Shown here: positions 1 to 64,000 of the stretch, in pieces
How the letters are laid out: every line of letters starts with the position of its first letter
Position numbering within the stretch: position 1 is the stretch's first letter
Assembly (NCBI GenBank): GCA_002238485.1
Contig: MPMG01000003.1
Coordinates: forward strand, 186,001 to 250,000
Reading direction: 5' to 3'
Length of the DNA stretch: 64,000 nucleotides
From: Chloroflexi bacterium bin20
Lineage (GTDB): Bacteria > Chloroflexota > Anaerolineae > Aggregatilineales > Phototrophicaceae
Notes under the pieces: generated by a model
The model's input: only the letters and a program-made list of their open reading frames with translations
Database searches by the model: none
What the model was told of the DNA's origin: nothing
Program-made: the position numbers and the translations under genes

Positions 1-13
1 TAGCGCCAAGCTA

Positions 14-22
14 TGCTATATT
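14..22 (+). promoter_or_regulatory. extended -10 promoter of the Flp pilin gene
   Basis: TGC followed by TATATT gives an extended -10 element. The expected start of transcription is near position 29, leaving a leader of about 50 bases with a proper ribosome binding site before the pilin. The -35 region lies outside the window. Confidence 0.4.
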
Positions 23-80
23 GTGGACGATCATCATTCGGTTTTTGTTCTCAACGCAAACTCGCCGCAGGAGTGGTTTC

Positions 81-302
81 ATGGCAAAGCAATCACGAGG
101 TACAGAAGGACAAGGCCTGGTCGAATACGCATTGATTCTGGTCCTGGTTGCCGTAGTCGTCATCGTCATTCTGCTGCTTCTCGGTCCATCCATTTCCAAT
201 ATCTTCACCGAATTTGTCGACTCAATAAATGGTACCGCTACCGTCACTCCCGCCGTCACCGCCACCGCCGCTCCTACTGCCACCGCCACACCGGGCGCGT
301 AG
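81..302 (+). CDS. Flp/Fap-type (type IVb) pilin-like small membrane protein
   Basis: A 73-residue protein. After a short polar N-terminus it has GQGLVEYALIL, the typical Flp pilin cleavage-and-helix motif: prepilin peptidase cuts after Gly, and Glu lies at +5 of the mature protein. A long hydrophobic helix follows. The C-terminus is a Thr/Ala/Pro-rich tail (TATVTPAVTA and similar). I chose ATG 81 because AGGAG lies seven bases upstream at 69-73; in-frame starts further upstream would add a non-pilin extension. The family builds Tad pili for adhesion, but no Tad assembly genes are visible here, so it may be a solitary or distant pilin. The family call rests on the motif alone. Confidence 0.8.
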   Translation: MAKQSRGTEGQGLVEYALILVLVAVVVIVILLLLGPSISNIFTEFVDSINGTATVTPAVTATAAPTATATPGA

Positions 303-340
303 TTGTGCGGCCAGCATCCCCCACGCGATAAGGCGCCTCG

Positions 341-1378
341 ATGATCCTGGAAAGCCTCTCAAACGCCATTGGTGTCAGTGGCGAAGAAGACGAAGTCCGC
401 CAACTGCTGATTGATGCTGTCCGCGACCATGCCGATGACATGCTGGTCGATGCGCTGGGCAACCTGATCGTCTTTCAGCGCGGCACAAGCCATCCCGATC
501 ACACGGTCATGATCGCCGCGCATATGGACGAAGTCGGCTTGATGGTCACGGCTGTCGATAGCAAAGGTTTGCTGCAATTCACCAATGTCGGCGGCATTGA
601 TGCGCGCATCTTGCCCGGCTTACGCGTCAAAGTGGGCGCAGACCGCAAGCATGGCGTCGTCTTGTGGAAGCCAATCCACATGTGGCGCGACATGAAAACT
701 GTCGAGATGGATAGCCTGCGCATTGATGTCGGCGCAACAGACAGCAAAGCCGCCAATCCTGGCGAGCGCATCGCTTTTGACGCCGAGTTCAAAAAGCTGA
801 GTGAAACGATCGTGCGCGGCAAAGCGCTGGACGATCGTGTCGGCTGTTCGCTGCTGGTGGATATCCTGACGGGCGGGCCCTATCCTGTAACCGTGGCGGC
901 TGCCTTCACCGTGCAAGAGGAGATCGGCCTGCGCGGCGCGACTGTGGCAGCGCGGCGCATCAATCCCGACGCGGCTATCGTGCTGGAAGGCACCCCCGCA
1001 TTTGATGTGCCCGACCCCACGCGCGAAGCCGACGCAGGCGACCTGCCAAGGAATCCAGCCACGCGAATGGGCGCTGGCGTCGTGCTGACCCTGGCCGACG
1101 CCAGCATGATCTCCGACCCGCGTGCCATCCGTTTTTTGCAAGAGACGGCCGATGCGCAGGACATCCCTTATCAGCTGAAGACAGTCGGTGGCGGCGGCAC
1201 AGACGGTGGCGCAATTCACACAGCACAGACCGGCGTGCCCACCATGACCCTTTCTGTGCCCTGTCGCTATATCCACTCGCCCAGCGCCCTGCTGGACTTG
1301 AAGGACTATGACTGTGTGCTGCGGCTCTCGCAAGCCCTGCTGCGGCGCATCGACGCCTCCACATTTCGGCGCGACTAA
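341..1378 (+). CDS. M42 family metallopeptidase (glutamyl aminopeptidase / FrvX-like)
   Basis: 345 residues, normal length for the M42 family of cytoplasmic dinuclear-metal aminopeptidases that trim peptides. The metal and catalytic motifs are all present: AHMDEVG (His61, Asp63), KALDDRVGC (Asp164/165), QEEIG (catalytic Glu193/194), VLEGTP (Glu216) and RYIHSP (His312). The Gly-rich GGGGTDGGAIH segment before the last metal ligand is also conserved. The start is 38 bases after the pilin stop. The 3' end overlaps the convergent LysM gene by four bases (shared CTAA). Exact substrate preference cannot be read from the sequence. Confidence 0.93.
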   Translation: MILESLSNAIGVSGEEDEVRQLLIDAVRDHADDMLVDALGNLIVFQRGTSHPDHTVMIAAHMDEVGLMVTAVDSKGLLQFTNVGGIDARILPGLRVKVGADRKHGVVLWKPIHMWRDMKTVEMDSLRIDVGATDSKAANPGERIAFDAEFKKLSETIVRGKALDDRVGCSLLVDILTGGPYPVTVAAAFTVQEEIGLRGATVAARRINPDAAIVLEGTPAFDVPDPTREADAGDLPRNPATRMGAGVVLTLADASMISDPRAIRFLQETADAQDIPYQLKTVGGGGTDGGAIHTAQTGVPTMTLSVPCRYIHSPSALLDLKDYDCVLRLSQALLRRIDASTFRRD

Positions 1379-2109
1379 CCGGGCAGCAGAAGCTCTTGAC
1401 CGACGCTCAGTTGGTCGGGGTTGGTCAGGTCATTGAGCTCGATGATCGCATTGACATCGACGCGGTATCGCAGCGAGATGCTTTCCAGCGTTTCGCCAGC
1501 CGAAACCACATGAAATGGCGGTCCCGAGTCGGACACGAGCGGGGCCGGGATCGAAGTCACGGTCGGTGGCATGGTCGGCTCTGGCGAGGGCTCGGGGGTC
1601 GGCGTCAAGAATACGCAGCCCGGTATCTGCAGCAGCTGTCCCAACGAAAGCACATCTACATCGTCCAGGTCATTCAACGCTGCCACTTCGTCCATGGTTG
1701 TTTCCCAGTTGAGCGACAAGCGGAAGATGCTGTCGCCGCCTTGCACTGTATGGACGCAAGGGCTGTCGGGATCGAGCTCGACTGGCAAGACCTGCGTAGG
1801 GATGCTTGTGGCAAGCGGCGTAGAACCGATTGGCGGCGCCGTTACAGCGATGACTGCCGCGCTCGTAGCCGGTATGACAGTCGGTTGCTCGACTTGGCCC
1901 GGCACCGTCTCGGGCGTGATATATGGTTGGCGCGTCTCTATGCCCGTTTCATCCTCGCTGACCACGATTATGTCTTGCAGGCTGGTCGGAGTCGCGTCGC
2001 TGACCACCACAGCGCTGTCGACCTGCTGGAATGTCTCTTCGGTCTGTCGATAACAACCGGCCAGCAGCAGCACACAAAGCAGCAAGGGGACGAGCAATCT
2101 CGGCTTCAT
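1375..2109 (-). CDS. LysM-domain lipoprotein
   Basis: 244 residues. The N-terminus MKPRLLVPLLLCVLLLAGC is a classical lipoprotein signal peptide with lipobox LLAGC and lipidated Cys19. A low-complexity Thr/Pro/Ala stretch (about 20-115) links it to two LysM domains, about 119-165 (HTVQGGDSIF...) and 199-243 (HVVSAGETLE...), separated by a Pro-rich linker. LysM binds peptidoglycan or related glycans, so this is probably a lipid-anchored envelope protein. The start at 2109 is preferred over an in-frame ATG at 2130, because the former begins the signal peptide directly and has GAGAGG upstream. The function beyond glycan binding is unknown. Confidence 0.85.
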   Translation of the reverse strand: MKPRLLVPLLLCVLLLAGCYRQTEETFQQVDSAVVVSDATPTSLQDIIVVSEDETGIETRQPYITPETVPGQVEQPTVIPATSAAVIAVTAPPIGSTPLATSIPTQVLPVELDPDSPCVHTVQGGDSIFRLSLNWETTMDEVAALNDLDDVDVLSLGQLLQIPGCVFLTPTPEPSPEPTMPPTVTSIPAPLVSDSGPPFHVVSAGETLESISLRYRVDVNAIIELNDLTNPDQLSVGQELLLPG

Positions 2110-2275
2110 GCGGACAGAAACCTCTCGCATACAATTTCGCTGACGGCATTATAGGGCAGGCGCAATAAACGCGATAGCCAGCCAGGCGTGTATTTGCCGC
2201 CACCCGCTTTATGCCAGGATTCTGCCCGCGCCGCGGAAATCGAAAGTCATGGCTGCGCCGTCATCGCATCCAATC

Positions 2276-2290
2276 ACTTCGTATCCAGCA
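2276..2290 (+). repeat. copy A of a short dispersed intergenic repeat
   Basis: ACTTCGTATCCAGCA here is identical to 8308-8322. It lies in the 224-base space between the LysM gene start (2109) and the membrane protein stop (2334). The rest of that space holds an inverted repeat, CTTCTC-CTC-GAGAAG near 2310-2325, that could terminate the membrane protein gene; no gene or RNA was recognised there. Confidence 0.5.
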
Positions 2291-2333
2291 ATTCACCACG
2301 CCTGTCTCGCTTCTCCTCGAGAAGGGGCGAGGC

Positions 2334-4019
2334 TCAGCCTTGATTCGGCAGCAGCGACCAATTCGTCTCCAGCACAGCAGCGGATTCCTTGATGACGTTG
2401 GCCTTGCGCAGCGCCGCTTCTGGAATCCGTTCCAGCACTTGCGCGCTGTCGCTGTCGCTGTCATAAGCCACGATGATCACGCGCTCGTAGGCGATTACTT
2501 CATGCGGGCTGAGCGGCGATATGATGCCGGCTTCGGTCATTTTCAGGCTTCCCATCGTTGGGTACTTCTCGGCGTGATCGTGCAGCAGCGCATCGGCACG
2601 AAAGTCGCGGATGCCATAGCGCAGCGCAAACAGGTAGGGGAAGCGCACATCGCCCGGGTGCAGCGCCAGCTCGCTCTGTGGATCCGCATCGCTAACAAGA
2701 AGCAGATAGGGTCGAGCCTCCGGCGCGAATTCTGGGATCGCTTCGACGATGGCGTCGATCACGCGGCTGCTGGCTTCGTCCTCTGCCCGCAGAATCGCCT
2801 GCTGCTCGTATACGAAAGAGATGCCCGGCGCCAAGGTAAGCGCCAGGTAAGCCAATATCAGCGCGCCACCGACCCGCCGATGCCGCCCATGCAGCCAAGC
2901 CAGCAAGCACAAAATCAGCATGGCGCTTCCCACTGACGAGGCATAGAGCAGTCGCTCGTGACCGCGGTAGACCCAGTGGGTCGGCGCAGTGCCGGCGATA
3001 TTCAAGATTGTCAGCAGCAACCCAAAAACCGCCAACCAGGCCGGCGTCCAAGCTATCGCCTGGGCGTTGGATCGCGGCGCAAACCACAAACAGCTGCCAA
3101 ATATCCCCGCCAGCCCCAGCGCCAGCAGACTCAGCAGCCAGAACCGGCTCAGCGCGGCAGCAGCGCCCAGCCGACCAACATAGTCCAGCGGACTGAACAG
3201 CAATACCAGCGCGTCAGCGAATTGACGAGAGATATGCTCGGGGCTGAGCACGAGATTAGAGTTGCCGCCCGGAAAGAGAATCAGCAGCAGATAAATGTAC
3301 AGTCCAGCGAAAGCCACAGGCAGCGCTGCATCGAGCGCAATCTGCCACAGATAACTCCGCGAAGCGCTACTTGTGCCCAGTCGGCGGTCTTCGATACAGG
3401 CGATCAGCGGCTGCAGCAGAAAGAAGAAAATCGATTGTTCATAGATCATCAGCGCCGCGCCGAAGCAGGCGATATTCAGGCTGTACCAAGCCAACTGCTG
3501 CCGTCTGCCACGCACAAAACGCAGATAAGACCACAGCGCCAGCAGCGCCAACAGCAACGCCGCCTTGCGATGTGTGCCGGTGGCGAAACCCAGCGTGGAA
3601 GGTGTTTGCAGCGGATCGAAGACGAAGAGCAAGCTGATGCCCAGCGCCAGCCAGCGTCGCTCACCTCCCTGCAAGGCATCCACCAGCAGAAAGACAGCCA
3701 AGCCAACAGCGAAATGCGCCGCCAGCGCCAGCGCATACCATAGATCATAGCGGTCGGGCGCCAGCGCATGCAGTGGCGCAGAAAAGAGCGCGCCCAGCAA
3801 ATGCCGCTGCCAGTGCTCAGTAACCAGCCAGTTCATCCCGCCGATGAGGCCATCAAAATGATAATGGTAGTGGTAGTCGAGCACATCGCCATGGAAGCCC
3901 AGCGAGAAGCCCCGCAGCGCCATGGCAGCAAAAGCAGCGACATACACAAGGCTCAGGGCGATCCAGGGATTCCAGCCCGACTCCAGCGCCCTCGCGAATC
4001 GACTGGCAGCAGCCTGCAT
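2334..4019 (-). CDS. polytopic membrane protein of unknown function
   Basis: 561 residues with roughly ten hydrophobic segments, starting after a short N-terminal helix. The first loop contains GDVLDYHYHYHFDGL, a His/Tyr/Asp-rich exposed segment after TM1, which is the position of the acidic catalytic loop in GT-C type membrane glycosyltransferases. The layout, with a C-terminal soluble part of about 130 residues, also resembles those enzymes. I see no decisive DD or DE motif, so the GT-C relationship is only a suggestion. The start at 4019 lies 27 bases after the trpB2 stop on the same strand, so the two may be co-transcribed. Confidence 0.7.
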   Translation of the reverse strand: MQAAASRFARALESGWNPWIALSLVYVAAFAAMALRGFSLGFHGDVLDYHYHYHFDGLIGGMNWLVTEHWQRHLLGALFSAPLHALAPDRYDLWYALALAAHFAVGLAVFLLVDALQGGERRWLALGISLLFVFDPLQTPSTLGFATGTHRKAALLLALLALWSYLRFVRGRRQQLAWYSLNIACFGAALMIYEQSIFFFLLQPLIACIEDRRLGTSSASRSYLWQIALDAALPVAFAGLYIYLLLILFPGGNSNLVLSPEHISRQFADALVLLFSPLDYVGRLGAAAALSRFWLLSLLALGLAGIFGSCLWFAPRSNAQAIAWTPAWLAVFGLLLTILNIAGTAPTHWVYRGHERLLYASSVGSAMLILCLLAWLHGRHRRVGGALILAYLALTLAPGISFVYEQQAILRAEDEASSRVIDAIVEAIPEFAPEARPYLLLVSDADPQSELALHPGDVRFPYLFALRYGIRDFRADALLHDHAEKYPTMGSLKMTEAGIISPLSPHEVIAYERVIIVAYDSDSDSAQVLERIPEAALRKANVIKESAAVLETNWSLLPNQG

Positions 4020-4046
4020 CAGCGCCGTCCGCAGCCGAACATGTCG

Positions 4047-5411
4047 CTAGCCAACTTGCGGCAGCTCGGCCATGGCGCGGTCGATGGCTTCCTGCGGGTA
4101 TTCATAATTGCTCAGCTGCCCGCCCAGGTAGGCATCGTAGGCGCTCATATCGAAATGCCCGTGCCCGCACAAATTGAACAGGATGATTCGTTCTTCGCCA
4201 GCTTCTTTGGCATCCAGCGCCTCGCGGATCGCCCCGGCGATGCCGTGCGCAGCTTCTGGCGCGGCGATGATGCCCTCGGCTTTGGCAAAGGTGATGGCAG
4301 CGCCAAATGTTTCCATCTGCGGGATGGCGCGCATGTCGATGAGGTCTTGATCCCACAACTCGCAGATGATGGACGCCATGCCGTGATAGCGCAAGCCACC
4401 GGCGTGCAGCGGCGGCGGCACAAAGCTGTGTCCCAACGTATACATTTTGACCAGGGGCGTCATGCCGACCGTGTCGCCGAAGTCGTAGGCATATTGGCCG
4501 CGCGTCAGACTGGGACAGGCGGCTGGCTCGATGCCCAGCAAGCGGGTCGTCTTGCCCGCCGTGAGATTTTGATGCAAGAAGGGCAAGGCGATGCCAGCGA
4601 AATTGCTGCCGCCACCCGTGGGGCCCACCACCACATCCGGATAAGCGCCCGCCAGTTCCATCTGCTGCAAAGCTTCTTGCCCGATGATCGTCTGGTGCAT
4701 CAGCACATGATTGAGCACACTGCCCAAGGCATATTTGTATTTGCCCTCGCTGGTGGCTGCCGCTTCCACCGCCTCGCTGATGGCGATTCCCAGCGAACCG
4801 GTGCTGTCGGCATCTTGCTCGAGGATCGTGCGTCCGGCATGGGTGGCATCGCTGGGGCTGGCAGTAACGCTCGCGCCGAAGCTCTGCATGATTGCCCGTC
4901 TATAGGGCTTCTGCTCATAGCTGATGCGCACCATATAGACGATGCACTCCATGTCGAAGAAGCTGCAAGCCTGCGCCAAAGCCGTGCCCCATTGCCCGGC
5001 GCCCGTCTCGGTGGTCAGCCCGTTAATGCCTTCCTGCTTGTTGTACCAGGCTTGTGCCGTGGCGGTGTTGAGTTTGTGGCTGCCCGATGGCGATACGCCT
5101 TCGTACTTGTAATAGATATGCGCCGGCGTATCCAGCGCTTTTTCCAGCCGACGAGCGCGCAGCAATGGCGTCGGGCGCCACAGCTTGTAAATCTCGCGCA
5201 CTTCGTCGGGGATTTCGATGTAGCGATCCTGGCTGACTTCTTGCAAGATCAGCCCCATGGGGAAGAGCGGCGCCAGGTCGTCTGGTCCGACTGGCTGATG
5301 CGTGCCCGGATGCAGCACGGGCGGCAGCGGACGCGGCAAGTCGGCCTGGATATTGTACCAGTGCGTGGGGATGGCGCTCTGGGGCAGGTCAAATCGGATC
5401 GTGTCGGTCAT
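4047..5411 (-). CDS. trpB2: TrpB2-type tryptophan synthase beta chain (PLP-dependent)
   Basis: 454 residues, the length of the TrpB2 subfamily (ordinary TrpB is about 400). The PLP-binding lysine is Lys113 in GSHKLNTA, and the glycine-rich phosphate-binding loop is GPTGGGSN (263-270). Extra N-terminal residues and the motif RPTPLLRARRLE are also typical. TrpB2 condenses indole with serine to give tryptophan. It often acts without TrpA and is frequently encoded away from the trp operon, as here. A strong Shine-Dalgarno sequence (GAGGTGA) precedes the ATG, and a sigma-70-like promoter lies just upstream at 5444-5472. Confidence 0.93.
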   Translation of the reverse strand: MTDTIRFDLPQSAIPTHWYNIQADLPRPLPPVLHPGTHQPVGPDDLAPLFPMGLILQEVSQDRYIEIPDEVREIYKLWRPTPLLRARRLEKALDTPAHIYYKYEGVSPSGSHKLNTATAQAWYNKQEGINGLTTETGAGQWGTALAQACSFFDMECIVYMVRISYEQKPYRRAIMQSFGASVTASPSDATHAGRTILEQDADSTGSLGIAISEAVEAAATSEGKYKYALGSVLNHVLMHQTIIGQEALQQMELAGAYPDVVVGPTGGGSNFAGIALPFLHQNLTAGKTTRLLGIEPAACPSLTRGQYAYDFGDTVGMTPLVKMYTLGHSFVPPPLHAGGLRYHGMASIICELWDQDLIDMRAIPQMETFGAAITFAKAEGIIAAPEAAHGIAGAIREALDAKEAGEERIILFNLCGHGHFDMSAYDAYLGGQLSNYEYPQEAIDRAMAELPQVG

Positions 5412-5443
5412 GGCTCACCTCGTCGCTGGGTCTGTCTGGACGC

Positions 5444-5472
5444 ATTATGACGACAGCGCGGCTATTTCGCAA
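5444..5472 (-). promoter_or_regulatory. sigma-70-type promoter of trpB2
   Basis: On the minus strand TTGCGA (5467-5472), a 17-base spacer, then CATAAT (5444-5449). It lies about 33 bases before the trpB2 ATG and leaves room for the GAGGTGA ribosome binding site. It stands back to back with the SRP RNA promoter. Confidence 0.5.
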
Positions 5473-5492
5473 CTGGCTGGGAGCCCACAGGC

Positions 5493-5521
5493 TTGACGCT
5501 GGTGATTGCGCCGACTACACT
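5493..5521 (+). promoter_or_regulatory. promoter of the SRP RNA gene
   Basis: TTGACG (5493-5498), a 17-base spacer, then TACACT (5516-5521). Transcription would start about seven to ten bases later, which coincides with the predicted 5' end of the SRP RNA. Confidence 0.6.
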
Positions 5522-5530
5522 GTCGCCCAG

Positions 5531-5632
5531 ATGAGCCGGGTCCCTTGCGGCAGTAGATTCCGAACCGTGTCAGGGCTTAACGGCAGCAGCACTAAGGAAA
5601 ACCTCTGGGTGTCTTGTGGTTTCCTGGCTCAT
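5531..5632 (+). ncRNA. ffs: bacterial small signal recognition particle RNA (4.5S RNA)
   Basis: About 102 bases with paired ends: ATGAGCC at 5531-5537 matches GGCTCAT at 5626-5632, and the stem continues inward. The core is the conserved domain IV: CCGAACCGTGTCAGG, an apical part, then CAGCAGCACTAAGG, the hallmark of bacterial SRP RNA, where Ffh binds the symmetric loop. The apical part GCUUAACGGC has the same length as the usual UCCGGAAGGA but ends in a UAAC tetraloop instead of GGAA. UAAC fits the URRC/UMAC class, which folds like GNRA. No protein gene fits this 257-base space, and a well-placed promoter precedes it. Ends are accurate to a few bases. Confidence 0.85.
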
Positions 5633-5668
5633 CGTCCTCGCAGCTTCTGGATGTCACGATCGGCTGCC

Positions 5669-6319
5669 TCAGCGCAGAGTCGCCACAGTGATGACATCAT
5701 CAAACTGACGACAATAGATTATGGCGGATTTGTAGATCGTCAGGTCGTGCTCGGCCGGCAGCATGTAGCTTTGATCGCCGATATTGCCTTTGAGCCGGCC
5801 CAGATCGAGGAAGTCCGCGCCGATCTGCGCCTGCTCAAGTGGCTGTGGGTCGCGCGAAAGGTAGACGCGCATATCGCCGCCGCGCGCCGACTCAAAGTTC
5901 ATCAGTTGCAGGGTGCGCTGACCGTCCGCCCATTCATAGATGGTGGCATTGCCTGCTCCCCAGTGCAGCGCGTTCAACTGGATGAAATCGCCGCTGACCA
6001 GTGCCCTCGCATTGTTCTGCGCATCGCTGCCGGTGGCATCTCGGGGCGCGAGTTCCGGCTCGCTGATGGCAACCCGCACCATAGCCAGCGCTTTGCCTGA
6101 GTCCATCGCATGTTCAGCCAACAGCTCTTCGCGTTGCTCGCGGGGCAGCGCCAGGTATTTGTCTTGCAAGTCCATCTCCAAGCCCGGGAAGCCGGCCCGC
6201 AGCGACGGAGGCTGCAAGCTGTGTCGCCAGGATGGAAAGCTCCAGACAGCCACCGCGACCAAAGCCACCAGCGTCAGCAAAATCAGGCGCAGTCGCAAAT
6301 CCATTGGGGCAGTATCCAT
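5669..6319 (-). CDS. DM13-domain protein with N-terminal membrane anchor
   Basis: 216 residues. An N-terminal hydrophobic segment (about residues 8-27) acts as signal or anchor. The C-terminal half (about 105-216) has the DM13 pattern: a GDFIQLNALHWGAGNATIY strand region, LMNFESARGGDMRVYL, then an LGRLKGNIGDQSYMLP segment and a final I-CRQFDDVI strand with the conserved Cys. DM13 domains are beta-sandwiches proposed to be involved in electron transfer or redox outside the cell. An alternative ATG at 6304 gives a slightly shorter signal peptide; neither start has a clear ribosome binding site. It is transcribed alone. Confidence 0.75.
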   Translation of the reverse strand: MDTAPMDLRLRLILLTLVALVAVAVWSFPSWRHSLQPPSLRAGFPGLEMDLQDKYLALPREQREELLAEHAMDSGKALAMVRVAISEPELAPRDATGSDAQNNARALVSGDFIQLNALHWGAGNATIYEWADGQRTLQLMNFESARGGDMRVYLSRDPQPLEQAQIGADFLDLGRLKGNIGDQSYMLPAEHDLTIYKSAIIYCRQFDDVITVATLR

Positions 6320-6450
6320 CCAGGTGTCGGGTTGGGTAAGATTGTGGCAGAGTCGCGTTCAAGAGGCAAGCCGACGGCAGAGGGTGGAGGTGAATTCCGT
6401 GCATTTGGCGCCATCCTTACCGCCCTCTCGACAAAATTCGCGCGGATTTT

Positions 6451-6485
6451 GCCTCCCCCCGAGTTTTCGTGGGGACTGAGGGGGT
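6451..6485 (+). repeat. dispersed palindromic C/G-tract repeat, copy R1
   Basis: GCCTCCCCCC, GAGTTTTCG, GGGGACTGAGGGGG: a short inverted repeat with a T-rich loop followed by ACTGAGGGGG. Related copies are at 21999, 33506 (inverted), 36714, 46574 and 58019. It ends 13 bases before the next start codon. Confidence 0.75.
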
Positions 6486-6498
6486 CATTGAAAACGTC

Positions 6499-6888
6499 AT
6501 GCCATTTCGTTTTGAATGGAAAGATGAATCCAAGCGCGCCATCTGTTACATAGCTGAAGGGACCTGGAACTGGCGCGATTATCACCAGGTAGTTCGGGCA
6601 GCCGCATTCACATTGTTGGATGCCCAGCCCGGCGTGCATAGCGTCATTGATCTGCGCAGCTCGACACGGACCGGATTGCCGGCTGGCGCGGTGGCGCATG
6701 TACGTAGCTTCGGGCGCATCACGCAGGTGAATCTCAGTGGGCGCGCGGCGGTCATTGGTGTGGATAGCGCGCACTGGGCAGAACTAGGCTTGAGCGCCGA
6801 TGGCAGCCTGATCACGGCCGACGGCATGGTGCGATTCGTGGAGAGCGAGGCAGAGCTTGAGCGTCTGCTAAACCGGTGGGCTGGCTAG
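6499..6888 (+). CDS. SpoIIAA/STAS-like small protein
   Basis: 129 residues from the ATG at 6499. The N-terminus MPFRFEWKDES is followed by alternating strands and helices (AEGTWNWRDYHQVVRAA, HSVIDLRSSTRTGLP, GRAAVIGVDS) and ends with RFVESEAELERLLNRW. This layout resembles SpoIIAA-like/STAS single-domain proteins in which the chain ends with a helix carrying residues such as DEAxAWL. The family call is from overall pattern only. I reject the in-frame ATG at 6469 because it lies inside repeat R1. The stop overlaps the convergent MFS gene by four bases (CTAG). Confidence 0.6.
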   Translation: MPFRFEWKDESKRAICYIAEGTWNWRDYHQVVRAAAFTLLDAQPGVHSVIDLRSSTRTGLPAGAVAHVRSFGRITQVNLSGRAAVIGVDSAHWAELGLSADGSLITADGMVRFVESEAELERLLNRWAG

Positions 6889-8084
6889 AGATCTTCGTGT
6901 CGCGTTCGTGCTGCGGGCAGCGCAACGATCAGTGGCAGCGACAGCAGGGATATGAGCGCAGCCAGGATGAACGCCGTCTGCAAACCAAAAGCATCGCCCA
7001 ATACGCCGGCGATCATCACATTCACCGCGCGGACTCCGAAGGCGTAGAACATGAAGAGGCCGTTGGCGGTGGCGCGGCTGTCTGGCAGTTGATCCTGCAC
7101 CAGCGCCAGGAAGACCGGTGAAACGGAAAGCGCCGTCAAGCCCAGCCCGATCAACAGCGGCGCCATCAGCGTGCCTTCCACATGCACGAAGAGCAGCATC
7201 AGCAGCGCCGAAACCAGCGTAGCGCCGGCCACCATCCTGCGCCGTCCAACGCGATCGCTCAATGTCCCACCAGCCAGCGCCCCGCCCACACCCGAAAATT
7301 CGTATAGCGCGAGCGCGCTCGTTGCCAACGTCAAGTCATACCCGCGCACATCCACCAGGTAGACGACCATGAATATGCCCAGGCAGCTGACTGCCATGTT
7401 GCGCAGCAGCATCACCCCCAGCAGCGGTGCGAAGACCCGCGCAAAACGCCGCAGCATCGGTTTGCCAGCGCTCTTGCGTCTCTCTCGCTTGGCGGATACA
7501 TCGCGCAGACGCCACCACAGCACGGCGCTCGCCAGCCAGCCGAAGAACATCAGCCGCCACAAGCCTTCCATGCCCCATTGCGCCACGCCAAAACCCACCA
7601 GCAGCGGTCCGACTGTGCGTGCCAGTTCGCCACCCGCCATGAAGAAGCTCATGCCGCGCCCGACCTTTTCGCCAGAGACATGCGCGATCATGGCCGGCGC
7701 AGGCGCGTGAAATGCCATGATGCTGACGCCAACGCCAAAAAGCAGCAGCGCCGCCGTGCCATACGTGGGCATGAAACCGATCAGCGAAGCCATTGTGGCG
7801 GTGGCAGCTGGCGCAAAGATGACCAGGTAGCGCAGGCTGAAGCGGTCGGCCAACCAGCCAATCACAGGTCCCAGCAGCGAAGGCATCTGCATGAACACGG
7901 GCAGCGATCCAGCCATCGCTAGCGACAGACCCAACTTGTCGATCAGCAGGGGCAACAGCGGCGCGATAAATGCCGAAAAGACATCGTGCACGAAGTGGCC
8001 GCTGCATATCAGGACGATTCGGCTCGTCTGGAATGGGTTGCGCTTTTGGGATTTGCCGGGCAGGGCTGCCGCGTTTGTCGTCAT
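6885..8084 (-). CDS. MFS transporter, fosmidomycin-resistance (Fsr)-like
   Basis: 399 residues with about 12 hydrophobic segments. Two halves are separated by a basic loop (SAKRERRKSAGKPMLRR). The first segment begins ICSGHFVHDVFSAFIAPLLP, close to the H-x-x-D start of Fsr-type exporters. The loop GWLADRFSLR between TM2 and TM3 and the equivalent GTLSDRVGRRR in the second half are the MFS signature. Substrate cannot be inferred. The ATG at 8084 is chosen because the frame upstream lacks hydrophobic character and contains a 16-base palindrome that is likely regulatory. Confidence 0.85.
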   Translation of the reverse strand: MTTNAAALPGKSQKRNPFQTSRIVLICSGHFVHDVFSAFIAPLLPLLIDKLGLSLAMAGSLPVFMQMPSLLGPVIGWLADRFSLRYLVIFAPAATATMASLIGFMPTYGTAALLLFGVGVSIMAFHAPAPAMIAHVSGEKVGRGMSFFMAGGELARTVGPLLVGFGVAQWGMEGLWRLMFFGWLASAVLWWRLRDVSAKRERRKSAGKPMLRRFARVFAPLLGVMLLRNMAVSCLGIFMVVYLVDVRGYDLTLATSALALYEFSGVGGALAGGTLSDRVGRRRMVAGATLVSALLMLLFVHVEGTLMAPLLIGLGLTALSVSPVFLALVQDQLPDSRATANGLFMFYAFGVRAVNVMIAGVLGDAFGLQTAFILAALISLLSLPLIVALPAARTRHEDL

Positions 8085-8146
8085 GTACGAATCATTTCGC
8101 TGCTTGTCTGTCCTGGCTTGCGACTTGGGGCTGCTGCTGTTTTGGT

Positions 8147-8162
8147 ATAAAAGCGCTTTTAT
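8147..8162. promoter_or_regulatory. 16-base perfect palindrome, candidate operator for the MFS gene
   Basis: ATAAAAGCGCTTTTAT is a perfect palindrome about 62 bases upstream of the MFS start codon. Its position and symmetry fit a dimeric repressor site. No regulator gene is adjacent. Confidence 0.45.
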
Positions 8163-8271
8163 GAGAATAGTCAATTGCAACCAAACGAGCCTAACGCAAT
8201 TATCGTTGCGCGGCAAGCCAGCCAGCCATTGGGCGTGGCGAATGCTGTGCTTGCGCAACATCGCTTAGCAA

Positions 8272-8303
8272 TGTAGGGTGTGACTCACAGAGTCGTCCCT
8301 ACA
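8272..8303. repeat. TGTAGGG...CCCTACA hairpin repeat
   Basis: Ends TGTAGGG (8272-8278) and CCCTACA (8297-8303) are inverted copies, and GACTC/GAGTC inside extends the pairing. Similar TGTAGGGGCGAG-type hairpins occur at 36644-36672 and 57957-57987. It may be a relic mobile hairpin or may serve as a terminator. Confidence 0.55.
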
Positions 8304-8307
8304 AATG

Positions 8308-8337
8308 ACTTCGTATCCAGCAAATTCGCCACTCCCA
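8308..8337 (+). repeat. copy B of a short dispersed intergenic repeat
   Basis: The 30-base unit joins ACTTCGTATCCAGCA (also at 2276-2290) with AAATTCGCCACTCCCA (also inverted at 21926-21941), so three intergenic places share parts of one ancestral unit. Confidence 0.5.
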
Positions 8338-8370
8338 GCCATCTGTCAGCATGAAATCGCGCGCATTGTC

Positions 8371-8379
8371 TGCTAAGAT
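8371..8379 (+). promoter_or_regulatory. extended -10 promoter of metH, probably leaderless
   Basis: TGC-TAAGAT ends seven bases before the ATG at 8387, so transcription should start at or next to the start codon. The same arrangement precedes the genes at 22789, 36829 and 58111. Confidence 0.5.
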
Positions 8380-8386
8380 GAACGGT

Positions 8387-11300
8387 ATGAAAAACTTGCT
8401 CCCAGCCTTCAGCAACCGCCGCTATCTGGACGCCATTGACGACCATATTGTTGTATTCGATGGCGCTATGGGCACCAGCATCCAGCAATACGACCTGTCT
8501 CCAGCCGACTTCGGTGGCGAGGCTTTTCAAGACTGTATCGACTACCTGGTCATCACCCGTCCCGATGTTGTTCGCGCCATTCACGATTCCTTTTTGCAGG
8601 CTGGCGCAGAGGCAGTCGAAACCAACACCTTCCGCGCCAACCGCCGCACGCTGGATGAACACGGGCTGGGCGCGCGCACGTTGCAGATCAACCGCGCCGC
8701 AGCCGAGATCGCCCGCGCAGCTTGTGATGCCGCTGCAGCTGAAACCGGCCTCCCGCGCTTCGTCGCTGGCAGCCTGGGTCCCAGCGGCATGCTGCCTTCT
8801 GGCGACGACCCCGACCTCAGCGATATCACTTTTGACGAGCTTGCCGACCTGTTCCAAGAGCAGGCGCAAGGGCTGCTCGAAGGTGGCGCGGATTTGCTGC
8901 TGCTGGAAACCAGCCAGGACATCCTTGAGGTCAAGGCGGCCATTTATGGCATCAGCTGCTGCTTCATAAAACTGGGCAGGCGCGTCCCCTTGCAAGCGCA
9001 GATCACCCTGGATGTCAGTGGACGCATGCTCTTTGGCACCGATATCGCCGGCGCGCTGGCCACCCTGCAGCCGCTGCCGATTGATGTGCTGGGCTTGAAT
9101 TGCTCGACCGGTCCGGAATATATGCGCCAGCCCATCCAGTATTTGCTGGAACGCTCGCCATTCCCGATCAGCGTGCTGCCCAACGCCGGCTTGCCCATCA
9201 ATGTCGATGGCGAGGCGGTGTACCCCATGCAGCCGCAACCATTCGCCGAGATGGTGAGCGAATTTGCGCGCTGGGGCGTGAATGCGGTGGGTGGCTGCTG
9301 CGGCACGACGCCCGAACATATCGCCAGGCTCTTCCAGGCTGTGCACGGTTGCTCCTACGCCGATGTGCTGGCCGGGCAGAACAATCGCCGCGCGCCAAAT
9401 CTCAGGCAGCCCTTGCACGAGCCACAAGCCTCCAGCGGAATGACCGCCACGCGCATGCTGCAAGATCCAGGTCCCACCCTGATCGGCGAGCGCGTCAACA
9501 GCCAAGGCAGCCGCAAGGTCAAACGACTGCTGTTGGCGGACGATTATGACAGCATCGTGCAGATCGCGGTGGGGCAGGTCGATGGCGGCGCGCACATGCT
9601 CGATGTCTGCGTCGCCTTGACCGAGCGCGATGACGAACTGACACAGATGCAGCGAGTCGTCAAGAAGTTGTCGATGGCGGTGGAAGCGCCGTTGATCATC
9701 GATACCACCGAAACGGATGTCGCCGAAGCGGCACTGGCGCTGTATCCCGGGCGCGGCATCATCAATGGCAACAACCTCGAAAACGGACGCGAGCGCATCG
9801 ACAGCATCTTGCCCATCGCCCGCAAACATGGCGCGGCTGTCTTGTCCATGACCATCGACGAAGATGGCATGGCGCACACCCGCCAGCACAAACTCGCTAT
9901 CGCCCGGCGCATCTGCGCAATCGCTATGGACGAGCATGACTTGCGGCCCGAAGACCTCATCTTCGACACGTTGACCTTCCCGCTGACGACGGGCCAGGCA
10001 GAATTGCGCAATGACGCTGTCGAGACTCTGGAAGGCATAGGGCTGATCAAGCAACGCATCCCCGGCGTGATGACGGCGCTGGGCATATCCAATGTCAGCT
10101 TTGGGGTCGGGGCGGCGGCGCGCGGCGTATTGAACAGCGTCTTTTTGTATCACGCGGTCAAGGCAGGGCTGGATATGGCAATCGTCAATCCCGCGCATAT
10201 CACGCCCTATGCCGAGATTCCCGCCGACCAGCGTCAGGTCGCCGAAGACTTGATCTTCAACAGCGATGCCGATGCTCTGCCGCGTTTCATCCAATACTTC
10301 GAAGACAACGAGGTGCAGCTGGCGGGCGCGGAAGTTATCGACCCCACTGTCGACATGACCAGCGAAGAGGCGCTGCATTGGCAGATCGTGCATCGCAAGA
10401 AAGACGGCGTAGAAGCGCTGATCGACGACATCTTGACGCGCATGGATGCTGTCGACGCGTTGAATACGGTGCTGCTGCCGGCCATGAAAGAGGTCGGCGA
10501 CAAATTCGGCGCGGGCGAGTTGATTCTGCCTTTCGTGCTGCAATCGGCGGAGGTGATGAAAAAGTCGGTCGCTTACCTCGAACAATTCATGGAAGTGGTC
10601 GAAGGCAGCAGCAAGGGCATCGTCGTGCTGGCGACTGTCTACGGCGATGTGCATGATATCGGCAAGAATCTGGTCAAGACCATCCTCAGCAACAACGGCT
10701 ACACCGTGCACGACCTGGGCAAGCAGGTGCCCGCCAACACCATCATCGAAAAAGCGCTGGAATATGGCGCGGACGCCATCGGCTTGTCGGCGCTGCTGGT
10801 CAGCACTTCGCGGCAGATGCCCCTGATCGTCAACGAATTGGCGCGGCGCGGACTGCAGATACCGGTTCTGGTGGGCGGGGCAGCCATCAATCGGCGCTTT
10901 GGCTCGCGCATCCTGTTTCTCGATGACGGGGGCGATCCTTACGAAGCCGGCGTCTTCTATTGCCGCGACGCCTTTGAAGGGCTGTCGGTGGTCGACCAGT
11001 TGCTGGATGCCGCGCGCCGCGACCAATTCCTGGACGAGGTCTTCAGCCAAGCCTACGCCGAAGTGAATCGCGCTCCCCGCCGCCGTCGCCCCAGCCGCAA
11101 TGGCCGCCGCAAGACAGTCGCCCTTGCCGCGCAGATACCCGCGCCGCCATTTTGGGGCGCCCGCGTCGTGCGTGAAATGCCGCTGCCTATCGTCTTGCAG
11201 CACCTGCACAAGCCCGAGCTGTATCGCTTGTCCTGGGGCGCAAAGAACAAACAGGGCGCGGAATGGCAGCAACTGCAAGCCGAGTTTGAAGCGCGCTTGG

Positions 11301-11935
11301 GGCGCATGTCGCGCGCTGCCCAGCGCCGCCGCACACTGCAGCCGCAGGCGGTTTATGCTTTTTTGCCCGCCAACAGCGCTGGCGACGACCTCATCATCTG
11401 GGATGCCGAGCAATTTCAAGCCAATGGCGAATTGCAAGAAGCGGCGCGTTTTGGCTTTCCGCGACAGCCCGCTGGCGAGTTTCTGTGCATCAGCGATTAC
11501 TTCGCGCCGGTTGACGGCGGACAGGTGGATGTGGCGGTGCTGCAAGCCGTGACCGTGGGCGAGGCGGCGACAGAAGAATTCGAGCGACTGCAAGCGGCTG
11601 ACGAATACAGCGAAGCCTACTTTTTCCATGGGCTGGCTGTGCAGGCAGCCGAAGCGGCCGCCAACTATATGACGCGGCTCGTGCAAGGGCAGCTGGGCAT
11701 CGCGGCGGGGCAGGGCAAACGTTACAGTTGGGGTTATCCGGCTTGCCCGGAATTGCGCGATCACGAGATCGTGCTGCGCCTGCTGCCGCAGCTGGAAACA
11801 GAACTGGGCATGGGATTGACCGAGTCATGGCAGTGGCTGCCCGAGCAGAGCACCGCCGCCCTCTTCACGCATCATCCCGATGCGAAATACTACAGCGTCG
11901 GCAACCTCGACCGCGCTGCGCAGGTGTTGGGATAG
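8387..11935 (+). CDS. metH: cobalamin-dependent methionine synthase (MetH)
   Basis: 1182 residues, full length for MetH, which moves a methyl group from methyltetrahydrofolate via cobalamin to homocysteine. Domains in order: homocysteine-binding barrel (about 10-330) with zinc ligands Cys239, Cys304 and Cys305 (GGCCGTT); pterin-binding barrel from GPTLIGERVN; B12 cap and Rossmann domain with the axial ligand His756 in DVHDIG; and a C-terminal SAM-dependent reactivation domain (about 915-1182) with YSWGYPACPE. All four modules are intact. The start at 8387 is preferred: in-frame ATGs at 8351 and 8378 lie upstream of or within the -10 element, and the protein from 8387 (MKNLLPAFSN) begins at the usual place. 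Confidence 0.95.
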   Translation: MKNLLPAFSNRRYLDAIDDHIVVFDGAMGTSIQQYDLSPADFGGEAFQDCIDYLVITRPDVVRAIHDSFLQAGAEAVETNTFRANRRTLDEHGLGARTLQINRAAAEIARAACDAAAAETGLPRFVAGSLGPSGMLPSGDDPDLSDITFDELADLFQEQAQGLLEGGADLLLLETSQDILEVKAAIYGISCCFIKLGRRVPLQAQITLDVSGRMLFGTDIAGALATLQPLPIDVLGLNCSTGPEYMRQPIQYLLERSPFPISVLPNAGLPINVDGEAVYPMQPQPFAEMVSEFARWGVNAVGGCCGTTPEHIARLFQAVHGCSYADVLAGQNNRRAPNLRQPLHEPQASSGMTATRMLQDPGPTLIGERVNSQGSRKVKRLLLADDYDSIVQIAVGQVDGGAHMLDVCVALTERDDELTQMQRVVKKLSMAVEAPLIIDTTETDVAEAALALYPGRGIINGNNLENGRERIDSILPIARKHGAAVLSMTIDEDGMAHTRQHKLAIARRICAIAMDEHDLRPEDLIFDTLTFPLTTGQAELRNDAVETLEGIGLIKQRIPGVMTALGISNVSFGVGAAARGVLNSVFLYHAVKAGLDMAIVNPAHITPYAEIPADQRQVAEDLIFNSDADALPRFIQYFEDNEVQLAGAEVIDPTVDMTSEEALHWQIVHRKKDGVEALIDDILTRMDAVDALNTVLLPAMKEVGDKFGAGELILPFVLQSAEVMKKSVAYLEQFMEVVEGSSKGIVVLATVYGDVHDIGKNLVKTILSNNGYTVHDLGKQVPANTIIEKALEYGADAIGLSALLVSTSRQMPLIVNELARRGLQIPVLVGGAAINRRFGSRILFLDDGGDPYEAGVFYCRDAFEGLSVVDQLLDAARRDQFLDEVFSQAYAEVNRAPRRRRPSRNGRRKTVALAAQIPAPPFWGARVVREMPLPIVLQHLHKPELYRLSWGAKNKQGAEWQQLQAEFEARLGRMSRAAQRRRTLQPQAVYAFLPANSAGDDLIIWDAEQFQANGELQEAARFGFPRQPAGEFLCISDYFAPVDGGQVDVAVLQAVTVGEAATEEFERLQAADEYSEAYFFHGLAVQAAEAAANYMTRLVQGQLGIAAGQGKRYSWGYPACPELRDHEIVLRLLPQLETELGMGLTESWQWLPEQSTAALFTHHPDAKYYSVGNLDRAAQVLG

Positions 11936-11941
11936 GTCAAT

Positions 11942-12049
11942 CCCCCCCCCCCCCCCCCACCCCCACACGGAAAAAAACCACCCCCCCCGCCCCCCCCCCC
12001 CCCGGCGCGGGGTGGTTGGGAGGCGCACCCCCCCCCCCCCCCCCCCCCC
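11942..12049. repeat. abnormal poly-C low-complexity block
   Basis: Runs of 17, 8, 14 and 22 C residues (11942-11958, 11981-11988, 11990-12003, 12028-12049) are separated by short mixed pieces including AAAAAAA and GGGGTGGTTGGG. The block begins seven bases after the metH stop. It is followed by CGCTCTTCG, which resembles part of a common sequencing adapter. It looks more like error-rich reads at a contig join than natural DNA, although a G-quadruplex-forming tract on the minus strand cannot be excluded. Confidence 0.8.
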
Positions 12050-12104
12050 GCTCTTCGTAAGAAATCCATCTGAATCCGTAATATTACACTTGGTGTTAGC
12101 CAAT

Positions 12105-12150
12105 CTATTGACACTGACAGGATGGTGTTCTATATTATCGATGTCAATAG
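12105..12150 (+). promoter_or_regulatory. strong promoter with flanking inverted repeat, upstream of the DUF5343 gene
   Basis: TTGACA (12108-12113), 17 bases, TATATT (12131-12136): close to consensus. CTATTGACA (12105-12113) and TGTCAATAG (12142-12150) are exact inverted copies lying over the -35 element and the transcription start. This is a typical place for a repressor that loops or spans the promoter. AAGGA follows at 12155-12159. Confidence 0.65.
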
Positions 12151-12166
12151 GGTTAAGGACTGCGCA

Positions 12167-12829
12167 ATGACCGAATATCCATATATCAATACGACCGGCA
12201 AGCTTCGCGAGTTCATTAGCAAGATAAGTAGCATGGGTGTTCCGGACACAGTTACAGTCAAATGGCTGCCGACGGTCGGTTTCGGCTCAACAAACCACCG
12301 TCGTATCCTCAAGGTATTGAGGTTTATCGGCTTCCTTGAAGGCAACATGCCGACTGCGCGTTGGCAGAGCTTCCGCGATAGCACAAAAGCTCAGTCCATT
12401 ATGGCTGAGGCAATTCGGGAAGGCTACAGTGAATTGTATCACACCTACCCAGACGCTCATTTGCGGTCGGACGGGGACCTGAAGAACTTCTTTAAGGGTC
12501 ACATGCCTGGCGGCGATCAAGTCATTGGAAACACTGTCGCAACCTTTAGGTCATTGTGTTCTTTCGCGAATTTTGATGCCCATGCAGTACTGGAGACCGA
12601 TAGTGTGACGGGATCAAAGGACGGTGATCATGCAGCAAGTCCGTCTGTCAAAGCAAATGTGCAAAACTTGCCACTTGTGCCACTGCACATTCACCTGGAT
12701 ATTCACATATCTTCGGACTCAACAAGTATGCAGATTGATCAAGTCTTTGAAAGCATGGCACGTCATCTCTATGGAAGGGAAGTCCTAGCGGGTGAGGCTG
12801 ACTACATCGCAAGAGAGGTGGACGAATGA
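12167..12829 (+). CDS. DUF5343-domain protein
   Basis: 220 residues. The N-terminal 140 residues match the pattern of DUF5343: PYINTTGKLREFI near the start, then RRILKVLRFIGFLE, a winged-helix-like segment, and ADLRDFF-like DGDLKNFFKGH, ending in TFRSLCSFANF. The C-terminal part (VPLHIHLDIHISSDSTSMQIDQVFESMARHLYG) ends with a helix often seen in these proteins. The ATG at 12167 has AAGGA seven bases upstream; an upstream ATG at 12122 lies between the -35 and -10 elements and is rejected. Base composition is AT-richer than the neighbours, which suggests acquisition by transfer. The role is unknown; such proteins often lie near mobile or defence genes. Confidence 0.75.
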   Translation: MTEYPYINTTGKLREFISKISSMGVPDTVTVKWLPTVGFGSTNHRRILKVLRFIGFLEGNMPTARWQSFRDSTKAQSIMAEAIREGYSELYHTYPDAHLRSDGDLKNFFKGHMPGGDQVIGNTVATFRSLCSFANFDAHAVLETDSVTGSKDGDHAASPSVKANVQNLPLVPLHIHLDIHISSDSTSMQIDQVFESMARHLYGREVLAGEADYIAREVDE

Positions 12830-13194
12830 GACAAATTCGCAAAGCTCAAAGCCAGGTACATCAAGTAGTCCACGCTTTGGTATCATGTTGTTGTATGAAA
12901 TTGACGCGCCAACTGAAGAGAGGTGCCAATTGTCGAATTCGGCTTCGGGCACTGCGTACAGATCTTTGGCGATTTGTCACGAAGATTGGCAAGGGTGTCC
13001 TGAGCATAGTGTGCCTGGTAGCGATTCGCTTTGCGCTTTTTGAGCCTCTGGGAGAGTTGACATCAGAGATGATTGTTGAATCGCTGTTGCAATCTGGCTT
13101 CCTGCGCTTCGTGACAGAGTCCTTCTCTGCAAGTAAGAAAGTAGTGGATGAGCAAATGAATCTATTCTCGAAAAGCAAACGTAAGCGCTCGTAA
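12826..13194 (+). CDS. small single-pass membrane protein, unknown
   Basis: 122 residues. The start overlaps the DUF5343 stop (ATGA), so the two are translationally coupled. The N-terminal 60 residues are strongly basic with three consecutive Cys (CCC). One hydrophobic helix (about 58-75, GVLSIVCLVAIRFALFEPL) is followed by a mixed helical part ending in a Lys/Arg/Ser-rich tail. I recognise no family. Composition is like the DUF5343 gene, so the two form one acquired unit. Confidence 0.6.
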   Translation: MRQIRKAQSQVHQVVHALVSCCCMKLTRQLKRGANCRIRLRALRTDLWRFVTKIGKGVLSIVCLVAIRFALFEPLGELTSEMIVESLLQSGFLRFVTESFSASKKVVDEQMNLFSKSKRKRS

Positions 13195-13269
13195 GCTGGG
13201 CCTGCACGAGCTACGAATAGCGACAGAGTTGACTTAACAACTATACATAATGAATACAGGAGAATCTCC

Positions 13270-13593
13270 ATGACCCACACCATCACACGCATCGGCTTTG
13301 CATCGACAGTCAAAATCGCCGCGATCGTCTCGGCATTGGCGGCGGCGCTGCCGGTGGGGCTGCTCTTGCTGCTCAACAACCTCTTCCAATTCTGGGATGT
13401 GTTTGTGCCGCCCGATGTGCTGGCTCCCTTGCTGGCGCAGATGGCTTTGCTGGGCGCATTGGCTGGCGGCATCTCCACCGCCCTGACCGTGTTGATCTAC
13501 AACTTGTGCGCGCCCATCTTCGGCGGCGTTACACTGCACCTGAAACCCCAGCATCCGCCGCGCAAACAGAAGAGCGATGTCGATATGGTCTGA
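13270..13593 (+). CDS. small two-helix membrane protein (DUF3566-like pattern)
   Basis: 107 residues. ITRIGFASTVKIAAIVSAL starts the first membrane helix, a hydrophilic turn with PPDVLAPLL follows, and a second helix ends in the pattern LTVLIYNLCAPIFGGVTLHL. This I-YN-x3-x-FGG ending after the second helix is seen in many small membrane proteins of the DUF3566-like kind; function unknown. The ribosome binding site AGGAGA (13258-13263) sits seven bases before the ATG. G+C content returns to the level of the rest of the window, so this gene lies outside the acquired island. Confidence 0.65.
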   Translation: MTHTITRIGFASTVKIAAIVSALAAALPVGLLLLLNNLFQFWDVFVPPDVLAPLLAQMALLGALAGGISTALTVLIYNLCAPIFGGVTLHLKPQHPPRKQKSDVDMV

Positions 13594-13607
13594 TGCGCCG
13601 CAATCGC

Positions 13608-13636
13608 TTGACATTTGCTCGCGGACTGCCCAAACT
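13608..13636 (+). promoter_or_regulatory. promoter of the PhyH-sulfatase-methyltransferase operon
   Basis: Consensus TTGACA (13608-13613), a 17-base spacer, then CAAACT (13631-13636). It starts 15 bases after the preceding stop codon. The predicted transcript begins near 13643, which rules out the in-frame ATG at 13637 and supports the ATG at 13673. Confidence 0.55.
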
Positions 13637-13672
13637 ATGCGCCAAAGCAACCCGCAAGAAGTGAGGCAGATC

Positions 13673-14458
13673 ATGCGCACCGCCATTCGCCAGGAATACG
13701 ATGAACGAGGCTATGTAATCGTCCGCAACGCCATTGATGCCGCGCTCGCGCAAGAAACCGCCGAGCATGTGCACTGGCTTGCCAAGCGCCACCCCGATAC
13801 CCGCCCCGAGAAATTCGGACACGACATGCTGGTTACCGACCCTTTTATGCACCGGCTGGTCGGCGACGAACGGTTGCTGGATATTGTCGAGCAATTCCTC
13901 GGACCCGATATCGCCATGTTCGCCGCTCACTACATCGCCAAACCGCCCAAGCATGGGCAAGAAGTTCTGTGGCATCAGGATGGCAGTTATTGGCCCCTCG
14001 AGCCGATGGAAGTCACCACCATCTGGCTGGCTGCCACCGCCTCCACGCGCGAAAATGGCTGTATGCGCGTCTTGCCGGGCACGCAGAACAACCGTCTGCT
14101 TTCGCGCCGCGAGATGGTCGATGTGCCCGACGGCAAGAATGTGCTGTCTTCGGGCATTCATCCTTCGCAGATTGACGACTCTGATGTCGTCGACCTGGAG
14201 CTGCAGCCGGGCGATGTGTCCATACACAACCCGCGCATCATCCATGGCAGCAAGCCCAACACATCGGACAACTGGCGCATCGGGCTGACCTTGCGTTACA
14301 TCCCGACATCCACCTGGGTCAAGCGCGAGACGCACGCCAGCATCTTCCTGCGCGGCGAAAAAGATGCCAGTGTTAAAAATCTGTACGCTGCTCGTCCCAG
14401 CTATGACAGCGCAGTGCACATGCCCTTCCGCGGCATGGACGCCTGGCTGCCAGCCTAA
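13673..14458 (+). CDS. phytanoyl-CoA dioxygenase (PhyH) family protein
   Basis: 261 residues. This is the Fe(II)/2-oxoglutarate oxygenase fold: the HxD iron ligands are His101 and Asp103 in WHQDGSYW, the distal His is His191 in RIIHGSKPN, and the Arg that binds 2-oxoglutarate is in NWRIGLTLRY. PhyH-family enzymes hydroxylate lipids and many small molecules, so the substrate is open. GAGG lies six bases before the ATG at 13673. The next gene (a sulfatase) starts 52 bases downstream on the same strand, so the two probably share a transcript; together they suggest use or modification of an organic sulfate ester. Confidence 0.88.
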   Translation: MRTAIRQEYDERGYVIVRNAIDAALAQETAEHVHWLAKRHPDTRPEKFGHDMLVTDPFMHRLVGDERLLDIVEQFLGPDIAMFAAHYIAKPPKHGQEVLWHQDGSYWPLEPMEVTTIWLAATASTRENGCMRVLPGTQNNRLLSRREMVDVPDGKNVLSSGIHPSQIDDSDVVDLELQPGDVSIHNPRIIHGSKPNTSDNWRIGLTLRYIPTSTWVKRETHASIFLRGEKDASVKNLYAARPSYDSAVHMPFRGMDAWLPA

Positions 14459-14510
14459 GCAGGCACATAGCCCATTCTGCCAGCGCAACAGCGGACGAGA
14501 AAGCAGCACC

Positions 14511-15830
14511 GTGCAAAGACCAAACATCCTCTACATCCATTCGCACGACACGGGACGTTACATCAGTCCCTATGGCCACGCCGTCCCCACGCCCAACTTG
14601 CAGCGACTGGCCGAGCAAGGCGCGTTCTTCCGTCGAGCCTATTGTGCCGCGCCCACCTGCTCGCCCAGCCGCGCCGCCTTGCTCACCGGCCAATCACCGC
14701 ACAGCGCGGGCATGTTGGGCTTGGCGAATCGCGGCTTTCAGCTGCGCGACTTCCGCCAGCACATCATCCATAGGCTGAAAGCGGCTGGCTATACATCGGC
14801 CCTGGCCGGCATCCAGCACCTCAACCCTTCGTGGCGACCCAATGCCGCGTCTGAAGTCGGCTATGACCGCGTTTTGACCGACCAGCACAGCCAGGCGCAT
14901 ACAGCCGCGGTTGATTTCCTGCGCAGCGCGCCGCCTGAGCCATTTTGGCTGACTGTTGGCTTCTTCGAGACGCACCGCGAGTTCCCGCTGGAAAACGATG
15001 TCGATCCGGCTTATGTGCTGCCGCCGACGCCTATGCCCGATACGCCGGATGGACGTCAGGACATGGCCAACTTCATCGCCATGGCGCAGATCCTCGATGA
15101 CAAGATCGGGCAGGTGCTGCGCGCGCTGGACGAATGCGGTCTTCGCGACAATACCCTGGTCATCTACACGACCGATCACGGTCTGGCCTTCCCCGGCATG
15201 AAATGCAACTTGACCGACCATGGCATCGGCGTATCGCTGATCATGCAAGGGGAGGGGCTTTTCGCCGGCGGACGGGTCATTGACGCCATGGTCAGCCATA
15301 TCGACATCTTCCCTACCATCTGCGATCTTCTGGACATTGAAGCGCCTGACTGGCTGCAAGGAACATCCATGCTGCCGCTGTTGCGTGGCGAAGCCGACTC
15401 GATCCGCGCTGAGCTCTTCGCCGAAGTCAGCTATCACGCCGCTTATGAACCCAAACGCGCTGTGCGCAGCGAGCGCTACAAATACATCCGCCGCTATGAT
15501 CAGCGCCAGGGACCCGTGCTGAGCAATATCGATGACGGATTCGCCAAATCCGAGCTGCTTGCCGCGGGTTTCGGCGAGCGTCCGCCCGCGCCCGAACAGC
15601 TCTATGACACCTTGCTGGATCCGGTCGAACGCAATAATCTCGTTGATGACGCGGAGTATGCGCCGGTGCTGGCTGACCTGCGCGCGCGACTCGACCGCTG
15701 GATGCGCGAAACAGACGACCCGTTGCTGCAGGGCGCTGTGCCCGCGCCGCCCGGCAGCTTCCTCAACAGCCCAGATGCCGCTTCTCACCGCGAGCCGACT
15801 CAACCAGCCAAGGCAGGAAATACGCTATGA
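14511..15830 (+). CDS. sulfatase (formylglycine-dependent, arylsulfatase/heparan-sulfatase-like)
   Basis: 440 codons from a GTG start. PNILYIHSHDTGRYISPYG holds the metal-binding Asp13. CSPSR at Cys50 is the C-x-P-x-R motif in which Cys is converted to formylglycine, the catalytic residue, and is followed by the helix AALLTGQSPH. TTDHGLAF carries the further metal ligands. There is no signal peptide, so the enzyme appears cytoplasmic. Its maturation needs a formylglycine-generating enzyme, not seen in the window. The GTG start is chosen because the chain then begins four residues before the conserved first strand; the frame upstream overlaps the PhyH gene. The stop overlaps the next ATG. Confidence 0.9.
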   Translation: MQRPNILYIHSHDTGRYISPYGHAVPTPNLQRLAEQGAFFRRAYCAAPTCSPSRAALLTGQSPHSAGMLGLANRGFQLRDFRQHIIHRLKAAGYTSALAGIQHLNPSWRPNAASEVGYDRVLTDQHSQAHTAAVDFLRSAPPEPFWLTVGFFETHREFPLENDVDPAYVLPPTPMPDTPDGRQDMANFIAMAQILDDKIGQVLRALDECGLRDNTLVIYTTDHGLAFPGMKCNLTDHGIGVSLIMQGEGLFAGGRVIDAMVSHIDIFPTICDLLDIEAPDWLQGTSMLPLLRGEADSIRAELFAEVSYHAAYEPKRAVRSERYKYIRRYDQRQGPVLSNIDDGFAKSELLAAGFGERPPAPEQLYDTLLDPVERNNLVDDAEYAPVLADLRARLDRWMRETDDPLLQGAVPAPPGSFLNSPDAASHREPTQPAKAGNTL

Positions 15831-16513
15831 CCACCCGTTTGCAGCAGCAGATCAAATATTACCGCGCCCGCGCGCCAGAATATGACGAGTGGTTTTATCG
15901 AACAGGCCGCTACGATCGCGGTCCGGCGCACACCCAGCAATGGCAGCGGGAAGTGGAGATCGTGCGCCGCCAACTGCACAGCCGTCCGCGCTGCGAGCAG
16001 ATCCTGGAGCTTGCGCCGGGCACGGGTATCTGGACGCAGGACTTGGCGCAGCTGGGCGAGCGGGTCACAGCGCTGGACGCATCGCCAGAGATGATCGCCA
16101 TCAATCGCGCCAAACTGGCCGCCGACAATGTCGAATATGAGCTGTGTGATTTGTTCCAGTGGCAGCCGCAGCGGCAAGTCGACATGGTCTTCTTTGGTTT
16201 CTGGCTGTCGCATGTGCCAGCCGACAAGCTGTCGGGCTTCTTGCAGGCGGTGCAGGCGGCGCTGAAACCTGGCGGTCGCTTGTTTATTGTGGATTCGCGC
16301 GAGCCCGACCAGTCCAATCCGCGCACGGGCACACAGACCATCGAAGGCGACCGGCAACAGCGCGAACTCAAAGACGGACGACAATACGAAATTGTCAAGA
16401 TCTATTACGAGCCACAAGCGCTGTCGGCGATCTTGCGCGAGCATGGCTTCGACATCGAAGTTCAAGCCACCGCCAACTTCTTTTTGTATGCCGATGGCGT
16501 CCGCTTAGCCTAG
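15827..16513 (+). CDS. class I SAM-dependent methyltransferase
   Basis: 228 residues with the Rossmann-fold pattern: motif I ELAPGTGIW (61-69), acidic ribose-binding residue in VTALDASPEM, motif III-like YELCDLFQW, and motif IV/V DMVFFGFWLSHVP and ALKPGGRLFIVDS. The ATG overlaps the sulfatase stop (ATGA), so translation is coupled and the substrate is probably related to that of the sulfatase and PhyH enzyme. The 3' end overlaps the convergent glycosyltransferase by nine bases. Confidence 0.85.
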   Translation: MTTRLQQQIKYYRARAPEYDEWFYRTGRYDRGPAHTQQWQREVEIVRRQLHSRPRCEQILELAPGTGIWTQDLAQLGERVTALDASPEMIAINRAKLAADNVEYELCDLFQWQPQRQVDMVFFGFWLSHVPADKLSGFLQAVQAALKPGGRLFIVDSREPDQSNPRTGTQTIEGDRQQRELKDGRQYEIVKIYYEPQALSAILREHGFDIEVQATANFFLYADGVRLA

Positions 16514-17608
16514 CGCCGCCCGATACAGCTTGCTCACCTGCTCGGCGACCGCCTGCCATGTCTGTGTCTGCGCGTATTGCTTGCCCGCCGCGCCCATTGT
16601 CGCCGCCCGTGCCGGATCGCTCAGCAGCTGAAAAAGCGCTAGTGGCAGCTCGCGCGCAACCTGCCTCTGCGAGACGACCAAGCCGGTTTCGCCATCGATG
16701 ATGGCATCAGCCACACCGCAATTATCTGTGCCGACGACCGCTGTGCCCGCCGCGCCAGCTTCCAGCAGCACCAGCCCAAAGCCTTCGAAGAACATGCCAT
16801 CGTTCATAGCCGGCAGCGCCACCACATCAGCCGCAGCCAACCAGGCGCGCATGACCGCCTCGTCTACGAAGCCTAGGATGCGCACATGGTCGCCCAAGTC
16901 CAGTTCATCTATGCGCCGCCGCAGGCGAGCCGTATAGTCACTGCCATCTCCGGGATCGCCCAGGATCAAGCATTGCGCCTCTGGCAGCGATTCCCGCAGC
17001 ACTGCCATCGCCTCGACCAGTTGCAGTGTGCCTTTGCGCGGCTTGATTCCGCCAGCGGTCAGCACTGTTGGCGCTCGCTTGTCGACATCTGGCGCGGAGC
17101 TTGCAAATCGCGCGGCATCCACGCCGTTGTTGATGACGACTGTTCTGACGCCAGGCATCAAGTCTTCCGCCACTTTTGCTGTATGACGGCTGACGCAAAT
17201 CAACTGCGCTTGCTGCATGGCGCGCCGATACAACGCTCCCACGGGAAAGCGGCGCATGCGTGGCAGATTGACATAACTGCCGTGGACGGTGATGAAGAGC
17301 GGTCGTTTCTCCGCTAGCGCAGCAGCCAAAATCGCGTAGGGTTCGGCTGCCGCGTGAATGATATCGCAGCCGCGGAATATCGTCCGCAAGCGAGGCAGCA
17401 AGCGCAATGAACGAGCCAGACTATGACTATCTGGGGGGGTCAGAGTTGGCAGCAGAGTCTGCGTTTTAATGTGAGTCGGCGGGCTGTTCCGGGCGCTCGC
17501 GATGACAACCTGGACATCAAGAGCCTGCAAGCTCTCGACAATATTGGAGCTGTAGGTCGCCCAGCCGTTTGCGCGGCTCAGCTCGGCAGTCAACAGCCCA
17601 ATGCGCAT
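16505..17608 (-). CDS. GT4-family glycosyltransferase
   Basis: 367 residues in two Rossmann domains (GT-B). N-terminal MRIGLLTAELSRANGWATY is the acceptor domain. The C-terminal donor-binding part has TVLTAGGIKPRKGTLQLVEA, ILGFVDEAVMRAWLAAADV and the EGFGLVLLEAGAAGTAVVGT region with the E-x7-E type signature. It transfers a nucleotide-activated sugar, probably to a cell-surface glycan; sugar and acceptor are unknown. A small membrane protein gene lies eight bases upstream, and an RmlC-like epimerase is divergent. Confidence 0.88.
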   Translation of the reverse strand: MRIGLLTAELSRANGWATYSSNIVESLQALDVQVVIASARNSPPTHIKTQTLLPTLTPPDSHSLARSLRLLPRLRTIFRGCDIIHAAAEPYAILAAALAEKRPLFITVHGSYVNLPRMRRFPVGALYRRAMQQAQLICVSRHTAKVAEDLMPGVRTVVINNGVDAARFASSAPDVDKRAPTVLTAGGIKPRKGTLQLVEAMAVLRESLPEAQCLILGDPGDGSDYTARLRRRIDELDLGDHVRILGFVDEAVMRAWLAAADVVALPAMNDGMFFEGFGLVLLEAGAAGTAVVGTDNCGVADAIIDGETGLVVSQRQVARELPLALFQLLSDPARAATMGAAGKQYAQTQTWQAVAEQVSKLYRAALG

Positions 17609-17616
17609 TGGCGGGG

Positions 17617-17799
17617 TCAGGCGTCGCTCGTTTCAGCGGAGCTTTGGCTGCTTTGGGCGCGCGCTCGCCAAGCCAGCACAGCGGGAGAATCGGTCGCCGC
17701 GACTTCGCTTTCTGATTCTTCGCGCGTGCCGATGCGCATGACCGCCAGCAGCAGCAGGATATTCAGCGCGATAATCACCGCCATCACCGTGATTGCCAT
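17617..17799 (-). CDS. small single-helix membrane protein, unknown
   Basis: 60 residues. MAITVMAVIIALNILLLLAVM is one membrane helix, followed by a polar Glu/Ser/Ala-rich tail. AGGAG stands seven bases before the ATG at 17799, which fixes the start; a longer frame upstream is not supported. It ends eight bases before the glycosyltransferase start, so they are co-transcribed and may interact. No family recognised. Confidence 0.6.
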   Translation of the reverse strand: MAITVMAVIIALNILLLLAVMRIGTREESESEVAATDSPAVLAWRARAQSSQSSAETSDA

Positions 17800-17913
17800 A
17801 ATTGCGCTCCTGTCATTGCGATCACTCGTGTCGGCATTATGTACGCTATCAGCCACGATTTCCAGCCTGTGTTGCCTATTGATGCCAGCCTGTCCCGAGC
17901 GCAAACTGGCAGC

Positions 17914-17943
17914 TTGCGCTCTGTCTGCAATCTGTGCTAGTGT
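17914..17943 (+). promoter_or_regulatory. promoter of the RmlC-like gene
   Basis: TTGCGC (17914-17919), 18 bases, then TAGTGT (17938-17943) with TGC before it (extended -10). The predicted transcript starts about five bases before the ATG at 17955. Confidence 0.4.
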
Positions 17944-17954
17944 GTCGCGATCAA

Positions 17955-18518
17955 ATGCTCGTGGATTTCATCATGTCGCTCAACCCTGCTCGTCCTCACC
18001 CAGCCATCCAAGATCTTATGACGGTGTCATTTACGCCCGCAGCCGATGCGCGCGGACGATTCATGGAAACCTTTCGTTGCGAGTGGTTCCCACAGGTCAG
18101 CTGGGCGCGCATGCAGAGCAACCGCAGTGACAGCAAAGCCGGCGTCGTGCGCGGATTGCATTATCACTTCAAACAGGTCGATTACTGGTGCGTAACCAGT
18201 GGGCGCATCCGCGTCGGGCTCTTTGATCTGCGGCGCAGCTCGCCGACCTACTTGCAGTCGACTGTTATCGACCTGGGCGGCGAAAACCAGTTGGGGGTTT
18301 TCATACCGGTCGGTGTGGCGCACGGCTTCGCCGCTCATAGCGACTGCACGTTGCTGTATATCGTCAATAACTATTATGATGGCGAGGACGAATATGGCGT
18401 CGCCTGGAACGACCCGCAAGCCAATATCGACTGGGGTTTGAAAGCGCCACAACTCTCGGCGCGTGACTGCGCGAATCCACGCCTGGCAGAACTTCTCGAG
18501 GCGGAGCTGCCAGCCTAG
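17955..18518 (+). CDS. rfbC: dTDP-4-dehydrorhamnose 3,5-epimerase-family protein (RmlC-like cupin)
   Basis: 187 residues, normal RmlC length. DARGRFMETF (31-40) is the N-terminal family signature, RGLHYH (66-71) holds the catalytic His69, and GENQLGVFIPVGVAHGF is the conserved second half of the cupin. LYIVNNYYDGEDEYGVAWND is the C-terminal signature. The enzyme epimerises C3 and C5 of dTDP-4-keto-6-deoxyglucose on the way to rhamnose, or makes a related sugar. Other rhamnose genes (rmlA, B, D) are not in the window. The start is uncertain: ATG 17955 or 17973. Confidence 0.85.
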   Translation: MLVDFIMSLNPARPHPAIQDLMTVSFTPAADARGRFMETFRCEWFPQVSWARMQSNRSDSKAGVVRGLHYHFKQVDYWCVTSGRIRVGLFDLRRSSPTYLQSTVIDLGGENQLGVFIPVGVAHGFAAHSDCTLLYIVNNYYDGEDEYGVAWNDPQANIDWGLKAPQLSARDCANPRLAELLEAELPA

Positions 18519-18521
18519 CCT

Positions 18522-19547
18522 CTATACCGCAAGCCTGCCATGCCGCGCCACTGTCAGTTCTCGCATGCGGTCGAAGACGTCGACTCCCAGTTGCGCATAC
18601 ACATCCAGCAGATCGACCAGCACCCAGTTTTCGCGGATCAGCCCATTTTCGCAGCGCCAGAAGTCGAGGCTGCGCATGGTGATCGCCTGTCCCGATGCCG
18701 CGATGCCCAGCCAGCCATCGCCGCTGACAGTCATTTGCATGCCCGGGAAGGCCGTAAAGCCGACATATTGCGCGTCAGCAAAAAAAGCGCTGCGGCTGCC
18801 CAGGAAGGTGTCGCGGTCGGGCAAGGCTTTCAAAAAGGGAATCTGATGCCAGTTACGGAAGCCACTGATGCGCCGCATAGAGCCGATCCCCGCCGGTCCA
18901 TACCACATCATCTGCGGATGCCAGTACTTGTCCAGCTGCATGGCCTTGACGCCTTCGGGGCTGCGCTTCAAGGCGACCAACATATCGCGTACCAGTTGCA
19001 TACTGGCTTGCGACTGCGCTGCATCGTAGGGGCTGCTGATGAGGCCATCTTCTGTTGCTGGACCCGGCACGACCCACTCCACCGCCAGGCTCGGCGACAT
19101 CGCCCAGGCGCCCGCCTGCATCATCACCTGCGGGATATCCCACAGCGCTTGCATCTCGACAATCTGCCCGCCTTGCAGGCGGAAGAATTCGTGATAACGC
19201 ATCGCCATCAAGTGCTGAGTCGGCGGGATGCCCAGCCAGCTGCGCTCGAAGACGCCCATATAATGCCCACAGCAGCCAACCCAGTTGTGCCCATTGCTTT
19301 CGCCGGCCATGACGATGAAGTCGCGCCGTTCCAAATCGGGCAGGGCATGCAGCAGTGGCGCATAAGCCTCTTCGTAGAGCTGAGCGGGGCCGGTCATTTT
19401 CTCCAGCGGATTCGCCAAATGCACAGCGCAATCGCTCGCGAAGAGCTCAGCCAACTGCCCGCGCAAAGCCGCCGCGTCAATGTCATAGAGAGCAGCGCGC
19501 AAGTCGCCGATTCGCCGCTTGTTCGCGTTATGCGCCGATTCGCTCAT
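18522..19547 (-). CDS. SnoaL-like / NTF2-fold protein with two tandem domains, third gene of the triplet
   Basis: 341 residues. Two SnoaL-like repeats: the first around 25-170 (LAELFASDCAVHLANPLEKMTGP, then RRDFIVMAGESNGHNWVGCCGHYMG) and the second around 195-320 (MWYGPAGIGSMRRISGFRNWHQIPF, then FRCENGLIRENWVLVDLLDV-type ending). SnoaL proteins are NTF2-fold cone barrels known from aldol ring closure in polyketide synthesis, but most homologues are uncharacterised. AAGGAGA lies five bases before the ATG. The gene starts 17 bases after the second paralogue. No polyketide synthase is nearby. Confidence 0.8.
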   Translation of the reverse strand: MSESAHNANKRRIGDLRAALYDIDAAALRGQLAELFASDCAVHLANPLEKMTGPAQLYEEAYAPLLHALPDLERRDFIVMAGESNGHNWVGCCGHYMGVFERSWLGIPPTQHLMAMRYHEFFRLQGGQIVEMQALWDIPQVMMQAGAWAMSPSLAVEWVVPGPATEDGLISSPYDAAQSQASMQLVRDMLVALKRSPEGVKAMQLDKYWHPQMMWYGPAGIGSMRRISGFRNWHQIPFLKALPDRDTFLGSRSAFFADAQYVGFTAFPGMQMTVSGDGWLGIAASGQAITMRSLDFWRCENGLIRENWVLVDLLDVYAQLGVDVFDRMRELTVARHGRLAV

Positions 19548-19564
19548 GCTGTCTCCTTCGTCGC

Positions 19565-20677
19565 TCAGCCGCCGACCAGCCACTCGCCTGCCGACCAGGC
19601 ATCGCGCTGTCGGAATTGATGCCGCATGCGCCCAAATACATCCAGTCCCATCTGCAGCAAGATATGCGGCACATCCATGGGCACCCAATTCTCTACGATT
19701 GTTTCGTCATCGCAGCGATAAAAGTCCATGACGCGCATTTTGATGCGCTTGCCCGTGGCTGGCACGCCAAAGAGACCGCCGCCGGTGTGTGTCGCCCGCA
19801 GATAGCCCCAGCCGCCCGTAACCGCAAAATGTCCATCGCCGATGCGGATGAAGTGTCCTTGCTCGCTGCCCGCACGGTCGGGAAATGCCACCAAAAAGGG
19901 GATTTGGTGATAATCTTCAAAGCCGCGCAAGCCGCGCGTCGTGCCGATGCCGGCTGGTCCGTACCACATAAAGTTGCGATGCCAATGCTTCGCCTGTTCC
20001 ATCTCATCCAGGACGGAGCGAGTCGGCGGCTGACCGCTGTAGAAGCCCAGCGCCGCGTGCATGCGCAAGATCGTTTCGATCGTCCTGCGCGAGCGGTCTT
20101 CGTCTTGCGGCGACAAGACAAGGCCGTTCAGCGTGCGCGGTGGCAGCCAAGCCATCTCTTTCCCCAGGCTGGGCGCGATCGGGAAGTAACCGGCCTGCCG
20201 CATCAAGTCCAGCGCGTCCAGGAAGATATAGCTGGTCGCGATCTTGTCCTTGTGCAGGTTGTGCGCCTCGCAATAACGCAGCTGGACGACGCCGCGCGTG
20301 GCCGGGATGCCCAGCCAGTCATTGACGAAATTGCCGACATATTCGCCCATGCAAGCAACCCAATCGCCATCGCGATAGCGTCCGCCCGCCACAAAGAAAT
20401 CACGCCGTTCCATATCGGGCAGCGCCTGTCGCAGCGGCATCCACAGCGCCGACAATCCCGCTGCGGCGCCACTCAGTTCATTGATGGGGTGCGTGACATG
20501 CAGCGCGACATCGGCAACATAGCTTTCCCGCGCGACCTCGGGCAGGCTCTCGATTGGCTGCTCGACCAGCGCCTGTTGGATGGCGATGATGCGCCGCTTG
20601 TTGGCGATATTGCGCGCCTGGTCGATGGGGCTGTATTGAAACGAAGCGGTGAAATACTTGTCGTCGGTCTGGGTCAA
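19565..20677 (-). CDS. SnoaL-like / NTF2-fold protein with two tandem domains, second gene of the triplet
   Basis: 370 residues if the TTG at 20677 is the start; no in-frame ATG occurs until deep inside the first domain, and the previous gene ends 28 bases upstream. It resembles its neighbour throughout: DMERRDFFVAGGRYRDGDWVAC in the first domain, NFMWYGPAGIGTTRGLRGFEDY in the second, and the shared ending DETIVENWVPMDVPHILLQMGLDV. Shared N-terminal NIANKRRI also marks common descent. The function is unknown; a small-molecule-binding or isomerising cone barrel is likely from the fold. Confidence 0.78.
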   Translation of the reverse strand: MTQTDDKYFTASFQYSPIDQARNIANKRRIIAIQQALVEQPIESLPEVARESYVADVALHVTHPINELSGAAAGLSALWMPLRQALPDMERRDFFVAGGRYRDGDWVACMGEYVGNFVNDWLGIPATRGVVQLRYCEAHNLHKDKIATSYIFLDALDLMRQAGYFPIAPSLGKEMAWLPPRTLNGLVLSPQDEDRSRRTIETILRMHAALGFYSGQPPTRSVLDEMEQAKHWHRNFMWYGPAGIGTTRGLRGFEDYHQIPFLVAFPDRAGSEQGHFIRIGDGHFAVTGGWGYLRATHTGGGLFGVPATGKRIKMRVMDFYRCDDETIVENWVPMDVPHILLQMGLDVFGRMRHQFRQRDAWSAGEWLVGG

Positions 20678-20705
20678 ACTCAGTCGTCTTTCTGCATGTC
20701 CGGCG

Positions 20706-21821
20706 CTAGGCGTAGATTTGCGTCAACAGGGCGAACTCGTCAAAGACCGTCCACTCGTTGGCGATCAACCCGTCCTGAATCAAGTGATGCGTGATGCCCA
20801 GCAAGCGCACCGGATTGCCGGTCGGTTCGCCATAGCGGCCATAGCCCGTATGCGTGCCGCGCAGAGTCCAGCGCGTCGCTACCCGCCAGCCCGACTCGGC
20901 GTCGCCAACATGACAAAAATGATCGGTGCTGATGGCGAGATCTGGGAAGGGCGAAAGCAGCGACAGCACATAATTGTGAAAGTCGTTGATCCCCAGGAAA
21001 GAGCGGCCCGTGGGCCCCTCAAAGGCGAAGTTCTCGTGATAGAATTCGCGCGCTTTGTTCAACAAGCGCCAATTCCAGATTTCGTGAAACATCTGCCCAA
21101 TGAAATCTTCGGGGTCGAATGCCTCGCTGGGGCGGGAGATCCACTCGGCTGGCGGCAGCTGACCGATGCCACGTTCGATATCGCCAGCGATCTGCGCCGA
21201 AAACGCGGCATCATCACGCCCACGAGCAGCCATTTCTTTGGCTGTGGCGACAGGGTCCAAACCCAGCTGCAACACCTTGCTCAATTCATCGCGCACGACC
21301 CACTCTTCCACGACCATGTTGCGCTTGCACAGACAATCGGCGATGGCGAGATAGCTGACGCGCTTGCCAGTGGGCGGACCATAATTCGACCAGCCGCGGT
21401 TTGTGCCTTCGTGCATCAATCGATGCGAGGAATACAAGCCAACCTGGTCATCGCCGCCCCAGATCACCTCATCGCCATACAGCCGCCGGTCGGGATAAGC
21501 AGCCATGGCTTCAATGGTGCTGGCAAAGACGGCTTCGCGACCAAAAATCGTGCCGCTGGCCGTGTGAAAATGGATGGTGTTGGCATAATAGTCGTAGAGC
21601 TTGCCGATGCCTTTTTCTTCCCAGATTTCGTGGGTAATGCCGATGATATAGTCCACGAAATCGCGGTAGCGCGGATTGAAGCCCTCCATCGACATGGCGC
21701 GCTCGCTGGATTCGGGCATAAATTGGATGTCGAGCTTGTCCGCCAGCGTGATGTTTTTTGGGCTGTCCCCGTCTTTTGCCGCTAGCTGCAAATCCGTCGC
21801 TCGTTTGCTGTTTTCCGCCAT
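20706..21821 (-). CDS. SnoaL-like / NTF2-fold protein with two tandem domains, first gene of the triplet
   Basis: 371 residues, the most divergent of the three. A 50-residue polar N-terminus is followed by a domain with IGKLYDYYANTIHFHTASGTIFGREAVF and a second with REFYHENFAFEGPTGRSFLGINDFHNYV. Both show the NTF2/SnoaL order of helix, then strands with conserved His or acidic residues facing the cone. The C-terminal strand TRWTLRGTHTGYGRYGEPTG followed by ITHHLIQDGLIANEWTVFD is a classical SnoaL ending. GAGG about eight bases before the ATG. It heads the three-gene operon. Confidence 0.8.
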   Translation of the reverse strand: MAENSKRATDLQLAAKDGDSPKNITLADKLDIQFMPESSERAMSMEGFNPRYRDFVDYIIGITHEIWEEKGIGKLYDYYANTIHFHTASGTIFGREAVFASTIEAMAAYPDRRLYGDEVIWGGDDQVGLYSSHRLMHEGTNRGWSNYGPPTGKRVSYLAIADCLCKRNMVVEEWVVRDELSKVLQLGLDPVATAKEMAARGRDDAAFSAQIAGDIERGIGQLPPAEWISRPSEAFDPEDFIGQMFHEIWNWRLLNKAREFYHENFAFEGPTGRSFLGINDFHNYVLSLLSPFPDLAISTDHFCHVGDAESGWRVATRWTLRGTHTGYGRYGEPTGNPVRLLGITHHLIQDGLIANEWTVFDEFALLTQIYA

Positions 21822-21925
21822 TTTCTAACCTCGGTTCGCCCCGCCGCTGCGGCTCGTAAAAGTGATTCTGCTCTCGCCAAGCGACTCTACCCGCAAGACC
21901 AGGCAAAATCAAACGATGCCCAGCG

Positions 21926-21941
21926 TGGGAGTGGCGAATTT
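21926..21941 (-). repeat. copy C of a short dispersed intergenic repeat (inverted)
   Basis: The reverse complement, AAATTCGCCACTCCCA, is identical to 8322-8337. It lies in the 167-base space between the SnoaL operon and the racemase gene, in which I see no gene. Confidence 0.5.
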
Positions 21942-21988
21942 CCTGTACATAGCTTTCCTTCCATCCCCGACAACCCACCAGAATCCGC

Positions 21989-22729
21989 TCATGCCGTTGC
22001 CTCCCCCTGACCTGTCGGGGGACCGAGGGGAGTGCTTGTATCCAGCGCCCAATCCAGGGCCGCCAGAGCATGCAACTCTGTGCTGTCGTAGGTGGGCAAG
22101 GCAGAGTCCTGCGGCTTGATCAACAGGCTAATCTCGGTACAGCCCAGAATGACGGCTTGGGCGCCAGCCGCTCCCAACTGCTCGATAACGCGCTGATAGT
22201 CACGCCGTGACTCGTCGCGGATCTCGCCGCGCACCAGCTCGTCATAGATGATGCCATGCACGACTTCGCAGCCGGCTTCGTCCGGGATGAGCACGTTCAA
22301 GCCATGTTGCTCGCTCAGTCGCCCACGATAGAAATCCTGCTGCATGGTGAAGCGCGTGCCCAGCAGACCGACAATTCGCATACCAGCCTGCAAGATGGGC
22401 TGGGCTGTGGCATCGGCGATGTGAATCAATGGCAAGTCGATGGCTGCCTGCACGGCCTCCGCCATCCGGTGCATGGTGTTGCTGCAGATGACGATGCAGC
22501 CAGCGTCCGCTGCTTCCAGCTGTTGCGCTGCCGATACCATGCGTCGGCTTGCCGCCGCCCAGTCGCCCGCCACTTGCAGGGCTTCGATCTCGGCGAAGTC
22601 GAAAGACAGCATCAGGCAGTCGGCAGAATGCAAGCCGCCCAGTCGTCGCTGCGCTTCTTGGTTGATGATGCGATAATATTCGACGCTCGATTCCCAACTC
22701 AAGCCGCCGATCAAACCAATTCGTCGCAT
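21989..22729 (-). CDS. aspartate/glutamate racemase family protein
   Basis: 246 residues. MRRIGLIGGLSWESSVEYY is the standard family start. The two catalytic cysteines are Cys82 in CSNTMH and Cys197 in GCTE, so the protein can do two-base racemisation or a related isomerisation of aspartate-like substrates. The last dozen residues (TPLGPPTGQGEATA) are not family sequence: they are encoded by palindromic repeat R2, which also provides the end of the reading frame. The gene is divergent from the TPR genes, with about 60 bases between. Confidence 0.88.
   Translation of the reverse strand: MRRIGLIGGLSWESSVEYYRIINQEAQRRLGGLHSADCLMLSFDFAEIEALQVAGDWAAASRRMVSAAQQLEAADAGCIVICSNTMHRMAEAVQAAIDLPLIHIADATAQPILQAGMRIVGLLGTRFTMQQDFYRGRLSEQHGLNVLIPDEAGCEVVHGIIYDELVRGEIRDESRRDYQRVIEQLGAAGAQAVILGCTEISLLIKPQDSALPTYDSTELHALAALDWALDTSTPLGPPTGQGEATA
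21999..22030 (+). repeat. dispersed palindromic C/G-tract repeat, copy R2
   Basis: GCCTCCCCCTGACCTGTCGG followed by GGGACCGAGGGG. Nearly identical to the inverted copy R3 at 33506-33541 except for one C in a homopolymer. It lies within the 3' end of the racemase gene, antisense to it, and contributes the C-terminal codons. Confidence 0.8.
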
Positions 22730-22773
22730 GGCATTTGCTCCCGCGTCAGTATAGCAGCTGCCGCCCGCAGCCG

Positions 22774-22782
22774 TGCTAAAAT
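22774..22782 (+). promoter_or_regulatory. extended -10 promoter of the TPR gene pair, probably leaderless
   Basis: TGC-TAAAAT ends six bases before the ATG at 22789; there is no space for a ribosome binding site. Confidence 0.5.
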
Positions 22783-22788
22783 GGACAC

Positions 22789-24042
22789 ATGGCGCATTAT
22801 CGCAGGATCGACCGCAGCAGAAAGCGACACTTCTTCAGTCAGCGGCGGCGTGGCTTGTCGGGCGTTCCGCTTGCTCTCTTCGCCGGGACGATCCTGGGCA
22901 TCTGCGTTACGCTGCTGGCGCTCACTTTCTTTTATTACGACGAGATGCAGGGCGCGGCGCTGTCCTTTGTGGGCTGGTCGCCGACGCCGACGCTCTTCCC
23001 CAGCCAGCATGCCGAGAAGGGCATTTCGCTTTACAACCAGGGCGATATTGAACTTGCGCTGGCAGATTTTGAGTTGGCAATCAAGCAGCGACCCAACGAT
23101 GTGGCCTATCTCTACGAATATGGGCGCGTGCTGATCGAAGCCGACCAATACGAATTGGCGCGCGAACTGGGCGACCGGGCGATTGCCGCAGCGCCGGACG
23201 ATCCGCGTGGCTATGCCTTGAAGGCGCGTTCCTTGATATGGACCGACCCCGGCAGCGCCATCCCCGTGGCTGTTTCGGGCTTGGAGCGCGATGCCAACTT
23301 TGCGCCTTTGCACGCCGCGCTGGCCGTTGCCTACACAAATATCGGGCGTTATGCAGAAGGCTACCAGCGAGGTTTGCGCGCCACCCAGCTCGACCCGCTC
23401 GATCCTTTTGCTCACCGCGCATTTTCTATCCCGCTCATCTATACCGGACGCAGCAACGAAGCGATCGCCGCGCTGGAACAGGCTGTGGCGATCAATCCCA
23501 ACCTGACTGCGCCCTACTTTGAGCTGGCGGGCCAATACCGCAAACAGAATTATCAGGAGATGGCAGTGGGCATTTATCGGCGCATCCTGGAGCTCGAGCC
23601 AGACAACGCCAAAGCCTACCTGCGCATCTGCCAGACCTATGCCGAAGTCGGCGAATTCCTGGAAGGCAGCCGCTATTGCGAAACCGCCACCGAGATTGAC
23701 GATAGGTATGCGCCAGCCTGGCAGTATCTGGGGCAGCTGCAATACAACCGCCGCAACTATGAAAGCGCGCTGGACTCGCTGGAGCGCTGCGTCGAGCTGG
23801 GGTCGACCGCAGTGGAATGCTATTATATTCGCGGCCTGGCCTATTACTTTCTGGATCAGTGCGATACAGCCTGGGAAGTGCTGCAAGAGGCGCTGCAATA
23901 TACGCGCCAGCCCAGCATCATCGCCATCATCAACGAAGGCTTGGGCGGCATCCGCGCCAATTGCCCGGGCTATGAGTCTGCGCGACTGCCCACCGCCATC
24001 CCGCCGACGACTATCCCGCCCACGCCCATCGGAGGCATCTAG
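22789..24042 (+). CDS. membrane-anchored TPR-repeat protein, first of a tandem pair
   Basis: 417 residues. A basic N-terminus (about 25 residues) is followed by one membrane helix (about 28-55), then TPR-type helical hairpins from about residue 75 to 390, for example AEKGISLYNQGDIELALADFELAIKQ-like units with the W/L/G-Y-A-F-A-P spacing. It ends in a Pro/Thr tail. TPR arrays are protein-interaction scaffolds; the layout predicts an outward or periplasm-side scaffold. The next gene is a paralogue three bases downstream, clearly co-transcribed. Confidence 0.82.
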   Translation: MAHYRRIDRSRKRHFFSQRRRGLSGVPLALFAGTILGICVTLLALTFFYYDEMQGAALSFVGWSPTPTLFPSQHAEKGISLYNQGDIELALADFELAIKQRPNDVAYLYEYGRVLIEADQYELARELGDRAIAAAPDDPRGYALKARSLIWTDPGSAIPVAVSGLERDANFAPLHAALAVAYTNIGRYAEGYQRGLRATQLDPLDPFAHRAFSIPLIYTGRSNEAIAALEQAVAINPNLTAPYFELAGQYRKQNYQEMAVGIYRRILELEPDNAKAYLRICQTYAEVGEFLEGSRYCETATEIDDRYAPAWQYLGQLQYNRRNYESALDSLERCVELGSTAVECYYIRGLAYYFLDQCDTAWEVLQEALQYTRQPSIIAIINEGLGGIRANCPGYESARLPTAIPPTTIPPTPIGGI

Positions 24043-24045
24043 GGC

Positions 24046-25257
24046 ATGCAGATCAAGCGTGACTACAGTCAGCCCTTCTTCCGCCAGCCCAAGCGCCGCC
24101 GCATCCGCAATCTGTTTATTGTCGCTGTGCTGCTGGCGCTGTTGATTTCGGCGTTCATCTGGCAGTGGGATCTGCTGGCCGCCACCGTCACCAGGCTGGG
24201 AGCGCCGCCATCCACGCCCACGCAACGACCCAGCCAACGCGCTGCCCATGCCGCACAGTTGATCATCGACAACGAAATGCTTGCCGCCGAAGCCGAGTTG
24301 GCCATGGCAGTCGCCGAGCGACCTCGCAGCATCGCCTATCTATATGCGCATGGCAGTTTGCTGATTGAGTTGGCGCGCTATGCCGAAGCGCTGGAACTGG
24401 GCGCGGCGATTACCGATCTGGATGCTCGCGATGAGCGTGGGTTCGCCTTGCAAGCGGCCGCATTGACCTGGCAGGGGCAGGCCGCCTTGGCGATCCCTAT
24501 CGCCTTGTCGGGCTTGGAGCTGAACCCGCGCTATTCGCCGCTGCATGCAGCGCTGACCCGCGCCTATGTCGATGCCGACCGCTGGACAGAAGCGCTGGAA
24601 ACTGGCGAACGCGGCTTGTCGGTCAATCCTGATGATGCCGATCTCAACCGCGCCTATGCCTATGCCTTGCAGTCGGTCGGCTCGTACAACGATGCCATCA
24701 ACCACTTGCAGCGCGCCATTGAACTGCGCCCGACTTACTTGCCGACCCAATTCGAGCTGGCTGGCTTGTACCTGGCGCGCGATGAAAACAGCAGCGCCAT
24801 CGACCTCTACAACCGCATTTTGTCCATCGACCCGCGCAACGCCCGCGGCATGCTGCGGCTGTGCCTGGCTTATCGCAAAGTGGGCGAATTCGCGCGCGCG
24901 CTGGGCTTCTGCAAAGACTCGGTGGACAACGACCCCAGCGACGCAGCCGCTCAATTCCAGTTGGGACTGCTGCATTACCGAGAACGTCAGTTCAATGAGT
25001 CGCGCGCGGCATTCCAGCTATGTCTGACGCACGATGACGGCGCCTACGACTTGTCTTGCCGCTATCGATTGGGCTTGTCGCATTATTACACCGGCGATTG
25101 CACGCGTGGCTGGTCGCTGCTGCGCGAGTCGCTGGCGCTGGCACAGGCAAACGGAGACGAAGCGACCACGCGCAATGTGCTGCAGGGGCTGGCCGCTATC
25201 GAAAGCGACCCCGACTGCGTTGACGATGCAGCCGCGCCGGTCGGTCTGGGCGAGTGA
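24046..25257 (+). CDS. membrane-anchored TPR-repeat protein, second of a tandem pair
   Basis: 403 residues with the same plan as the upstream gene: basic start, membrane helix (about 22-40), then TPR hairpins to the end. Shared phrases such as SGLELNPRYSPLHAALTRAY, IDLYNRILSIDPRNARGMLR and HYYTGDCTRGWSLLRESLAL show duplication, although the Pro/Thr tail is missing. The likely role is a scaffold acting together with its twin. The start follows the previous stop by three bases. Confidence 0.82.
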   Translation: MQIKRDYSQPFFRQPKRRRIRNLFIVAVLLALLISAFIWQWDLLAATVTRLGAPPSTPTQRPSQRAAHAAQLIIDNEMLAAEAELAMAVAERPRSIAYLYAHGSLLIELARYAEALELGAAITDLDARDERGFALQAAALTWQGQAALAIPIALSGLELNPRYSPLHAALTRAYVDADRWTEALETGERGLSVNPDDADLNRAYAYALQSVGSYNDAINHLQRAIELRPTYLPTQFELAGLYLARDENSSAIDLYNRILSIDPRNARGMLRLCLAYRKVGEFARALGFCKDSVDNDPSDAAAQFQLGLLHYRERQFNESRAAFQLCLTHDDGAYDLSCRYRLGLSHYYTGDCTRGWSLLRESLALAQANGDEATTRNVLQGLAAIESDPDCVDDAAAPVGLGE

Positions 25258-25275
25258 GTGGCTCGGCTGAGCATG

Positions 25276-25284
25276 TGGCATAAT
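25276..25284 (+). promoter_or_regulatory. extended -10 promoter of the restriction-modification gene
   Basis: TGG-CATAAT, about 40 bases before the ATG at 25326. No matching -35 element was found. Confidence 0.35.
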
Positions 25285-25325
25285 ACCCCGCAGCCGCCAA
25301 GCAATACGAGAGCGCAGAATAACGC

Positions 25326-28300
25326 ATGAGCGTCATCAGCGACTATCTTTCGGAAATTCAATCCAAGTACAAGACCGATGTAGCCGGCGAACACGCCTAT
25401 CGCCCGGCGCTGGAGAAACTGCTGCAATCGGCGGACGCTGGACTGAACGCCGTCAACGACCCAGCGCGTACAGCAATTGGCATGCCCGATTTCGTCGTTC
25501 TGCGTCAGCCCGGCAACGTGCCCATTGGCATCGTCGAAGCGAAAGACATCGGCAACCAGTTGAGCCGTACCGAAAAGACAGGGCAAATCAAGCGATACCT
25601 GGCGCATGGCAATCTGATTCTGACGAATTACCTGGAGTTTCGCTGGTATGTGAATGGAGAAAAGATCGAAACCGTCCGAATAGCAAGAGTAAAGAGCGGC
25701 AAGATAACCCGCATCTCTACAGCTTACGGCGACTTGACCAATATGCTGCGTCGATTCGCCCAGCAAACGACCCAATCTGTGAACAGCGCCCAGGAATTGG
25801 CGGAGCGGCTCGCTCGCAGCGCGCAGTTCATCGCGCACTTTATTGAAAAGGATCTCAAGAGCAGTACACCAAGCGCGAATCTGCAAAATCAGATGGCTGC
25901 CTTCCAGAAAACGTTGCTGCCCGATCTCGACATCGCCAGTTTCGCCGATATGTACGCTCAAACCCTCGCTTACGGGCTATTTGCATCACGGGTGAATTAT
26001 CCCGGCGATCCGTCAAAATTTAGCTTGCTCGGGGCGGCCGAAGACATACCCCGCACCAATCCCTTCCTGCGCGACCTCTTCTATCACAGCCGCTTCGACA
26101 TCGGCAAACGACTAACATGGATGGCTGAGAGCCTGGTCGAGATCCTGCGCCACACCGATATGGACAGCATCCTCGCTCACTTCGGTCGGCGAACTGCACA
26201 GACCGACCCCGTTCTGCATTTCTACGAGACCTTCCTGCGCGCCTACAATCCGAGTCTGCGAGAAACGCGCGGCGTCTACTACACGCCCGAGCCAGTCGTG
26301 AAATACATCGTGCGCAGCGTCGACCACATCCTCAAAACCCGTTTTGATCGACCGCGCGGATTGGCCGACGAGAACGCGCTGATTCTTGATCCAGCCGTAG
26401 GGACGGGAACATTCCTGTATTTTGTCATTGAGCAGATAAAAGAGGCATTCGCCGGTCAGCAGGGCTTGTGGAAGAGCTATGTACGGGAGCACCTGCTGCC
26501 GCGCCTCTTCGGCTTCGAACTGCTGATGGCACCCTACACCGTCGCTCACATGAACCTGAGCTTGCAATTAAAAGATGCCGGTTATGACTTCAAGGAAGGC
26601 GAACGGCTGGGCATCTATTTGACCAATTCACTGGAAGAAGCGGTCGAAGCGCCGCCGCTGCCCTTTGCCAATTTCATCGTCGAAGAAGCCAACACCGCCG
26701 CCGAAATCAAGCGCGACAAGCCGATAATGGTCGTGCTTGGCAATCCGCCATACTCCATTCACTCCGAAAATGACGGTAAATTGATAAACCAACTGATGGA
26801 GCGGTACAAAGCTTTGGTCCGACACGAACAGAACATTCAACCTCTATCAGATGACTACATCAAGTTTCTTCGCTTCGCTCACGATAGAATTGAACGCACA
26901 GGTCATGGTGTAATTGGATTCATTACGAATCATACGTACTTGACTGGTCTACTGCATAGAGGAATGCGAAGCGAACTTATCAAGTCGTTTGATGAGATAT
27001 ATATTCTTGACCTACACGGCAATTATCGTAGAGGATTGTCTTCACCAGATGGGGCGGCCGATGAAAATGTCTTTGATATCGGACAAGGCGTAGCAATAGT
27101 CGTTTTGGTCAAACTGGAGAAAAGCACTGCCGACACAGGTGTATACCATTTCGAACTTTGGGGAAAGCGACCCTTTAAGTATCGTTACTTGAAGAGGAAT
27201 TCTATCCGGACGACACGATGGAATAAACTTCAACCTAGTTCGCCGAACTACTTCTTTGCTCCACATGATGACACCCACTCTGAAGAATACAATTGCTACG
27301 TTAGTGTCGAAAACGTCTTCGGAAGTAAGAGTACTGGGTTCGAAACTGGAAGGGATGCACACCTTATCCAGTTTGATAAGCATAGCATTAGGCACTTAGT
27401 AGCAGATTTGGCTAACCAAGAAATCAGCCCTGCCAAAATTGAGGAGTGTTACTCTATCAGGAACACAAGTGGCTGGAATGTGTCAAAGAGGCGCACGGCT
27501 TTGTTCAATAAGGGATATCAATGCAGACATAATCGTGCGATATCTTATCGACCCTTCGATTCAAGATTTACCTATTACCATGGTTTATTGCGTCGAGCAC
27601 AGTGGGAGAATCTGCGCCATACTTTGCGGGATAATCTCGCGCTAATTGCATCAAGAATCATCAAGGGCGAAATTCCGAATCATGCCTTTGTTTCGACCCT
27701 TCCTGTTGAAAAGATATTCCTATCGCCAAGAACCTCCAACAATGCCTTCGTATTCCCTCTTTATTTGTTCCCCAAGACTGACGAGGTTGACACAGGCGAT
27801 GACGCCAGCGAATTCCCGCTAAGCCACAAGGGCCGCCGACCCAACCTGTCCAAAGCCTTTGTCGCCGACATGGAAACCAAACTCGGCCTGCCCTTCCAAA
27901 CCGAAGGCAGCGCTTTTGCCGAAGGCGATGACGCGCCCGATTGCTTCGGTCCCGAAGATGTCTTCTATTACGCCTACGCCATTTTCCACAGCCCGACCTA
28001 CCGCGAGCGTTACGCAGAGTTCCTTAAAATCGACTTCCCTCGCCTGCCCTTAACAGCAGATCTGAGCCTCTTTGCCAATTTGGTCAAGCTCGGCGCGGAG
28101 TTAGTAGACCTGCACCTGATGAAATCGGCGAAGCTGTCGGACTTCATTACGACATTTGATATTGAAGGCGACAATGAAGTAGCTCGTGGATTTCCTAAAT
28201 ACAACGAGGTCAAGCAATGTGTGGAAATCAACAAGACTCAATACTTCGGCGGCATTTCGCCCGAAATCTGGGACTTCCACATCGGCGGCTATCGCGTGGC

Positions 28301-28445
28301 CGACAAATGGCTTAAAGACCGGCGCGGCCGAAAACTAGCATACGAAGACTTGAAGCACTATCAGAAAATCATCGTCGCTCTGTCGGAAACCAGGCGCATC
28401 ATGTCCGAAATCGACGCAGCGATTCCGCGTTTCCCGATAGCGTAG
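25326..28445 (+). CDS. single-polypeptide restriction-modification enzyme (type IIG / ISP-like, N6-adenine)
   Basis: 1039 residues. The N-terminal nuclease has a PD-(D/E)xK core: Asp55 in GMPDFVVL and Glu71-x-Lys73 in IVEAK. Next is the methyltransferase: ETRGVYYTPEPVV, SAM-binding motif I LDPAVGTGTF (about 354) and the N6-adenine motif NPPYS (about 472). The C-terminal end carries the pattern GGYRVADKWLKDRRGR and HYQKIIVALSETRRIM, typical of the specificity domain of LlaBIII/type ISP-related enzymes. There is no helicase part. Bases of about 26.76-27.76 kb are visibly AT-richer than both ends, suggesting replacement of the target-recognition region. No separate specificity or regulatory gene is adjacent. 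Confidence 0.88.
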   Translation: MSVISDYLSEIQSKYKTDVAGEHAYRPALEKLLQSADAGLNAVNDPARTAIGMPDFVVLRQPGNVPIGIVEAKDIGNQLSRTEKTGQIKRYLAHGNLILTNYLEFRWYVNGEKIETVRIARVKSGKITRISTAYGDLTNMLRRFAQQTTQSVNSAQELAERLARSAQFIAHFIEKDLKSSTPSANLQNQMAAFQKTLLPDLDIASFADMYAQTLAYGLFASRVNYPGDPSKFSLLGAAEDIPRTNPFLRDLFYHSRFDIGKRLTWMAESLVEILRHTDMDSILAHFGRRTAQTDPVLHFYETFLRAYNPSLRETRGVYYTPEPVVKYIVRSVDHILKTRFDRPRGLADENALILDPAVGTGTFLYFVIEQIKEAFAGQQGLWKSYVREHLLPRLFGFELLMAPYTVAHMNLSLQLKDAGYDFKEGERLGIYLTNSLEEAVEAPPLPFANFIVEEANTAAEIKRDKPIMVVLGNPPYSIHSENDGKLINQLMERYKALVRHEQNIQPLSDDYIKFLRFAHDRIERTGHGVIGFITNHTYLTGLLHRGMRSELIKSFDEIYILDLHGNYRRGLSSPDGAADENVFDIGQGVAIVVLVKLEKSTADTGVYHFELWGKRPFKYRYLKRNSIRTTRWNKLQPSSPNYFFAPHDDTHSEEYNCYVSVENVFGSKSTGFETGRDAHLIQFDKHSIRHLVADLANQEISPAKIEECYSIRNTSGWNVSKRRTALFNKGYQCRHNRAISYRPFDSRFTYYHGLLRRAQWENLRHTLRDNLALIASRIIKGEIPNHAFVSTLPVEKIFLSPRTSNNAFVFPLYLFPKTDEVDTGDDASEFPLSHKGRRPNLSKAFVADMETKLGLPFQTEGSAFAEGDDAPDCFGPEDVFYYAYAIFHSPTYRERYAEFLKIDFPRLPLTADLSLFANLVKLGAELVDLHLMKSAKLSDFITTFDIEGDNEVARGFPKYNEVKQCVEINKTQYFGGISPEIWDFHIGGYRVADKWLKDRRGRKLAYEDLKHYQKIIVALSETRRIMSEIDAAIPRFPIA

Positions 28446-28449
28446 CTGC

Positions 28450-29901
28450 CTAAATCTCAGCCAATTCCCGCCAAGCCTCGCCGATGCGCAGAAAGCCTTC
28501 TTCAATTAGGGCTGGCGGATGCAGGCCGAAGTTCAGCCGCAGCGCATGTTTGTGTCCGCCACGCGTCGAGAATTGATTGCCCGGCGCAAAAGCTGCTCCT
28601 TGTTCCAGCGCCGCTTGCAGCAAGTCCGCCGCGTTGGGGCCCGCCGCCGGCAGCTCTGCCCACAGATACAAGCCGCCCTGCGGAGAAAACCAGCTTGCGC
28701 CAGCTGGAAAGTGTCGCTGGGCAGCCGCCAATGCCGCTCCTCGCCGCCGCCGCAGTTCCAGCCGATTACGCTCCAGTTGCTTCCCCAGCACGCCCCGCTC
28801 CAGCAGCAGGTGAATAGCGCGCTGATTCAAGCCCGATGTCGAGATATCAGCCGCTTGTTTGACCCGCACCAGCCGTTCGTACCATGCGCCGTCCGCCACA
28901 AGATAACCGATGCGCACGCCCGGCAGCAGCACCTTGGTGAAGGCGTTGGTATGAATGACCACGCCGCTTTCATCCAGCGCCTTTAACGGAGGCAGCGCCT
29001 CGCCATCAAAGCGGAATTCGCGGTAGACCTCGTCTTCCAGGACGGGGATGCGCAGCCGGGCCGCGAGTCGCACCAGTTGTCGGCGGCGGTGCAGGGGCAT
29101 CAAGTGTCCGGTCGGGTTTTGATAGCTGGGCATGACATAGATGAGGCGAGGCTGCAAGTCGCGGCAAGCCCGCTCCAAGGCATCGATGCGTATGCCCTGG
29201 TCATCGACCGGCAAGCCATGGATGCGCACGCGCCGCGCCTGGGCGATGTCGATGATGCCCAGATAGGTCGGGTCGGCGGTCAGCAAGGTCTCGCCTTGCT
29301 TCATCAGCGATTGCACGACCAGGTCGATGGCTTGCTGTGCGCCGCCGGTGATCAACACATCCTGGTGGCGGCAACGAATGCCAATCGCCCGCACATAATC
29401 GCGCACGGCGATGCGCAGCGGTTGATACCCTTCCGCCACTTCGTAGGACAGAGCGTCTGCGCCATCTCGATCGATGACTTGATTGATGGCGTCTTGCAGA
29501 TAGCGCACCGGGAAGAACTCGGTGGGTGGCGTGCCGCCGCTGAAGTCGATGATGCCTTCACGGCGGTCTTTGCGCAGCATGTGACGCAGGGCGGGGGCGC
29601 GCCGACTCGGTTCGGGAAGCTGTGAGCGAGGCATGGCGCTGGGGACCGTCTGGCGCGCGACATAGGTGCCTTTGCCCACCTGGCTGCTGAGCAAACCTGC
29701 GCCGCGCAGTTCGCTGTAGGCATTGACGACGCTGATGCGGCTGATGTCCTGCTGGCGGGCGAGCGAGCGGCTGGCTGGCAGACGAGCGCCGGCGGGCAGA
29801 TCGCCGCTTTCGATCATGCTGCGGATTTGCGCGATCAGCTGGCGATAGATCGGTGTTGCGCTTTTGCGGTCCAGTGTGATGTTGAGCGCCGACTTGGTCA
29901 T
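28450..29901 (-). CDS. MocR/PdxR-type GntR regulator with aminotransferase domain
   Basis: 483 residues. The N-terminal GntR winged helix (about 1-75) has PIYRQLIAQIRSMIESGDL and LPASRSLARQQDISR. A linker leads to a fold-type-I aminotransferase domain (about 110-480) with YQNPTGHLMP and the PLP lysine in AFTKVLLPGVRIGY. Such proteins sense PLP or a related amino compound and control genes for PLP synthesis, GABA or transport. The neighbours do not point to a target. It converges with the restriction-modification gene, leaving a gap of four bases. Start chosen at MTKSALN, just before the winged helix. Confidence 0.9.
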   Translation of the reverse strand: MTKSALNITLDRKSATPIYRQLIAQIRSMIESGDLPAGARLPASRSLARQQDISRISVVNAYSELRGAGLLSSQVGKGTYVARQTVPSAMPRSQLPEPSRRAPALRHMLRKDRREGIIDFSGGTPPTEFFPVRYLQDAINQVIDRDGADALSYEVAEGYQPLRIAVRDYVRAIGIRCRHQDVLITGGAQQAIDLVVQSLMKQGETLLTADPTYLGIIDIAQARRVRIHGLPVDDQGIRIDALERACRDLQPRLIYVMPSYQNPTGHLMPLHRRRQLVRLAARLRIPVLEDEVYREFRFDGEALPPLKALDESGVVIHTNAFTKVLLPGVRIGYLVADGAWYERLVRVKQAADISTSGLNQRAIHLLLERGVLGKQLERNRLELRRRRGAALAAAQRHFPAGASWFSPQGGLYLWAELPAAGPNAADLLQAALEQGAAFAPGNQFSTRGGHKHALRLNFGLHPPALIEEGFLRIGEAWRELAEI

Positions 29902-29993
29902 CATGATCAAGACTATAGCGCTTGACAAGCCCAATCTGCCACGCGCTGTCGGACAAGCGGCGCCGTTGGCATTTCAGGTGATGCGCGCCCCTG

Positions 29994-30002
29994 TGTTACA
30001 AT
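29994..30002 (+). promoter_or_regulatory. extended -10 promoter of the UGA-interrupted methyltransferase
   Basis: TGT-TACAAT. Transcription would start near 30009, leaving a leader of about 24 bases that contains GGGGGCGAG as ribosome binding site before the ATG at 30033. An intact promoter argues against a decayed gene. Confidence 0.45.
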
Positions 30003-30032
30003 CCCGCCAGCGCAACAACCGGGGGCGAGCCA

Positions 30033-30740
30033 ATGGCAACGCGCAGCGACAGCGCCGGGCTGGAAAAAGCCCATCTGCTGGATATGTTGCCCACAGAGGC
30101 AGGGCATGTGCTGGAGATAGGCTGTGGCGACGGGCGACTGACACGCAAGTACCACGATCGCGCCAAGAGCGTGGTGGGCATCGATCTGCCAGATACCTTG
30201 GAGACAGCCAGTTTCGATGACATGCCACAAGCGCAGTGCCTGGCTGCCAGCGCCATAGAACTCCCCTTCCGCGATGGTTGCTTTGACGGGGCGATCTTCG
30301 CGCTGTCATTCTGATGAATCGACATTGAGGGCATGGTCCATGCCCTGTCAGAAGCGCGGCGAACGCTCAAGCCCGGCGGTTGGCTGATCGACCTGCGCCC
30401 CACCAAGCGCGACCGCAGAATCGAGCTGGATATGCCCGGCGGCTGCGTGTACATCGGCGAGGTTGATGCCAGCGCCACCAGCCCTGAGCGCGACGCGGCC
30501 GACGCTGCGCTGGGTGATGCCATCGCTGCGAAGCAATTGCGCGCCCGGCACAGCGCTCTTTTCGAGATCGTCATCGACTGCGACAGCGCTGATGACCTGC
30601 GCGACTATGCGAAAGGATTCCGTCGCAGCCGGTTGCCCGCCTTTATCCTGCCGCGAATCGAAGAATTGACCGCCCATGCCGACGACTTCCTCATCCGCAT
30701 CCGCCGCGAAATGACCATCGCGCTGTATAGACGTCTCTAG
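30033..30740 (+). CDS. SAM-dependent methyltransferase with two consecutive in-frame UGA codons; putative tandem-selenocysteine protein
   Basis: Seen: one frame runs from ATG 30033 to TAG 30740 (235 residues) and is broken only by TGA TGA at 30312-30317 (residues 94 and 95). Before them lie motif I VLEIGCGDGRL, VVGIDLP and FDGAIFALSF; after them IDIEGMVHALSEARRTLKPG and a normal C-terminal half. The two halves make one complete class I methyltransferase, with no frame change. A hairpin with a GGUC loop starts 11 bases after the second UGA. Known: bacterial selenocysteine insertion needs UGA plus a SECIS hairpin close downstream. Inferred: both UGA codons may be read as selenocysteine at a position where, as I recall, relatives carry Cys-Cys. 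Alternatives are a pseudogene or separate ORFs 30033-30314 and 30333-30740. Confidence 0.65.
30329..30345 (+). promoter_or_regulatory. bacterial SECIS-like hairpin inside the methyltransferase gene
   Basis: GGGCAT-GGTCC-ATGCCC: a six-base-pair G/C-rich stem with a five-base loop; the full inverted repeat is GGGCATGG/CCATGCCC. The loop has GGUC, as in the E. coli fdhF SECIS, where the loop G and U contact SelB. GGUC starts 17 bases after the second UGA and 20 after the first; in fdhF the distance is 18. Confidence 0.6.
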
Positions 30741-30766
30741 GCGGCGCTGGTCGCGGGTATACGCCG

Positions 30767-30794
30767 TTGCATTGCCAGGCATTTGCGTTACACT
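30767..30794 (+). promoter_or_regulatory. promoter of the BMP-family binding protein gene
   Basis: TTGCAT (30767-30772), 16 bases, TACACT (30789-30794). The leader then holds the GGAGG ribosome binding site before the ATG at 30844. Confidence 0.5.
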
Positions 30795-30843
30795 TGGGTC
30801 GTGGTACGTCCCGTCCAATTTCATTCCCGTGGAGGAAGGTAAT

Positions 30844-32103
30844 ATGCGCAAGTTTCCCTTGTTCGTGCTGGCAGTCGCTGTCGTGTTGGCTTTGGTCGCG
30901 CCGGCCGCAGCGCAGAGCGACCTTGTCGTTGGCGTCGTGCTGGTGGGTCCCAACGACGACCGCGGCTGGAGCACATCGCATCACGAAGCTGGCGAATATG
31001 TCGCAGCAAAGACGGGCGCGACAATTCTGGAATTTGAAAGCCTCAACCCCGCCGACTCGCCCGAAACCACCCTCATGGACGTGGTGGAATTCATGGTTGA
31101 TGATGGCGCTTCAGTCATCTTCACCACATCCGACAGTTTCGAAGAAGACACCAATGTCGTAGCCGCCGCTTTCCCCGATGTCACATTCATTAACATCACT
31201 GGCAGCAACGCCATTCAGTCCAGCAGCATCGTCGAAGGCGAGCACGCCATGATGCACGAGTTGCCCGAGCTGCCGTCCGCCAACATCGGCAACTTCAATA
31301 CCTATATGGAGCTGCCGCGTATGATCGCTGGCTGTGCCGCCGCCCTCACCAGCGAGTCGGGGCATATCGGTTATCTGGGCGCGCTGATCAACCCCGAAAC
31401 GCGCCGTCTGGCTGCCAGCAGCTATCTGGGCGCGCGTTATTGCGCCGACAACTACCGCGACGACATGTCCGCCGACGACATCACTTTCGAGGTCGTCTGG
31501 ATCGGCTTCTGGTTCAATATCCCGGGCGTGACGCTTGATCCGACCGAGGTGGCGCAGGGCTTCCTCGATGGTGGCGCCGATGTCATCATCAGCGGCATCG
31601 ACACCACCGAAGCCATCACAGTCTCCGGGCAATACATGGCAGAGGGCGATGCCAGCTATGGCGTGCCCTATGGCAATGTCAACGGCTGCAGCGAAGCGCC
31701 GGATGCCTGCCTGGGCGCGGCTTATTACAACTGGGGTCCCGCCTACCTGGATGTCGTCGAGCGCGTCATGGACGGCAGCTGGTCGCAAGAATGGATCTGG
31801 TGGGAGCCGAAGTGGGACGAGATCGGCGATGATGGCTTCTACACCGATAGCGATTACAGCGTCGGTGGCTATGTCTTTGGCGATGCGCTGAGCATGGAAA
31901 CGCGCGAGACGCTCAAAGCCTTCGCCCAGGAAATCCACGACTTCCAGACCGACCCCATGAATGCCGGGCAGATGTTCGGCTGGAGCGGACCGCTGAACCT
32001 GCAAGATGGCAGTCCGCTGGCTGGTGACATGGAAGCTGTCAGCTTGCTGGATATCTGGTTCTTGCCCCAGCTGCTGGAAGGCATGACTGGCGCAAGCGAG
32101 TAG
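30844..32103 (+). CDS. BMP-family (PnrA-like) substrate-binding protein
   Basis: 419 residues. MRKFPLFVLAVAVVLALVAPAAAQ is a cleavable signal peptide. The mature part has the BMP pattern: VVGVVLVGPNDDRGWSTSHHEAGEYV, a family signature in which substrate-binding residues follow, then VEFMVDDGASVIFTTSDSF and a long C-terminal lobe. Family members bind nucleosides or related compounds for ABC import. No ATPase or permease follows, so it may serve a transporter encoded elsewhere. Start fixed by GGAGGAAGG upstream. The gene ends in a repeat-rich spacer. Confidence 0.85.
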   Translation: MRKFPLFVLAVAVVLALVAPAAAQSDLVVGVVLVGPNDDRGWSTSHHEAGEYVAAKTGATILEFESLNPADSPETTLMDVVEFMVDDGASVIFTTSDSFEEDTNVVAAAFPDVTFINITGSNAIQSSSIVEGEHAMMHELPELPSANIGNFNTYMELPRMIAGCAAALTSESGHIGYLGALINPETRRLAASSYLGARYCADNYRDDMSADDITFEVVWIGFWFNIPGVTLDPTEVAQGFLDGGADVIISGIDTTEAITVSGQYMAEGDASYGVPYGNVNGCSEAPDACLGAAYYNWGPAYLDVVERVMDGSWSQEWIWWEPKWDEIGDDGFYTDSDYSVGGYVFGDALSMETRETLKAFAQEIHDFQTDPMNAGQMFGWSGPLNLQDGSPLAGDMEAVSLLDIWFLPQLLEGMTGASE

Positions 32104-32107
32104 ACAA

Positions 32108-32180
32108 GCCCCTCTGTCCCCCCGCGGGGCGAGGCACAAGAAAGTTCCCTCCCTCATTTTTGGGGGAGGGGTTTGAGGGC
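32108..32180. repeat. two palindromic C/G-tract repeat units in the spacer
   Basis: An inverted unit (on the minus strand ...GCGGGGGGACAGAGGGG..., 32108-32134) is followed by CCCTCCCTCATTTTTGGGGG and AGGGGTTTGAGGG (32149-32179). Both resemble the family represented by R1-R6. They fill the 88 bases between the genes at 32103 and 32192 and could also form a terminator. Confidence 0.55.
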
Positions 32181-32191
32181 AAGGCAATCTC

Positions 32192-33544
32192 ATGCGGGCG
32201 ATATTCAGGATTTGTCTGTACGCCCTGCTGCTGACTTTGCCTGCCCAGGCACAGGACACCCTCCCGCTCTACCTCTTCAACACCGTGATCGGCAGCCAGC
32301 CAGATTTGTTCGGCGGCGAGATGCCGGTGGCGCGCGGCCAATTATTCAATCATGGCGCGGAAGCCTACACGAATATCGCCCTAAGCCTGAGCGCCTATGA
32401 CACCGCTGATCAACTGATTGGCGAGGGCTTTGGCTACCTGGTGGATGCTTGCGGCACTGCGCTGCTGGACTACGCCCTGCCACCCGGCGCCTATCAAGGC
32501 TTCAGCGCGCCGTTTGAACTCTTCGCAGACGGCGATATCGCGCGCCTCGAGCTGGATGTGGCTGCCGATTCGGTCGCGCCACCGCCCACTTTTCCAGCCA
32601 TGCCAGGGGTTCGGCAAATCAGCGACAAAGAGGTCGTTTTGCTGGCGTGGCTGGACGACTCGGCTTTGATCTTCGGGGCCGGCTGTGATGGCGCGCTCTT
32701 CACCAGGCTGGACTGGCAACGTTACAGCCTGACGGATAATGCCCTTGTTGATATAGAGCATCCCGATGCGCAAAAGATGAGTCCCGACCTGATAGCCAAC
32801 AGCGGCGCAGCCATGATTACGCAAAGCGGCGAGCACAGCCCGGCGCTTTTTGACAGCTCACAGATGACTTTTCCGCCCAATGCGCGGCGAGTCGTTTATC
32901 AGAACGATTTGCACACGGTCTTTTCGGCCGAGCCCGATGGCAGCTTCCCGCGTTTGATTCACGATGGCTTGCATCAATACAGCCTGCGCGGCTTCCAGTG
33001 GGCAAGGCAGACCGGCGTCTTCCTGGCGGTCTATTTTGGCAGTTATGGCGAACCCGTGCGCTACTTCGCAGCCACCACCGCTGGACGTCTGCTGAGCCTG
33101 CGGCTGGAAGACATGCCCGCTTCTATCACAGTGCCGGCGCCCACAGACGATGGACTGGCGGCGCTGGTCGGGCGCGCGCAAGACGGCTTCGGCGGCTATT
33201 ATTTGCAGAATGTATATGGTGGCAGCCAACTGCTCTTTGAAGCCGAGTTGCCGGGCAACAATTTTCCTGCGCCGATCCTGGATGGCGAGCGCGTTTATGT
33301 CTTTGCCGAGGGTGATGTTGCGCCGCAGTTGCAATGTTATCGGCGCGATTCGGGCGAACTGCAGACGCTGACTGCGCTGCCATTGCGCTTGACGGGGGCG
33401 ACGCGGGCATGGGCTTGGCTGTCGCCAGGCGGCGAGCATATCGCGCTGTCTGCCAACGGCGCGGATGGCGGGCTGTGGCTGGTGGATGTGGCGGGAGATT
33501 GCGCAACCCCCCTCGGTCCCCCCGACAGGTCAGGGGGAGGCTAG
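32192..33544 (+). CDS. secreted protein of unknown function
   Basis: 450 residues. MRAIFRICLYALLLTLPAQAQ is a signal peptide. The first 110 mature residues look like a beta-sandwich (ARGQLFNHGAEAYTNIALSLSAYD, as in FxLYD-type domains); the remainder alternates short strands with SPGGEHIALSANGADGGLWL, suggesting a beta-propeller with WD40/TolB-like blades. No enzyme motif seen. The last residues, TPLGPPDRSGGG, and the stop are encoded by palindromic repeat R3, so the original C-terminus has been replaced or extended. The same TPLGPP phrase ends the racemase at 21989. Confidence 0.7.
   Translation: MRAIFRICLYALLLTLPAQAQDTLPLYLFNTVIGSQPDLFGGEMPVARGQLFNHGAEAYTNIALSLSAYDTADQLIGEGFGYLVDACGTALLDYALPPGAYQGFSAPFELFADGDIARLELDVAADSVAPPPTFPAMPGVRQISDKEVVLLAWLDDSALIFGAGCDGALFTRLDWQRYSLTDNALVDIEHPDAQKMSPDLIANSGAAMITQSGEHSPALFDSSQMTFPPNARRVVYQNDLHTVFSAEPDGSFPRLIHDGLHQYSLRGFQWARQTGVFLAVYFGSYGEPVRYFAATTAGRLLSLRLEDMPASITVPAPTDDGLAALVGRAQDGFGGYYLQNVYGGSQLLFEAELPGNNFPAPILDGERVYVFAEGDVAPQLQCYRRDSGELQTLTALPLRLTGATRAWAWLSPGGEHIALSANGADGGLWLVDVAGDCATPLGPPDRSGGG
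33506..33541 (-). repeat. dispersed palindromic C/G-tract repeat, copy R3 (inverted)
   Basis: Reverse complement of R2 with one more C. It lies in the last 39 bases of the secreted-protein gene and directly abuts the truncated toxin frame on the other strand, so its insertion shaped the ends of both genes. Confidence 0.8.
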
Positions 33545-33645
33545 AGCTTGAGCAGAAAGGGCGCAAAATCTCTATCAATTAGGCGATAAGTCTTTCTTAG
33601 CTGCTTGACCAAAGCATCGAATTCAGGAACCGTTCTTAAGAGCAT
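33541..33645 (-). pseudogene. truncated RelE/ParE-type toxin, N-terminal 34 residues only
   Basis: The frame on the minus strand starts at ATG 33645 inside the antitoxin gene and reads MLLRTVPEFDALVKQLRKTY and RLIDRDFAPFLLKL, then stops at TAG 33541-33543. The PEF-x-ALVKQLRKTY pattern and the IDxDF helix fit the first two helices of RelE/ParE-like toxins, which normally have about 85-110 residues. The frame ends exactly where repeat R3 begins, so the rest was lost or displaced by the repeat. A family call from 34 residues is tentative. Confidence 0.5.
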
Positions 33646-33835
33646 TGGCTTCTGCTTCTCGCTCCAACCGCCACTCCTCGAGAAATTCTTGAGCCGATCG
33701 TGTTTCTCCGCGTTCCGATTGTTGCCAGCTTCTCTCCAGGCTGCGCAGCAACTCGCGCTGTTCTGGCGTCAGATTCGCTTCTGCCTGCGCCTCTGCTTCT
33801 TGCTGCGCTTGTGCAATATCGCCAACCCTGTCCAT
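33623..33835 (-). CDS. putative antitoxin of a broken type II toxin-antitoxin pair
   Basis: 70 residues, strongly helical and charged: MDRVGDIAQAQQEAEAQAEA, then LTPEQRELLRSLERSWQQ and a Glu-rich C-terminus. Its 3' end overlaps the toxin remnant start by 23 bases, as is usual in such pairs. ATG 33835 has GGGAG seven bases upstream; longer in-frame starts run into the promoter at 33874-33903. There is no visible DNA-binding motif at the N-terminus, so the antitoxin assignment rests on gene order and composition. Confidence 0.5.
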   Translation of the reverse strand: MDRVGDIAQAQQEAEAQAEANLTPEQRELLRSLERSWQQSERGETRSAQEFLEEWRLEREAEANALKNGS

Positions 33836-33873
33836 ACGCATGCTCCCTTCTGCTGCCTCTTGCCCTGACAAAT

Positions 33874-33903
33874 ACTATAGGATATTTGCTCGCTATATGT
33901 CAA
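33874..33903 (-). promoter_or_regulatory. promoter of the antitoxin gene
   Basis: On the minus strand TTGACA (33898-33903), 18 bases, TATAGT (33874-33879). It is close to consensus, so the antitoxin remnant is probably still transcribed. Confidence 0.55.
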
Positions 33904-33957
33904 GATAGTGCGCAACGCCGCAACGCCGCTGTTTATGCGAGAACGAGGACGGTCGCT

Positions 33958-34098
33958 ATGGTCGAGCTGATATGGGATGGCAGTATGACGCTGACGCCGC
34001 TCGCATTCGCCGATTGCCTAGGGGCGGCGGCAGTCCAACAGGCATTTGATGCTCAGGATATGTCAACCGACAGCGCCCGCAGCAAAGATCTCCCATGA
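33958..34098 (+). CDS. possible small protein upstream of the sarcosine oxidase-like gene
   Basis: A 46-residue frame, MVELIWDGSMTLTPLAFADC..., with GAGG nine bases before the ATG and its stop overlapping the next start (ATGA). No family recognised. The coupling is the only support, so it could be chance. Confidence 0.3.
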   Translation: MVELIWDGSMTLTPLAFADCLGAAAVQQAFDAQDMSTDSARSKDLP

Positions 34099-35237
34099 CT
34101 GAACACTATGACGCCATCGTGATCGGCCTGGGCGGGATGGGCAGCGCCGCGCTCTATCACCTCGCCAAACGCGGACAAAAAGCGCTGGGCATCGACCAGT
34201 TTGGCATCCCGCACGATCGTGGCTCTTCGCATGGATTGACGCGCATCATCCGCCTGGCCTATTACGAAGATTTGTCCTATGTGCCGCTGCTGCGCCGGGC
34301 CTATGCGCTGTGGGCGGATCTTGAGCGCGAATTTGGCGAGCAGCTATTCTATCAAACTGGCAGCATCGACATGGGTCCCGCCGACAGCGATGTTTTTCGC
34401 GGCAGCCTGAACAGCTGCATCGAGAATGACTTTCCTTACCATGTCTTTGACAGCCGCGAATTGCGCGCGCGCTTCCCCGCTTATCACATGCCAGCAGAGA
34501 CCAAGGCCCTGTACCAGCCACAAGGCGGCTTGCTCGTCCCCGAACGTTGCATCGTCGCCCATGCGGAATTGGCACAGCAGCATGGCGCAAGACTACATAC
34601 CGGCGAGCGCGTTCTGGGCTGGGAAATTCTGCCCGACGAGCGCGTCCTTGTGCGCAGCGATCAAGGCAGTTATCTGGCGGAGAAGCTGATTATCTGTGGC
34701 GGCGCCTGGATGGCGAAGCTCGTGCCGGCGCTGGCGGGCAAAGCCATTCCCGAACGCCAGGCGCTGATCTGGTTGCAGCCCAGGCGACCCGACTTGTTCG
34801 GCTGGGAGCGCTTCCCCGTGTGGAATGGGCAGGTCGAAGAGGGTCGCTATTATGGCTTGCCCGAGTTCAATCCGAGCGGAAACACACCGGGCATGAAGCT
34901 GGGGCGCTATCATCACCTGGACGAAATCTGCGATCCCGATGCGCTCGAGCGCGATAGTCAACCCGCAGACGAAGCCTTGCTGCGGACTTTCGCCGAGCGC
35001 TACTTCCCCGAAGGCGCCGGTCCCACGCTGGACATGGCTGTCTGCATGTTCACAAACACAGCCGATGAGCATTTTGTGCTGGACAGCCTGCCCGATGCGC
35101 CTCAGGTTTCGGTGGCGGCTGGCTTCAGCGGGCACGGCTTCAAAATGGCCAGCGTGGTCGGCGAAATCATGGCTGACCTGGCGCAGCAGGGCGAGTCGCC
35201 CCAGGACATCTCATTGTTTCGCCTGGCTCGTCTATGA
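34095..35237 (+). CDS. solA: monomeric sarcosine oxidase / N-methyltryptophan oxidase (SolA-like)
   Basis: 380 residues, the family length. YDAIVIGLGGMGSAALYHLA is the FAD-binding GxGxxG start. IDQFGIPHDRGSSHGLTRIIR is the family signature with Arg/His that place flavin and substrate. The C-terminal VSVAAGFSGHGFKMA closes the FAD site. The Cys that binds FAD covalently in MSOX is represented by a Cys in MAVCMFTNTADEHF. It oxidises N-methyl amino acids to formaldehyde, amino acid and peroxide, but the substrate is unknown. The Nudix gene follows after 22 bases. Confidence 0.9.
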   Translation: MTEHYDAIVIGLGGMGSAALYHLAKRGQKALGIDQFGIPHDRGSSHGLTRIIRLAYYEDLSYVPLLRRAYALWADLEREFGEQLFYQTGSIDMGPADSDVFRGSLNSCIENDFPYHVFDSRELRARFPAYHMPAETKALYQPQGGLLVPERCIVAHAELAQQHGARLHTGERVLGWEILPDERVLVRSDQGSYLAEKLIICGGAWMAKLVPALAGKAIPERQALIWLQPRRPDLFGWERFPVWNGQVEEGRYYGLPEFNPSGNTPGMKLGRYHHLDEICDPDALERDSQPADEALLRTFAERYFPEGAGPTLDMAVCMFTNTADEHFVLDSLPDAPQVSVAAGFSGHGFKMASVVGEIMADLAQQGESPQDISLFRLARL

Positions 35238-35259
35238 GCGCTCGCGGCAAGGGCAAGCG

Positions 35260-35871
35260 ATGAACAAACAGGTGGAATGGGCGCAGCAAATCGCCGCGCT
35301 CGCCAAGACAGGTCTTTACTACGCTCAAAACGACTATGATGGCGAACGTTATCAGGCGCTGTTGGATATCGCCGCGCAGATGCTGGCCGATGCCGCCCAT
35401 GTCGATGCTGTCGCAGTGGCGCTGCTGCTGGCAGCGGACGATGGTTATATCACGCCCAAAGTCGATGTGCGTGGCGCCGTCTTCAGGCACGACAAAATCC
35501 TGCTGGTGCGCGAAGCGGCCGATGGATTGTGGACTCTGCCTGGCGGCTGGGCAGATGTTGGCGATGCGCCCTCGCAGGCGGTCGAGCGCGAAATCCGCGA
35601 AGAAAGCGGCTACGAGACAAAAGCCGTCAAATTGCTGGCGCTGGAAGACCGTCGCCGCCGTCATCCGCCCATGATTCATGCCGCTTATAAAGTCGCCTTC
35701 CTCTGCGAGTTGATTGGTGGCGCAGCGCAGACTAGCAGCGAAACAACCGCGGTAGGCTGGTTTGGTGAAGACGAGATCCCGCCGCTGTCCCTGGGGCGTG
35801 TAAGCGCAGGGCAGATCCGCCGTTGGTTCCAACACTATCGCCAGCCCGACCTGCCCAGCGAATTCGACTGA
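35260..35871 (+). CDS. Nudix hydrolase with N-terminal Nudix_N2-type extension
   Basis: 203 residues. The N-terminal 60 residues (QIAALAKTGLYYAQNDYDGERYQALLDIA) match the helical extension of Nudix proteins annotated as ADP-ribose pyrophosphatase-like. The Nudix box is GGWADVGDAPSQAVEREIRE followed by ESGYE; its REIREESGY core is intact, but the usual first Glu is Asp. It likely hydrolyses a nucleoside diphosphate linked to another group. It follows solA closely and is probably co-transcribed with it; the ATG is preceded by AAGGGCAAGCG. Confidence 0.85.
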   Translation: MNKQVEWAQQIAALAKTGLYYAQNDYDGERYQALLDIAAQMLADAAHVDAVAVALLLAADDGYITPKVDVRGAVFRHDKILLVREAADGLWTLPGGWADVGDAPSQAVEREIREESGYETKAVKLLALEDRRRRHPPMIHAAYKVAFLCELIGGAAQTSSETTAVGWFGEDEIPPLSLGRVSAGQIRRWFQHYRQPDLPSEFD

Positions 35872-35908
35872 TCATGCGCCTGCCGATCTCCCTGCGCGAG
35901 CGCCGCTG

Positions 35909-36628
35909 ATGCCTATGCTGCAAGCCTTTATCCTGCCCGCCATTGGATTGGGCTTGAGCGCCGCGGTGATCCCCGGACCGCTGCTGGCGTATCTTTTCAG
36001 CACGATCTTGATGCGAGGCGCGCGCAGGGCGCTGCTGGTCGTGCTGGCGCCGCTGCTCTCCGACGCGCCCATCATCGTGTTGATGACCTTTGTGCTGGGG
36101 CAGTTGCCACAAGCCGCTTTGCAGCTGATTCAGGTCGCTGGCGGCTGTCTGTTGCTGAGCATCGCCTGGGGGGCAAGCCAACAGACTCAAACCGACTCGC
36201 TGCTGACTCTGACGCCGGACGGGGCGGTGCGTTCCTGGGCCGCAACTCGCGTCTTGCTGACGGCGGTGATGATGAATTTGCTTAGTCCCGGACCCTGGCT
36301 ATTTTGGGCGACTGTCAACGGACCGCTATTGCTATCGGCACTGGAGCTGTCGGTCATTCATGCCTTGGCTTTTCTGCTGGCATTTTACGGTGTATTCCTG
36401 GGCGGGCTCTGCGTTTGGATCGCGCTATTTCACCGTCTGCGCCATTTCAGCGCCCGCTACCTGCGCATCATGATCCTGGCGACGGCTTTGCTGCTGCTGT
36501 GGTTTGGCACGGGGCTGATCACTGCCGCGCTGCATGCCAGCCAGGCTCAGCTGCTGCTGTCTTTGGCGCTGCTGGCGCTGGAATTGCTGCGCCGGGCTTG
36601 GACGAGACGCAAGGCTTCCGCCATGTGA
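35909..36628 (+). CDS. LysE-family amino acid exporter
   Basis: 239 residues with about six membrane helices. The N-terminal IGLGLSAAVIPGPLLAYLF is the LysE/RhtB signature (G-x-x-x-x-x-x-PGP). The fourth segment has VLLTAVMMNLLSPGPWLFW, again with the conserved NLLxPGP turn. The central loop with polar residues (ASQQTQTDSLLTLTPDGAVR) lies before it. Export of a basic or neutral amino acid is likely, substrate open. It starts 37 bases after the Nudix stop. Repeat-rich DNA follows the gene. Confidence 0.85.
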   Translation: MPMLQAFILPAIGLGLSAAVIPGPLLAYLFSTILMRGARRALLVVLAPLLSDAPIIVLMTFVLGQLPQAALQLIQVAGGCLLLSIAWGASQQTQTDSLLTLTPDGAVRSWAATRVLLTAVMMNLLSPGPWLFWATVNGPLLLSALELSVIHALAFLLAFYGVFLGGLCVWIALFHRLRHFSARYLRIMILATALLLLWFGTGLITAALHASQAQLLLSLALLALELLRRAWTRRKASAM

Positions 36629-36643
36629 CACTGAGGGGGTTTA

Positions 36644-36672
36644 GTAAGGGTGGGTCACCGCCTCGCCCCTAC
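36644..36672. repeat. GTAGGGGCGAG-type hairpin repeat
   Basis: GTAAGGGTGGGTC, ACC, GCCTCGCCCCTAC: an imperfect hairpin of the family seen at 8272-8303 and 57957-57987. It is preceded by ACTGAGGGGGT (36630-36640), a fragment of the palindromic family. The 200 bases between LysE and the metal ATPase are almost wholly repeat debris and promoter. Confidence 0.5.
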
Positions 36673-36713
36673 CTCCAACACCCCGCCCTAGAGACAGAAT
36701 CCGCGCGTACTTT

Positions 36714-36740
36714 GCCTCCCCCTCCCGACTTTTCGGGGGA
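36714..36740 (+). repeat. dispersed palindromic C/G-tract repeat, copy R4
   Basis: GCCTCCCCCTCCCGACTTTT followed by CGGGGGA. It shares the upstream bases CGCG-x2-TACTTTGCC with copies R1 and R5 but lacks the ACTGAGGGGG tail. Confidence 0.7.
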
Positions 36741-36798
36741 TTGGCATTCATCGCCACCTGCGCTATCATTAGTTAAGATTAGGTAAGCATTTCGTTAA

Positions 36799-36821
36799 TG
36801 ATACATTGTATCAGCTAAGAT
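36799..36821 (+). promoter_or_regulatory. 15-base palindromic operator and -10 element of the metal ATPase gene
   Basis: TGATACA-T-TGTATCA (36799-36813) is a perfect odd palindrome, directly followed by TAAGAT (36816-36821), which ends seven bases before the ATG at 36829. A site just ahead of the -10 element fits a MerR- or ArsR-type metal regulator. No regulator gene is adjacent. Confidence 0.55.
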
Positions 36822-36828
36822 GCAGGCG

Positions 36829-38988
36829 ATGGCTTTGCGACGCTACACCATCGGCAATATGGACTGCGCCAACTGCGCCCGCGAGGTCGAAAGCGCTGTG
36901 CAAAAGTTGGACGGCGTGCAGTTTGCTCGCGTCGACTTTCTCAGCTGCAACCTCGAGCTCAGCGGCGATGTCGACTTCACACGCTTGCAACGTCAGGTCG
37001 AAGCCATCGGCAAGACTCTCGATCTGCCCGAAGCAGAGACGGCTGCCATGGGCGCGGCTGGCGGTGTGCGCGGCTTTTGGCTCTTCTTGCGCGAGCGCGA
37101 ATCCAGCCGTTTTGCCTTGACTGGCGGCGCGCTGCTCTTGCTTGCCCTGGCGATCGACCTGTTGCGTCTGCTGCCGGCCGAGCATGGCGGCATCTTGTAC
37201 ATCGTGGCCATGCTGGTGGCTTTGAAGCCTATCGCCATCAGCGGCATCAATGGCCTGCGCATCAACCGCGAATTCAACATCAACGCGCTGATGACGATCG
37301 CCGGCCTGGGCGCCCTGGCCCTGGGCGAATACCTGGAAGCGGCGATGGTCATCTTCCTTTTTTCGCTGGGCGAGGCGCTGGAAGGCTATACAGCTGACCG
37401 TGCCAGAGACAGCTTGCGTTCACTGATCGCGCTGAAGCCGGCTGTGGCCTTGCGGTTGAGCGGCGCTTCGACAGAATCCGTGCCCATCACCGCGCTTCGT
37501 ATCGATGATCGCGTGCGGGTGCTGCCCGGCGAGCGCATCCCTGTGGATGGAGAGGTCATCAGCGGGCGCGGCGATGTCGATCAAGCGCATATCACCGGCG
37601 AGAGTATCCCGGTGGCGATGGAGCCCGGCGACCCGGTTTTCGCAGGTTCTATCAACGGCGAGTCGGCCCTGGAGCTGCGTGTGGGTCGTCTGGCGCATGA
37701 CAGCACACTCAGCCGCATCATCGACATGCTGCGAAGCGCGCAGTCGCGGCGTGCGCCCAGCCAGCGACAGATCGACCGCTTCGCCCATGTATACACGCCG
37801 GCTGTTTCGCTGATCGCTCTGGGTGTTGCGCTGCTGCCACCGCTGCTTTTTGGCGGGAGTTTCTGGGGCACAGCGGACGAGGCCGGCTGGCTGTATCGCG
37901 CTTTGGCCATGCTGGTCATCGCCTGCCCCTGCGCCTTGGTCATCAGCACGCCGGTTACGGTCATCAGCGCGATCACGGCTATGGCGCGGCGCGGTGTGCT
38001 GATCAAAGGCGGGGCGGCACTGGAGGCGCTGGCCGGCGCGCAGGTTGTCGCGTTCGACAAGACCGGCACATTGACCCGCGGCAAGCTGCATGTCGCGGCT
38101 ACCTATACCGATCACTGCGCCGAGGGACCCGATTGCGAGCCTTGCGCAGAGCTGATCGGCCTGGCTGCAGCGGTCGAAGCGCAAAGCACGCATCCCTTTG
38201 CTGGCGCCATCCTGCAAGCCGCGGCCGAACGGAAAATCTCCGTAGATGACGCATCGGCAGTAGAGAATTTGATCGGGCAGGGCGTGCAGGGGCAGGTCAA
38301 TGGCAAGCGCATCACGCTGGGCAGCCACCGCTTCTTTGATGACGAGTTCGGCCACAGCGACGCGCTGTGCGAGCGGGCTGCGGATATTGAAGCGCAGGGG
38401 CAAAGCGCCGTCTTGCTGCATGATGGCGAAAATGTGCGCGGCGTGATCGCGCTGGCGGACGAAGCTCGCCAAGAAAGCCGCTATGTCGTCGCAGAATTGA
38501 GTGCGATGGGCTTGCATTCGGTCATGCTAAGCGGCGACAACAAACGGGTGGCGCAGTCTATCGCCCGGCAGACAGGCGTCAACGATTTCCGCGGCGAACT
38601 GCTGCCAGCGGACAAGGTCGCAGCAGTAGATACCTTGTCACAGGAACGCGGCAATGTGGCCATGGTCGGCGATGGCATCAACGATGCGCCAGCGCTGGCA
38701 CAAGCCTCGGTGGGCATCGCCATGGGTGGCGCAGCCAGCGCGCAAGCGATGGAAACCGCCGATGTCGTGTTGCTGGCGGATGGCCTGCGGCAGCTGCCCG
38801 GGGCGCTGGGGCGGGCGCGATTCGCTCGCCGCTTGATCCGCGAGAATATCGCGCTGTCTTTCGGATTGAAGCTGGTTTTCCTGCTGCTGGCGCTGACGGG
38901 CAATGTGACCATGCTGGTGGCGGTGCTGGCCGATGTGGGCATGTCGCTGGCGGTCACGCTGAATGGCATGCGCGCGCTGCGGGAGTAG
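36829..38988 (+). CDS. zntA: heavy-metal P1B-type ATPase (Zn/Cd/Pb exporter type)
   Basis: 719 residues. The N-terminal HMA domain has NMDCANCA (Cys13, Cys16). About eight membrane helices carry the CPC metal site in IACPCALVISTP (about 364-375). The phosphorylated Asp410 is in DKTGTLTRGK, the nucleotide domain has STHPFAGAIL, and the hinge is GDGINDAPALAQA. CPC plus the HMA pattern GNMDCANC fits zinc/cadmium/lead exporters better than copper ones, but specificity is not certain. ATG 36829 is chosen because the in-frame ATG at 36820 lies within the -10 element. The palindrome upstream suggests metal-dependent control. Confidence 0.9.
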   Translation: MALRRYTIGNMDCANCAREVESAVQKLDGVQFARVDFLSCNLELSGDVDFTRLQRQVEAIGKTLDLPEAETAAMGAAGGVRGFWLFLRERESSRFALTGGALLLLALAIDLLRLLPAEHGGILYIVAMLVALKPIAISGINGLRINREFNINALMTIAGLGALALGEYLEAAMVIFLFSLGEALEGYTADRARDSLRSLIALKPAVALRLSGASTESVPITALRIDDRVRVLPGERIPVDGEVISGRGDVDQAHITGESIPVAMEPGDPVFAGSINGESALELRVGRLAHDSTLSRIIDMLRSAQSRRAPSQRQIDRFAHVYTPAVSLIALGVALLPPLLFGGSFWGTADEAGWLYRALAMLVIACPCALVISTPVTVISAITAMARRGVLIKGGAALEALAGAQVVAFDKTGTLTRGKLHVAATYTDHCAEGPDCEPCAELIGLAAAVEAQSTHPFAGAILQAAAERKISVDDASAVENLIGQGVQGQVNGKRITLGSHRFFDDEFGHSDALCERAADIEAQGQSAVLLHDGENVRGVIALADEARQESRYVVAELSAMGLHSVMLSGDNKRVAQSIARQTGVNDFRGELLPADKVAAVDTLSQERGNVAMVGDGINDAPALAQASVGIAMGGAASAQAMETADVVLLADGLRQLPGALGRARFARRLIRENIALSFGLKLVFLLLALTGNVTMLVAVLADVGMSLAVTLNGMRALRE

Positions 38989-38989
38989 C

Positions 38990-40348
38990 TTAGGTGGTGA
39001 AGTCGCGCTGGATGGTTTGCTCAAAGAACCACTTTGCCAGATTTGAAACTGTGTCCTCAACCAGCCCATTGCTGCTAGCCGCGACAAATTGCTGCGCCGA
39101 CATGTCGAAGCCGATCTCACAGATGTCGGACGGTTCCGTTTGGGCAAATTCTTGCAGAGGCGTATAACGAAAGCTGGCGTCTGAACTCTTGGCGATTACG
39201 AGCACAATCTGCGCGCGCGCTTGCAGTTGACGGCTGGCGCGGCCAAAAAAGAACATATATCTTACTTTCAATTGTCCGCGATTGACCTCTATGCCAAAGA
39301 ACCAGGTCCTTTTGGCTGTGCCCACCTTGAGCAGTGTTTGATACTTTTCAAAGCTCAGTGGATCGTATTCGCGGAAGTTGAGGTAAACGTCCGCGTATTG
39401 TCGATTCTCGTTAGCCGATTCGACGAACTGCTGGAAGTAAACCTTGAGCAGCTGCACGGCATTGAGCCAAAGCTGGTAAGCTATTCGTTCGCGCTCTGCA
39501 AGGGGTACTTCCAGCCGAGCCATTCGTTGTGCCCAACTTTGTCTTGTGTCAATTGCAGCGCGCCATGCATCCAGGCTTTCTTGCAAACTCTCAATGAAGA
39601 GCGCAATCAGCGGGGTAAGGTCACCAGCTTGAGATTCTTCCAGCGCGTCAATATAGCGAGAGCGGTCTTCCTGTTGTATGACGCAAATGGGATACCCGCG
39701 TCGCATCAGGAGAAGGTTGGTCAGCAAGCGCGCTGTTCGTCCATTGCCATCGGCGAAGGGATGAATCTGTGCCAGCCAGGCATGCGCCGCAGCAGCGCAG
39801 ACCAATGGCGAGCCGCCTTCAACAAGATCCGGCGCGGTGATCTGCTGGATGTACGCGCCCAATTCTTCCATCTGTTGCGGCACAAGGTTGGCTGCTGGCG
39901 GGGTATACACCGAGCCAGTTATCTCTACGGGACCATCTCGGTAACTGCCTGCGCTGTGGTCCAGGTTCTGCAAGACGAGTTGGTGAATGCTTCGCAATTG
40001 ATGCAGCGTAAGCGGGCTTTCGCGCTTTTCGGCTAGCGCTTTGGCGTACTCCAGCGCGTGGGCGAGGTTCTTCGCCTCTATTTGATCCTTCTGTGGCTTG
40101 CCTGCCAGTGTGATGCCTTCTTCAACGACTTGCCCGGTCTCTCCCAGGCTCAGCGAGTTGCCTTCAATGGCATTGGAATGGTAGACGCTGTAGATGATGA
40201 AGAAGTCATGCATACGCGCCAGCGCGCCTGGATCGAGCTGTCCCGCGACGCGCATTTCCGCCACGCGCTTGTCAAGCTCTTCCAGATCGCCCATGATGCT
40301 GGAGTGGCAAGCGAAAGGTGTACTGGAGACCATCCTAAACTCGTCCAT
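38990..40348 (-). CDS. Fic-domain protein, class II, with C-terminal extension
   Basis: 452 residues. The Fic core has HPFADGNGRTAR with catalytic His196, so AMP transfer (or another NMP) to a hydroxyl side chain is possible. The inhibitory helix SNAIEGN (Ser58 to Asn64, with Glu62) precedes it, as in self-inhibited class II Fic proteins. Residues from about 290 form an extension that is not part of Fido: helical, then strands around RTWFFGIEVNRGQLKVRYMFFF. I do not recognise it. Composition is somewhat AT-richer than the neighbours. Start at the first ATG (40348) that keeps the N-terminal helix. Confidence 0.88.
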   Translation of the reverse strand: MDEFRMVSSTPFACHSSIMGDLEELDKRVAEMRVAGQLDPGALARMHDFFIIYSVYHSNAIEGNSLSLGETGQVVEEGITLAGKPQKDQIEAKNLAHALEYAKALAEKRESPLTLHQLRSIHQLVLQNLDHSAGSYRDGPVEITGSVYTPPAANLVPQQMEELGAYIQQITAPDLVEGGSPLVCAAAAHAWLAQIHPFADGNGRTARLLTNLLLMRRGYPICVIQQEDRSRYIDALEESQAGDLTPLIALFIESLQESLDAWRAAIDTRQSWAQRMARLEVPLAERERIAYQLWLNAVQLLKVYFQQFVESANENRQYADVYLNFREYDPLSFEKYQTLLKVGTAKRTWFFGIEVNRGQLKVRYMFFFGRASRQLQARAQIVLVIAKSSDASFRYTPLQEFAQTEPSDICEIGFDMSAQQFVAASSNGLVEDTVSNLAKWFFEQTIQRDFTT

Positions 40349-40404
40349 GCATCTAGCCTTGTTCAAATGCGCCATTCACGCAAGCTACGCTAAATAACGG
40401 TGGC

Positions 40405-41061
40405 TCACGACATAGGGATGGCTTCGCGCCTGCCAATTCCCCGCGGATGACGAACATGGCTGTAGGCATCGACGAGGTCATGATTTGCTTGCAAGCGCCT
40501 GTAGAGTTGCGCGAATCGCCGGCGCGCCGTCCCATCCAGCGTCAGGCGCATATCCCAGGCGTCTTCGTTGTTGCTGGCATAATAACGCCGCCGCCGCCCA
40601 AAGCGACTGAAGCCATATTTGCTATAGAGACTCTGCGCCACCTGGTTGCTGACGCGCACTTCCAGCACGATATAGCCCGCGCCCAGTTGCAGCGCCTTGC
40701 CGACCATGCCCGCCAGCAAGATCTCGCCATAGCCTTTGCCGCGCTGGCTCGGGTGTGTGGCGATCGTGCTGATATGCGCTTCGTCCGCGATTTGCCAGAT
40801 GCCGCCATAGCCGAGGATGCCGCCGCGAGCGCTTTTCGCCGGCGTGCCGTTCAGCCGTCCGCGCAGCTTGTGCAGCCAGCCCACATGCGTCGATGCACTT
40901 GGCACAGCCTGCCTCTCCAGGACGACCATGTGGCTGACCCGGGATTCCTTCAGTTCAAAGCGGTAGGACTCGTGGCCCCAAGCTGGCTGGAAAGACAAGC
41001 GATCTATGGCGACCACTGCCTGGATATCATCCAGCCGCATGTAACGCAGTCGAAGCGGCAT
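40405..41061 (-). CDS. rimI: GNAT N-acetyltransferase, RimI-like
   Basis: 218 residues. LRYMRLDDIQAVVAIDRLSF is the N-terminal strand and helix of GNAT. YGGIWQIADEAHISTIATHP with QRGKGYGEILL is the acetyl-CoA-binding motif A (QRGKG), and LEVRVSNQVAQSLYSKYGF with RRRYYASNNEDAWDM is the RimI/TsaD-partner type ending. RimI acetylates the N-terminal Ala of ribosomal protein S18. A loop of about 30 residues between strands 3 and 4 (LHKLRGRLNGTPAKSARGG) and a C-terminal basic tail are longer than in E. coli. No tsaB or tsaD is adjacent. Confidence 0.82.
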   Translation of the reverse strand: MPLRLRYMRLDDIQAVVAIDRLSFQPAWGHESYRFELKESRVSHMVVLERQAVPSASTHVGWLHKLRGRLNGTPAKSARGGILGYGGIWQIADEAHISTIATHPSQRGKGYGEILLAGMVGKALQLGAGYIVLEVRVSNQVAQSLYSKYGFSRFGRRRRYYASNNEDAWDMRLTLDGTARRRFAQLYRRLQANHDLVDAYSHVRHPRGIGRREAIPMS

Positions 41062-41107
41062 CGTCTAGAAAAATGGAGCGGGCTGGTGAGCGCGCCCCTT
41101 GTCTGGG

Positions 41108-41419
41108 TCAGCCGCCCATCTCATAGATCTGCACGACATCCACCGGCGCGAATTGCACATAGGGACAGCCCTTGGCGATCTCGACAGCCGCGTCCATGTC
41201 GTCTGCCTGGACGATGCTCATGCCCGAAAATTCTTTGGGCTGCGCCTGGCTGCTGCCATCGGTGTTGATGCGGGTGGGCGCGCCGAAGGGCATGCCCAGG
41301 TTGAGGGCTGCCTCGCCCAACTGCTGCGCCCAAGCCATCCACTCCTGATGAGCTTTTGCTTCTTGCTCTGGGCTGCCAGATGGGGGCTCGCCCACATAAA
41401 ACAGTGCAAATTTTGCCAC
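41108..41419 (-). CDS. YciI/YCII-related protein
   Basis: 103 residues from a GTG start with GGAGAA seven bases upstream. KFALFYVGEPPSGSPEQEAK starts the ferredoxin-like fold; GMPFGAPTRI and EFSGMSIVQADDMDAAVEIA, then CPYVQ and VDVVQIYEM follow the DGPF/YCII pattern, with the small-molecule pocket formed around these strands. Function is unknown in most cases. It is transcribed with rimI in the same direction, 46 bases apart. Confidence 0.75.
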   Translation of the reverse strand: MAKFALFYVGEPPSGSPEQEAKAHQEWMAWAQQLGEAALNLGMPFGAPTRINTDGSSQAQPKEFSGMSIVQADDMDAAVEIAKGCPYVQFAPVDVVQIYEMGG

Positions 41420-41671
41420 GCTATTTCTCCATTCGCTGCTTCTGCTCGGCAAGCATACGCTAGCTCTGCGATTGTGCAAGCCTTAACCTGGCTCTGCAAA
41501 TTGGCAGCCTGTGCACTATTGCCTAACTGGAAGCTGCGCCGCGCAGGTTGTGCCGAAACGATTTGCTGCGCTACACTGTGAATGGTGGCGGGGGATCATT
41601 GCTAAAGATTCTGAAATGTGCCGAGCATACAACAGGCTGCCCGCCGCTTTTCTGCCATGAGGACCTCGTTC

Positions 41672-42436
41672 ATGTTGAGCATCGCCGATATGAAGCTGCT
41701 GCGCGAGGCATATCGCCTGGGCGGCGTCGAACCAAGAGACGATGCCCTCGAGCAGATCGGCAGGCCCTCGCCCGATGCGCTGGTCGAATACGCCCTTGCG
41801 CAGCTATCCAGCCCCGACCGCAATATCCGCGTGTTGATGTTGCGCGTGCTGCGCGAACAGCGGGGCGAGCAAGCGATGCAGGGCGTGCTGGCTGGCTTGC
41901 ATGATGAAGGTCGGCGCGTCTGTGCGGTGGCCATTCAAGCCTGCCCCAACTTTCTGGCCTACGCAGACATCGTCCTTCGGCTGGAAGCGATGGCAGTGGA
42001 CGCGGGACTCAAACGCAAATTACGGCGGCGCGCGCTGAGTATGCTGACTGGCGACGAAGGGCGCATGCCTGGGGACTTGACGGAAGCGGCCGCGGAAGCG
42101 CTGCGGCGACTCATGCAAGTTCCTGAATGTCGATTCGGGGTCGTTTTTGGCTTGGCGCGGCTGCAACTGGAACCTCGAACCCAGGCGATCCTCGAGCTAT
42201 TCGCCCAGGCAGACGACGCAACCGAACGTAGCATGGCGCAGCGGGCATTATCCGGCGAGCACATCGTTCATATCGACAACTATGCGCAGGACGCAGCGCA
42301 GCAGCAGGCGATCATGCAGCAATGCGAAATCGCGCGCGGACGCATGTACTATTGGCTGCCGCGCGGGGGGATTGCCAGCCGCCTCAAAATACGGGTAAGC
42401 CCGACACAGGGACGCGCACACGATACAATGTCGTGA
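41672..42436 (+). CDS. HEAT-like alpha-repeat protein
   Basis: 254 residues of short amphipathic helices. DALVEYALAQLSSPDRNIRV, LMLRVLREQRGEQAMQGVLA and RRVCAVAIQACPNFLAYADI are consistent with HEAT-type pairs, so a protein- or nucleic acid-binding scaffold is likely. No catalytic motif. ATG 41672 is preceded by GAGG nine bases upstream; ATG 41657 is an alternative. The 3' end overlaps the convergent SMP-30 gene by 53 bases, an unusually long overlap that suggests a drifted stop codon. The 190 bases upstream contain no gene that I recognise. Confidence 0.6.
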   Translation: MLSIADMKLLREAYRLGGVEPRDDALEQIGRPSPDALVEYALAQLSSPDRNIRVLMLRVLREQRGEQAMQGVLAGLHDEGRRVCAVAIQACPNFLAYADIVLRLEAMAVDAGLKRKLRRRALSMLTGDEGRMPGDLTEAAAEALRRLMQVPECRFGVVFGLARLQLEPRTQAILELFAQADDATERSMAQRALSGEHIVHIDNYAQDAAQQQAIMQQCEIARGRMYYWLPRGGIASRLKIRVSPTQGRAHDTMS

Positions 42437-43277
42437 TGCCCGTGATATACAGGCCGCGCAAATCAACATCGCCAAATGCAAAATTGGTTACGCGCTCGGG
42501 AATCAGCAGGCGACCCAGCAAGGTCCCGTCGGCCGCGAAGATCTGCAGTCCGCCTTGCGCAACGCACCACACATTGCCCAGGCTGTCGATCTTCATGCCA
42601 TCGGGCACGCCATCTTCAGCGCCCACGGTATCGGCAAAAACGCGACCGTCCGCCAGGCTGCCATCCGCCAGCACAGCAAATACCATGATTCGAAAGCGCG
42701 TGCTGTTGTTGATGTAGAGAAGCGATTCATCCGCCGAGAAACAGAGTCCGTTGGGGCGGTCCAGCTCGCTGGTCAGCAGCGTCAGCGAATCGTCCGTCTC
42801 TCGCCAGCGATACACGCCGTTGAAATCCAGCTCGCATTGGCGCGGTATGCCGACATTGCGCTCGCGTCCATAGGGCGGGTCGGTGAAGTAGACGTTGCCA
42901 TCGCGGTTGACGACCAGATCGTTGGGGCTGTTGAGCTGCGCGCCTTGATAATGCGCTGCCAGCACAGTCATATTCTCGCCATCCATGCGGGTTACGCGGC
43001 TGCTGGCGTGGTGGCAACTGAGCACGCGCCCCTGTCGGTCGTAGGTATTGCCATTCGCCATGTGGCTGTTGCCGCGGTAGATGCTCAGTCCAGCGCCCTC
43101 TGCCCATTGCCAGGTGCAATTCGCCAGGATGTCGCTGAAGCGCAGGTGATGCTCGGTCGGATGCCAGATGGGTCCTTCCAGGAAGCGCAAACCGCCCACC
43201 ACCGTTTCAAGTTGGGCAGCGGGCTCCAATAAATTGCTCAGGCGCGGATCATGCGCCTCCAGTTCGATTGTGGGCAT
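42384..43277 (-). CDS. SMP-30/gluconolactonase/LRE-family protein
   Basis: 297 residues, a six-bladed beta-propeller by pattern. GLRFLEGPIWHPTEHHLRFS holds the metal-binding Glu of the first blade. NSPNDLVVNRDGNVYFTDPP has the conserved Asn and Asp ligands, and PNGLCFSADESLLYINNS and PDGMKIDSLGNVW add the rest. These enzymes open sugar lactones with a divalent metal. No sugar-acid pathway gene is next to it, so the substrate is open. The TfoX-like gene lies nine bases upstream on the same strand. Confidence 0.88.
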   Translation of the reverse strand: MPTIELEAHDPRLSNLLEPAAQLETVVGGLRFLEGPIWHPTEHHLRFSDILANCTWQWAEGAGLSIYRGNSHMANGNTYDRQGRVLSCHHASSRVTRMDGENMTVLAAHYQGAQLNSPNDLVVNRDGNVYFTDPPYGRERNVGIPRQCELDFNGVYRWRETDDSLTLLTSELDRPNGLCFSADESLLYINNSTRFRIMVFAVLADGSLADGRVFADTVGAEDGVPDGMKIDSLGNVWCVAQGGLQIFAADGTLLGRLLIPERVTNFAFGDVDLRGLYITGITTLYRVRVPVSGLPVF

Positions 43278-43286
43278 CGCTGGTCC

Positions 43287-43652
43287 TCATTTCTTGCGCT
43301 TGCGCTGCTGTGGCTTGAGCGTCTTGGCATACGCATAACTCTGTTCGAGATAAGGCAGCAAGCGCTGGGTGTCTTCGAGCAATTGACTGGGCACTGCTAC
43401 ATATTCTTTCATAATGGCGCCATAAGTCTCCAGCAGCCCCCTGTCAAATTCGGCGATGAAGGCTTCGCGCTCGGCTTTTCCCATGCGCAAGCCCAGCACC
43501 CCGGCTTTGGTCAACTGGCTGAACATATTGCCCTGATAAGAGGTGTAGGGCAGCTTCAGCCCGCCTCTTAATTCAATCTCCGGATGCGCATCGATAAGCT
43601 GTTTGTAGAGCGCCAGCTTGTCCGCGGGCGCCTGGTTGCTTTGTTTGCTCAT
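43287..43652 (-). CDS. TfoX N-terminal-like protein
   Basis: 121 residues. The central pattern GNMFSQLTKAGVLGLRMGKA EREAF and the end MKEYVAVPSQLLEDTQRLLP match the TfoX_N-type fold in small stand-alone proteins. These are not the Vibrio/Haemophilus competence regulators, and their role is unknown. The start at 43652 has AGGGG five bases before. It precedes the SMP-30 gene by nine bases, so both share a transcript. Confidence 0.68.
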   Translation of the reverse strand: MSKQSNQAPADKLALYKQLIDAHPEIELRGGLKLPYTSYQGNMFSQLTKAGVLGLRMGKAEREAFIAEFDRGLLETYGAIMKEYVAVPSQLLEDTQRLLPYLEQSYAYAKTLKPQQRKRKK

Positions 43653-43816
43653 GGTCACCCCTGTGAATATGGTTTCCCAATCATCTTATCCTGCTTTGAA
43701 ATTGCATTAGAAGCAATGGCTTGCCGCGACAGGCTAGGCAGAAAGCCTCTGTATCCGCAACTATTTTCTGATTACTATGAAGGCGGATAGCTGCATGTGA
43801 CGGCAAGCGGGAGCGA

Positions 43817-45040
43817 ATGGCAATGGTTGATATTGCGGTGATTGGCAAGGGCTTGCTCGGTAGCGCGGCGCTGCGGCATCTGACCGTGAATTTCCCGAAG
43901 CTCCGCGTATGTGGCATCGGACCAGACGAACCGCGAAATCGCAAGACGCACGGGGGTGTCTTCGCCAGCCATTACGACCAGGGACGCATCACGCGCGTGC
44001 TCGATCCCAGTCCGCTCTGGGGGCAGCTGGCACGCGATTCTATAGCAGAGTATGCGCAGATTGAAGCGGCAGGTGGCATCCTATTCCATCATCGCGCCGG
44101 CTGTCTGCGCGCAACCGACTTGCCTGAACGGATAGCCGAACTGGATGCCTGCGCCGAGCAGTTTTCGCCGCCACACCGCCGCCTGGATGCCGAGGGCTGC
44201 CGCGCTGCCCACCCCTATCTGCGCTTTTCAGACGAATTCATTGCATGGGACGAGGTCGGCGAGGCAGGCTATATCAATCCTCGTCAACTGGTCGCGGCAC
44301 AGCTTTCGGCAGCGCAAAAGAATGGGGCGGCGATCATCCGCGAGATCGTGAAATCAATCGAATGCAGGCAGGACGGCGTGACAATACACACCCACGAAGG
44401 CAGCCAAGTGCGCGCGCGAAAAGTCTTGCTGAGCGCCGGGGGCTATAGCAATACCTTGCTGGGAAGAAAGCTCGACCTGCGCACGAAAGGACATACCATC
44501 TTGCTTGCGGAAGCGCCCGCGGCGGAAGTCGAGCGGCTGCGCGATATGCCAGCTGTCATCAGCACCTTTGCTCATGCGGATGTCAGTTCGCTGTACATGC
44601 TGCCGCCCGTGCTCTATCCCGATGGCAAAACCTATATCAAGCTGGGTCTCAGCGGCAACCTCGATGAGCTGCCCGTGCCCGAGCCCTTCTTTGATGCGCG
44701 AAACGACGACAGCGAATTGCTGGACTGGTTCCACAGCGATGGCCGCCAAGATATTGCCGAGGCGATGAAAGAGGCGCTGCAGCGCATGATCCCGGGTTTG
44801 CAGGTTGTCTCCTATCACAGCGTGCCCTGCCTTATCACCAATACAGCGCATGGCAATCCCTATATCGACGCGCTGGACGAGGGGCGCATCTATGTGACAA
44901 CTGGCGGCAATGGCTATGCTGCCAAGTCCTCTGATGCTATCGGCCGTCTGGGGGCGATGCTCTGCGCAAGCGGCGAGTGGCACAGCGACTTGGATCGCGA
45001 TGATTTTCGAACTGTCTACGCTGAGGGTGGACGAAAGTAA
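43817..45040 (+). CDS. FAD-dependent oxidoreductase (DAO family)
   Basis: 407 residues. VDIAVIGKGLLGSAALRHLT is the FAD-binding beta-alpha-beta start. The middle has GGILFHHRAGCLRATD and INPRQLVAAQLSAAQKNGAA, typical of DAO-fold amine oxidases, and VLLSAGGYSNTLLG closes the first FAD-binding domain. The C-terminal IYVTTGGNGYAAKSSDAIGR is the last FAD-contact element. It oxidises an amino or N-methyl compound; the substrate is unknown. GGGAG precedes the start. The 3' end overlaps the convergent Nudix gene by 25 bases. Confidence 0.83.
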   Translation: MAMVDIAVIGKGLLGSAALRHLTVNFPKLRVCGIGPDEPRNRKTHGGVFASHYDQGRITRVLDPSPLWGQLARDSIAEYAQIEAAGGILFHHRAGCLRATDLPERIAELDACAEQFSPPHRRLDAEGCRAAHPYLRFSDEFIAWDEVGEAGYINPRQLVAAQLSAAQKNGAAIIREIVKSIECRQDGVTIHTHEGSQVRARKVLLSAGGYSNTLLGRKLDLRTKGHTILLAEAPAAEVERLRDMPAVISTFAHADVSSLYMLPPVLYPDGKTYIKLGLSGNLDELPVPEPFFDARNDDSELLDWFHSDGRQDIAEAMKEALQRMIPGLQVVSYHSVPCLITNTAHGNPYIDALDEGRIYVTTGGNGYAAKSSDAIGRLGAMLCASGEWHSDLDRDDFRTVYAEGGRK

Positions 45041-45507
45041 GCTGAGCTGCAGTATTCAATTGCTTTCGCAATAAGTGTCTTGTGGATCGGAAAAGTATTT
45101 TCGGGCAATTCACCGGGCGGGAAATAGCGCACCTCAACTGATTCATCGTCGTTTGGCCGGGGGGTTGTGTCATCAATCGGACGGCAACGGAAACAAATAT
45201 TGATGACCGCAACCCGATGGCCGTTGTCATAGGTATGGAAATGATCACGCCCGGAGAGCACGGCGACAATTTGCTCGGGCACGATGGTGATTCCCGCTTC
45301 TTCTCGCACTTCTCGGATTATGCCATCAGCGACGTCTTCACCTGGATCGAGATAACCGCCAAGTAGGGTCCAAATGTCCAGGTCGCTGCGCCGCTGGAGC
45401 AAGACTTCGCCGCGTTCGTTGATGACGACAGCGCTGGCGCCGGTTAGGATTAAGAGGTCGTTGCCGATCTTTGCGCGGATGTCGCTGATATATTTGGATA
45501 TTGGCAT
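45016..45507 (-). CDS. Nudix hydrolase, first of two paralogues
   Basis: 163 residues. The Nudix box is GGYLDPGEDVADGIIREVRE followed by EAGI, complete with the REVREEAG metal site. N-terminal MPISKYISDIRAKIGNDLLI, with a short helix and then AVVINERGEVLLQRR, matches the next gene over its length. Such proteins cleave nucleoside diphosphate derivatives, often to clear oxidised or modified nucleotides. It lies 103 bases downstream of its paralogue and may be transcribed with it. Confidence 0.87.
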   Translation of the reverse strand: MPISKYISDIRAKIGNDLLILTGASAVVINERGEVLLQRRSDLDIWTLLGGYLDPGEDVADGIIREVREEAGITIVPEQIVAVLSGRDHFHTYDNGHRVAVINICFRCRPIDDTTPRPNDDESVEVRYFPPGELPENTFPIHKTLIAKAIEYCSSAYFRPPSA

Positions 45508-45610
45508 AGTTGCCCGCACTCCAGACTAAACGTATACGGTGTCAGGTACAACGCGGCGCCTTCATAAGTCTCAATAGTCGAAGCGCATGATTCAATCTGC
45601 TGTAAGAGAC

Positions 45611-46099
45611 TCAAGGCGGTGGATTGAAGTAGGCGCGAGGATCGTCCGTCTGCGCCAAACCGATCATCCAGCGGTGGCGCGGCAGCATATTTTTCGGCAG
45701 CGCATCGCAGGAGAAATAGCGGATATCTTGGGACTCGTTGTCGTTTACACGCGGCGAACTGTTGTCTATGGGGCGGCAGCGAAACACCGTCGTCACCGTC
45801 GCCAGCTTATCGCCGTTGGGGTAGGTTACATTGTATTCTTCGCCGGAGAGCACGGCGACGACAGCTTCTGGCAGGATCGTGATGCCAGCTTCTTCGCGAA
45901 CCTCACGCACGGCGCATTCGGCGACGGTCTCGCCCGGTTCAACGCCGCCGCTCGGTGGCGCCCATGTGCCCGTGTCGCGGCGCAGTTGCAGCAAGATTTC
46001 GGCGTGGTTATTGATGACGACAGCCGTCACACCCGGCACGAGCAGCAGATCGCTGCCGATCATTGCGCGGAGCTTCTTGATGTAGTCCGATATCGGCAT
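45611..46099 (-). CDS. Nudix hydrolase, second of two paralogues
   Basis: 162 residues. The Nudix box is SGGVEPGETVAECAVREVRE then EAGI. It shares the start MPIS-x-YI, the phrase AVVAVLSGEE/AVLSGRD, FRCRPID and the end AYFNPP with the gene downstream, so the pair arose by tandem duplication. The OsmC gene ends 14 bases beyond on the same strand side, giving a possible three-gene unit (OsmC, Nudix, Nudix). Confidence 0.87.
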   Translation of the reverse strand: MPISDYIKKLRAMIGSDLLLVPGVTAVVINNHAEILLQLRRDTGTWAPPSGGVEPGETVAECAVREVREEAGITILPEAVVAVLSGEEYNVTYPNGDKLATVTTVFRCRPIDNSSPRVNDNESQDIRYFSCDALPKNMLPRHRWMIGLAQTDDPRAYFNPPP

Positions 46100-46112
46100 C
46101 GCAGCGGCGCGT

Positions 46113-46514
46113 CTATTCGCCCAGGCGCACCGACAGATCGACCGCGTTCTTCAACGTGTTGGCGACGATGCAGGCGCGCTCGCTCATGGTGACCAGTTTG
46201 CCCAAGGTCTCGCGGTCGGCGTAGGCTGAGCGAACCACCATATCCACCGAACTGAATCGCGCTGGCGTCGCTGCCAGTTCGCCGCTTACGGTGATGACGA
46301 TGTCATCTATGGGCAGATCGCGCGCTTTGATGGCTGCCAGCAAATTGCTGTTGAAGCAGCCGCCCAGCGATGCCAGCAGCAGTTCGCCACCCATGGCGCC
46401 TTTGTCGTGCCCGCCTTTGGCAGCCGGACGGTCGATGTCGATAGCGTGACTGCGGATGTTAGCGACAGTGGTGGCGTCATTGACCTGGTTGAGCGTAACA
46501 GAAATGGTCGGCAT
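46113..46514 (-). CDS. OsmC-family peroxiredoxin-like protein
   Basis: 133 residues. The first redox Cys is in ASLGGCFNSNLLAAIK and the second in SERACIVANTLKNAV, the positions used by OsmC/Ohr proteins to reduce organic hydroperoxides with thiols. GGHDKGAMGGELLLASLGGC matches the family core. It stands first in a unit followed by two Nudix genes, a combination that would suit oxidative damage control. A palindromic repeat (R5) lies just upstream. Confidence 0.88.
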   Translation of the reverse strand: MPTISVTLNQVNDATTVANIRSHAIDIDRPAAKGGHDKGAMGGELLLASLGGCFNSNLLAAIKARDLPIDDIVITVSGELAATPARFSSVDMVVRSAYADRETLGKLVTMSERACIVANTLKNAVDLSVRLGE

Positions 46515-46573
46515 GTCGGTTTCCTTTGGATCAATTTGTCAAAAGCAAGCAAAGAAGCCTCGCAGCGCACTTT

Positions 46574-46607
46574 ACCTCCCCCGACTTTTCGGGGGGACTG
46601 AGGGGGG
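46574..46607 (+). repeat. dispersed palindromic C/G-tract repeat, copy R5
   Basis: ACCTCCCCCGACTTTTCGGG followed by GGGACTGAGGGGGG. It is the best-preserved copy, with a nine-base C/G inverted repeat around GACTTTTC and the ACTGAGGGGG tail. It fills the gap between the OsmC start and the ABC permease stop. Confidence 0.8.
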
Positions 46608-46615
46608 TTGCATTA

Positions 46616-47569
46616 TCAGCCTTTCACAGCGCCCATCGTAAAGCCCTGCACCAGGCTATCCAGGAAGAGGTTGTAGGCGAAACCCACCGGGATGGCAATG
46701 ATCAGCGCGGCGGCCAACAACGGCTGCCAAAAGTAGACATCGCCCAAAATCAGCTCGGTTGGCACGCCCACGCTCAGCGTGCGCTGCGAAGTATTGGCGA
46801 TGAAGACCAGCCCATATATGAACTCGTGCAGGGTCAGCGTGAAGGTAAAGACGACTGTCGATATGATGCCCGGCAAGGACAGCGGCAAGACCACCCGCAA
46901 AAAAGCTTCCACGCGGTTGTAGCCATCGACCAGCGCCGCCTCTTCCAGCTCTGGCGGGACAGCCTTGAAGAAACCTTGCAACAGCCACATGCTGAATGGC
47001 ACCGTGAATGACGGATACACCACGATCAGCGAAAGCGGGCTGTCTTTTAAGCCCAGCAGCACCACGATGCGGAACATGGGAATGAAGAGCAGAGTTGGCG
47101 GCACCAGATAGACCAGAAACATCAAGATGCCAGCGCGTTCTCCCCAGCGCCCCGTCAGCCGCGCCAGCGCATAAGCAGCCGGCAGCGACAGCAGCAACGT
47201 GATGATGACCACCGCCACGCCCACCAGCACCGAATTGCGGATGAAATCCAGATAGGCGGTGTTGTTGAAGAGCGCGTCCAAATGCTCTAGCGTCGGCTCC
47301 TGGCGATAAACAAAGGGCTGCGGACGGCGATACAAATCGCCATCGGTCTTGAAACTGTGCAGAAACATGATCAAAAAAGGAGCGGCGGCGAAGAAGCAAA
47401 ACACCAGCACCACAAAATAAAAAGGCGAGCGCCGCAGCACATGACGCAACTCTGCGCGGGTCGCGCCATAAGTCCGCACACGCCAGACGATGCGCAGTGC
47501 CACCAGCCCCAGAAATGCCAGGACCAGCAACGTCCAGAAGTTCGTCAGCACGAAGCTCAGCGCGCTCAT
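46616..47569 (-). CDS. sugar ABC transporter permease, MalG-type
   Basis: 317 residues with about seven membrane helices. The EAA loop that docks to the ATPase is EEAALVDGYNRVEAFLRVVL and PLSLPG. An extra N-terminal helix (SFVLTNFWTLLVLAFLGLVAL) and a basic linker precede the usual six-helix core. It forms a heterodimer with the next permease. Its start overlaps the stop of the upstream permease by one base (TGATG type), so translation is coupled. It is the last gene of the importer operon. Confidence 0.9.
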   Translation of the reverse strand: MSALSFVLTNFWTLLVLAFLGLVALRIVWRVRTYGATRAELRHVLRRSPFYFVVLVFCFFAAAPFLIMFLHSFKTDGDLYRRPQPFVYRQEPTLEHLDALFNNTAYLDFIRNSVLVGVAVVIITLLLSLPAAYALARLTGRWGERAGILMFLVYLVPPTLLFIPMFRIVVLLGLKDSPLSLIVVYPSFTVPFSMWLLQGFFKAVPPELEEAALVDGYNRVEAFLRVVLPLSLPGIISTVVFTFTLTLHEFIYGLVFIANTSQRTLSVGVPTELILGDVYFWQPLLAAALIIAIPVGFAYNLFLDSLVQGFTMGAVKG

Positions 47570-48498
47570 CAGCGCACCTCGGCTCTGCTGGCCGTGCGCA
47601 GCATGAAGATGGCCATGGCCAGCAGCAGCGGGAAGGCGAAGAGCGATATCGCCGCGCCCTGCGCCAGGTTGCCGCCTTCAATGCCCACCTGGAACGAATA
47701 CAAACCCAACACGCGCGTATAGTCGACTGGTCCGCCGCGAGTCAGCACATAGACCACGGTCATATCGCCGAACATGGTGATCATGCTGAAGAGCAGGGCG
47801 ATCACCATAATCGGCAAGATCAGCGGCAGCTTGATCTGCAGCAGCGTGCGCATGAAACGCGAGCCATCGACTTCTGCCTGGTCGAGAATGTCGGTGGGGA
47901 TAGAGGACAAGCCGGCCATCAAAATGACGGTCGCCAGCGGAGTCATGCGCCAGACTTGCACGAAGATGACGCTGATTTGCGCCAGATCGGGAGCGGCCAG
48001 CCAATACAGATTGCGATTGTCGCTGAGCAAGCCGCCCCGCCCCAGCAAGCCCATCTGCAGCAGCAGGTAGTCGATCGGGCTGTATTTGGTATCCAGCATC
48101 CACAGCCAGCCGATCATGGCCAGCGAGACCGGCGTCGCCCAGGGCAAGATGAAAATGAAACGCGCGAACCACTTGCCGGTGAATTCCTGCGTGAAAATGA
48201 CCGCCAGGATGTTGGCGAAGATCAGAATGAATACCTGCGATATTAGGGTGAAGCGGATGGTCGTTTCAAAGACCTGGCGAAAAATGTCGTTTTCCCATAC
48301 GGCCAGAAAGTTGCGAAAACCAACGAAGCTGAGGTCAGTATTGCCGACGGTCACATCTGAGAAACCGAAGGCAATCGATAGGGCGAATGGGAAGCCAACC
48401 AGCAGCACAATATAAAGCAGCGCCGGCGTCAAGAACAGCGCGCCGATCAAGCGCCGATTGTCCAGCGGAAAGTTGCCCAGGCGCAGCGGACCCATCAC
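47569..48498 (-). CDS. sugar ABC transporter permease, MalF-type
   Basis: 309 residues with six membrane helices. LIGALFLTPALLYIVLLVGF is the first helix, and the EAA loop is DQAEVDGSRFMRTLLQIKLP LILP. The domain before it, FVQVWRMTPLATVILMAGL, is typical of CUT1-family permeases. The start overlaps the ATPase stop (ATGA). It works with the MalG-type gene downstream and the ATPase and binding protein upstream. Confidence 0.9.
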   Translation of the reverse strand: MMGPLRLGNFPLDNRRLIGALFLTPALLYIVLLVGFPFALSIAFGFSDVTVGNTDLSFVGFRNFLAVWENDIFRQVFETTIRFTLISQVFILIFANILAVIFTQEFTGKWFARFIFILPWATPVSLAMIGWLWMLDTKYSPIDYLLLQMGLLGRGGLLSDNRNLYWLAAPDLAQISVIFVQVWRMTPLATVILMAGLSSIPTDILDQAEVDGSRFMRTLLQIKLPLILPIMVIALLFSMITMFGDMTVVYVLTRGGPVDYTRVLGLYSFQVGIEGGNLAQGAAISLFAFPLLLAMAIFMLRTASRAEVR

Positions 48499-49547
48499 CA
48501 GGCAGCGCCCGCCACTCGCGCTTCGATCCGCTCGCCCGATGCCTCATCAAAGTACTTGATGTCGTCGTAATGCACAGCAAATTCGTATTCGCCTTCAATA
48601 TCCAGCGAGACGCGGACATTCGATGGCACTTTCGCCAGCGTCAGCTCGTTTTCATGCCCGCCGACATACCCATAGACCAGGCGGTCCGAGCCCAGATATT
48701 CGACTCGTTTGACGAAATAATGAAAGCTCACTGAATTCTCTGGGTTGTCGCTGAGAGTCTTGGGCAAGAAGTGCTCGGGACGAAAGCCAAAGCGGTAGCC
48801 TTCGGCGCGCAAGATGTTCATGCTGGGCGAGCCGAGAAACGTGGCGACAAATTCGTTGGCGGGGTCGTCATAAATGCGCTGGGGACTGCCGATCTGCTGG
48901 ATTTTGCCTTTCTCCATCACAACGATGCGGTCGCCCAAACCCATCGCTTCGATCTGGTCGTGCGTGACGAAGACAGCGGTGATATCGGAGGAGCGTTGGA
49001 AGTCCTTCAGCTCGTCGCGAGCATTGGCGCGCAGCTTGGCATCCAGGTTGCTCAGCGGCTCGTCCAGCAGCAGCACAGCCGGCTGCGTCACCATGGCGCG
49101 GGCGATGGCGACGCGCTGGCGCTGTCCACCGCTCAACTGGCGGGGACGCCGGTCGAGCAGTTCGTCGATCTCCAGCAGCTTGGCGATGCTTTCGACCTTG
49201 CTGCGCATGGTGGCTTTGTCGAACTTCTTCTCGCGGCGCTGCGCCTTCAGCGGGAAGGCGATGTTGTTGTAAACACTCATGTGCGGGTAGAGGGCGTAAC
49301 TCTGGAATACCATGGAAACGCCCCGTTTGCGCGGCGGCAGCTCGGTTACATCCGCGCCATCGATGTGGATCGAGCCAGCTGTCGGCTTTTCCAATCCCGC
49401 GATCATGCGCATCAGAGTCGTCTTGCCGCAGCCCGATGGTCCCAAGATGACCAGAAACTCGCCCTGATCAATGTCGAGGTCGACACCATCCACAGCGTGA
49501 ACAGCATCAAAGTATTTCCTCAGCCCGCTGATTTGCACGACGCTCAT
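48495..49547 (-). CDS. ABC transporter ATPase, MsmK/UgpC-type
   Basis: 350 residues. Walker A is GPSGCGKTT (36-44), the signature is LSGGQRQRVAIARA, and Walker B is AVLLLDEPLSNLDAKLR. The C-terminal 110 residues are the regulatory OB-like domain of CUT1 sugar importers (GFRPEHFLPK). It energises the two permeases downstream and is linked to them by overlapping codons. A hairpin with a T tract lies between it and the binding protein gene. Confidence 0.92.
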   Translation of the reverse strand: MSVVQISGLRKYFDAVHAVDGVDLDIDQGEFLVILGPSGCGKTTLMRMIAGLEKPTAGSIHIDGADVTELPPRKRGVSMVFQSYALYPHMSVYNNIAFPLKAQRREKKFDKATMRSKVESIAKLLEIDELLDRRPRQLSGGQRQRVAIARAMVTQPAVLLLDEPLSNLDAKLRANARDELKDFQRSSDITAVFVTHDQIEAMGLGDRIVVMEKGKIQQIGSPQRIYDDPANEFVATFLGSPSMNILRAEGYRFGFRPEHFLPKTLSDNPENSVSFHYFVKRVEYLGSDRLVYGYVGGHENELTLAKVPSNVRVSLDIEGEYEFAVHYDDIKYFDEASGERIEARVAGAAW

Positions 49548-49573
49548 AAGGACCCGCGCACTTGGTGGCAGTT

Positions 49574-49606
49574 AAAACCCTTCCCCCCAACAATCGGGGA
49601 GAAGGG
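49574..49606 (-). terminator. hairpin with T tract between binding protein and ATPase genes
   Basis: On the minus strand CCCTTCTCCCC, GATTGTT, GGGGGGAAGGG, then TTTT. The 11-base-pair stem (one G-T pair) and the T tract fit a partial terminator, which would keep binding-protein mRNA more abundant than the transport genes. Confidence 0.55.
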
Positions 49607-49625
49607 AAGGAGATATGGAGATCGC

Positions 49626-50951
49626 TTACATGTCTCCGCCGCCGACAAGACCTCTGGCGCGCCACTCACTGAAGATTTCTTCAATGCGTTCGTGCGCCTG
49701 CGCCACGGCATCTTCCGCGTTCATCTCGCCCAATGCCACTTGCGCGACCATGTTGGGGATGATGCTTTCGGCGAAAACCTGGCTGACAGCCGGATTCGTG
49801 ACGCCGGGGAAGCCCAGATGCACCGACCAGTCGTTGACCGTCTTTAGCACCTCGAACTTGTTGGGCGGCTCGCTGCCCCAGGGATCGGCTTCCAGCCAGC
49901 CGTCCAACTCGGGCACGGTGCTGGGCAAGCAGGGGAAGTTGTAGAGCTCGCTGTGATAGGTGACATCGCTGTAATTGGCGGTGTGGTCGAGGATGAACTG
50001 CTTGGCGGCCGCCAGCTCGTCGCCTTCGACATATTTGGGGATGACATAAATTTGCCAGACATGCGATGAGGCGTATGCGCCAGCTGGTCCGGCCAGCGCC
50101 GGGGTGAAACCGATGTTGGCGGCAGCCGCTTCGTCGATCTTCTGCAAGCTGCGATACGCCGAATTGGAATTGAGGATGTAGCTCACCTCGCCGGCGATCA
50201 GCGCCTGGTTGTTGCTGGCGGCTGTCCAGCCAAAAACTTCATCGGTCATCGCTTCGTTTTGCAGCTGAGCCAGATACTTGACAGCGGCGATCGTCTCGTC
50301 GCTGTTGAGCACGACATTTTCGCTCTCGTCCTGGATGCTGCCGCCGAAGCTCCAGATTGCGGCGCGGTTTGCCATGCGGCTGTCCAGCTCGGGGCTCATG
50401 CCGATGCCAACCGGGATGCCGCTGGACTCATAGATAGCGCGTCCGCCTTCCAGCAGGTCGTCATATGTCTTTGGGCCATCGGGGTAGCCGGCTTCCGTCC
50501 ACAGGGCGATGTCATAGTCGCCGGGATCGGGCACATAGCCATGGGTATAGGCATACCAGGTATCGGATACGGGCAGGTACGAGGCGGCTTCGCAGGTGCT
50601 GGCGCGCTCGCCATGGGCTGCGGCTGCCGCTTCGTTGATGTCGCGCAGGTCATGCAAGCCATCGATGAACGAAGCTGGCGAGAACAAGACCTCGACGATG
50701 GTGTGTCCATCGCCCGCGTCTATTTCTGCCGCCAGCGTAGAAAACAGCTCTGTAAAATTGACATGGTCGACAGAGACGCCGACGCCGTTTGCCTCGCCCC
50801 ATTCGGCTGCGTAGGCATCGAACCATTCGTCATAACGCGGCACAAAATGGCTCCACTGCAGCAGGCTAATTTCGGTGTCCTGGGCGCTTGAGCCAATCAC
50901 AAGCGTCCCCAAGATGCTGAGTACAAGTAACGTTCTGATCAAGGTTTTCAT
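49626..50951 (-). CDS. extracellular solute-binding protein (family 1, sugar type)
   Basis: 441 residues. MKTLIRTLLVLSILGTLVIGSSA is a signal peptide without a lipobox Cys. The mature protein has the cluster B/D binding-protein pattern: SLLQWSHFVPRYDEWFDAYA at the start, IWSFGGSIQDESENVVLNSD, ASNNQALIAGEVSYILNSNS and the C-terminal AVSQVFAESIIPNMVAQVAL. It captures a carbohydrate for the permeases downstream. AAGGAGAGAATTCA before the ATG is a strong ribosome binding site. A homologous fragment lies 134 bases upstream. Confidence 0.9.
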   Translation of the reverse strand: MKTLIRTLLVLSILGTLVIGSSAQDTEISLLQWSHFVPRYDEWFDAYAAEWGEANGVGVSVDHVNFTELFSTLAAEIDAGDGHTIVEVLFSPASFIDGLHDLRDINEAAAAAHGERASTCEAASYLPVSDTWYAYTHGYVPDPGDYDIALWTEAGYPDGPKTYDDLLEGGRAIYESSGIPVGIGMSPELDSRMANRAAIWSFGGSIQDESENVVLNSDETIAAVKYLAQLQNEAMTDEVFGWTAASNNQALIAGEVSYILNSNSAYRSLQKIDEAAAANIGFTPALAGPAGAYASSHVWQIYVIPKYVEGDELAAAKQFILDHTANYSDVTYHSELYNFPCLPSTVPELDGWLEADPWGSEPPNKFEVLKTVNDWSVHLGFPGVTNPAVSQVFAESIIPNMVAQVALGEMNAEDAVAQAHERIEEIFSEWRARGLVGGGDM

Positions 50952-51084
50952 TGAATTCTCTCCTTACCAATCGCGCTTCAAGATGTGAAAGATTCGTTCC
51001 AGCTTCCATTCTAGCTAGGGGGAACACAATTGGCAATGATTTGTGGGATGGGCGCACGGTTGGCCTGCGCGCTGCCTGGCGATT

Positions 51085-51201
51085 ATTCCCCGCCGCCATT
51101 TTGTCCACCGATTGCAAACTGCGCCAAGCCGAAGCCGGATTCAATATGAAGCTGACTTCGCCAGCGATCAGTGCCTGATTGTTGCTGACAATCGTCGGCA
51201 A
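51085..51201 (-). pseudogene. relic of a second solute-binding protein gene
   Basis: The minus strand reads IVSNNQALIAGEVSFILNPA, then SAWRSLQSVDKMAAGN, nearly the same as SNNQALIAGEVSYILNSNS and AYRSLQKIDEAAAAN inside the intact binding protein. Neither end continues as family sequence. It is the only thing of note in the 282-base gap between 50952 and 51233. It tells of a former duplicate, either deleted or recombined with the neighbour. Confidence 0.75.
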
Positions 51202-51233
51202 GCCAATTAGCGGACAAGCGCAATAAGGGTATG

Positions 51234-52397
51234 CTAGAAGAGTTTCCTTTGCCGCGCCGGCTGCAGGCCATCCAAGAGCACATAGTTCGCCAGCTTCTGC
51301 GTATTGCGGATGCCGATCTGCTTGAGATGCGACAAGTCTGTCAGCCTTCCTTGCCGCCGCGCCCGCAGTATTGCGTTTGCACCGACGGGTCCGACGCCGG
51401 GGATGCGCAGCAACTGTTCGCGTTCGGCTCGCATGATCTCGATAGGAGAGTGCGCCAAGTGTTCATCCGCCCAGGCTTGCTTGGGGTCGATGTCGGTGCG
51501 CAGGTTGCCATCGCGTTGGAATGGCAACTCTTCCACATCCCAGGTGTAGTCGCGCAGCAGAAAGCTGGATTGATAGAGGCGGAATTCGCGTATTGCTTCG
51601 GTAGCGGGCAGGTTTTCGAAAGGCGTGCCCGGCACGGGACCAAAGGCGGAATAATAGACGCGCGCCAATTTTGCCTGGCTGTAGAGCTTGTCGCTCATGG
51701 TCATCAGCTCCAGGTCGGTATCCCCCACAGCGCCGACGACAAACTGGGTAACGCTGCTGGCCAGGCGTTCCTGCGGGTGGTCGCGGCGGATCTGCTCTGC
51801 CCATTGCAGCATCCGCAGCAGCTCTTGCACGAAGATTTTCTTGGGCGCGAGCTTGTGCAGGCGCTCGCTGGTCGGCGCTTCCAGATTGACTGAAATGCGG
51901 TCTGCCAGCTGCATGGCGCGGTAGAGCTGGTCGTACTCTATGCCAGGCATGATCTTGAGGTGAATGTAGCCGCGGTAGCGCTGCTTGCTGCGGATGATGT
52001 CGGCCGTGTCGATGATCTTGTCTTGCGTGGTGACCGAGCCCTTGATAATGCCGCTGGACAAGAAGAGCCCGTCGACCTTTTTGGCGCGTTGCAACGTGTC
52101 GAATGCGCCAGCCATCTCATCGGGCGAGAACGTTACGCGCTTCGTCTTCGCACGTCCGGCGCGAAAGACGCAATAATGGCAATTGCGTTCGCAGGCGGTG
52201 GTCATCATGGATTTGAGCACGGGTTTGGGACCACGCGGCGTTTGCAAATTGGCGATGCAATTGCTGAAGTTGAATTCTTTCTTGCGGCTGCGGCGGACGC
52301 GCTCGCTGTGGGGGCTGTCTCCAGCAGGTTCGTGCAGGGTCACATCGCCCATCTGCGAGAGTTTCGTCAACGTTTCAGAGACAAGTCGGCCAGCCAT
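51234..52397 (-). CDS. radical SAM protein of the putative DNA modification/repair family
   Basis: 387 residues. The [4Fe-4S] cysteines are Cys69, Cys73 and Cys76 in CERNCHYC. The barrel follows (DGLFLSSGIIKGSVTTQDKI, RISVNLEAPTSERLHKLAPK). The C-terminus has a helix-hairpin-helix, LLRIPGVGPVGANAILRARR, that binds DNA without sequence preference. Enzymes of this type are annotated as putative DNA modification/repair radical SAM proteins; no reaction is established. The start at ATG 52397 is preceded by a near-consensus promoter with only six bases between -10 and ATG, so it may be leaderless. An upstream frame extension is excluded by this promoter. Confidence 0.88.
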   Translation of the reverse strand: MAGRLVSETLTKLSQMGDVTLHEPAGDSPHSERVRRSRKKEFNFSNCIANLQTPRGPKPVLKSMMTTACERNCHYCVFRAGRAKTKRVTFSPDEMAGAFDTLQRAKKVDGLFLSSGIIKGSVTTQDKIIDTADIIRSKQRYRGYIHLKIMPGIEYDQLYRAMQLADRISVNLEAPTSERLHKLAPKKIFVQELLRMLQWAEQIRRDHPQERLASSVTQFVVGAVGDTDLELMTMSDKLYSQAKLARVYYSAFGPVPGTPFENLPATEAIREFRLYQSSFLLRDYTWDVEELPFQRDGNLRTDIDPKQAWADEHLAHSPIEIMRAEREQLLRIPGVGPVGANAILRARRQGRLTDLSHLKQIGIRNTQKLANYVLLDGLQPARQRKLF

Positions 52398-52403
52398 GTC
52401 TCC

Positions 52404-52432
52404 ATAATATAGAACATTTGTTTTCTTGTCAA
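52404..52432 (-). promoter_or_regulatory. promoter of the radical SAM gene, probably leaderless
   Basis: On the minus strand TTGACA (52427-52432), 17 bases, TATTAT (52404-52409), then GGAGAC and the ATG. Transcription should begin at or next to the start codon. Confidence 0.65.
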
Positions 52433-52461
52433 GAAGTTTCTTGCTGCATTTTCGGATTTCG

Positions 52462-53112
52462 CTACAAGAGCAAAGGCGGCTGCAACCGAAGCCAGTCTGG
52501 CTTGTGCTGTTTGAGCGCTTCCAGCACAGCATCAAAGACTTGCGCGTATTCGCCATCGGCATCGACTTCGACAATTTGCTGCCCTTTATCCCGCAGCAAT
52601 TTCACGGCTGTACGATATTTTTCTGCGCGAGCGGGCAGGTTGTTCTCGAAAAGATCGCGTTTGTGTTCGCGCCTGCGCATGCGCTCGTAGGCTTTCACAG
52701 GGCTGACTTGGAGCACGATCGTCAGGTTGGGCAGTCGCGCCCAGCTATTCAAGCGGTAGATATCTTCCATGCTGATCTCGTCGCGCGCCTGATAGACCAG
52801 CGAAGACAGCACAGAGCGGTCGCAGATGACGATGCGCCCAGCCTGCTGCAGAAACGGCTCGACGATGCGCTCGAGATGGTCGCTGCGGTTCAGCGCAAAT
52901 GCCAGCGCCAGCGATTGTGGGCTCATCGGCCTGCTGCCAGCCAACGCCGCGCGGATCTCTGCGCCGACCAGGCAATCGGCGTGCGGCTCTTGCGTTAGCA
53001 ACACCTCATCGCCCTGCGTCTGCTCCAGGACGCTGTGCAACCGCTGCGCGATGCTGGTCTTGCCCGCACCGTCTATGCCCTCGATGACGATGAAGAAGCT
53101 CTCGTTTGCCAT
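52462..53112 (-). CDS. tmk: thymidylate kinase
   Basis: 216 residues. FFIVIEGIDGAGKTS contains the P-loop GIDGAGKT (12-19), and CDRSVLSSLVYQ is the dTMP-binding DR motif. The lid region follows around MRRREHKRDLFENN. It phosphorylates dTMP to dTDP, essential for DNA synthesis. Start at MANESFF: in-frame ATGs further upstream add residues the family lacks. The radical SAM gene starts 64 bases beyond its stop on the same strand but has its own promoter. Confidence 0.92.
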   Translation of the reverse strand: MANESFFIVIEGIDGAGKTSIAQRLHSVLEQTQGDEVLLTQEPHADCLVGAEIRAALAGSRPMSPQSLALAFALNRSDHLERIVEPFLQQAGRIVICDRSVLSSLVYQARDEISMEDIYRLNSWARLPNLTIVLQVSPVKAYERMRRREHKRDLFENNLPARAEKYRTAVKLLRDKGQQIVEVDADGEYAQVFDAVLEALKQHKPDWLRLQPPLLL

Positions 53113-53251
53113 GCGACCAAGAATACCTTTTGCGATTGCCATAAACAACCGGCTGAATTGAGGGGGCGCGGGGAGCGGATTCGCGTGCCTTTCTGCGTAT
53201 ACAAGATTGTGGTTTAATCACACCGTTCACAACAGCGCGCGGGAGGGCAGC

Positions 53252-53548
53252 ATGGCGACGCCACTGACAGAAGCGGAAATCACAGACAGACTGAGCGATT
53301 TGGACGGCTGGCGGCGAGACGGACAGCGCTTGGTCAAACAATTCAGCTTCGACAATTACCTGGCTGGCCTTGCTTTCGTCTCGGCGGTCGGCGTATTGTG
53401 CGAAGGCGCCAATCACCACCCGGACATGACGATCGGCTGGCGGCGGGTGGAGCTGTCTTTCACGACGCATGATGCCGGCAACCGCTTGAGCGCAAAAGAC
53501 TTCGCCGCTGCGGCTGGCATTGACGCGCTCGGCTATCCAGCAAGGTAA
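53252..53548 (+). CDS. phhB: 4a-hydroxytetrahydrobiopterin dehydratase (pterin-4a-carbinolamine dehydratase)
   Basis: 98 residues, family length. The catalytic cluster is ANHHPDMTIGWRRVELSFTT, with the E/xHHP-x2 pattern (two His and Pro) and the THD-like HDAGNRLSAKDFAAA end. It dehydrates 4a-hydroxytetrahydropterin formed by aromatic amino acid hydroxylases; no hydroxylase is adjacent. ATG 53252 is preceded by GGGAGGG. The low-G+C restriction-modification island begins just after the stop. Confidence 0.9.
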   Translation: MATPLTEAEITDRLSDLDGWRRDGQRLVKQFSFDNYLAGLAFVSAVGVLCEGANHHPDMTIGWRRVELSFTTHDAGNRLSAKDFAAAAGIDALGYPAR

Positions 53549-53594
53549 TTGGCTGCGCTCGCGCCGGCCCGCTATCTCAGTAAGCTGGTAATTG

Positions 53595-54698
53595 TCAGAT
53601 ACTGTATTGGAACTCGATTTTGCTATGAGTTACGATTTCGTCGACAACGGCAAGTACCCGATCAGTTGCCGCCAGGTCGTACAGAATCTGCACAAGCTGT
53701 GGGATGTTGATTACTTCCTCAATTGCAGACATGTACTTGTCCGCAATTGCCTTAACGGGATACAGCTGTTGAGCTTGAGACTCAATTGCCTCCATTAGCT
53801 CATAGTTTGATTGCTCTGACTTCACAACAAAGGTGATTGGATAATGAATGACTTTGTCAATATCTAGAAAATACTTCCTAAAGTCAGTTGTTTCGGTAAC
53901 CTGGAAGAAGCGGCCGAGGGGTTTCATGACAAAGTCAATACCACCATCGTTCGCATTTGTGCGTCCTGTTTTATATAAGGTCAACCGCTCTTCTGCCAGC
54001 GATTGTAGTGTCCATCCCCAGTATATTGTCTGTTCATAATAGTGAGACTTAAGAATCGCATAACTTACAATTTCAAAAATGCGTGCATCTACGTTTGGAC
54101 GTAGCAAGCCCTGTATGTATTCTAATGCTTGCGTCGGCTGGTCATTTGAAATTGTCCTAAGATTAAGTAGGTCATCAATGAACGACTTTAGCGCTCCTTG
54201 TTTGGTATTGGTGTAGGCGTCAATTATATCAATGACCACACGACTTAAGTTGTAGGCATTGTTGCCGATTGTAACAATTAGCAGCAGTTCATTGAACCAA
54301 TATCGTGAAGTCTCTGTATCTCTGATGATTGGTGTAAGATGTTGCTGCGGAAATTTGCCACGAAATTCTTGATTCAATCGATGGTTGAGGGCGTGATTCT
54401 GTAGTTTCGCGCCGAACGGCAATTCTCTTTGGCGTTGGAGCAGCTCAGAAAACTGAGCGCCTTCATAATCCGAATACGTTTCTGTAGCATCGAAACCATG
54501 CTGTACATAGTCTTCCAACAACACGTAGATAGCGTAGAGGTTGCCAAAAGATCCGCGTGCCTTGGATCCACGCGTGGCGGATCGTGTCTTGATGTTAAGA
54601 TACTGTAATAGGTCACTGCTCCGATAGATATTATCGGCCTCTTCGCCGAAGTGATCGGATAGGATGCGTCTAATCGTTGAGGTAAAGTCGTGTTCCAA
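53595..54698 (-). CDS. type II restriction endonuclease (putative), partner of the YhdJ-like methyltransferase
   Basis: 367 residues. The segment NDGGIDFVMKPLGRFFQVTE (250-269) fits a PD-(D/E)xK-type active site, with Asp255 and the strand FQVTE, in which the usual Lys is replaced by Thr. An upstream helix has Glu209 (FEIVSYAILK), another possible metal ligand. No other domain is recognised. It starts nine bases after the methyltransferase stop on the same strand, the usual order for a type II pair. Both genes are AT-rich compared with the flanking phhB and glycosyltransferase, so they were acquired as a unit. The endonuclease call rests on context and this motif. Confidence 0.72.
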   Translation of the reverse strand: MEHDFTSTIRRILSDHFGEEADNIYRSSDLLQYLNIKTRSATRGSKARGSFGNLYAIYVLLEDYVQHGFDATETYSDYEGAQFSELLQRQRELPFGAKLQNHALNHRLNQEFRGKFPQQHLTPIIRDTETSRYWFNELLLIVTIGNNAYNLSRVVIDIIDAYTNTKQGALKSFIDDLLNLRTISNDQPTQALEYIQGLLRPNVDARIFEIVSYAILKSHYYEQTIYWGWTLQSLAEERLTLYKTGRTNANDGGIDFVMKPLGRFFQVTETTDFRKYFLDIDKVIHYPITFVVKSEQSNYELMEAIESQAQQLYPVKAIADKYMSAIEEVINIPQLVQILYDLAATDRVLAVVDEIVTHSKIEFQYSI

Positions 54699-54707
54699 AA
54701 TCTTGCC

Positions 54708-55589
54708 TTACTCGTCCTTGAACAATGACAATTGCGGTGAAGCTATTAGTTGAACATTATTCTTGTCGGGTGCGCTCAGTATGCCTCTGCGTAATTGTTG
54801 TTGAATCTCCAATCGGCGAAGCCCAATTCTTATGTATTCTTCCTGCAGTTCGATACCAATGGTTTGCCTGCCCAGTCGCTGACCTACCGCGCAAGTAGTA
54901 AATGTGCCGGAGAAAGGGTCCAAGATAGTGTCGCCGAGGTTACTGCTCGCAACTATGATTCGTTCCAATAGACTCTCTGGTTTCTGAGTCGGATGGTCTT
55001 CATACTCTGGCATACGATAACGCACACGAGGGAAGTACCATACATTTCCTGGCACCTTGTGACTACTGTAACGTTGCGGAGTAGCTTTGCGGTAGTCGAT
55101 AAGCTTTCGCCTTGCACCTGTCTTGGCCTCAACAAGGATATCATCGGCATTGAAAGTGTAATTCTTACGGTCTTTCACACAATGGAGAATGGGTTCGTAC
55201 ATGGAACCAAAGTACTTTCTCGCTTGTACACCTGAGCTATCGTAGTGCCATACTATGCGAGACAGGATGAACATATGCTTTCTCAAATGGTGGTCAAGCA
55301 TGGGCATTGCCTGGGTACTGCACATAACATAGAGTGACCCGGTGGGCTTAAGTTTGCTGATACAGAGATCTAGCCATTGTTGGCACCACTTCACATATGA
55401 TTCTTCGCTGTCCCATTTGTCTAAGAAGTTGGAAAAGCGCTTGCCGATATTGTACGGAGGGTCGGCAAACACAAGATCCACCGAATAATCGGGTATGGCA
55501 GTTGACAAAACTTCTATCGCATCGCCCCAGTAAATCTCTGCGTTTCCCTGTTGAAACCTGTGGTGCATAGCTATGCCTGTTTTCACCAT
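54708..55589 (-). CDS. yhdJ: N6-adenine DNA methyltransferase, YhdJ-like (beta class)
   Basis: 293 residues from ATG 55589; ATGs at 55646 and 55568 are alternatives, but YhdJ-like proteins begin about 17 residues before the WGDA strand. Motif IV is DPPYNIGK (43-50). The target-recognition part includes SRIVWHYDSSGVQARKYFGS, LVEAKTGARRKLIDYRK and KVPGNVWYFPRVRYRMPEYE, then HPTQKPESLLERII. The SAM motif is LDPFSGTFTT near the C-terminus, so the order is beta. This recognition region follows E. coli YhdJ, which methylates ATGCAT, almost word for word. The extended -10 element TGC-TATACT (55652-55660, minus strand) lies upstream. Confidence 0.88.
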   Translation of the reverse strand: MVKTGIAMHHRFQQGNAEIYWGDAIEVLSTAIPDYSVDLVFADPPYNIGKRFSNFLDKWDSEESYVKWCQQWLDLCISKLKPTGSLYVMCSTQAMPMLDHHLRKHMFILSRIVWHYDSSGVQARKYFGSMYEPILHCVKDRKNYTFNADDILVEAKTGARRKLIDYRKATPQRYSSHKVPGNVWYFPRVRYRMPEYEDHPTQKPESLLERIIVASSNLGDTILDPFSGTFTTCAVGQRLGRQTIGIELQEEYIRIGLRRLEIQQQLRRGILSAPDKNNVQLIASPQLSLFKDE

Positions 55590-55687
55590 GTAGCTTGAGG
55601 CTATTGTATAAACATTGAAATCAACCACAATCGTATTCGTAGCCATCTTATAGTATAGCAAATCACTGACTGAGAACCGACGAATTC

Positions 55688-56788
55688 ATGAACCATAGCG
55701 TCGACAATATTGGGATATCCAAATTGCGCCTGCTGCTCTTCAACCTGGCCACAGACGAGACCGATCCCGTCCTGGCTTTCACCTGCGACTGGATTCGCCG
55801 CCTGGCAGAGCATTGCGACTCGATTGATGTGCTGACCATGCAGCGCGGCGACTATCAGCTGCCGGACAATGTACGCGTGTTCTCCGCGGGACGAGAACGC
55901 GGCTGGAGCAAGCCTCGACGGGCGGTCAATTTCTATGTTCAGTTGCTGCGCTTGCTGAGCGAACGGCGCTATGATGCCTGCTTCGCGCATATGATCCCGC
56001 TCTTTGCCGGGCTGGGCGGACCCTTGCTGCGGGCGCGCGGCATCCCCATCACATTGTGGTACACGCATCGCCAACGATCCTGGCAGTTGTGGCTGGGGCA
56101 AGCCATGTCGCAGCGTATCGTCAGCGCCGATGAATCCAGCTATCCCTATCGGAGCGACCGGCTGCGCGTGCTTGGGCATGGCATCGACGCCGACTATTAC
56201 AGTCCGCGCTCGGATAGCGCCCCCGAAGGAGATGGAACGCTGGTTGTGCAGGTCGCGCGATTGTCTGCTATCAAGCATCAGGCGACCACCATCCAGGCGG
56301 CCAGCGAATTGCCAGTGCGTTTGGCTTTGATAGGCGGCGTGCAGCCGGGCTTTCCCGATTCGTACCGAGCCGGGCTGAGCAGTTTGATCGATGACTTGGG
56401 ATTATCCACCCGCTGTCAGCTGGTGGGCGATCAAAGTCGAGCGGAAGTGCTGGCTTGGTATCGGCGCGCGGCCATCGCCGTCAACATGAGCCCGCCTGGC
56501 TTGTTCGACAAAGCTGTCCTGGAAAGCATGGCCTGCGGCTTGCCCACCATCGTGGCTAATCCCGCCTTTGCGCCGCTTTTGGGCGAGCACAGCGACCTGC
56601 TGCTGACCGATTCGCCAGCAGATGTCGTCGGTTTGCGAGAGCGAATAGCGCGAATCAGCCGGCTTTCTAGCCAAGAACGCGCCGCTATTGGCACAGAGCT
56701 GCGCCAAAATGTCCTGCGACAGCACAGCCTGCCACGCTTGATTGAGCGCTTGATGTCGGTGCTGCAAACGGGCGAATTGCCAGCCTAG
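55688..56788 (+). CDS. GT4-family glycosyltransferase
   Basis: 366 residues with the two-domain GT-B pattern. The N-terminal part begins KLRLLLFNLATDETDPVLAF. The donor domain has VVQVARLSAIKHQATTIQAA, AEVLAWYRRAAIAVNMSPPG and KAVLESMACGLPTIVANPAF, the E-x7-E-type site. It probably builds a surface polysaccharide or glycolipid; donor and acceptor are unknown. It diverges from the restriction-modification pair and is G+C rich again. The stop overlaps the convergent flavin reductase (CTAG). Confidence 0.88.
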   Translation: MNHSVDNIGISKLRLLLFNLATDETDPVLAFTCDWIRRLAEHCDSIDVLTMQRGDYQLPDNVRVFSAGRERGWSKPRRAVNFYVQLLRLLSERRYDACFAHMIPLFAGLGGPLLRARGIPITLWYTHRQRSWQLWLGQAMSQRIVSADESSYPYRSDRLRVLGHGIDADYYSPRSDSAPEGDGTLVVQVARLSAIKHQATTIQAASELPVRLALIGGVQPGFPDSYRAGLSSLIDDLGLSTRCQLVGDQSRAEVLAWYRRAAIAVNMSPPGLFDKAVLESMACGLPTIVANPAFAPLLGEHSDLLLTDSPADVVGLRERIARISRLSSQERAAIGTELRQNVLRQHSLPRLIERLMSVLQTGELPA

Positions 56789-57276
56789 CCGGCATAACTC
56801 CAGCCCAGCTCGGTCAGCGACAGCACATCGGGCGGCGCGCCTTCTTTCATCACATCGGCATGGATGGCTTCGCCGACGACAATATCGTGGTCGCCGCCAA
56901 CATCGACAATCTGCGTGAGCTTGCACTCGATGTAGGCAGCCGCCCCAGCCAGCACGGGCACGCCGGTTTCTGGCGCTGCGCTGTAGTCGGCATCGTCCAT
57001 CTTGTCGGGTTTGCGCGCTCGTCCGCTGGTTACGCTCATGATGGCATCGGAATCGGCTTGCAGGAACAGATTCAAGCCAAAGACGCCGCCTGCCTCGACC
57101 AGCCCGCGCGAATAGCAGCTCTTCTGGATGCCGACCGCCAGCAGCCGCGGCGCGTATGACATCTGCGACACCCAGTTGACCACCATGGCGTTCACATCAG
57201 CGCCGTCCTTGGTGGTAAAGGCGTAGAAGCCATAGGGCATCATCTTCAAGGCATCTTTGATTTTGTCTTCTGCCAT
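56785..57276 (-). CDS. flavin reductase-like FMN-binding protein
   Basis: 163 residues. MMPYGFYAFTTKDGADVNAM and VVNWVSQMSYAPRLLAVGIQ are the split-barrel FMN-binding start; VFGLNLFLQ and the later AYIECKLTQIVDVGGDHDIV and VGEAIHAD match the flavin reductase-like family. It would supply reduced FMN or act as an NAD(P)H oxidoreductase. The start at MAEDKIKDALK has GGGAG about eleven bases upstream. It is a single gene with a 63-base gap to mscL. Confidence 0.85.
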   Translation of the reverse strand: MAEDKIKDALKMMPYGFYAFTTKDGADVNAMVVNWVSQMSYAPRLLAVGIQKSCYSRGLVEAGGVFGLNLFLQADSDAIMSVTSGRARKPDKMDDADYSAAPETGVPVLAGAAAYIECKLTQIVDVGGDHDIVVGEAIHADVMKEGAPPDVLSLTELGWSYAG

Positions 57277-57339
57277 GTTTTCTGTCTCCCTGCCTTTTGT
57301 CATTTGTGCAGCCAACTATAGCAGATGGATTTGGCGCTG

Positions 57340-57801
57340 TCATGCCTCGTCCAGCTGCGCCGAAAGCTTCTCCAATACTTCGACCAGGCGCTCTTCTGTG
57401 GTCGGCTCTGGATCGGGTTCCGGTTCAGGTTCTGGCGCTGGCTCCGGCTCCGGCTCGTCTTCGCCATCGATGGCATCTTCCATGTGGTTGACGAACTTGA
57501 TGAGCATGAAGATGGCGGCGGCGGTGATCAGAAAGTCGATGCACACATTGATGAAGCTGCCCACCTTGATGATGGGCGCAGAGGCATCCAGCGCGTCTTT
57601 GAGCGTCGGATAGAATTGCCCGTTGAGGCTGATGAAGAGGTCATCAAAGTTGAAGTTGTTGAGGATCAAGCCGATGGGGGGCGTGATGACATCCTTGACC
57701 AGCGATGTCGTGACGCCCTTGAAAGCCGCGCCGATGATGATGCCGACAGCGAGATCGACTACATTGCCGCGCATGACGAACTTCTTGAATTCTTGAATCA
57801 T
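57340..57801 (-). CDS. mscL: large-conductance mechanosensitive channel MscL
   Basis: 153 residues. MIQEFKKFVMRGNVVDLAVG is the amphipathic N-terminal helix and first pore helix (TM1 continues IIIGAAFKGVTTSLV). TM2 is INVCIDFLITAAAIFMLIKF VNH. The cytoplasmic helix at the end (TEERLVEVLEKLSAQLDE) is reached by a long run of Pro-Glu pairs (EPEPAPEPEPEPDPEP), longer than in E. coli MscL. The pentamer opens under membrane tension to release solutes. GGGAGG stands before the ATG at 57801. Confidence 0.93.
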   Translation of the reverse strand: MIQEFKKFVMRGNVVDLAVGIIIGAAFKGVTTSLVKDVITPPIGLILNNFNFDDLFISLNGQFYPTLKDALDASAPIIKVGSFINVCIDFLITAAAIFMLIKFVNHMEDAIDGEDEPEPEPAPEPEPEPDPEPTTEERLVEVLEKLSAQLDEA

Positions 57802-57956
57802 AAGGGTCCTCCCGGCTGCCTGTGTTTTAGCGATTCTAGCAGGGCGGAAGCGACTATGACCAAGCGCCAGCGACACAATTCTCTGGGTGTATTCAACAAA
57901 CGCTCTACGTCCAAGTACGTTGTGAGACGAACTTGCCGCCTTCACTTCGCCTATAT

Positions 57957-57987
57957 GGGACGGGCAACTCAATAGCTCGCCCCTACA
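57957..57987. repeat. TGTAGGGGCGAG-type hairpin repeat
   Basis: On the minus strand TGTAGGGGCGAGC, TATT, GAGTTGCCCGTCCC. It is a hairpin of the family at 8272-8303 and 36644-36672. It lies in the 309-base space between mscL and the next operon, together with repeat R6 and a promoter; no further gene is seen there. Confidence 0.5.
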
Positions 57988-58018
57988 TCACCCGCTGTGC
58001 CTCTGTGGTGAAATCCTT

Positions 58019-58049
58019 GCCTCCCGATTTTTCAGGAGGACTGAGGGGG
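58019..58049 (+). repeat. dispersed palindromic C/G-tract repeat, copy R6
   Basis: GCCTCCCGATTTTTCAGGAG followed by GACTGAGGGGG: the same architecture as R1 and R5 with a diverged stem. Confidence 0.7.
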
Positions 58050-58094
58050 TGTCACAAAACCGCCCGCGCCTGTACAACGCGCATTCCGCATCAA

Positions 58095-58103
58095 TGCTAT
58101 ACT
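58095..58103 (+). promoter_or_regulatory. extended -10 promoter of the six-gene envelope operon, probably leaderless
   Basis: TGC-TATACT ends seven bases before the ATG at 58111, with no ribosome binding site possible. Confidence 0.5.
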
Positions 58104-58110
58104 GCCCGTC

Positions 58111-58362
58111 ATGCAAAGGCAGCACGGCATTCTTGACCTGATCATACGCGCCAAAGATCGTGGCGCAGCGCCCTACTTGCTCAGCTTGCTCGACGCGCTG
58201 GAGCCGGCCGCGCCTGTCGTGGCAAGTACGTTGCTGGTCGCGCAGCCTTTGGCGAATCTTTGCTGTGCGGGCGATGCCTGCCGCGAATTGGCAGACCTGC
58301 TCGATTCGCCCGATGGCACGCAGCAGTTGCGCAGCCTGCTCGAAAACAAGCGCCTGGACTAG
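58111..58362 (+). CDS. small helical protein of unknown function, first gene of the MutL operon
   Basis: 83 residues, predicted helical: MQRQHGILDLIIRAKDRGAA, then PYLLSLLDALEPAAPVVAST and LRSLLENKRLD, with two Cys in LCCAGDACREL. No family recognised. It is placed six bases before the next start and heads the operon. Confidence 0.6.
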   Translation: MQRQHGILDLIIRAKDRGAAPYLLSLLDALEPAAPVVASTLLVAQPLANLCCAGDACRELADLLDSPDGTQQLRSLLENKRLD

Positions 58363-58367
58363 CAGCT

Positions 58368-59210
58368 ATGGATGTCACAACGCAGCAGGTGCTCAGCATT
58401 CTGTTTGTTTTGGCGACGGTCGTGCTGGTTTATACAGCGCGTTTTTTGCAGTCGCGGGCTGCCAGTCGGCGGAGGCTGCGTCCGATGTCCGCTTTTGAGC
58501 GCATTCCCAATTGGAGCAGCCAAGCCATTGAAGCCGACCGCCCCTTGCACCTGGCATTTGGCAGCGCCAGCATCGGCGAAGATAATACAGCCACCGCATT
58601 GGCAAACGCGGAACTTTTTCATCACATCATCGAGAAAAACAGCGCTGGCGATACGCCACCCGCGCTGTCTACATCTGCCCCCACGACTGTCCCGCTTGCC
58701 AGCGCGAAAGTCGACGCGGCCTGGACGGGCGCTGGCGCAGAGCTCAATGTGCATTGGTATCCACAGGGCAAACGAGCCCTCGGCTATGCGGCAGGCGTAA
58801 CAGCCGTGATCGGCGATGACACGCCTTCTGCCCATATCCTGGCCGGCAGTTTTGGCGCAGAATTGGGGCTGATCTTGGATAGCGCCCGGCGAAATCGACA
58901 GGGTACCTTGGCGGTCAGCGACCAGCTGGAAGGGCAGGCGGTGGCTTATGCCATGGCTGACGAGGTGTTGATCGGCGAAGAGCTTTTCGCCGCTCCCGCT
59001 TATGTGTCTGACGAAGGACGCGCGGCAGCCGATGCCATTGTCATGGATGTCTGGCGCGCCCTGCTGATGATTTTGGTCACGCTGGCGCTGGTTCTGGGCG
59101 TGGCGGGGCAACTGCCCTGGTTTAGCTGGCAGTTGCTGGCAGTAGTCGTGGTGGTCGCGCTGGTCCTCGGCGCGATCTTGTGGACGATCCAGCGGAGGCG
59201 CGATCAATGA
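58368..59210 (+). CDS. membrane protein with conserved soluble core, DUF6754-like
   Basis: 280 residues. MDVTTQQVLSILFVLATVVL starts a single N-terminal helix. The soluble core reads IPNWSSQAIEADRPLHLAFG, SASIGEDNTATALANAELFH and GVTAVIGDDTPSAHILAGSF, and it ends LAVSDQLEGQAVAYAMADEV LIGEE. Two C-terminal helices (about 230-275) follow. I recall this core from DUF6754 proteins of Chloroflexota, but I cannot verify it. The start is five bases after the first gene's stop, and its own stop overlaps the next ATG. Confidence 0.65.
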   Translation: MDVTTQQVLSILFVLATVVLVYTARFLQSRAASRRRLRPMSAFERIPNWSSQAIEADRPLHLAFGSASIGEDNTATALANAELFHHIIEKNSAGDTPPALSTSAPTTVPLASAKVDAAWTGAGAELNVHWYPQGKRALGYAAGVTAVIGDDTPSAHILAGSFGAELGLILDSARRNRQGTLAVSDQLEGQAVAYAMADEVLIGEELFAAPAYVSDEGRAAADAIVMDVWRALLMILVTLALVLGVAGQLPWFSWQLLAVVVVVALVLGAILWTIQRRRDQ

Positions 59211-59857
59211 ACCGCCGTCCGCGTGTTGGCATCTCTATGGCGGCAATGACCGGCTTCCTGGTCGGCGTTACGGCCATACTGAGTCTGTTGCTGGGCGATA
59301 ATCCAGCGCTCTTTGGCGGTGGCGCGCAGGCCGATGCGCTTGCCCAGGATTTCGCTTTGCCCGGCGATGTGCTGCTGCGGCTGTTGGTGATTGTGCTGGC
59401 GCTGAGCATCGTATTCGGCATCGCCAACTTGCTGATCGTGCATACCAGGCGCGTGGCCCATGGGCGGTTGATGAGCGGCGTTCTGCTCGCCAGCTTCGCC
59501 GGCGCCATCGGCTGGCATATCACGCGGCGGGGCGATACGTCACTTCTGGAGACAATCCAGCTGCCGATCGAGTCGGCCTTGGCGGCGCTGCTCTGTATTA
59601 CCTTGGTGGCTGGCGGCGCGCGGATATTGGCCAGGCGCAGCGACATCTGGGGTCTTCTCTTCGTGCTGGTTGTGGTCGTCGTTTTGCTGGGCAGCTTGCC
59701 TTTGCCCGAGCTGGCGCCTATTGCCGCATTTAGCGACTGGCTGATGCGCATCCCGGTGCAGGCCGGCGCGCGAGCGATCTTGCTGGGCATCGCCCTGGGC
59801 AGCATCGTGGTCGGTGTGCGCGCGCTGCTGGGGCAAGACCGTTCGGTTCGGGGCTAG
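59207..59857 (+). CDS. polytopic membrane protein, unknown, third gene of the MutL operon
   Basis: 216 residues with about six membrane helices: GISMAAMTGFLVGVTAILSL, VLLRLLVIVLALSIVFGIAN, LMSGVLLASFAGAIGWHITR, and further ones up to GARAILLGIALGSIVVGVRA. No motif of a known transporter. The ATG overlaps the upstream stop by four bases (ATGA), and the next gene follows by three bases, so it is coupled with both. Confidence 0.7.
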   Translation: MNRRPRVGISMAAMTGFLVGVTAILSLLLGDNPALFGGGAQADALAQDFALPGDVLLRLLVIVLALSIVFGIANLLIVHTRRVAHGRLMSGVLLASFAGAIGWHITRRGDTSLLETIQLPIESALAALLCITLVAGGARILARRSDIWGLLFVLVVVVVLLGSLPLPELAPIAAFSDWLMRIPVQAGARAILLGIALGSIVVGVRALLGQDRSVRG

Positions 59858-59860
59858 CCG

Positions 59861-61792
59861 ATGCACGATGATTACAGCTGGCTGGAAGAGCCGCAGCCCG
59901 ATGCAAGTCCATCAAGCGCGAGCGAATCTGCCAACCAGCGCCGGGGCTTGCGCCGATTCTTGCCACGATTGCGCCGCCGAAAGCTCGCCTCAGTAGCAGC
60001 CGAACAGCCTGGGGCAACCGACCTTTTGGGCAGCCAGAGCGAGCGCCCCTTGACCGAGCTGGACCAACGCTTGCAGGCGCTGCGGGCGCGCTCCATGGGG
60101 GGCGAACCCAAAGAGGAATGGCAAGAGCTATATGATGTAGACCAAGTGCTGACCTCGCCCGTGTTGCAGGAGAAGCCAGGCGGCATCATCAGCGCGGTCG
60201 CACTGTCGCAGGGGCAGCAGGCGCAAGTCGACCTGTTGACCGAGATCGTTGGCGGACAATCGGAACCTGACAAGACACCTGCCAAACGTCGACTCGTTCG
60301 CAGGGCTGCGCAATCATTGCTGAGCATTCCGCGCCTGCTGGTTTCGGCGCTGCTTTTGCTGTTTGTCGCGCTGCCTTATGTATCGTCGAATTATGCGCCA
60401 GGCGCTCTGCCACCAGACGAATTCGCAGCGGACGATCCGCAAGCCGCCGCCTTCTATACGGCGCTGGACAGCATTGCGGTTGGTGACGATGTGCTGGTCG
60501 CCGTGGAATACGGATTGGGCGCCGCCGCCGAGCTGGATGCGCTGACCGATCTGGCGCTGAGGCACATTTTCGCGCGGGGCGGTAGGGCGGTCTTGGCCAC
60601 CAGCAACCCGATCGCTTTCGTGCATGCGAAAAATATCGTCGACGATATCCGTGACCGCGCTGCACAAGCTGGTATGCGCCTCATGGATGGTCACGATTAT
60701 TTGCTGCTGCGCTTCTTGCCGGGTGGCGCGCTGGGCTTGCGCGAGCTGAGCGAGAATTTTGCTGATGTCGTACGCATGTCCAAGCGCGACGCCCCCACCA
60801 GCATGCCGATCCATTCGCTAGCCGACATGAGTCTGCTGCTGCTGATCGCCGACAGCGCCGACGATATGCGCAACTGGGTGGAGCAAGCGCTGCCAGAGGC
60901 CGGCAACGCGCGTCTCTATGCCGCCATCAGCTTGGCTGCCGAACCGCTGGCGCGCGCCTATGTGGAAGACATTGACCGCTTTGCTGGGCTGGTCGTTGGC
61001 ATGCGCGCAGCCTATACCTACGGCGCAATGCTGGATGCCTCATTCGGCGTAGATGTACAGCCACCAATGCACAATACCGTTGTGCCAGTCGAAGCAACGC
61101 CCACAGCGACCATCATCAGTACACGCACGCAGCCAACAGCACCCGCACCCACAGGCGTAGGCGCCGGCGCCGGAGATCTTGGCGCGAGAAACGTGGCTCA
61201 AGCCGCGCCCAGCCTGACGCCGATGCCAACCACCACGCCGCGCCCGACTAATACGCCAAGTCCACAGCCTACAAATACACCCACTGTCACAGCCACCACA
61301 GCCATGATCCGCATCGTGGAAGTTACATCGCCCCAGTCGCCGGTCAATATCCGCGTCGGTCCCTCCACCGCCCAGGCCACCCTGGGACTCGCATACACGG
61401 GCGATACCCTCGAAGTGCTGGATACCAACGCCGATAAAAGCTGGTACAAAATATTGATGTCAAACGGCTGGGAAGGCTGGATCTCCGCTATTGTCGTGAG
61501 CGAAGGCATCGTGCCAGAATCTGCGCTTAACAGCGATGATTCGGCAAGCAGCACGCGCGAGCGGTCTGTGATGAGCCTCTTCTATCCGCGCCGCTATGGC
61601 AATATCGAGCCCCGATTCTCGCAAGCGAATCAGATTCCAAGCTCCACGCGTGGCGCGATCGTCCAGTTGCGAGAACGCGGTGGAGAAGCACAGCGCCTGC
61701 AAGCTTTGACGATGGGCACGTTGGCGGCTGTGCTGGCAATCGCGCTGGGCAATCTGGTCGCAGCTATCGGCGCATTGATCCGGCGCGGCTGA
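59861..61792 (+). CDS. membrane protein with extracellular Pro/Thr linker and SH3b domain
   Basis: 643 residues. The N-terminal 150 are polar and basic (cytoplasmic), then a membrane helix at about 155-175. A soluble domain of about 220 residues follows (GDDVLVAVEYGLGAAAELDA, VLATSNPIAFVHAKNI), which may bind a ligand. A Pro/Thr linker (about 405-480, TPRPTNTPSPQPTNTPTVTA) leads to an SH3b domain with SPVNIRVGPSTAQATLGLAY and SWYKILMSNGWEGWISAIVV. A last helix is at about 620-640. SH3b usually binds cell-wall or glycan. No family name fits the central domain. Confidence 0.65.
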   Translation: MHDDYSWLEEPQPDASPSSASESANQRRGLRRFLPRLRRRKLASVAAEQPGATDLLGSQSERPLTELDQRLQALRARSMGGEPKEEWQELYDVDQVLTSPVLQEKPGGIISAVALSQGQQAQVDLLTEIVGGQSEPDKTPAKRRLVRRAAQSLLSIPRLLVSALLLLFVALPYVSSNYAPGALPPDEFAADDPQAAAFYTALDSIAVGDDVLVAVEYGLGAAAELDALTDLALRHIFARGGRAVLATSNPIAFVHAKNIVDDIRDRAAQAGMRLMDGHDYLLLRFLPGGALGLRELSENFADVVRMSKRDAPTSMPIHSLADMSLLLLIADSADDMRNWVEQALPEAGNARLYAAISLAAEPLARAYVEDIDRFAGLVVGMRAAYTYGAMLDASFGVDVQPPMHNTVVPVEATPTATIISTRTQPTAPAPTGVGAGAGDLGARNVAQAAPSLTPMPTTTPRPTNTPSPQPTNTPTVTATTAMIRIVEVTSPQSPVNIRVGPSTAQATLGLAYTGDTLEVLDTNADKSWYKILMSNGWEGWISAIVVSEGIVPESALNSDDSASSTRERSVMSLFYPRRYGNIEPRFSQANQIPSSTRGAIVQLRERGGEAQRLQALTMGTLAAVLAIALGNLVAAIGALIRRG

Positions 61793-61805
61793 GGGGCAGA
61801 AGCGG

Positions 61806-62477
61806 ATGGCAGAAAACACCCTCGCGCTGATCAGCTTTGTGCTCACGCTCATGGTCTTTAGCTATTTGTTGGGCGATCTGCCCTTGATTCGTCACTTGTA
61901 TCGCATCGCCGTCTATCTACTCATCGGCACGAGCGCGGCTTTTACGCTGATTGTCGGATACGAATACCTGCTGCTGCCCTTCTGGCAGGATGTTCAAAAC
62001 CCCGCCACCAGTTGGACTGCGCTGGGCAACCAAGCCGATCTGTTGCTCTTCGTTACGGCGCTGCTCTTCGCTGCGCTGTTGCTGTTGAAGCCGGTGACGC
62101 GGCTGGGCTGGCTGACCAATAGCATCCTGGCGGTGGTCGTGGTGATGGGGGCGGCAGTCGGCGTTGTTGGCGCGCTGCGCGGCACCTTGCTGCCTTTGCT
62201 GGAAGCGACCGCCCGCCTGCCCGCGCTGGATGCCGACCTTGGCTCGCTGCTCGAGTCGCTGCTGGTGCTGCTGGGCACTTTGACGGCGCTCTTCAGCTTT
62301 CATTATCAGGCCAATGCCAGCGGCGATGGACGACGATACGGGCTGAGCAAAGCATTCCGAACGATTGGCAAAGCCTTCGTTGTCACGGCGCTGGGCGCGA
62401 TTTATGCCTCGACTATTTTGAGCAGTTTGACAATTTTGACCGAGCGCATCGCTTTTCTATTCCAATATGGAGCCTGA
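61806..62477 (+). CDS. polytopic membrane protein, unknown, fifth gene of the MutL operon
   Basis: 223 residues with about six membrane helices: LISFVLTLMVFSYLLGDLPL near the start, then LYRIAVYLLIGTSAAFTLIV and NSILAVVVVMGAAVGVVGAL. It resembles a small multispan scaffold rather than a known transporter. The start is 13 bases after the SH3b protein stop, and the MutL-type gene starts three bases after its own stop. Confidence 0.68.
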   Translation: MAENTLALISFVLTLMVFSYLLGDLPLIRHLYRIAVYLLIGTSAAFTLIVGYEYLLLPFWQDVQNPATSWTALGNQADLLLFVTALLFAALLLLKPVTRLGWLTNSILAVVVVMGAAVGVVGALRGTLLPLLEATARLPALDADLGSLLESLLVLLGTLTALFSFHYQANASGDGRRYGLSKAFRTIGKAFVVTALGAIYASTILSSLTILTERIAFLFQYGA

Positions 62478-62480
62478 GCG

Positions 62481-64000
62481 ATGAACTCGCTGCAACCCAG
62501 TTCGATCTTGGCAGTGGATATCGGCAGCGTCAACACACGCGCCTTGCTCTTTGATGTGGTGGATGGCGCCTATCGACTGGTGAACCAGGGCGCGGGCAGC
62601 AGCACCATGGGCGCGCCCAGAGATGATGCGCTCTTCGGCCTTCTGAACATCTTGCGCGACATGGAGTCCACCAGTTCTCGCCGACTGCTGGACGAGAACA
62701 AACGTATCATCCGACCAGAGCAAGCGGACAACATCGGCATTGATTATTGCCTGACGACCACCAGCGCCGGACATCCCTTGCGCGCGCTGCTGGTTGGGCT
62801 CTATCCGCAGATGGATATCGCCGGGCTGCGCCAATCTCTCGCTCCTTTTGGCATGGAAGCCGTCGCCGAAATCCATCTGCAGGACGGGTTGGGCGCACGA
62901 GGACGGCTCAATCGACTGGTGCATAGCCGCCCGCAGCTCATCATCGTGGCGGGTGGCACCGATGGCGGCGCGCGCACTGCCCTGCTGGAGATGCTCTCGC
63001 TGGTGCGCCAGGCGCTGTCCTTGATGCCGCTGGGCAGCCGCCCGACTGTGCTCTATGCCGGCAACAGCAGTTTGGCGCCTGCTGTGCGCGAGATGCTCAG
63101 CCAACAGATCGAAGTGGTCATTGCGCCCAATATCCGGCGCGCCGATGGAACGCAATCGCTGGACGGGCTGCAGGCTGCGCTGGCAGAAGCTTTTGACTCG
63201 CACAAACGGCGTTTGCCCGCCTTTCATCGTTTGGCTGCCATGTCCGATTCGGGCATTCTGCCGACAGCGCGCGGCATCGAAACGATTGCAGCCTATTTCT
63301 CGCGCGTGGAAAGGCAGGATGTGCTGGCGGTCGATGTGGGCAGCGCTCGCACATTGCTTACGCTGGCGCGGGCTGGCCTGGCAACCAGCGCCCTGTGCAG
63401 CGACATTGGCTTGGGACACAGCGCCGCCGACACTCTCGAGCGCGTCGGAGAAGCGGAACTGGCTGGCTGGCTGCCTTTTCATCCGCGCAAGGGCGAGCTG
63501 GCACAATACGCGCTGAAGAAGGGCTTGCGCCTGGCGCATGTGCCCTTGGATATGCGCGAGCGCTACATCGAATATGCGCTGCTGCGGGCGGGTCTGCGTT
63601 ATGTGCTGGCACAGCTTGGCGACATGCCACAGCCGGGTCTGCTTTTGCTGGCGGGCGCCGCATTGAGTGGCAGCAGCCAAGGCGCCTTGAGTATGCTGTT
63701 GCTGGCCGATGCGCTGGCATGCACGGGTGTGATGCAGGTCAAGTCGGATCCACATAACACGCTCTCGGCATTGGGAGGGCTGGCTTCTGTTGCGCCCGAT
63801 GCGGTTGTGCAGTTGCTGGATGGCGGGATTCTGCAAAATGCGGGCAGTTTGATTCGCCTGGCTGGCAATGCGCCAATCGGCGAGACAGCCTTGACTATGC
63901 GCATCAAGCGCGCAAATGACGAAACGAGCGAGCGCGAAGTCAACGCCGGCGATGTCTGGCACTTGCCACTGACGGGGGCAGAGCAGGCCGAATTGCGGTT
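62481..64000 (+). CDS. MutL-like (glutamate mutase reactivase-type) actin-fold ATPase, cut by the window edge
   Basis: At least 506 residues, still open at base 64000. The first subdomain has SILAVDIGSVNTRALLFDVV, a phosphate-1 loop of the actin/Hsp70 fold. It repeats around residue 284 as DVLAVDVGSARTLLTL, the second half of a two-lobed protein. VAGGTDGGARTALLEML and LAGAALSGSSQGALSML give the adenosine part. MutL/GlmL proteins are linked to reactivation of B12 mutases, but no mutase is in the window, and here the gene closes an operon of membrane proteins. The start follows the previous gene by three bases. Confidence 0.75.
   Translation, partial: MNSLQPSSILAVDIGSVNTRALLFDVVDGAYRLVNQGAGSSTMGAPRDDALFGLLNILRDMESTSSRRLLDENKRIIRPEQADNIGIDYCLTTTSAGHPLRALLVGLYPQMDIAGLRQSLAPFGMEAVAEIHLQDGLGARGRLNRLVHSRPQLIIVAGGTDGGARTALLEMLSLVRQALSLMPLGSRPTVLYAGNSSLAPAVREMLSQQIEVVIAPNIRRADGTQSLDGLQAALAEAFDSHKRRLPAFHRLAAMSDSGILPTARGIETIAAYFSRVERQDVLAVDVGSARTLLTLARAGLATSALCSDIGLGHSAADTLERVGEAELAGWLPFHPRKGELAQYALKKGLRLAHVPLDMRERYIEYALLRAGLRYVLAQLGDMPQPGLLLLAGAALSGSSQGALSMLLLADALACTGVMQVKSDPHNTLSALGGLASVAPDAVVQLLDGGILQNAGSLIRLAGNAPIGETALTMRIKRANDETSEREVNAGDVWHLPLTGAEQAELR

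What the first reader, a model, noticed from the sequence alone, without database searches (positions are those of the whole stretch)
30033..30740. Methyltransferase with two adjacent in-frame UGA codons: candidate tandem-selenocysteine enzyme
Seen: the frame is uninterrupted apart from TGA TGA at 30312-30317, both halves carry normal methyltransferase motifs in one frame, the promoter is intact, and a GGUC-loop hairpin follows. Two neighbouring stops with no other damage are unlikely in ordinary decay. Known: selenocysteine replaces catalytic or metal-binding Cys, and UGA needs a near hairpin. Inferred: UU replaces a Cys-Cys pair, which I recall in related methyltransferases but cannot verify. 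A double Sec site would be unusual and could bind a metal or metalloid such as arsenic or mercury.
Basis: partly seen in the sequence, partly recalled or inferred. Interest (0 to 1): 0.95.

Follow-up and report, generated by a model that had tools for sequence, protein, structure and literature searches.

The report
Methyltransferase with two adjacent selenocysteines
A widespread Chloroflexota enzyme family reads two stop codons in a row as the rare amino acid selenocysteine, next to where the enzyme's methyl donor should bind; the literature searched here shows such a back-to-back pair only once before, in algae, so this looks like the first bacterial example.

Summary
The 30033-30740 frame is an intact class I SAM methyltransferase with UGA-UGA at 30312-30317. 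It is not decay: 32 of 34 genomes of the same genus carry it, all with exactly two in-frame UGAs. A profile search found the family in 48 of 400 sampled Chloroflexota genomes; all 52 intact loci keep one or two UGAs, with no Cys-Cys or other form above the score gap. Of 84 aligned members, 70 are UGA-UGA, 12 UGA-Cys and 2 Cys-UGA. A hairpin meeting the bacterial SECIS rules follows at fixed spacing; six of its seven pairs show compensatory changes (0/500 shuffles), and its codons are the most synonymously constrained window of the gene. The genome has selA, selB, tRNA-Sec and selD; UGA is otherwise a stop. By alignment the pair takes the place of the His-His dyad beside the SAM methyl in RebM/WbdD-type enzymes. 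Substrate and chemistry remain unknown; metal(loid) binding is untested. Closest precedent: algal PDI_e (GUGUU). No bacterial UU family is listed in a 2026 review of 119.

The parts
30033..30740 (+). UU methyltransferase gene, 235 residues with Sec at 94 and 95 (class I SAM methyltransferase)
   Evidence: orthologues; AlphaFold model pLDDT 94.9
30108..30134 (+). SAM-binding motif I, VLEIGCGDG (residues 26-34)
   Evidence: alignments A1 and A3, invariant G30, G32, G34; read from sequence
30312..30314 (+). first UGA (Sec94); Sec in 82 of 84 members, Cys in 2
30315..30317 (+). second UGA (Sec95); Sec in 72 of 84 members, Cys in 12
30328..30346 (+). bacterial-type SECIS hairpin: arms 30328-30334 and 30340-30346, loop GGUCC 30335-30339; 17 nt after the second UGA and 20 nt after the first
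   Evidence: rules from PMC13188914
30844..32103 (+). PnrA-like (BMP) ABC-transporter substrate-binding lipoprotein, conserved neighbour in the genus; association only

Best explanation
The gene is a genuine selenoprotein. Both UGAs are read as selenocysteine by SelB and tRNA-Sec, directed by a single hairpin placed 17 nt after the second and 20 nt after the first UGA (strongly supported by comparative sequence; not shown biochemically). The product is a compact class I SAM methyltransferase. Its Sec-Sec dyad sits just after strand beta4, in the place of the paired His-His or Tyr-Tyr residues that surround the reactive methyl of SAM in the RebM/WbdD/NodS group (inferred from alignment and fold). 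The most likely role of the dyad is to hold and activate a soft acceptor at the methyl group: a metal(loid), or a sulfur- or selenium-containing compound. The first Sec is the more conserved one and the second is more often Cys. Decoding step: confidence about 0.95. Position at the active site: about 0.8. Nature of the acceptor: about 0.35.
For: Invariant UGA-UGA in 32/32 same-genus orthologues. Only U or C at both positions in 84 members: 70 UU, 12 UC, 2 CU. All 52 intact loci at 157-312 bits carry UGA, then a gap to 77 bits and below. States change about 11 times on the tree, at least 6 forced by well-supported branches for the UU label. Hairpin covariation: 97.6% of cells paired, 6 of 7 pairs with two-sided changes, 0/500 shuffles, collapses when slid. 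Strongest synonymous constraint of the gene at the hairpin codons, rank 1 of 239 windows. pN/pS 0.33 before and 0.40 after the UGAs in the close clade. selA 541 bits, selB 342 bits, selD 398 bits with its own in-frame UGA (SCAGU), tRNA-Sec with UCA anticodon. selB found in 45 of 48 family-positive genomes, 307/400 overall, hypergeometric P=0.001. SLCC aligns with RebM SLHH at residues 140-141; the WbdD paper places this dyad around the methyl group (PMC3482155).
Against: No protein or selenium measurement exists. Three family-positive genomes lack a selB hit, though two of them are under 90% complete and all three are in over 200 contigs. No conserved operon across lineages points to a substrate. 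The dyad's contact with SAM was not modelled with ligand.
Confidence: 0.92

Rival explanations
1. Only one of the two UGAs is decoded as Sec; the other is filled by another tRNA (near-cognate), so the product has one Sec.
For: One hairpin serves both UGAs and must be used twice in a row, which could be inefficient; 14 of 84 relatives have only one Sec.
Against: Single-Sec relatives use only Cys as the partner, at either position, never Trp, Arg or Ser; UGA is held at both codons in 70 of 84 members over great divergence.
Confidence: 0.05
2. The gene is decaying or the stops are assembly errors.
For: Two stops interrupt the frame; one family member, G460, does carry a frameshift.
Against: Same two codons in dozens of independent genomes; purifying selection on both sides; extra constraint on the hairpin.
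Confidence: 0.01
3. UGA is generally reassigned in this lineage.
For: In-frame UGA also occurs in selD.
Against: 20 of 45 large ORFs in the window end in TGA, and several orthologues use TGA as their own terminal stop. The selD UGA is the known Sec site.
Confidence: 0.005
4. The Sec pair is a redox switch (diselenide formation turns the enzyme off) rather than part of the acceptor site.
For: Vicinal Sec or Cys pairs can form a strained ring bond (general knowledge); Sec/Cys interchange is typical of redox sites.
Against: Placement at the methyl-facing position suggests a direct catalytic or binding role; Cys-Cys, which could also switch, was not found.
Confidence: 0.25
5. The enzyme acts in selenium-cofactor or purine/nucleobase metabolism, for example methylating a thio- or seleno-base.
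For: In family f28 it lies between an XdhC-like gene and yqeB (315 bits, cut-off 220) next to an XdhA-like hydroxylase; a PnrA-like lipoprotein follows in the genus and a UPRTase precedes in another family.
Against: yqeB is absent from 33 of 34 genus genomes; neighbours differ between lineages.
Confidence: 0.2

Closest known systems
Algal PDI_e selenoprotein, GUGUU motif (PMC7539508)
   Same: Two consecutive Sec residues; described there as the first such selenoprotein
   Different: Eukaryotic, thioredoxin fold, SECIS in the eukaryotic manner; not a methyltransferase
RebM / WbdD / NodS-type small-molecule methyltransferases
   Same: Fold (RebM Z 15.5, NodS Z 17.1); paired residues at the same place after beta4
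   Different: His-His or Tyr-Tyr there instead of Sec-Sec; no UGA
MduS, double-Sec methyltransferase-domain selenoprotein (NF045649; PMC13188914)
   Same: Methyltransferase domain, two Sec
   Different: CxxU motif, 338-position model; our protein scores 22 bits against a cut-off of 380
Selenoprotein arsenite methyltransferases (UxxG; NF041536, NF041537)
   Same: SAM methyltransferase containing Sec
   Different: Scores 19-24 bits against cut-offs over 500; different Sec motif
DVU_1556 family methyltransferase (NF045667) and CpaM (NF043040)
   Same: Best-scoring named NCBI families
   Different: 50 of 155 and 45 of 180 bits required

Membership tests
Bacterial selenoprotein | In-frame UGA conserved across orthologues, replaced only by Cys | tested here: met
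   84 members, only U or C at both positions
Bacterial selenoprotein | SECIS: loop 3-9 nt with G in first two positions, stem 4-16 bp, loop 16-37 nt from UGA, MFE at or below -7.5 | tested here: met
   Loop GGUCC, 7 bp stem, 17 and 20 nt, -14 kcal/mol; covariation
Bacterial selenoprotein | selA, selB, selC, selD in the genome | tested here: met
Bacterial selenoprotein | Selenium in the purified protein | not testable with these tools
   needs mass spectrometry or 75Se labelling
Class I SAM methyltransferase (Methyltransf_11) | Profile match above gathering score and fold | tested here: met
   61 bits against 21.2; model pLDDT 94.9, Foldseek and VIA matches to methyltransferases
MduS (NF045649) | Curated score 380 bits | tested here: not met
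   22.2 bits
Arsenite methyltransferase selenoproteins (NF041536/NF041537) | Curated score 575/510 bits | tested here: not met
   18.9 and 24.4 bits
DVU_1556 family methyltransferase (NF045667) | Curated score 155 bits | tested here: not met
   50 bits
RebM-type catalytic dyad | Paired residues facing the SAM methyl after beta4 | tested here: inconclusive
   Alignment places SLCC on SLHH 140-141 of RebM; no ligand-bound model made

The most novel reading that the evidence does not exclude
A vicinal diselenol forms the acceptor site of a SAM methyltransferase, holding a metal(loid) or chalcogen at the methyl group, and bacteria make it by using one SECIS twice in succession on adjacent UGA codons, in a family that has no all-cysteine form in the genomes sampled.
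Probability: 0.35. Interest if true: 0.93.

Novelty: new variant of a known kind. Interest (0 to 1): 0.87.

Why it matters
Consecutive Sec codons were thought exceptional: the one precedent found is an algal protein. Here a single bacterial SECIS appears to direct two successive Sec insertions in a widespread, conserved family with natural UU, UC and CU variants, a ready system for asking how SelB recycles on one hairpin and what two adjacent selenols do that Sec-Cys cannot. The genes will be called as truncated or split in ordinary annotation, so the family is easily overlooked.

Tried and rejected
Decay, sequencing error and code reassignment were rejected. A Cys-Cys homologue was sought at permissive thresholds in 400 phylum genomes: none; the next matches at 77 bits or less are other methyltransferases, and those inspected have no Cys pair at the site. 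The genome-contig scan gave only one locus (L032), which appears to be the same contig as L006. The viral-contig scan gave only weak partial methyltransferase matches. Rfam has no family for the hairpin; the only hit is a sub-threshold miRNA on the other strand. A link to selenium-dependent molybdenum hydroxylases holds in one family only. The sliding-window part failed and was redone in another form. Homologues outside Chloroflexota could not be surveyed systematically.

Full report
Observation. The stated frame runs from ATG 30033 to TAG 30740 and its only internal stops are TGA TGA at 30312-30317. The whole read-through scores 61 bits to Methyltransf_11, more than either half (38 and 15 bits). 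The window lies in a 3.66 Mb, 22-contig genome. Its phylum, Chloroflexota, is read from the title of a close relative's record.

Conservation. In 61 related genomes the orthologue is present in 32 of the 34 of the same genus, at 47-79% identity outside the query itself, and every copy has exactly two in-frame TGAs. Reading the 30 fetched orthologues shows TGATGA at the same place in each (alignment A1). Profile searches of 396 class and 400 phylum genomes extended the family to many other Chloroflexota families. All matches at E<=1e-22 held one or two TGAs. A broader profile (A3) repeated on the phylum sample gave 52 intact loci at 157-312 bits, all with one or two TGAs, plus one frameshifted copy (G460). 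Below them is a clear gap to ordinary methyltransferases at 77 bits or less without internal stops. Of 84 members read codon by codon, 70 are UGA-UGA, 12 UGA-UGY and 2 UGY-UGA. The states are scattered over the tree: 11 changes by parsimony, with at least 6 forced by well-supported branches for UU against the rest. Sec and Cys therefore exchange repeatedly at each site, and nothing else is seen there. No Cys-Cys member was found.

SECIS. Every member has a hairpin at identical spacing after the UGA pair. With A2 (30 sequences that I chose for diversity) the 7-bp helix pairs in 97.6% of cells; six pairs have compensatory double changes, no shuffle of 500 reaches this, and sliding the partner by one column drops pairing to 27-41%. 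On all 84 sequences the inner six pairs hold in 83 or 84. It fulfils the published bacterial rules: loop size, G at the loop start, 16-37 nt spacing for both UGAs, MFE at or below -7.5. The hairpin codons are the most synonymously constrained 7-codon window of the gene, rank 1 of 239. Synonymous difference in the close clade is 0.06 there against 0.43 before and 0.34 after; pN/pS is 0.33 before and 0.40 after the UGAs. Both flanks are thus translated in one frame and an RNA signal lies between them.

Machinery. The same genome has selB (342 bits), selA (541), selD (398) and tRNA-Sec with anticodon UCA. SelD is itself a UGA-containing SCAGU form. All 34 genus genomes have selB. In the phylum sample 45 of 48 family-positive genomes have it against 307 of 400 overall, P=0.001. 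The three exceptions, G475, G520 and G686, are fragmented assemblies. UGA is a normal stop: 20 of 45 large ORFs in the window end with it.

Structure and mechanism. AlphaFold gives a confident compact methyltransferase (pLDDT 94.9) like NodS, RebM and other small-molecule methyltransferases. The Sec pair follows strand beta4. The profile aligns its SLCC with SLHH at 140-141 of RebM and SLCH of TleD. The WbdD structure paper states that His132 and His133 cluster around the electrophilic methyl of SAM and that the equivalent pair is His-His or Tyr-Tyr in RebM and NodS (PMC3482155). That His140/141 is catalytic in RebM is from memory; the primary paper is not held. I infer that the Sec pair faces the methyl group. 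What it accepts is not shown. A soft metal(loid) or chalcogen acceptor is my preferred guess, a redox switch the main rival. Neighbouring genes differ by lineage: PnrA-like lipoprotein in the genus, XdhA/XdhC/YqeB in one family, UPRTase in another. YqeB is missing from 33 of 34 genus genomes, so no pathway can be named.

Known or new. A 2026 review listing 119 prokaryotic selenoprotein families or subfamilies has no UU motif (PMC13188914). It has other methyltransferase selenoproteins, MduS and arsenite methyltransferases, against which this protein fails the curated cut-offs. The only consecutive-Sec protein found in the searched literature is algal PDI_e (PMC7539508); two other papers that print 'Sec-Sec' use it for bonds or aligned residues. 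The library excludes most subscription papers, so a prior report elsewhere cannot be excluded. No NCBIfam model covers the family. I file it as a new bacterial selenoprotein family and a new variant of a known kind.

Noticed in passing
L124:848-8586 (also L068, L071): In one family (f28) the methyltransferase gene lies directly after an XdhC-like maturation factor and beside YqeB and an XdhA-like hydroxylase, a selenium-dependent molybdenum hydroxylase setting.
   Followed up: partly
L128 (G000:C15:613456-614391): The genome's selD is itself a UGA-containing selenoprotein (SCAGU motif).
   Followed up: yes
L141 (G460:C26:113047-113759): One family member is split by a frameshift just before the UGA pair; error or decay not resolved.
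   Followed up: no
window 28450-29934, minus strand: MocR-type GntR/aminotransferase regulator divergently oriented to the methyltransferase and conserved there in several genus genomes.
   Followed up: no
L065 and L097 (G420); L060 and L088 (G206): Some genomes hold two copies; G420 has one UU and one CU copy, G206 two UC copies, a natural comparison of Sec positions in one cell.
   Followed up: no

Follow-up and report, generated by a model that had tools for sequence, protein, structure and literature searches.

A predicted SECIS hairpin downstream of two adjacent UGA codons in a family of bacterial methyltransferase genes

Bacterial selenocysteine (Sec) insertion is so far understood as a process of one hairpin per UGA, in which SelB on the hairpin is tightly coupled to the codon in the ribosomal A site. 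The locus described here lies in a 64,000-nucleotide stretch of DNA (the window) and carries a methyltransferase gene with two adjacent in-frame TGA codons, followed by one hairpin at positions 30329-30345. This arrangement raises the question of whether a single hairpin can serve two neighboring UGAs. Judged from comparative sequence data, it is highly probable that the gene encodes a methyltransferase with two consecutive Sec residues and that the hairpin is a single bacterial SECIS recruiting SelB for both.

The hairpin is present exactly as the first-pass annotation described it (GGGCAT/GGTCC/ATGCCC), and the spacings given there are also correct, with the loop beginning 17 bases from the second TGA and 20 bases from the first, both in frame (Table 1). 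Bacterial SECIS (bSECIS) elements follow a consensus in which an upper stem of 4-16 bp carries an apical loop of 3-9 bases, a G occupies loop position 1, 2 or both and is usually followed by G or U, the apical loop lies 16-37 bases from the UGA, and the minimum free energy (MFE) is -7.5 kcal/mol or lower (PMC13188914 Fig. 2). Here, a five-base loop (three bases if G35-C39 is paired) sits on 6-8 bp. The second loop base is G in all 102 sequences, and the next base is U in 100 of them, the exceptions being L087 and L148, where the U is replaced by G. Both UGAs fall within the distance range. The 17-base hairpin alone folds at -9.9 kcal/mol, a value equalled by 3 of 200 shuffles, and a 19-base version folds at -11.5 kcal/mol. 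The folding program draws a 3-base loop, with G35 and C39 (30335/30339) able to pair. Relatives often cannot form this closing pair, having GG, CC or CA instead, so the 5-base loop is the better consensus. Single-sequence folding of a 57-base segment gives a z of -1.2 for the window and a different fold as the MFE structure of L101; it is not decisive, and the case therefore rests on covariation.

Table 1. Features of the methyltransferase locus and of the surrounding window (positions in the window).
Feature	Position	Strand	Basis or remark
Class I SAM-dependent methyltransferase gene, 235 residues, U94 U95 (predicted), stop TAG	30033..30740	+	TGA=U translation, Pfam, AF2
SAM-binding motif I LEIGCGDGR, residues 27-35, 5' of the UGAs	30111..30137	+	(nearly) invariant in 50 members
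First UGA, Sec94 (predicted)	30312..30314	+	TGA 97/102, TGT/TGC 5/102
Second UGA, Sec95 (predicted)	30315..30317	+	TGA 89/102, TGC/TGT 13/102
Spacer from second UGA to stem, 11 bases (first UGA to stem, 14)	30318..30328	+	length constant in every member
Predicted SECIS stem, 5' arm GGGCAT	30329..30334	+	covaries with 3' arm
Predicted SECIS loop GGTCC (consensus NGUNN; conserved GU = G30336 + U30337)	30335..30339	+	conservation
Predicted SECIS stem, 3' arm ATGCCC	30340..30345	+	covaries with 5' arm; synonymous constraint
Bacterial small SRP RNA	5534-5632	+	43.6 bits
Large ORF resembling Type I/ISP-like restriction-modification methylases	25326-28445		adjoins the MocR-like regulator
MocR-like regulator	28450-29934	-	

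Covariation of the stem was assessed in 101 aligned sequences. The six pairs are formed in 99.7% of cells, compared to 95.5% in shuffles, and 29 cells show a double change, compared to 3.5 in shuffles; none of 500 shuffles matched either value. Pairing is lost in just 2 of 606 cells, and a shifted partner register leaves at most 57% paired. RNAalifold on 57 bases returns the same hairpin and no other structure. On the tree, the second pair changed state six times and the remaining pairs zero to five times. Uncompensated stem changes in orthologues that keep the UGA codons had been named in the first-pass annotation as the observation that would speak against the hairpin. When this comparison was run, five of the six pairs proved to be altered on both sides, with compensation.

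One of the two compensating changes is often synonymous. Of 17 sequences with a Gly to Ser change at codon +6 from the first UGA, 15 have a matching silent GCC to GCT change in their Ala codon at +10, against 0 of 85 otherwise, and an A to G change in the first base of codon +7 is matched by T to C in the third base of codon +9 (CAT-type to CAC-type) in 9 of 9, against 0 of 93. L148 has SVGDTL in place of the peptide GMVHAL, yet its six pairs are all intact as GAGTGT/ACACTC. Conservation of the GMVHAL peptide thus owes much to the RNA. Within the genus of the window (32 sequences), the stem bases change on one side only, with G-U pairs as the result. The only mismatches are one A-C each in L144, a UC member, and L146, a CU member, where U is Sec and C is Cys. 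These two loci have a single UGA each, and their genomes, both of family f55, are fragmented. Their hairpins are perhaps elements weakened after the loss of one Sec.

Synonymous sites point to the same bases. In the 32 congeneric sequences, codons 99, 103 and 104 are the only ones of 229 scored that lack synonymous variation, and each of them has its third base in the stem. In the stretch from codon -12 to codon +29 relative to the first UGA, synonymous-site constraint is found only at +5, +6, +9 and +10, where the ratio of observed to expected entropy is 0.21-0.40; it is at least 0.68 at all other codons. Since only the hairpin codons are constrained in this way, this stretch shows no second conserved element. 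Taken on this comparative evidence, the hairpin is genuine and very probably works as a bacterial SECIS.

The wider family was collected by scans of GTDB species genomes and of 400 Chloroflexota genomes, and almost all of its members come from metagenome assemblies. Matches were found in 45 of the 400 Chloroflexota genomes, each with one or two in-frame TGAs, and among the matches listed the family extends over Chloroflexota, Acidobacteriota, Actinomycetota, Armatimonadota and ANGP1. Plasmid records yielded remote methyltransferases only. Homology continues through the UGAs and well past them. The 102 distinct sequences among the matches listed have UU (84), UC (13) or CU (5) at the two positions and nothing else, with TGA, TGT and TGC as the only codons. 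TGG, CGA and other single-step neighbors of TGA never appear; the constraint is therefore for Sec or Cys. The Cys-Cys form was found in 0 of the 80 loci kept among the matches listed, although a back-translated Cys-Cys pattern was included in the scan. The nearest Sec-free homologues have AWPLRQI (L118) or SLHH (L113, L123) at the UU position, and they are possible ancestors or losses. Two genomes hold two family copies: in G124 (C16:16716-17435 and 21606-22334) the copies lie about 5 kb apart with one in-frame TGA each, and in G447 one copy has two TGAs and the other has one.

The position of the hairpin, including its spacing from the UGAs, is the same in all family members. The tree requires 12 changes among UU, UC and CU in all, with CU arising twice, and in none of them is the hairpin displaced. 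The UC and CU members thus amount to natural constructs with one UGA each, 20 bases from the loop in UC and 17 in CU. The proposal that a single hairpin serves two UGAs, raised in the first-pass annotation as a test case, gains comparative support from these members, which keep the hairpin, and from the synonymous constraint, which near the UGAs is confined to it. In terms of these sequence comparisons, one hairpin most likely serves both codons.

The best surviving alternative is that the SECIS is real but tuned to one UGA, with the other decoded by a separate route or inefficiently, such as by near-cognate read-through or with an unseen second element. The second UGA stands at the spacing of Escherichia coli fdhF, and the first is one codon farther away. 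Moreover, the yield of Sec per UGA in E. coli is only 30-40%, both in vitro and in vivo (PMC4513850), so that double insertion could be rare; under independent loading this yield would give roughly 10-15% full-length product. Against such tuning, the first UGA is the better conserved of the two (97 vs 89 of 102), UC forms with the first UGA alone recur with the same hairpin, the published range of 16-37 bases includes both spacings, and no further conserved element accompanies the hairpin in the codons surveyed. We consider tuning to one UGA unlikely. A full-length yield clearly above 10-15% would point to coupling of the two insertions.

A second alternative is that the UGAs are real stops, in which case the locus would be a pseudogene, or would encode a 93-residue protein and a separate 135-residue protein, and the hairpin would be either a palindrome that arose by chance or an element of local regulation. 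Standard translation does yield two ORFs, at 30033..30314 and 30333..30740. The break, however, would split the methyltransferase domain: the Pfam model Methyltransf_11 matches residues 27-119 (1.6e-16) with both UGAs inside the match. Furthermore, both codons persist between intact frames in 32 congeneric genomes as well as across phyla, Cys codons are their sole replacements, and the covariation would be left without a reason. Real stops are therefore very improbable.

The genome of the window encodes a tRNA-Sec (65.6 bits, anticodon TCA), SelA (541 bits) and SelB (342 bits), as well as a SelD that carries an in-frame TGA of its own. The selD gene (L046, G000:C15:613456-614391) has a hairpin about 32 bases past its TGA with the loop GGUUC, which resembles GGUCC; the same SelB may read this hairpin as a second SECIS. 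The third alternative, that a variant tRNA reads the UGAs as Cys or another standard residue with no selenium involved, is scarcely credible: replacement by Cys codons only is also compatible with UGA read as Cys, but the Sec pathway is complete, the covarying hairpin has the form of a SECIS, UGA ends other genes in these genomes, and several congeneric copies of the methyltransferase itself stop at TGA.

SelB is present in 34 of 34 genomes of the genus, and the methyltransferase gene in 32 of them. Each copy has two in-frame TGAs, adjacent as TGATGA and followed by the hairpin (32 of 32), and the 31 other congeneric copies are 47-79% identical in protein sequence to that of the window. The two congeners without the methyltransferase, G009 and G013, do have SelB; they may have lost the gene or have a gap in their assemblies. 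In a broader sample, SelB occurs in 41 of 44 gene-positive genomes and in 17 of 20 genomes of the class that lack the gene; being common in the latter, it has no discriminating power for the presence of the gene. Three gene-positive genomes are exceptions: in G104 a partial SelB lies at a contig edge, G346 is 84% complete, and the third is G155. With a covariance model applied to the best 150 first-look candidates of each genome, the element was found once per genome in 19 of 19 congeners with the gene and was absent among the same number of candidates from 2 gene-free congeners and 13 genomes of other genera.

The protein is predicted to be a class I methyltransferase. An AF2 model (mean pLDDT 93, pTM 0.88) has the Rossmann-like class I fold, and comparison of this model with solved structures gives many class I enzymes at Z 14.7-16.8, with NodS at 16.8. 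Naming a substrate from the fold was rejected, as GtmA (gliotoxin S-methyltransferase), TmtA and many others score too evenly within that range. Among 50 diverse members, the invariant residues include motif I and both U/C positions. A profile alignment places the UU pair immediately past strand 4, at the position of the HH in RebM and AtmM and of the CH in TleD. In the class I fold, this position adjoins the SAM pocket. From its place after strand 4, at the HH site of RebM-like methyltransferases, the UU pair probably takes part in catalysis or in the binding of a soft substrate; that such a substrate is a thiol, selenol, metal or metalloid is a guess.

Gene order within the genus is kept, with a MocR-like regulator, the methyltransferase and a BMP-type binding protein, and reflects descent more than function. 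Outside the genus, the 110 neighboring ORFs around divergent members share no gene family, the commonest being MFS_1 in 5, and the genes immediately upstream differ. With no conserved neighbor beyond the genus, no substrate can be inferred from gene context.

We infer SelB binding to the hairpin, Sec decoding of both UGAs and a mode of SelB reloading that might run as follows. With the first UGA in the A site, the stem would begin 14 bases ahead, and the first Sec would come from SelB-GTP-Sec-tRNASec bound to the loop GU. One translocation would bring the second UGA into the A site with the stem, still folded, 11 bases ahead. The ribosome covers approximately 11 bases of its entry tunnel (PMC4513850), so the stem should not yet have unwound when the second UGA is decoded. 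Until it does unwind, the second Sec would be delivered either by a new SelB complex or by the first SelB after recharging. A more specific reading can be offered only tentatively: the hairpin would be a double-decoding SECIS on which SelB perhaps stays bound and is recharged, and the Sec-Sec pair would form the active-site element of a methyltransferase family that is so far undescribed and occurs in at least 4 phyla.

This large family, with one hairpin, two adjacent UGAs and natural UC and CU versions at the same positions, makes several aspects of Sec insertion testable, namely SelB reloading, the tolerated UGA-hairpin distance and the means by which the ribosome avoids release when it reaches the second UGA. 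Its members, which gene callers split or truncate at the UGAs, make up an additional, probable family of selenoproteins, and it places a predicted consecutive Sec pair at a methyltransferase active site.

The first-pass annotation had likened the hairpin to the E. coli fdhF SECIS. The fdhF stem begins 11 bases after the UGA and has a bulged U in its upper stem and a GGUC loop. Both are hairpins within the coding sequence with a small loop containing G and U, and the likeness holds for spacing and loop: the 11-base gap is found here from the second UGA, and the GG-U-C loop is 17 bases from that UGA here and 18 in fdhF. It does not extend to the stem, in which there is no bulged U and, in the register common to all members, no bulge. 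The present hairpin also has two upstream UGAs rather than one, and a loop of five rather than four bases.

The probable selenoprotein family described here is absent from the catalogues searched, and it has two adjacent UGAs under one bSECIS-like hairpin. An inventory of prokaryotic selenoproteins from 2026, with 119 families and subfamilies, contains no UU motif, and its methyltransferase entries are UxxG or CxxU (PMC13188914). Neither consecutive Sec in bacteria nor a SECIS serving two adjacent UGAs was found in the literature searched, subscription papers lying mostly outside the search. With the protein of the window and with six divergent relatives, all NCBIfam models stay below their cut-offs. 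The ArsM selenoproteins and fusions (NF008823, NF041536, NF041537) are likewise bacterial proteins with a class I SAM-methyltransferase domain and Sec; however, their motif is UxxG, not UU (PMC13188914), they are longer, and scores here are far below the cut-offs. The arsenite methyltransferase model NF008823 has no match listed here and gives 27 bits for L101 (cut-off 263). MduS (NF045649) and the methyltransferase/UXPK-star family (NF047649) share a methyltransferase domain and two Sec with this family but have the listed motifs CxxU and UxxG, in which Sec is not consecutive. Their models (cut-offs 380 and 460) give 22-35 bits in the protein of the window and its relatives, with MduS at 22 bits here and at most 35 in relatives. 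Two further models also score below cut-off, the DVU_1556 family (NF045667; 50 bits here, 28-44 in relatives, cut-off 155) and the corrinoid protein-associated CpaM (NF043040; 45 bits here, at most 71 in relatives, cut-off 180).

Consecutive Sec-Sec is known from the algal PDI_e, which has the motif GUGUU and was termed the first such case by its authors (PMC7539508). PDI_e shares the consecutive pair with the present family but is eukaryotic, has its SECIS outside the coding frame and belongs to another protein family. The RebM/AtmM sugar O-methyltransferases and TleD (3bus, 6uv6, 5gm1) differ in having no Sec, about 20% identity and other substrates, yet they are the best sequence and fold matches, and the UU pair lies on their SLHH motif (SLCH in TleD).
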